Assembly (NCBI GenBank): GCA_001412365.1 | Contig: LKUE01000328.1 | Coordinates: 1 to 14,638, forward strand | Reading direction: 5' to 3' | DNA: 14,638 nucleotides | Source of the DNA: Desulfuromonas sp. SDB | Lineage (GTDB): Bacteria > SDB-A | In this document: positions 1 through 14,638 of the stretch, in pieces | Layout: every line of letters starts with the position of its first letter | Numbering within the stretch: position 1 is the first letter of the stretch | The notes under the pieces: model-generated | What the model was told of the DNA's origin: nothing | What the model saw: the letters and a program-made list of their open reading frames with translations, nothing else | The model's database searches: none | Made by a program: the position numbers and the translations under genes

Positions 1-29
1 AAAACCCGAGTATGCACTCGGGTTTTTTT
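1..29. terminator. Bidirectional-looking intrinsic terminator
   Basis: A perfect 10-bp inverted repeat, AAAACCCGAG (1-10) and CTCGGGTTTT (17-26), encloses a 6-base loop (TATGCA). It is followed on the plus strand by a run of T through 29. Read on the minus strand, the stem lies 19 bases past the stop codon at 48-50 and its A/T flanks give a U-rich 3' end, so it can end the minus-strand transcript of the pilin-like gene. It could equally end a plus-strand gene lying off the left edge. Confidence 0.9.
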
Positions 30-47
30 ATTTAAAATTTAATATTC

Positions 48-1091
48 TTATTCAGGAGGCCATAAATTTAAAAGATGCTTGTTCTCTCCCGGATCAAGCC
101 ACATCACCGGTAAACCCTCCGGATCAAAGGTGATCAGACAATACTTGGGAGGAGCTATGTACAGAGCAATATCTCCAGGATTTCCTCTTTGCTGAGCTAA
201 CCAGGAGCTGTCCGAATCATCTTCCTTGACCAAATAGGAAGGTTTAAAGCTACCCTGGGGATATTCGTAATATGAAATCATGACATAGGGTTTTTCCACT
301 TCCACACTATCCCGGGGTACTTCTCTTCTCCTGCGCACTTCAGGTTCGGGGGGATTAGGCCATATAAATTTAATTTCAACAGAACCCAGGTTTGAGAAAT
401 TTTGGGGAAGCTCGGGAATATTACTGACTAAATATTCAGCAATGGTAGCATTGAACAACCATCCTGAAAACTCAGCTTGATCTTCGGGAGGTACTGTATC
501 CACATAAAGCAAGGTTGAATTTTCAGTCATGGAAAATTCAAGGTTGGGAGTTTTTTCACCACTTTCCCAAGCAGAATAAGTAATCTTATGTATAGAGGGA
601 TCGTAGGAGATAATTACTGAATCATCCAAAACCCCGGGAATACCTTCTAATCCCGCTTGTTCCCAAAGCTGGGCAATTTCAGGATCAGGTTTGTACATCC
701 ACTGACCTGCATCGGTGGTATCCCAGTAAAGTTCCACTGGATATCTACTCTCCACCAATGAAGATTCCGCAACAAAAACATTAAGATTTGCTTGACCTTC
801 ATTATAAGGATTTATCAGTGCTCCTTTAATGTTATTGGTGACATCTTCTAAACTGGTGGGATAGGTTATATCATAACTCCAGCTATGCCTGACCGGATCC
901 CAGTTCACTGTAGAATGTTGGAAAATATATCTTTCTATGCCTGCTCGAGCTGTATAAAGATTGGTCCTGGCTCTGCGAAACTTTAACTCTTCTTTCATCT
1001 CCTGTTGCTGGGGTAAAATTATTATAGCTACTAATACAATAGCCATCACTATAATTAAAATATCCAGCAGAACCCTCACAGTTTTACTCAT
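48..1091 (-). CDS. Membrane-anchored pilin-like protein without a prepilin cleavage site
   Basis: A 347-aa protein of unknown function. The start is placed at the ATG at 1091 because AGGAGG lies just before it; an in-frame ATG at 1130 has no such site. Residues 5-26 form one hydrophobic helix, so the rest (27-347) is probably exported. The helix matches the type IV pilin / type II secretion pseudopilin N-terminus position by position: Asp10 falls where pilins have Glu5, and Pro27 falls on the conserved Pro22. Next comes an amphipathic stretch (about 28-53, RARTNLYTARAGIERYI) like the pilin helix that precedes the globular head. The Gly at -1 needed by prepilin peptidase is replaced by Val5, so cleavage is not expected. 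The C-terminal part is Pro/Asp/Trp-rich with no family I recognise. It lies downstream of the substrate-binding/TonB gene with its own candidate promoter. Gene existence is secure; the pilin relation is an inference. Confidence 0.8.
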   Translation of the reverse strand: MSKTVRVLLDILIIVMAIVLVAIIILPQQQEMKEELKFRRARTNLYTARAGIERYIFQHSTVNWDPVRHSWSYDITYPTSLEDVTNNIKGALINPYNEGQANLNVFVAESSLVESRYPVELYWDTTDAGQWMYKPDPEIAQLWEQAGLEGIPGVLDDSVIISYDPSIHKITYSAWESGEKTPNLEFSMTENSTLLYVDTVPPEDQAEFSGWLFNATIAEYLVSNIPELPQNFSNLGSVEIKFIWPNPPEPEVRRRREVPRDSVEVEKPYVMISYYEYPQGSFKPSYLVKEDDSDSSWLAQQRGNPGDIALYIAPPKYCLITFDPEGLPVMWLDPGENKHLLNLWPPE

Positions 1092-1153
1092 TTCTCCTCC
1101 TAATCTCCCTTTCAGTAAACATAAATTCAATTAAAATTTGTAATAAATTTTAT

Positions 1154-1182
1154 ATATTATTTTATATTTTATCTCCAGTCAA
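1154..1182 (-). promoter_or_regulatory. Candidate sigma70-type promoter for the pilin-like gene
   Basis: On the minus strand, TTGACT (1182-1177) and TAATAT (1159-1154) are separated by 17 bases. It lies in the 100-base gap after the stop of the substrate-binding gene and about 60 bases before the ATG at 1091. The gap is very AT-rich, so the -10 box alone would carry little weight; the -35 box and exact spacing make it worth listing. Confidence 0.5.
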
Positions 1183-1191
1183 ATTAATAGT

Positions 1192-3594
1192 TCATTCTAC
1201 AAAATTGATCGGAATTACGGTTTGAGACTGAACCGGTGTTCCATTTTCGGTGGCGGGATTGAATTTTGCACCCATTGCTGCTCCCCGGGCTTCATTATCC
1301 GCAAGCGGATTTCCCGAAGATCCTACCACTTCTGCAGAAATTACTGATCCATCTGACCCTATAGTAACCCGGACAAAAGCCCTGGTTATACCCATTCCCT
1401 GAGCTGCATCGGGAACTCGAGCCTGGGGTAAACTGATGGGGGTGGGATTGGTCCTCACCACTTCTTGAGAAGTAGTGGCTACTGTATCCGGAGTTGTTGC
1501 CACTGTATCCTCCGGAGTTTCTTCTCCTACTGTTCCTCCATTGGAAGGTCCAGTAGTTACTTCCACCGGAGTTTCTTCAGTAATAGTTCCTTCAGAGGTA
1601 ACTTCGGCAGTAGTTTCTCCTCCTTCGATAACTGTTTCCGTTCCGGTTCCTACTGCTTCTTCCAACAGGGCACCGGTGGCGGCAAGCTCAATAGGCAGCT
1701 CGGTAGTATCTCCCGCTTCTTCTGCAACTTCCAGGGTTTCCGGCTCTACTTCGGGCAAGGAGTCAACAATAGTATCCACCGCTAACGTGTCTGCTTCTGC
1801 TACTACCAGAGTTTCTTCAACTACCGGCGTTTCCTCCTCCACTACCGCCACTGCAGTAGTGGGAACTCCGGTACCGGAATAATATATCTCCTGAAGGTTA
1901 AATGAAGCCAATCTGGTTTCTACCGGTTCACCTGCATAATTGATGTCAATAGCATTTAACTCCGAAGGAACAAATAGTAGAGTAAACGGCTGTTCATTAA
2001 GTAATATATTCTGCATTTCATCCCAGGCTTTTTTAGCTTCTCTGCGGTCCAGAGTAGCGGTAGCATTGATAAGGGAATCTATCTGATCTGATGAAAATGA
2101 AGCTAGATTCAACTTACCTCCGGTACCAAATACCTCTTTGGGGTGAACAGACTGCTCACCGACCAAAGCGTAGTCTAAAATATACCCGGAATATTCTGCC
2201 GTTTCTAATTTCTCCTGCACCACTCTAAGATCGGGAACTACCATGGTGGAACAGACAATTCCAATCTCCTCAAGCTGTTGACCTATCCGGTTAAGCACCA
2301 GCGCTCCAGAGCTGTTTAAGGCAACTAGTTTCAGAGTAATCACCTCTCCTTCATACATCCGGGCAAATATTGAATCGGAAGGAACGGTGTCCAATGCCAA
2401 CCTGCCCCTGGGTCTGGCTTCCAAAGTTTCCACTTTCCAGGCAGTGTAAAGCCATTTTCTGTCTTTCAATCCCAGAGAATCTAAAAGACTGTTAGCTAAA
2501 GATAAATCGTATTGGGGAGGATTTAGAGATGAATCATAAGCCCAAAACTCAGGGGAAAGCGGGGTAGCCGGTATCCTGCCTTCTCCCCTCAACAATTCCT
2601 CCACCAGTTGTTCTTTGTCAATAGCTAAACTTAAAGCATACCTAAATCTGGCATTACCCAACAAATCATCATTGGTAGCCCATCCGATTGAATAATATCT
2701 TCTGCCGGCATCATTTAGCTGGACATTAACATGCTCAAAATCAGCTAATATATCTGCATATGATGAAAATACTCCTAAAGCCAGGTCAATATTTTGATAT
2801 CTCAATGCTTCAACCATATCCCGGGAAGAACTGAATGATTTAAAAATCAAAGTATCCAGAGGAGGTTGATTCCGGTAATATTCCGGATTAGAAGTGATAA
2901 CAATTTCGTCTCCATGATAATCAGGCACCCTCCAGATAAATGCTCTGCGGGTATCTAAAATGAAAGGTCCATTGGATACAGTTTTAGATGGATTCATTCC
3001 AAATCCACTCATCACCAATGAACTGACTGAATTTACATTTACCAATAAATGTTTGGGTAGTGGGTAAATGTCGCTATCAAATAATTCAGTGGAATAAGGT
3101 TCGGTGAAATTAACTTTCACCGTGTATTTATCCAAGACTTCCACCGATGAAATCATATCGAAAAATTTTCTGAAGGGAGACTCAATCTCAGGATTATTTA
3201 ATATAAAATCAAAAGTAAATTTAACATCTTCTGCGGTTACATCTTCCCCATCCGACCATTTTATGTCTTTTCTAAGGTAATATATAATCGCACTGAGATC
3301 CTCAGAAAACTCCCATCTCTGAGCTAAAACCGGCACTAATTGCCCATTTTCATCTCTTCTTATCAATGGTAAGAATAACTGCTCAGAAATTGGATTTTTA
3401 CCAGTAAACAGAGGATGAAGGGGAACAAATAAATCGGGGATATCAGTTCCGGTAACCCCGATGATCATAGTTCCTCCCTGCTCGCCCTGAATTGGTTCCA
3501 CTTTGGAAGTGGTACAACTGCTGGCGCTTATAACAACCAGCAACAGTCCCAAGATAAATAATCTAAATTTTGAGTACTTTAGTACAGCATACAT
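1192..3594 (-). CDS. Family-5 substrate-binding lipoprotein fused to a TonB C-terminal domain
   Basis: An 800-aa predicted lipoprotein. Residues 1-26 are a basic then hydrophobic signal ending SASS, and Cys27 is the likely lipidated residue. Residues about 40-574 look like the extracellular solute-binding protein family 5 of peptide/nickel ABC importers: a start-of-domain segment with 'PLIRRDENGQLVPVLAQRW', then 'DIKWSDGEDVTAEDVKF', a hallmark of that family. Residues 575-719 are a Val/Thr/Glu/Pro-rich, low-complexity linker. Residues 720-800 match the TonB C-terminal domain: 'VRVTIGSDGSVISAEVVGSSGNP', a helix with conserved acidic and Ala residues, then 'NGTPVQ' and the terminal 'IPINF' strand. 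The ATG at 3594 follows a GAGGTGG ribosome-binding site. No permease or ATPase genes are nearby. Family 5 proteins bind oligopeptides or metal chelates, and TonB C-terminal domains contact the plug of outer-membrane receptors. The joint role here is inferred. Confidence 0.9.
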   Translation of the reverse strand: MYAVLKYSKFRLFILGLLLVVISASSCTTSKVEPIQGEQGGTMIIGVTGTDIPDLFVPLHPLFTGKNPISEQLFLPLIRRDENGQLVPVLAQRWEFSEDLSAIIYYLRKDIKWSDGEDVTAEDVKFTFDFILNNPEIESPFRKFFDMISSVEVLDKYTVKVNFTEPYSTELFDSDIYPLPKHLLVNVNSVSSLVMSGFGMNPSKTVSNGPFILDTRRAFIWRVPDYHGDEIVITSNPEYYRNQPPLDTLIFKSFSSSRDMVEALRYQNIDLALGVFSSYADILADFEHVNVQLNDAGRRYYSIGWATNDDLLGNARFRYALSLAIDKEQLVEELLRGEGRIPATPLSPEFWAYDSSLNPPQYDLSLANSLLDSLGLKDRKWLYTAWKVETLEARPRGRLALDTVPSDSIFARMYEGEVITLKLVALNSSGALVLNRIGQQLEEIGIVCSTMVVPDLRVVQEKLETAEYSGYILDYALVGEQSVHPKEVFGTGGKLNLASFSSDQIDSLINATATLDRREAKKAWDEMQNILLNEQPFTLLFVPSELNAIDINYAGEPVETRLASFNLQEIYYSGTGVPTTAVAVVEEETPVVEETLVVAEADTLAVDTIVDSLPEVEPETLEVAEEAGDTTELPIELAATGALLEEAVGTGTETVIEGGETTAEVTSEGTITEETPVEVTTGPSNGGTVGEETPEDTVATTPDTVATTSQEVVRTNPTPISLPQARVPDAAQGMGITRAFVRVTIGSDGSVISAEVVGSSGNPLADNEARGAAMGAKFNPATENGTPVQSQTVIPINFVE
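1438..1872 (-). repeat. Low-complexity linker-coding stretch within the substrate-binding/TonB gene
   Basis: This encodes about 145 residues dominated by Val, Thr, Glu, Pro and Ala, with recurring EETPV, VVEE and DTVATT-like words and no aromatic residues. It separates the ligand-binding domain from the TonB-like domain and resembles the extended periplasmic linker of TonB, though it is acidic and Thr-rich rather than Pro/Lys-rich. On the opposite strand the same biased composition leaves long accidental open frames. Confidence 0.8.
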
Positions 3595-3678
3595 CTTACC
3601 ACCTCACTATTTAATATTTTTTAAATAAATAAGGATCAGTTCATCTTTAATTAAATAGCTCATATTAATGATTCCATC

Positions 3679-3906
3679 CTATTTATCTTGCTTGGTTTCC
3701 CCTTTGTACTTATCCCCATATTTCTTCATAAATCTTTCTACCCGTCCAGCGGTATCCACAAACTTCTGTTTACCCGTAAAATAGGGGTGGCATGCAGAAC
3801 AAATTTCAACGGAAAAAGAGGGACGGGTTGAGTAAGTATCAATGACATTTCCACATGCACAAGTAATTTTACATGGCTGGTATTCAGGATGAATTCCTTT
3901 TTTCAC
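3679..3906 (-). CDS. rpmE: 50S ribosomal protein bL31, zinc-binding form
   Basis: A 75-aa bL31 of ordinary length, a component of the large ribosomal subunit that contributes to the bridge between subunits. It begins MKKGIHPEY and carries Cys16, Cys18, Cys36 and Cys39, the four-cysteine zinc site of the zinc-containing (C+) form; an extra Cys12 is present. The '[20 protein letters not shown]' block is diagnostic. The start codon is GTG (3906-3904), preceded by a strong AAGGAGG site four bases upstream. It follows rho on the same strand with a 176-base gap, an arrangement seen in many bacteria. The gap contains its own candidate promoter and an AT-only hairpin. No clear terminator follows it, so read-through into the substrate-binding gene 84 bases downstream is possible. 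Confidence 0.97.
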
Positions 3907-3935
3907 TTTTCCTCCTTACAACTATATTACCTCTA

Positions 3936-3968
3936 AAATTATAAAATAATTCCAAAAATTTATAATTT
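3936..3968 (-). repeat. AT-only inverted repeat in the rpmE leader
   Basis: AAATTATAAA (3936-3945) and TTTATAATTT (3959-3968) form perfect 10-bp arms around a 13-base loop, about 20 bases upstream of the rpmE ribosome-binding site. It would form a weak hairpin in the leader RNA. In DNA this AT-rich a perfect 10-bp match could be chance. Confidence 0.35.
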
Positions 3969-4012
3969 CAGCTTAATTTTGTTTTTCAATTTCCTACTGA
4001 CAATTTAAATTT

Positions 4013-4040
4013 ATTATATAACCTTCTTTAATAAAACCAA
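4013..4040 (-). promoter_or_regulatory. Candidate promoter for rpmE inside the rho-rpmE gap
   Basis: On the minus strand, TTGGTT (4040-4035) and a consensus TATAAT (4018-4013) are separated by 16 bases. Transcription from it would give a leader of roughly 100 bases before the GTG of rpmE. That would allow rpmE to be transcribed apart from rho. AT richness tempers confidence. Confidence 0.45.
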
Positions 4041-4082
4041 AATTTTTTCTGATTTTAAGTGGTCAAATGATTTATTGAAAAA

Positions 4083-5657
4083 TCAATTGCTCATTGAGGA
4101 GAGGAACTCTTCATTATTTTTAGTTTTGCCTAATTCTCTCTTAATCGTTTCCATTGCTTCCACCGGAGTCATGTCGCTGAGAAATTTTCTTAATACCCAC
4201 ACTCTATTTAATTCTTTTTCCGAAAGTAATAATTCTTCTCTTCTCGTACTTGATTTATTTACATCAATAGCCGGAAAAATTCTCCGGTCAGCCAGTTTTC
4301 GATCCAGAACTATTTCCATATTACCAGTACCTTTGAACTCTTCAAAAATCACTTCATCCATTCTGCTTCCAGTTTCAATTAAAGCGGTGGCTAATATAGT
4401 TAAACTCCCTCCTTCTTCAACATTTCGGGCTGCTCCAAAAAATCTCTTGGGTTTGTGCAAAGCCAGGGAATCTACTCCTCCCGACAACGTTTTTCCGGAA
4501 TGGGGTATCACTGCATTATGAGCTCTGGCTAAACGGGTAATGGAATCCAGTAAAATTACCACATCTTTTTTCATTTCAACCAATCTTCTCGCTTTTTCCA
4601 GAACAATGTGGGCAACCTGAGTATGGTGATCAGCTGGTTCATCAAAGGTTGAGCTTATCACTTCAGCGTTAACCGATCTCTGCATGTCGGTCACTTCTTC
4701 AGGTCTTTCGTCAATCAGCAAAACAATGAGAATACATTCAGGATGATTAGCGGTAATTGAATTGGCAATTTTTTGAAGGATAATGGTCTTTCCGGCTTTA
4801 GGAGGAGAAACAATTAAACCTCTTTGCCCTTTTCCAAGGGGAGCAAGTAAATCAATAATTCTCATGGAAATATCATTTTTGTCATCTCTTTCCAATTTCA
4901 GCCTTTCACTGGGATACAAGGGAGTGGAGTCATTAAACGCCAATCTTTTTTTGACAATTTCCGGTTCCTGTTCATTAACTGAAACAATGGAAACCAGGGC
5001 ATCATTTTTCTCATTAGATTTTGGAGGTCTGGCATAACCACAAACTGTATCCCCAATTTTCAAGCGATGTTTATCAATTAGGGAACGGGTGACATAAACA
5101 TCGTAAGGGCTGAGAGTGTAATTGTACTTAGGATATCTTATAAAACCATAACCATTGACAACGTCCAGAACTCCGGTGATCTTTCTGAGCACTTCTTTTT
5201 TCTTGGGAACCATTACTTTGGCTTGCTTTTCTTCAAATTCCATAGATTCAGTTTTCACCGGGGCAGGTTTCTCCGGAGAGGGGTCACTGCTGTCCTGAAT
5301 CGGTTTTTCCATTTCAGTTTGAACCGGGTCAGTGCTTTCAAACTTATCAGTTTCCTCTTGATTGGTGGGCATTTCGCTATCCGCGGATACCTCTGTTTCA
5401 GATTTATGGTTGTCTGATTCCTTATCTTGTTGATCAACAGCTTTATCTGTTTCTGATTGATCTACTTGATCATCTGGTTCGGTTTGGGCAGATGATTTTG
5501 TTGAATTTTTACCCCTGGTTTTACGAGTTGTTTTAGTTGCGGTTTTTTTCACTGAGTTTTTTTTATTTTTTTTATTATCTGCATTTACCGAAGATTCTTC
5601 TGAATTTTCTGTTAGTTCATCTTGTTCTAAAATAACATCCTTATCTACATTTTCCAT
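4083..5657 (-). CDS. rho: Transcription termination factor Rho with a long disordered N-terminus
   Basis: Rho is a hexameric RNA-dependent ATPase that ends transcription. Numbering from the ATG at 5657 gives 524 aa, against about 420 in E. coli. Residues about 152-228 are the cold-shock-like RNA-binding domain ('[13 protein letters not shown]'). The ATPase core has the P-loop SPPKAGKT (284-291), LIDERPEEV with catalytic Glu317, the Walker [10 protein letters not shown] with Asp371, '[16 protein letters not shown]', and the SSTRREELL segment with the arginine-finger position (about 472). Residues 1-145 are low-complexity: a Lys/Thr-rich basic block, then a long Asp/Glu/Ser/Gln-rich block. The usual N-terminal Rho_N helical motif is not visible. 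The start is uncertain: a GTG at 5669 has its AAAGGAG only one base away, too close to work, whereas the ATG at 5657 has it about 13 bases upstream. rpmE follows. Confidence 0.97.
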
Positions 5658-5756
5658 TGATTTTAGCACTCTCCTTTAAGGTTTAATGAATTGAAATCTC
5701 ATCTCTGGCCTTAGTTTTACATTTGCTGGGATTGGTTCCAGAAATTTTAAGTTTAT

Positions 5757-5798
5757 ATTCTACTTAATTAAGTTTATAAATCAACAGCAATTTGTCAA
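5757..5798 (-). promoter_or_regulatory. rho: Two overlapping candidate promoters for rho
   Basis: On the minus strand, a perfect TTGACA (5798-5793) is followed after 16 bases by TAAACT (5776-5771). Just downstream, TTGATT (5784-5779) is followed after 16 bases by TAGAAT (5762-5757). Either would start a leader of roughly 90-110 bases before the rho start, in the 160-base gap after the 255-aa gene. rho leaders are often autoregulated through early Rho-dependent termination; nothing in this leader proves that here. Confidence 0.5.
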
Positions 5799-5830
5799 TA
5801 GGTATTTAAATATTCCTGGTTAAATTTTAT

Positions 5831-6598
5831 CTAGTTAAAACTCTGTTCAATATCTTCAATAATTCTTTTTAACAGGCGGTTAATGGTTGATATCTCCGTA
5901 GAATAAACTGAATCTTTGTCCAGATCATTAGATAGTATTTGCCCATATTTTTTTATCTGCAGTAAAGATTCATAAAGATTTAATTTGCTGTTATTGATCG
6001 AACCTTGTTTTATTAATTTATAAATCAATTCCCCCGGCAACTTCCATTTAGAATCATAGGATTCGCATATATAGGTATCATCATCAATATTAATTTTTCC
6101 CTGTTTTATTTGACCTGGGTCAACATTTTGGGGAAAACCGGTTAGTTCCCCGCTAATTAGTACAGTTTTTTTATCCACATAAACCAGGGGATTCTTGCTT
6201 TCCGATTTTAACTTTTCTTTCCGAATTAAGTTGTAAAAAAACAGCATAGTGGAAAATGATTCCCAAAATATGACCTGGTTATAAAAATTTGCAGTGACAA
6301 TTAGAGCATCAATGTTTTTTTTGGAATTACCGCATAAATAGAAATGATAATTTCCTCTCTCCATAATGTAGATATTATCGCTGTAGTCACGAGTATATTG
6401 GCTTAGGTTACTGGTGGGTTCAATCTCAGCAGGCAATTGGTTAAATTCATTTTCAACCAAATATAATTTATCTCCAAAAGATCTTAAATACAGTCCGACT
6501 TTGTTTATCTGATTTTGATGCAATATATCCATTAAAGATTTGATAATAGTCTTATCAAATCTCCAGAACAATTTTCGCCATAGTTTTAAATCTTGCAT
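5831..6598 (-). CDS. Unrecognised 255-aa protein, probably cytoplasmic
   Basis: I do not recognise a family. The protein has no signal peptide and no convincing membrane helix. It is rich in Lys, Asn, Ile, Tyr and Asp. The N-terminal half (about 1-125) alternates short beta-like and helical stretches ('KVGLYLRSFGDKLYLVENEF', 'IYIMERGNYHFYLCG'), which could be a small sensor-like fold. The middle has 'PLVYVDKKTVLISGELTGF', and residues about 185-255 look helical. The ATG at 6598 has no visible Shine-Dalgarno site; the next in-frame ATG (codon 23) has none either, so the start is kept at the longest frame. It lies upstream of rho on the same strand, but rho appears to have its own promoter. Its codon use is more AT-biased than that of its neighbours. 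Confidence 0.75.
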   Translation of the reverse strand: MQDLKLWRKLFWRFDKTIIKSLMDILHQNQINKVGLYLRSFGDKLYLVENEFNQLPAEIEPTSNLSQYTRDYSDNIYIMERGNYHFYLCGNSKKNIDALIVTANFYNQVIFWESFSTMLFFYNLIRKEKLKSESKNPLVYVDKKTVLISGELTGFPQNVDPGQIKQGKINIDDDTYICESYDSKWKLPGELIYKLIKQGSINNSKLNLYESLLQIKKYGQILSNDLDKDSVYSTEISTINRLLKRIIEDIEQSFN

Positions 6599-6657
6599 TA
6601 TTATTAATTTATAGTGATGTTATCAAAAGTTTTTACTTTATTTATCACTTATTTGCG

Positions 6658-6686
6658 TATATATTATTTTTGTTATTATCTATCAA
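6658..6686 (-). promoter_or_regulatory. Candidate promoter for the 255-aa gene in the divergent gap
   Basis: On the minus strand, TTGATA (6686-6681) and TATATA (6663-6658) are 17 bases apart, giving a leader of about 50 bases to the ATG at 6598. The 113-base gap 6599-6711 must also hold the promoter of the plus-strand operon, for which I see only weak matches. It also holds 6-bp inverted arms AGTGAT (6613-6618) and ATCACT (6643-6648), of doubtful meaning. Confidence 0.4.
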
Positions 6687-6711
6687 ACTGTCAAGAAAAA
6701 CAGGAGGCAAA

Positions 6712-7236
6712 ATGGGAGATCTTGGAAATAAATTGAGAAATGCAGGAGATTGGCTGGCCAAGCATATCCCTGGCTTTGCAGGTTATGTAAAAAGAGAAGA
6801 ACGCCGGAGAGCGGATAAAATTTTCCGAGATTACCTAGTGGGAAAATTAAGGGATGCGAAATCCCGTCTCAGCAGAGCAACTGTAAAAATAACCGATTCC
6901 GGAGATTTAAATGCATTGAAAACTCTGTCCAGGGTTGAAGCAAAGTATGAAACCGTCACTGACCGGTTGAGATTAGCTGATTACGGCTACACCGGCTGGT
7001 TCGATACAGTTCAAATTGATTTTGATGAATTAGACAAACTTTATGAATTTGATGTTAATCTCACCATGTCCGTGGACCAGATCTGTAAAATTGCCCAGGA
7101 TATGGAAGCAGGCTCTTCTGAAGAAGCATCAAAATTAATCATGACCTTAAATCAAAGTTTGGATGAATTAGATAAAAAACTTAAACAAAGAGATAATCTA
7201 TTCATCCAGGAATTAAATTTCAACAGGAGTGAATAA
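6712..7236 (+). CDS. Helical partner protein of the SPFH/zinc-ribbon protein
   Basis: A 174-aa soluble protein without signal peptide or membrane helix. The ATG at 6712 is chosen because AGGAGG ends four bases before it; the frame is open further upstream without a site. Residues 14-45 carry 'WLAKHIPGFAGYVKREERRRADKIFRDYLVGKL', an amphipathic, strongly basic segment with a conserved-looking IPGxxGY core. As I recall, this segment recurs in hypothetical proteins encoded beside SPFH proteins; I cannot name the family. The remainder (about 46-170) is charged, predicted mostly helical and probably coiled coil. It ends with TAA overlapping the ATG of the SPFH gene by one base, implying translational coupling and a shared function. 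A scaffold or membrane-surface role like that of PspA-type partners is only an inference. Confidence 0.85.
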   Translation: MGDLGNKLRNAGDWLAKHIPGFAGYVKREERRRADKIFRDYLVGKLRDAKSRLSRATVKITDSGDLNALKTLSRVEAKYETVTDRLRLADYGYTGWFDTVQIDFDELDKLYEFDVNLTMSVDQICKIAQDMEAGSSEEASKLIMTLNQSLDELDKKLKQRDNLFIQELNFNRSE

Positions 7237-8429
7237 TGGCATTTGGCATGAAATTAATGGATTTAATTGAATATCATGATCCCTCCGGGGAGGAAATGGT
7301 TCATAAAATACCGGAGCAGGGATCCGGAGAAACAAAACTGGGCAGCAGATTGATTGTACGGGAAGATCAACAGGCGGTATTTTTCAGAGACGGGCAAGCC
7401 CTGGATGTATTTGGTCCGGGAAAACATGTTCTGACCACTGCCAACCTACCCCTTCTCAACAGATTGGTGGGAGCGGCTTTTGACGGCAACACTCCATTCC
7501 GTACCGAGGTAATATTTGTCAATACTAAAACTTTCACTAACGCAAAATGGGGCACCCCTGAACCCATTCCCTTCAGGGACAAGGAGTTAAAGTTAATCAG
7601 AATAAGGGCGTTCGGCGCATATTCCTTGAGAATAATCGAAGCCCAGCTTTTTGTTAATAAAATCGTTGGCTCCCAAGGCATCTACAGAAGAGAAGAAATT
7701 GAAGATTTTCTCAGAAGTATTATTATAGCCCGGTTTACTGATTTTCTGGGAGAAGTGGCGTCCAAGGGACTGTCAATTTTTGATTTAGCCAGCAATTACG
7801 ATGAAGTTGCAGTGGGAGGAAAAGCCAGGATTCAACAGGATTTCGAAAAATATGGACTGGAGATACCTGATTTTCTGATCCAGGCAATTAGCTTACCGGA
7901 AAAAGTCCAAGAAATGATAGATGAAAGAGGAGCAGTGGAAGCGATGGGGGGCTTAGGCGGATTTACTCAATTCCAGGCAGCCAAGGCGATGAGAGAAGCA
8001 GCCAGCAATGAAGGTGGTGGTGCGGGAATGGGCATGGGTATGGGTGCAGGTTTGGGCATGGGAATGATGATGCCGGGAATGATCAATAATGCCTTCCAGC
8101 AATCTCAGCAGCAAAATCAGGGAGGGGGAGGAGCAGCGGCTATGATTAATTGTCCCCACTGTAATACTCCTGTCCCCGCAAATTCAAAATTTTGTCCGAG
8201 TTGCGGCAAACCGGTGCAAGTGGGCACACCTTGTCCTAAATGTGGTCAACCAGTGCCATCCGGCTCTAAATTTTGTCCCCACTGTGGAAATGAAATGAAA
8301 ACTGGAGCGGTGTACTGTTCTAACTGCGGTAATGAAATTCCCCAAGGTTCAAAATTTTGTCCCCATTGCGGCAATTCCATGGGACAGAATCCTCCTTCCC
8401 AAGATCAGCCTTCTCAAGATACAGAGTAA
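7236..8429 (+). CDS. SPFH-domain protein with three C-terminal double zinc ribbons (YdjI / 'virion core protein' type)
   Basis: A 397-aa protein. Residues about 35-235 form an SPFH/band-7-like domain with its start 'SRLIVREDQQAVFFRDGQ', the 'FGPGKHVL' turn, and the end segment 'YGLEIPDFLIQAISLPEKVQEMIDERGA'. This subgroup includes B. subtilis YdjI and is often called virion core protein-like. Residues 258-302 are a Gly/Met then Gln-rich flexible linker. Six CxxC knuckles follow as three double zinc ribbons: Cys306/309 with 320/323, Cys333/336 with 347/350, and Cys361/364 with 375/378. There is no transmembrane anchor, so it probably acts on the inner face of the membrane through a partner. 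SD AGGAG at 7225-7229. In B. subtilis, ydjI lies in an operon with a PspA-family gene. No PspA is visible here; the 174-aa helical protein takes the adjacent place. Confidence 0.92.
   Translation: MAFGMKLMDLIEYHDPSGEEMVHKIPEQGSGETKLGSRLIVREDQQAVFFRDGQALDVFGPGKHVLTTANLPLLNRLVGAAFDGNTPFRTEVIFVNTKTFTNAKWGTPEPIPFRDKELKLIRIRAFGAYSLRIIEAQLFVNKIVGSQGIYRREEIEDFLRSIIIARFTDFLGEVASKGLSIFDLASNYDEVAVGGKARIQQDFEKYGLEIPDFLIQAISLPEKVQEMIDERGAVEAMGGLGGFTQFQAAKAMREAASNEGGGAGMGMGMGAGLGMGMMMPGMINNAFQQSQQQNQGGGGAAAMINCPHCNTPVPANSKFCPSCGKPVQVGTPCPKCGQPVPSGSKFCPHCGNEMKTGAVYCSNCGNEIPQGSKFCPHCGNSMGQNPPSQDQPSQDTE
8151..8378 (+). repeat. Three tandem zinc-ribbon units in the SPFH gene
   Basis: A unit of 27-28 codons is repeated three times, each ending with SKFCPxCG, and the DNA word AAATTTTGTCC recurs at 81- and 84-base steps near 8187, 8268 and 8352. 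The last two copies share nearly identical bases (TTTTGTCCCCA), pointing to tandem duplication within the gene. Confidence 0.85.
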
Positions 8430-8434
8430 AAATT

Positions 8435-8950
8435 ATGCGTTTACATTTACTTTTTTTATTTATTTTTCTCATCCCCGGGCTGGTATGTTCCAGCGCCCTG
8501 GAGATATCCACAGGGGGAGTGTTAATATCCTCTGACTACTTCAGCTCCGGACAGACTATTGACTTCAAATACAGTCATTCCCTTAATTTATTGGGATTCC
8601 AACCTCTGGCTAAATTTTCCTTTATCCAGGCTCAGGGTTCTCAAAGACCGGATCTTCAGTTGCATTCCTATCAATTTTACACCGGCTTGAAAAGAAATTT
8701 GTTCAATCCCACTCCCCGAAGTGAAATTGTATTTTCACTCTTACCAGGATTAAGCCATACTACCATATCCACTGAGACAGCCAGTGAAAGTTCAATAATT
8801 CCGTGGGTTGGTTGTGCCCTGGGCTATCAGTTTAAATTTTTTGAACCAGTTAAACTGGTTGCGGACATCGCTGGCAATTATTCTCTGGATAAAAGCAACA
8901 CCTTATTTTTCGGACTGACTCTGGGAATTGAATTAAACAAAGGATTTTAA
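8435..8950 (+). CDS. Small exported protein, probable outer-membrane beta-barrel
   Basis: A 171-aa protein not assigned to a family. The start is the ATG at 8435, five bases after the SPFH stop; the open frame extends upstream inside the SPFH gene but only the later ATG opens a signal peptide. Residues 1-21 (MRLHLLFLFIFLIPGLVCSSA) are a typical Sec signal. Cys18 is preceded by Val, so it is a poor lipobox and ordinary signal peptidase cleavage near residue 21 is more likely. The mature part alternates polar and hydrophobic residues in about eight short strands with Gly/Asn turns and ends in a strand 'TLFFGLTLGIELNKGF', in keeping with a small outer-membrane barrel, though the final residue Phe is the only C-terminal signature. 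Its SD site is weak, so translation is probably coupled. Confidence 0.75.
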   Translation: MRLHLLFLFIFLIPGLVCSSALEISTGGVLISSDYFSSGQTIDFKYSHSLNLLGFQPLAKFSFIQAQGSQRPDLQLHSYQFYTGLKRNLFNPTPRSEIVFSLLPGLSHTTISTETASESSIIPWVGCALGYQFKFFEPVKLVADIAGNYSLDKSNTLFFGLTLGIELNKGF

Positions 8951-9607
8951 ATGTTGAGAATTATCTTAATCATATCATCACTGGCAGTAATAGTTTTATC
9001 AGCAGGATGCCAGAGGGAAACCAACTTATTCAGGATAAACGAGGACTATTTCCCCACTCCGGATACCGGAAGTTATTGGACTTATTCCAACCTGCAAACT
9101 AATGACCACATTACTGTCTCCGTAAATGAAATTGATTTATTTTATGAAGGTAGATACTGTTATCAATGGATCTGGAATAATGAAAATATATACCTGTGGA
9201 AAGATGACAATAATATATATTCCCATCAATTAAGACAGAAATACTTCGGAGGAGACGGCTGGGATGTTGAAAACCGGTGGGCTCCTCTGTTCAGATTGCC
9301 ATTTTTAGACGGGGATCAATGGCAGGATAATTTTCATAATTCAATTAATATTTTGGGAGATATTTTTGAAATTGAAGTAAATACTGAAGTTAAAATTAGT
9401 TTACAGGGAGATGTAACTACCCCCGCCAGTAATTTTTCCAATTGTTATAAAATTACCTATATCCGCAATATACAAGAACAATCAGCATTATTAGGCAATT
9501 TAAATGAAGCTGATTCTGTTTATTACTGGTTAGCCCCTGGTGTGGGAATAGTAAAATTCCAAGACAGTACCGGAGTTTACAGTTTAACTGACTATCAATT
9601 TAATTAA
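8951..9607 (+). CDS. Predicted lipoprotein of unknown function
   Basis: A 218-aa protein whose ATG directly follows the preceding stop codon. The signal peptide (1-19) ends LSAG, with Cys20 as the expected lipidated residue. The mature part is rich in Trp, Tyr, Asn and Asp and predicted to be all-beta. It contains 'PTPDTGSYWTY' near the start and 'YYWLAPGVGIVKFQDS' near the end. The YWxAPGVGxVK block is a recurring end motif of uncharacterised lipoproteins in Bacteroidota-like genomes, by my recollection. It is located between an exported barrel-like protein and a transporter, and probably acts at the periplasmic face of a membrane. It shares one base with the transporter gene. Confidence 0.85.
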   Translation: MLRIILIISSLAVIVLSAGCQRETNLFRINEDYFPTPDTGSYWTYSNLQTNDHITVSVNEIDLFYEGRYCYQWIWNNENIYLWKDDNNIYSHQLRQKYFGGDGWDVENRWAPLFRLPFLDGDQWQDNFHNSINILGDIFEIEVNTEVKISLQGDVTTPASNFSNCYKITYIRNIQEQSALLGNLNEADSVYYWLAPGVGIVKFQDSTGVYSLTDYQFN

Positions 9608-11097
9608 TGCCCCTCTTTCTACTGGCAATATGGGAATTAATCTATATTGGATTAATACTAACCGTTAAAAAAAACTGGTTTAACCTACCTCTCCAGTACA
9701 AATTAAATAAGCACAAGCTGTTGCTTTTATTTGCTCCAGCTTTATTCTACCTTTTAATTCCCCTGATGCAATATTACCGGTTTTCTGAGCTTTACCTGGC
9801 ATCCTTCGTCTTTCTAAATGTCTACCTGTACTTTATTATCTTTGAAGATTACCGGGCTCTGGCTTCCTGGTGCGGAGTAATCGCCATTTTCATTATAGGG
9901 ATTTTAAATTTAGATAAAGCTTTTGGGGTTGAAATTATTGAACAGGAAGTGCTGTGGAAAGGAGTCAACTGGAATGTAATCGGTATTTTCACCGGAACCA
10001 TGATCGTGGCAGATTTATTCATGAAATCCAAAGTGCCTGAATTACTGGCAGAGATATTTATCGCCCGGGCTTCTACGGTGGGATTAGCCATAATTATTGT
10101 ATCCGCTTTTTCAGGATTGATTTCCGCAGTTTGTGAAAATGTCGCCACCGTACTGATTGTCGCCCCCATCGCCTTTAAAATTGCCAAACGGTTAAAAGTA
10201 TCCCCTGCTCCATTTTTAATTGCCATTGCCATTGCCTCTAATTTAGAAGGGGCAGCCACCTTAATCGGAGATCCCCCCAGCATCATTTTAGCCGCCAACA
10301 CCAATATGACCTTCAATGAATTTTTCTGGTTCCTGGGAAGACCATCTTTATTTTTTGCAGTGCAGCTAGGGGCAGTGGGAGGTATTTATGTGCTGTACCT
10401 GCTGTTTAAAAAATATAAGCAGCCCGTTGAAAAAATTGAAAAAACTGAAATCATATCCTGGATTCCCACCTATCTGTTGGGATTATTAACTTTAGGTCTT
10501 GCTCTTCTATCCATTTTCAATCTGGGATTTGAGATTACCGGTGGACCTTTATGCATGGTCATTGCAGTGGGGGGATTAATTTGGTGGAAATTCAAAATTT
10601 CCATCAAGGGAACTATCAGAAAAATAATCAGGGAATTTGATTTTGAAACAGTATTCTTGCTCATGGGGATATTTATTTTGGTAGCGGGACTTTCCCATTC
10701 CGGAGTAATTGTCAATGTGGCTAAATTTTTAAGCCAGCAGGCAGGTAATAATTTCTTATTGACTTTTATTTTTCTCACCTTGATGAGCATGATTTTTTCA
10801 GCATTTATTGACAATGTGCCTTACGTAACCGCCATGATTCCCATAAGTTTAACTATGGCTTTGGAGATGGGATTAAGTCTTCCCCAGACCTATGCCCTGG
10901 CTTATGCCATTGCCATCGGCGCTTCCATCGGCGGCAATATTACTCCTATCGGAGCTTCTGCTAACATCGTAGCAGTAGGATTGCTAAAAAAAGAAGGATA
11001 TCGGACATCCTTTATCGAATTTGTAAAAATCGGTCTTCCCTTTACCTTGGTAGCTACCCTCATCGCTTCTGCCTTTATCATCTTATTTTGGCACTAA
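9607..11097 (+). CDS. ArsB/NhaD/CitM-superfamily (ion transporter superfamily) permease
   Basis: A 496-aa integral membrane protein with about 12-14 hydrophobic segments, coupled to the upstream lipoprotein by a one-base overlap (TAATG) without its own clear ribosome-binding site. It carries the two related re-entrant-loop signatures of the superfamily: ASNLEGAATLIGDPPS (210-225) with 'ENVATVLIVAPIA' before it, and IGGNITPIGASAN (441-453) preceded by 'SAFIDNVPYVTAMIPI' (398-413). ArsB, NhaD sodium/proton antiporters, citrate carriers and SLC13 proteins share these. The first loop ends PPS where PPN is usual. The first ~85 residues add two or three membrane segments beyond the core, which seems to begin near 'GVNWNVIGIFTGTMIV' (119-134). 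Substrate cannot be told from sequence: no arsenical, citrate or other diagnostic genes lie near. Superfamily call is confident, specificity is unknown. Confidence 0.9.
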   Translation: MPLFLLAIWELIYIGLILTVKKNWFNLPLQYKLNKHKLLLLFAPALFYLLIPLMQYYRFSELYLASFVFLNVYLYFIIFEDYRALASWCGVIAIFIIGILNLDKAFGVEIIEQEVLWKGVNWNVIGIFTGTMIVADLFMKSKVPELLAEIFIARASTVGLAIIIVSAFSGLISAVCENVATVLIVAPIAFKIAKRLKVSPAPFLIAIAIASNLEGAATLIGDPPSIILAANTNMTFNEFFWFLGRPSLFFAVQLGAVGGIYVLYLLFKKYKQPVEKIEKTEIISWIPTYLLGLLTLGLALLSIFNLGFEITGGPLCMVIAVGGLIWWKFKISIKGTIRKIIREFDFETVFLLMGIFILVAGLSHSGVIVNVAKFLSQQAGNNFLLTFIFLTLMSMIFSAFIDNVPYVTAMIPISLTMALEMGLSLPQTYALAYAIAIGASIGGNITPIGASANIVAVGLLKKEGYRTSFIEFVKIGLPFTLVATLIASAFIILFWH

Positions 11098-11103
11098 TAT
11101 TTA

Positions 11104-11132
11104 TTGATATCAGGTGAATTATTTATTACAAT
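11104..11132 (+). promoter_or_regulatory. Strong sigma70-type promoter for the OmpA-family operon
   Basis: TTGATA (11104-11109) and TACAAT (11127-11132) are separated by exactly 17 bases, within the 102-base gap before the OmpA-family gene. Initiation near 11139 would give a leader of about 60 bases. A second, weaker pair (TTAACT 11144-11149, 16 bases, TATAAA 11166-11171) lies downstream. No terminator for the preceding transporter operon is visible, so some read-through is likely. Confidence 0.6.
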
Positions 11133-11135
11133 GAG

Positions 11136-11145
11136 AACAATTGTT
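11136..11145. promoter_or_regulatory. Perfect 10-bp palindrome at the predicted transcription start
   Basis: AACAATTGTT is a perfect palindrome lying four bases past the -10 box of the OmpA-operon promoter, across the expected start site. That is an operator-like position. The arms are short and no second copy is seen, so the regulatory reading is tentative. Confidence 0.3.
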
Positions 11146-11199
11146 AACTGTACTATTTTGTCAGTTATAAAATTTATTACCTTAACAGGAGGAAGGTAG

Positions 11200-13137
11200 A
11201 TGATGAAAAGATTTGTCGTAATCTGCAGTGTTCTTTTTATCTCCAGCTCTCTGCTAGCAGTGGTCAATCTTGATCATTCCACCGGATTATTCAGAATTCC
11301 GGTAGCTGGTAATCAGGGAAAAGGACAGTTCACTTTTGATGTAAGATACATGGTTAGTTATTTCGATTTTGAAGATTCATTCCCCACCACCTTGTATTAT
11401 TATGATACTACCACAGTGGGAGGGATAACCGTAATCGACACTACCATTGTAGATTCAACCATTCATACCGGTGATGCTATTGTAAGTATGACTATTCCCT
11501 TTGGAATGTCCTACTGTATAACTGATCACGACGAGATTGGACTGGGCTGGGTTTACTACTATGATGCAGTATTGACCCAGAGTATCCACATACGCCCGGA
11601 TAATCCCGGTTACATAGACAACGATTCCCTGGGGCATTATCCCTATTTCGGCAGGGCAAACGTGGTCAGTTCAGGCATTGGCGATCTCACCTTATTCTAC
11701 AAGAGGACCTTTGACTTCAACGAGAAGTTCTCCATGGGAGCACTAGCCGAGATCATTGTACCTACTGGCAGTGAAAGGGAAGAGAATTTTCCAGCACGCA
11801 CTGAACCGGACACCTTAAGACAAAGTGATGAAAACATTGAACGGGACGGAGGAGTATTCAGAGATTTCCGTCAAGGATTTGGAGGAGGAATTAGTTTGAT
11901 GGGTACGATGAAACCCACTCAGGAATCACCCATTGCCTTCACCGGTCTTCTGGGTTACCGATATCACGGTTACTCCGAACATCAGATATTAAATCTGGGG
12001 TTAGGAACCCAGTTCAAGGGTAAATACTTTGAACCTTATGTAGAACTATCCGGAGATTTTTATCTCAATGATGACAGCATTGCCAATCCGTTCAGGGTTA
12101 CTCCGGGAATAAGGTTTACCTCATTACCGGGGCTTTTCTTAGACATTGCTTACGATTTCAGACTTACCGAAAACAATCAGGAAAATGTAGAAAGTTATGG
12201 CACTTATCCCGATTGGCAGGCGAGTATAGGTTTCGGATGGACTCATGATTTCATGCCTCCCAAACCCAAATTAGCAACCATTGCGGGAACGGTTATAGAT
12301 GCGGATACCAAGCTGCCCATTCCCGGGGCAATACTAAGTTTTTCCGATACTCTGATTCCCAATATCACCACGGATGAATTTGGAATATGGATGGTTTCCG
12401 GCATTGAAGCGCCCATAGATTTAATCGTTGAGGCTGACGCTGAAGGATACCTGGGCAGCGACCCCATTCCCATGATTCTTTATCCCGGAGATCTCATCGA
12501 AGACATTACTATCGCCTTGAATGAACAAATTATTCAGGGCTCCATCAAAGGGATTGTTTACGAATTAGGAGCACAGGGAGACATTACTCCTATCGTAGCT
12601 ACCCTGAATATCTCCGGAGACACCACCGCAGTATTGCCCACCAATGAATTTGGAGAATTTGAAATAATCCTTTCTCCAGGAAGCTACAGCATTGAAGCCA
12701 GTGTACCCGGATATATTGCCCAATCCAAAGATTACAGTTTAGCCCAGGATCAAATCTTAACCACTGAATTTCATCTGCTCAAGGAAAGAGCGGAAATAGT
12801 ATTCCACAATATCAATTTTGAAGTTAATAAATCAGATATACTACCTGAATCCTATCCCATCCTCGACCAGGTGGCTGCAATTCTCAGGGACAATCCTTCT
12901 GTGCGTATTGAAATTCAAGGGCATACTGACAGTGATGGAAGCCGCTCTTACAATCAGAGTCTTTCCGAAGCCAGGGCAAATTCAGTTAGAAGCTATCTGC
13001 TCAACACCGAAGGGATTTCTCCGGACCGTTTAATTGCACGCGGATACGGCGAAGACCGGCTGGCCATATCTCCGGAAAGATCGGCTGAGGATAAGAGATT
13101 TAATAGAAGAGTTGAATTTCACGTATTAGAAAATTAA
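11200..13137 (+). CDS. OmpA-family outer-membrane protein with two carboxypeptidase-regulatory-like domains
   Basis: A 645-aa exported protein. AGGAGG at 11187-11192 favours the first of two adjacent ATGs. Residues 1-20 are a signal peptide ending SLLA. Residues about 24-352 are beta-rich with Gly/Tyr/Asp-rich turns, read as an outer-membrane barrel. Residues about 359-440 ('ATIAGTVIDADTKLPIPGA') and about 447-522 ('GSIKGIVYELG', 'TNEFGEFEIILSPGSYSIEA') are two Ig-like carboxypeptidase-regulatory-type domains. Residues about 533-643 are the OmpA C-terminal domain that holds peptidoglycan: 'NINFEVNKSDI', GHTDSDGSRSYNQSLSEARA with Asp577 and Arg592 (the pair that binds diaminopimelate in OmpA), and 'GYGEDRL'. 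The protein would tie the outer membrane to the wall. It heads a three-gene operon, and the next gene begins 12 bases after it. Confidence 0.93.
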   Translation: MMKRFVVICSVLFISSSLLAVVNLDHSTGLFRIPVAGNQGKGQFTFDVRYMVSYFDFEDSFPTTLYYYDTTTVGGITVIDTTIVDSTIHTGDAIVSMTIPFGMSYCITDHDEIGLGWVYYYDAVLTQSIHIRPDNPGYIDNDSLGHYPYFGRANVVSSGIGDLTLFYKRTFDFNEKFSMGALAEIIVPTGSEREENFPARTEPDTLRQSDENIERDGGVFRDFRQGFGGGISLMGTMKPTQESPIAFTGLLGYRYHGYSEHQILNLGLGTQFKGKYFEPYVELSGDFYLNDDSIANPFRVTPGIRFTSLPGLFLDIAYDFRLTENNQENVESYGTYPDWQASIGFGWTHDFMPPKPKLATIAGTVIDADTKLPIPGAILSFSDTLIPNITTDEFGIWMVSGIEAPIDLIVEADAEGYLGSDPIPMILYPGDLIEDITIALNEQIIQGSIKGIVYELGAQGDITPIVATLNISGDTTAVLPTNEFGEFEIILSPGSYSIEASVPGYIAQSKDYSLAQDQILTTEFHLLKERAEIVFHNINFEVNKSDILPESYPILDQVAAILRDNPSVRIEIQGHTDSDGSRSYNQSLSEARANSVRSYLLNTEGISPDRLIARGYGEDRLAISPERSAEDKRFNRRVEFHVLEN

Positions 13138-13149
13138 TGAGGTGATACC

Positions 13150-13962
13150 ATGAGAATTAAAATTGCATGCTTATTATTAATTATTATCACGGTATCTCTT
13201 GTAGCTGAGGTGCCGACAAGGATATTGACATTTGAAACCGGGTATATTTTACCTCATCGCCATTCAAAAATCGGGATTGGAGATGCCGCAGTGGGATTAT
13301 ACGATTATTTCCAAATTGGTTCTAACACCACTATGGATATGATCCTGGTTCCCAATATCAAGGTAAAAGCTGGATACTACTTCGGGGAAAAATTCCCCCT
13401 TTCCATTGCCATGGGCGGTCTTTACTGGGATTTTCTGGGATTTTCCCCCCTGGTTGCCCAGTCCTCATCTGAACTGCTCACTGACGAATTAACCGGAACT
13501 CTGGCGGGTAAACTTTACGGATATTCATTTTACTGGTCCGCCAGCTACGGAGTGGTTCCGGGATTAGCAGACGTTCATATTAACTACAAAGTAGATCATA
13601 CCGTATCCGATATCAGAGGTATTGGTGATTTCACCATTGATCCCCGTGAATATGTAGATAACACTGACATCTACATCGTCAGCGCAGAAGTGTGGGGAAA
13701 CAACAAAGGGTGGCACCATACCATGACTGCAGGAAATAATTTAACTGCCGGTTTATTCAATTTCTATACCGAACTTGGTTATGATTTTGAGATGGAAAAA
13801 CTTAAATGGGGAATTGGATTAGGAGTTCCCGCGGGAGGCAACGGAGAAATTCTGTTGGGAGTTGTCGGTCCCGGAGTAGAGTTTGAAGATATAAATTCCG
13901 GAGTCATTCCGGTTCTAGCAGCCACATGGACCTTTGGCTACGGGGAGGAAGAAAATGAATAG
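13150..13962 (+). CDS. Exported beta-rich protein, probable outer-membrane barrel
   Basis: A 270-aa protein with signal peptide 1-19 (MRIKIACLLLIIITVSLVA), preceded by a GAGGTGAT ribosome-binding site. The mature part is full of alternating strands with Gly-rich turns ('GIGDAAVGLYDYFQIGS', 'VKAGYYFGEKFPLSIAMGG', 'LKWGIGLGVPAGG') and ends in a strand 'PVLAATWTFGYGEEENE'. This fits a 10-12-stranded barrel, with a short charged tail after the last aromatic strand. I cannot name a family. It is the second gene of the OmpA-family operon, 12 bases after the first, and overlaps the next gene by eight bases. Confidence 0.8.
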   Translation: MRIKIACLLLIIITVSLVAEVPTRILTFETGYILPHRHSKIGIGDAAVGLYDYFQIGSNTTMDMILVPNIKVKAGYYFGEKFPLSIAMGGLYWDFLGFSPLVAQSSSELLTDELTGTLAGKLYGYSFYWSASYGVVPGLADVHINYKVDHTVSDIRGIGDFTIDPREYVDNTDIYIVSAEVWGNNKGWHHTMTAGNNLTAGLFNFYTELGYDFEMEKLKWGIGLGVPAGGNGEILLGVVGPGVEFEDINSGVIPVLAATWTFGYGEEENE

Positions 13963-14584
13963 AAAATTATTAATTACTTTAGTCATGCTTACCGTGCTGT
14001 TTGCCGGTTGTATTTCAGTTATTCATGTCTCCACCCGCTCTGATCCTCAAACTTTGGATACCTCAGTGGGAGGAAGACTTAATAAATTTTACGACTGGGA
14101 AAAAGTATCCGGACTGGATATACCCGAAGATATCGAATTTAAAGTTTCCCGGGTGAGATTCCACTCTCATGTGGCGGTAAGTGTTCAGGACACCATTTAT
14201 CTAGATTCCAGTACTATTTATGTGTTTATCAGTAAAACTGATTCCACCGATGTGCCCATGGACACCACTTTACTCACTCCTCCGGTGAATCCCTCCTTTG
14301 ACTTGAACAACCACAGACTGCTGGTGACCATTGACTTCGATCCTATTGCCCCCGGAGACAGCGCCAACTTCACCGTGGATGCGGAAGTTGCCTTAGCCGA
14401 CATCAACTGGGTGGATGATGTAATTCAATCCCGACAGGATTTTTACATCAAGGCGATACTGATTCCCCGGGTTATAGATTTCAATTTCGATTCAGATGTA
14501 ACCGCTTATCTCGACGACACCTGGCTGCTTCTGGATTTTGAAAAGGAAACCGGGGGATTATTTCCCCTGCTGAACTTGTTTTAG
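13955..14584 (+). CDS. Predicted lipoprotein, last gene of the OmpA-family operon
   Basis: A 209-aa protein. The ATG at 13955 is chosen over an earlier in-frame ATG at 13934 because GGGAGG (13943-13948) lies six bases before it and it opens a clean signal peptide. Residues 1-18 end LFAG with Cys19 as the lipidation site. The mature part is Asp/Thr/Val-rich and looks all-beta ('VSRVRFHSHVAVSVQDTIYLDSSTIYVFIS', 'RLLVTIDFDPIAPGDSANFTVDAEVALADINW'), like an Ig-type or periplasmic beta sandwich. No family is recognised. It overlaps the preceding gene by eight bases and is followed 10 bases later by a terminator. Its co-expression with an OmpA protein and a second barrel protein suggests an envelope complex, by inference. 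Confidence 0.85.
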   Translation: MNRKLLITLVMLTVLFAGCISVIHVSTRSDPQTLDTSVGGRLNKFYDWEKVSGLDIPEDIEFKVSRVRFHSHVAVSVQDTIYLDSSTIYVFISKTDSTDVPMDTTLLTPPVNPSFDLNNHRLLVTIDFDPIAPGDSANFTVDAEVALADINWVDDVIQSRQDFYIKAILIPRVIDFNFDSDVTAYLDDTWLLLDFEKETGGLFPLLNLF

Positions 14585-14594
14585 CTGAAACTTT

Positions 14595-14626
14595 CCGGTC
14601 TGACCATATGGTCAGACCGGTTTTTT
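14595..14626 (+). terminator. Intrinsic terminator of the OmpA-family operon
   Basis: CCGGTCTGACC (14595-14605) and GGTCAGACCGG (14610-14620) form a perfect 11-bp stem with an ATAT loop (self-complementary, so the palindrome is 26 bases). Six T follow (14621-14626). It begins 11 bases after the last stop codon. This is a textbook Rho-independent terminator. Confidence 0.97.
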
Positions 14627-14638
14627 CCCATCATTACT

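Follow-up and report, generated by a model that had tools for sequence, protein, structure and literature searches.

The gene at 1192-3594 of the window (the whole stretch of 14,638 nucleotides analysed here) encodes an 800-residue protein that joins a lipoprotein signal, a family-5 solute-binding domain, a disordered linker and a TonB C-terminal domain (CTD) in one chain. Each of these domains is known singly; their combination is real, is conserved in upwards of 50 species from three or more little-known phyla, and is undescribed, no published description having been found in the open-access literature searched. The initial annotation of this DNA knew of no described system with this order of domains, which agrees with our search, and a survey of transducers does not mention the architecture in the passages searched (PMC12204202). 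The features are as follows.

1192-3594, minus strand: entire gene, 800 aa, from the lipoprotein signal through the family-5 domain and the disordered linker to the TonB CTD (ORF, Pfam, NCBIfam, AlphaFold2).
3514-3594, minus strand: lipoprotein signal peptide, residues 1-27, with the lipobox Cys27 at its end (sequence; Cys invariant in 30 homologues).
1870-3486, minus strand: family-5 solute-binding (AppA/OppA-like) domain, residues 37-575 (Pfam, PDB profile, Foldseek).
1432-1869, minus strand: low-complexity linker rich in E/T/V/A/P, residues 576-721, disorder predicted for 581-709 (alignment, AlphaFold2).
1195-1431, minus strand: TonB CTD, residues 722-800 (TonB_C, TIGR01352, fold match).
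48-1130, minus strand: 360-aa protein downstream of the fusion, TTG-start ORF, N-terminal transmembrane helix, no Pfam family (ORF, Pfam).

The sole N-terminal hydrophobic stretch of the fusion is the lipoprotein signal ending at Cys27, and every one of the 30 aligned homologues keeps this cysteine. The signal peptide and the invariant cysteine predict an exported, lipid-anchored protein, and to judge from the sequence no N-terminal transmembrane helix of the kind that binds TonB to the ExbB/ExbD motor is left after processing. Both the lipobox cysteine and the lack of a TonB-type helix, with a lipid anchor only, had been read correctly in the initial annotation, which left the strand unstated; the ORF lies on the minus strand. 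The HMM searches proposed there all returned scores above the curated cut-offs: SBP_bac_5 (PF00496) at residues 86-468 (E 5e-57, 194 bits versus a cut-off of 32.4), TonB_C (PF03544) at residues 728-798 (E 6.4e-12, 46.2 bits versus 24.6) and, from NCBIfam, TIGR01352 (tonB_Cterm) on the tail (E 5.6e-12, 45.8 versus 27.1). The claimed family-5 domain is thus borne out by the profile and by the predicted SBP fold, and a spurious TonB_C match is ruled out by two curated libraries (Pfam and NCBIfam) together with the fold. Two details needed correction: the 81-residue tail does match TonB CTDs, but the chain ends in IPINFVE rather than IPINF, and the low-complexity linker, given as 145 residues, comes to about 146 (576-721).

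The full-chain AlphaFold2 model, built on the window protein together with 32 relatives, has a confident SBP fold up to about residue 575, disorder over residues 581-709 (pLDDT below 50) and a confident tail at 711-800, which reached a mean pLDDT of 92 when modelled alone. In a Foldseek comparison with solved structures the binding domain matched first AppA of B. subtilis (1xoc, E 7.5e-40), with NikZ and DppA types next, and 1xoc was also the top hit in a profile search of solved PDB chains (E 4.9e-109); this AppA structure was solved with a nonapeptide bound. Structure modelling, another of the checks proposed, gave the tail a TonB fold, closest to the solved CTD of N. meningitidis TonB (Z 11.1 over 81 residues, rmsd 2.2), followed by TonB in complex with TbpA (Z 10.9), FoxA (Z 9.4) and BtuB (Z 8.1). 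The C-terminal domain of FusB matched with Z 7.8, and TolA domains more weakly, with Z 6.6 and below. TonB domains thus head the structural matches of the modelled tail, for which Foldseek was also run, and several of these were solved in receptor complexes. Two more long proteins with TonB_C tails above the cut-off are encoded in the window's genome (L004:1489-3117, minus strand, 542 aa; L005:139-1704, plus strand, 521 aa), the middles of which are Gly/Ser-rich or mixed.

A search of related genomes for the same architecture found that the four-part protein recurs and that the tail is not a separate gene. It occurs in all four species of the window's family, the other three having ORFs of about 770 residues with 49-52% identity over the binding part; in all ten genomes of the phylum of f130; and, by ORF length and match, in about 50 of the 147 genomes of a third phylum, that of G041, from which 25 sequences were examined and aligned together with L007. 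This phylum takes in MAGs deposited under the names Cloacimonadota E44_bin80 (L007) and candidate division WOR-3 RS_19_7 (L023). In a domain-wide sample of 386 genomes that included the window's family, scored on the best candidates per genome, full-length matches elsewhere were found only in the families f130 and f102 among the matches listed. Every one of the 30 proteins in alignment A2 has Pfam matches to both SBP_bac_5 and TonB_C, and tail and binding domain lie on a single ORF in 41 proteins. A frame or assembly artefact is ruled out by intact single ORFs in more than 50 genomes, and a chance joining by the 30 homologues matching both Pfam families and by tail conservation exceeding that of the SBP domain. 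In a tree of 70 binding domains all 40 fusions fall on one side of a branch (support 100/100, 100% of bootstraps), and no TonB_C tail was found on the plain relatives examined among the other top family-5 proteins of the genome collection. A single origin is favoured, short of proof because the root of the tree is not fixed. Contig C281 of G041 encodes a different family-5 protein (L162:199-2913, plus strand), a long coiled-coil protein with the family-5 domain at its C-terminus and a match to the chemotaxis-type MCPsignal domain; ORFs resembling it, of about 1050-1130 aa, are found in many genomes of the third phylum, L162 being the one scanned for domains.

Members of the window's family are 78-82% identical in the tail, against 50-53% in the binding domain; averaged over A2, the majority fraction falls from 0.64 in the tail to 0.54 in the binding domain and 0.24 in the linker. 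TonB CTDs bind their targets by beta-strand addition, according to the transducer survey (PMC12204202). The tails of the window's family have lost a YP motif and a glycine of the other members, and so their strand addition may differ. Across 41 homologues the linker measures 73-141 residues (mean 91) and its composition varies from Glu/Thr/Val-rich to Lys/Glu-rich or Pro/Ala-rich. A motif P[EQ]x[LI]L, often reading VNPQDLL or APEKLLEAAA, occurs 25-59 residues N-terminal of the tail in 27 of the 41 linkers, as against 0.3 in shuffled ones, the rest of the linker being unconserved; it is absent from the linkers of the window's family. The TonB-box-like stretch EETLVVAEA in the window's linker is not conserved in the three nearest relatives and was taken as chance.

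None of the four genomes of the window's family encodes an SBP_bac_5 protein besides the fusion. The window's genome encodes four ABC permeases by NCBIfam, two of which are Pst components above the curated cut-off and two Ugp/Mal-like, with UgpA and UgpE as best matches below the cut-off. With a panel that included OppB and OppC, none of 50 permeases was Opp-like, all being closest to the phosphate (Pst), sugar/glycerol-phosphate (Ugp/Mal) or molybdate (Mod) types; they came from ten genomes with the fusion, four of f1, two of f130 and four of the third phylum, and eight further matches were left out. As far as these profile matches go, the Opp/Dpp permease that would be cognate to an OppA-type importer is missing among the permeases compared, which supports the lack of cognate permease genes that the initial annotation proposed to check. 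An ordinary Opp importer with a distant permease was rejected, as no such permease was among those compared. One pair among the eight left-out matches (G284, C2) looks by eye like a sugar-type pair and adjoins a sugar-binding protein. OppC_N scored above the cut-off in seven of the 147 third-phylum genomes, too few for a test of an inverse relation between fusion and OppC; one of the seven, G174, is the single fusion genome with an OppC-like permease above the cut-off.

The window's genome encodes three receptors with a plug domain, and on its contig C274 genes for TonB, two ExbD, ExbB and one receptor are clustered. TonB-dependent receptors were found in every genome checked, and thus the co-occurrence that the initial annotation proposed to check holds in these genomes; it is uninformative, however, because all 147 third-phylum genomes have receptors whether or not they have the fusion. 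In two MAGs, at the loci L023 and L165, a TonB-dependent receptor gene is divergent to the fusion gene, and the receptors start with the TonB-box-like LPEIVVTAKR or LPGIVVTAKR; such a neighbour was met in one clade only, and most loci have unrelated neighbours. In f130 an M19 membrane dipeptidase, identified in two cases by Pfam and in the other four by likeness of the protein starts, is divergent to the fusion in six of ten genomes (L211, L212, L227, L228, L230 and L231).

Upstream of the window's fusion gene lie rpmE (L31) and rho, the latter also in three related genomes, where rpmE falls below the length listed; a functional link to either was rejected, nothing pointing to a shared function. 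Throughout the window's family, in each of its four genomes, a counterpart of the 360-aa protein lies downstream of the fusion on the same strand; this protein is a possible partner. Farther along, at 6670-8429 on the plus strand, the window encodes a 188-aa protein with no Pfam match and then an SPFH/Band_7_1 protein with zinc ribbons; the SPFH gene is kept nearby in G001-G003, and for G001 and G002 the listing also shows the gene for the 188-aa protein. In several third-phylum genomes the fusion gene adjoins a gene for a 403-aa membrane protein with no Pfam match (L007:2828-4039, minus strand).

Docking of the binding protein on an outer-membrane receptor through its TonB domain appears to be the idea that fits best, because the modelled tail is close to receptor-bound TonB, because binding of E. 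coli TonB to two periplasmic binding proteins, FhuD and BtuF, has been reported (PMC3813593, citing Carter 2006 and James 2009), and because the TonB-like FusB binds its ferredoxin cargo as well as the TonB box of FusA (PMC7593965). A peptide is the most likely ligand, judging from the kinship with AppA and the dipeptidase neighbour. The protein would then be a secreted, lipid-anchored oligopeptide-binding protein with a built-in receptor-docking domain, in which a flexible tether separates the lipid anchor and binding domain from the TonB domain and would be long enough to reach a receptor from either membrane. Its TonB domain would grip the TonB box of the receptor while the binding domain collects the ligand. 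The proton motive force could not drive the fusion itself, since it lacks a transmembrane helix for ExbB/ExbD, and a separate, genuine TonB would do the pulling. In the absence of an Opp-type permease the ligand would probably go to peptidases in the periplasm or to some other carrier of the inner membrane.

We infer the docking, the peptide ligand and the hand-off, and give this account of a non-energised, receptor-docking peptide catcher a nearly even chance of being correct. The separately encoded TonB, ExbB, two ExbD and receptor in the window's genome speak for it; the restriction of neighbouring receptors to one clade, the receptors in 147 of 147 genomes, the lost YP motif and the OppC-like permease in G174 count against it. 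It is possible, though we regard it as the more doubtful claim, that the fusion represents an import arrangement used across phyla, in which a binding protein uses its own TonB domain to dock on TonB-dependent receptors, receives peptides straight from the receptor and replaces the Opp ABC importer, whose task would pass to periplasmic digestion or another carrier.

The rarity of receptors in the gene neighbourhoods would also suit an envelope tether, in which the TonB-type domain binds not a receptor but something else, be it peptidoglycan, ExbD, a Tol-Pal-type partner or a further strand-donating protein, and simply keeps an orphan binding protein in one spot of the periplasm. The homologous CTDs of TonB and TolA use strand addition on different partners (PMC12204202), TolA domains do match the tail, and the linker motif, so far above its shuffled expectation, could be another docking site. 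We consider a tether unlikely, given that the top fold matches are to TonB rather than TolA, several in receptor complexes, and that the same genome has a genuine TonB system and receptors. Lower still we place a use outside import, with the binding domain sensing or stabilising envelope peptides and the TonB domain either transmitting its bound state to a receptor or keeping the protein at the envelope: the lack of an Opp permease in the ten genomes compared is in keeping with it, and the signalling fusion L162 indicates that family-5 domains serve non-transport purposes in the third phylum, but no recognisable signalling gene is linked to the fusion in the loci examined and the dipeptidase neighbour in f130 suits nutrition. 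It is improbable that the protein is a system-specific TonB that associates with the genuine TonB or with ExbBD, perhaps through CTD dimerisation, and is thereby energised to pull receptor and cargo as FusB does, since, for all the dual binding of FusB (PMC7593965) and its match to the tail, transducers bind the motor by an N-terminal transmembrane helix (PMC12204202) where the fusion has a lipoprotein signal with an invariant cysteine.

If it is a receptor-docking peptide catcher, the fusion suggests how bacteria without Opp permeases might yet use a peptide-binding protein. How substrate gets from an outer-membrane receptor to the periplasmic protein that binds it is an old open question, and the retention of both partners in one chain through three or more phyla speaks for a benefit of their being close. 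The fusion thereby offers a stable protein for direct tests of docking, ligand capture and hand-off.

Among known systems, the AppA/OppA-type lipoproteins, such as B. subtilis AppA (1xoc), share with the fusion the lipid anchor and the full family-5 domain and are closest to it in profile and fold. However, known members stop after this domain and partner with OppBCDF, whereas the fusion continues with a linker and a TonB CTD, and none of the permeases compared from ten genomes was of Opp type. The TonB transducers (TonB_C, TIGR01352) share the CTD and a long disordered, often Pro-rich linker, but have a motor-binding N-terminal transmembrane helix in place of the lipid anchor and 540-residue binding domain of the fusion. 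FusB, from ferredoxin uptake, is to our knowledge devoid of a separate ligand-binding domain. Its likeness to the fusion lies in a TonB-like CTD and direct contact with cargo (PMC7593965), which has been seen for FusB and is proposed for the fusion; FusB is described as an energising transducer (PMC7593965). To bind its motor, TonB requires an N-terminal helix bearing an SHLS motif (PMC12204202), which the fusion lacks. The reported contacts of FhuD and BtuF with TonB in E. coli likewise place a binding protein near TonB and a receptor (PMC3813593), an arrangement presumed for the fusion, although there the two are separate proteins and here both are in one chain. Finally, the myxochelin receptor MxcH (NF038079) carries a TonB_C-like stretch on a non-TonB protein, and the start of the NF038079 model matches the fusion tail as well as genuine TonBs (NCBIfam); in MxcH this domain sits on the receptor, whereas in the fusion it sits on the binding protein.
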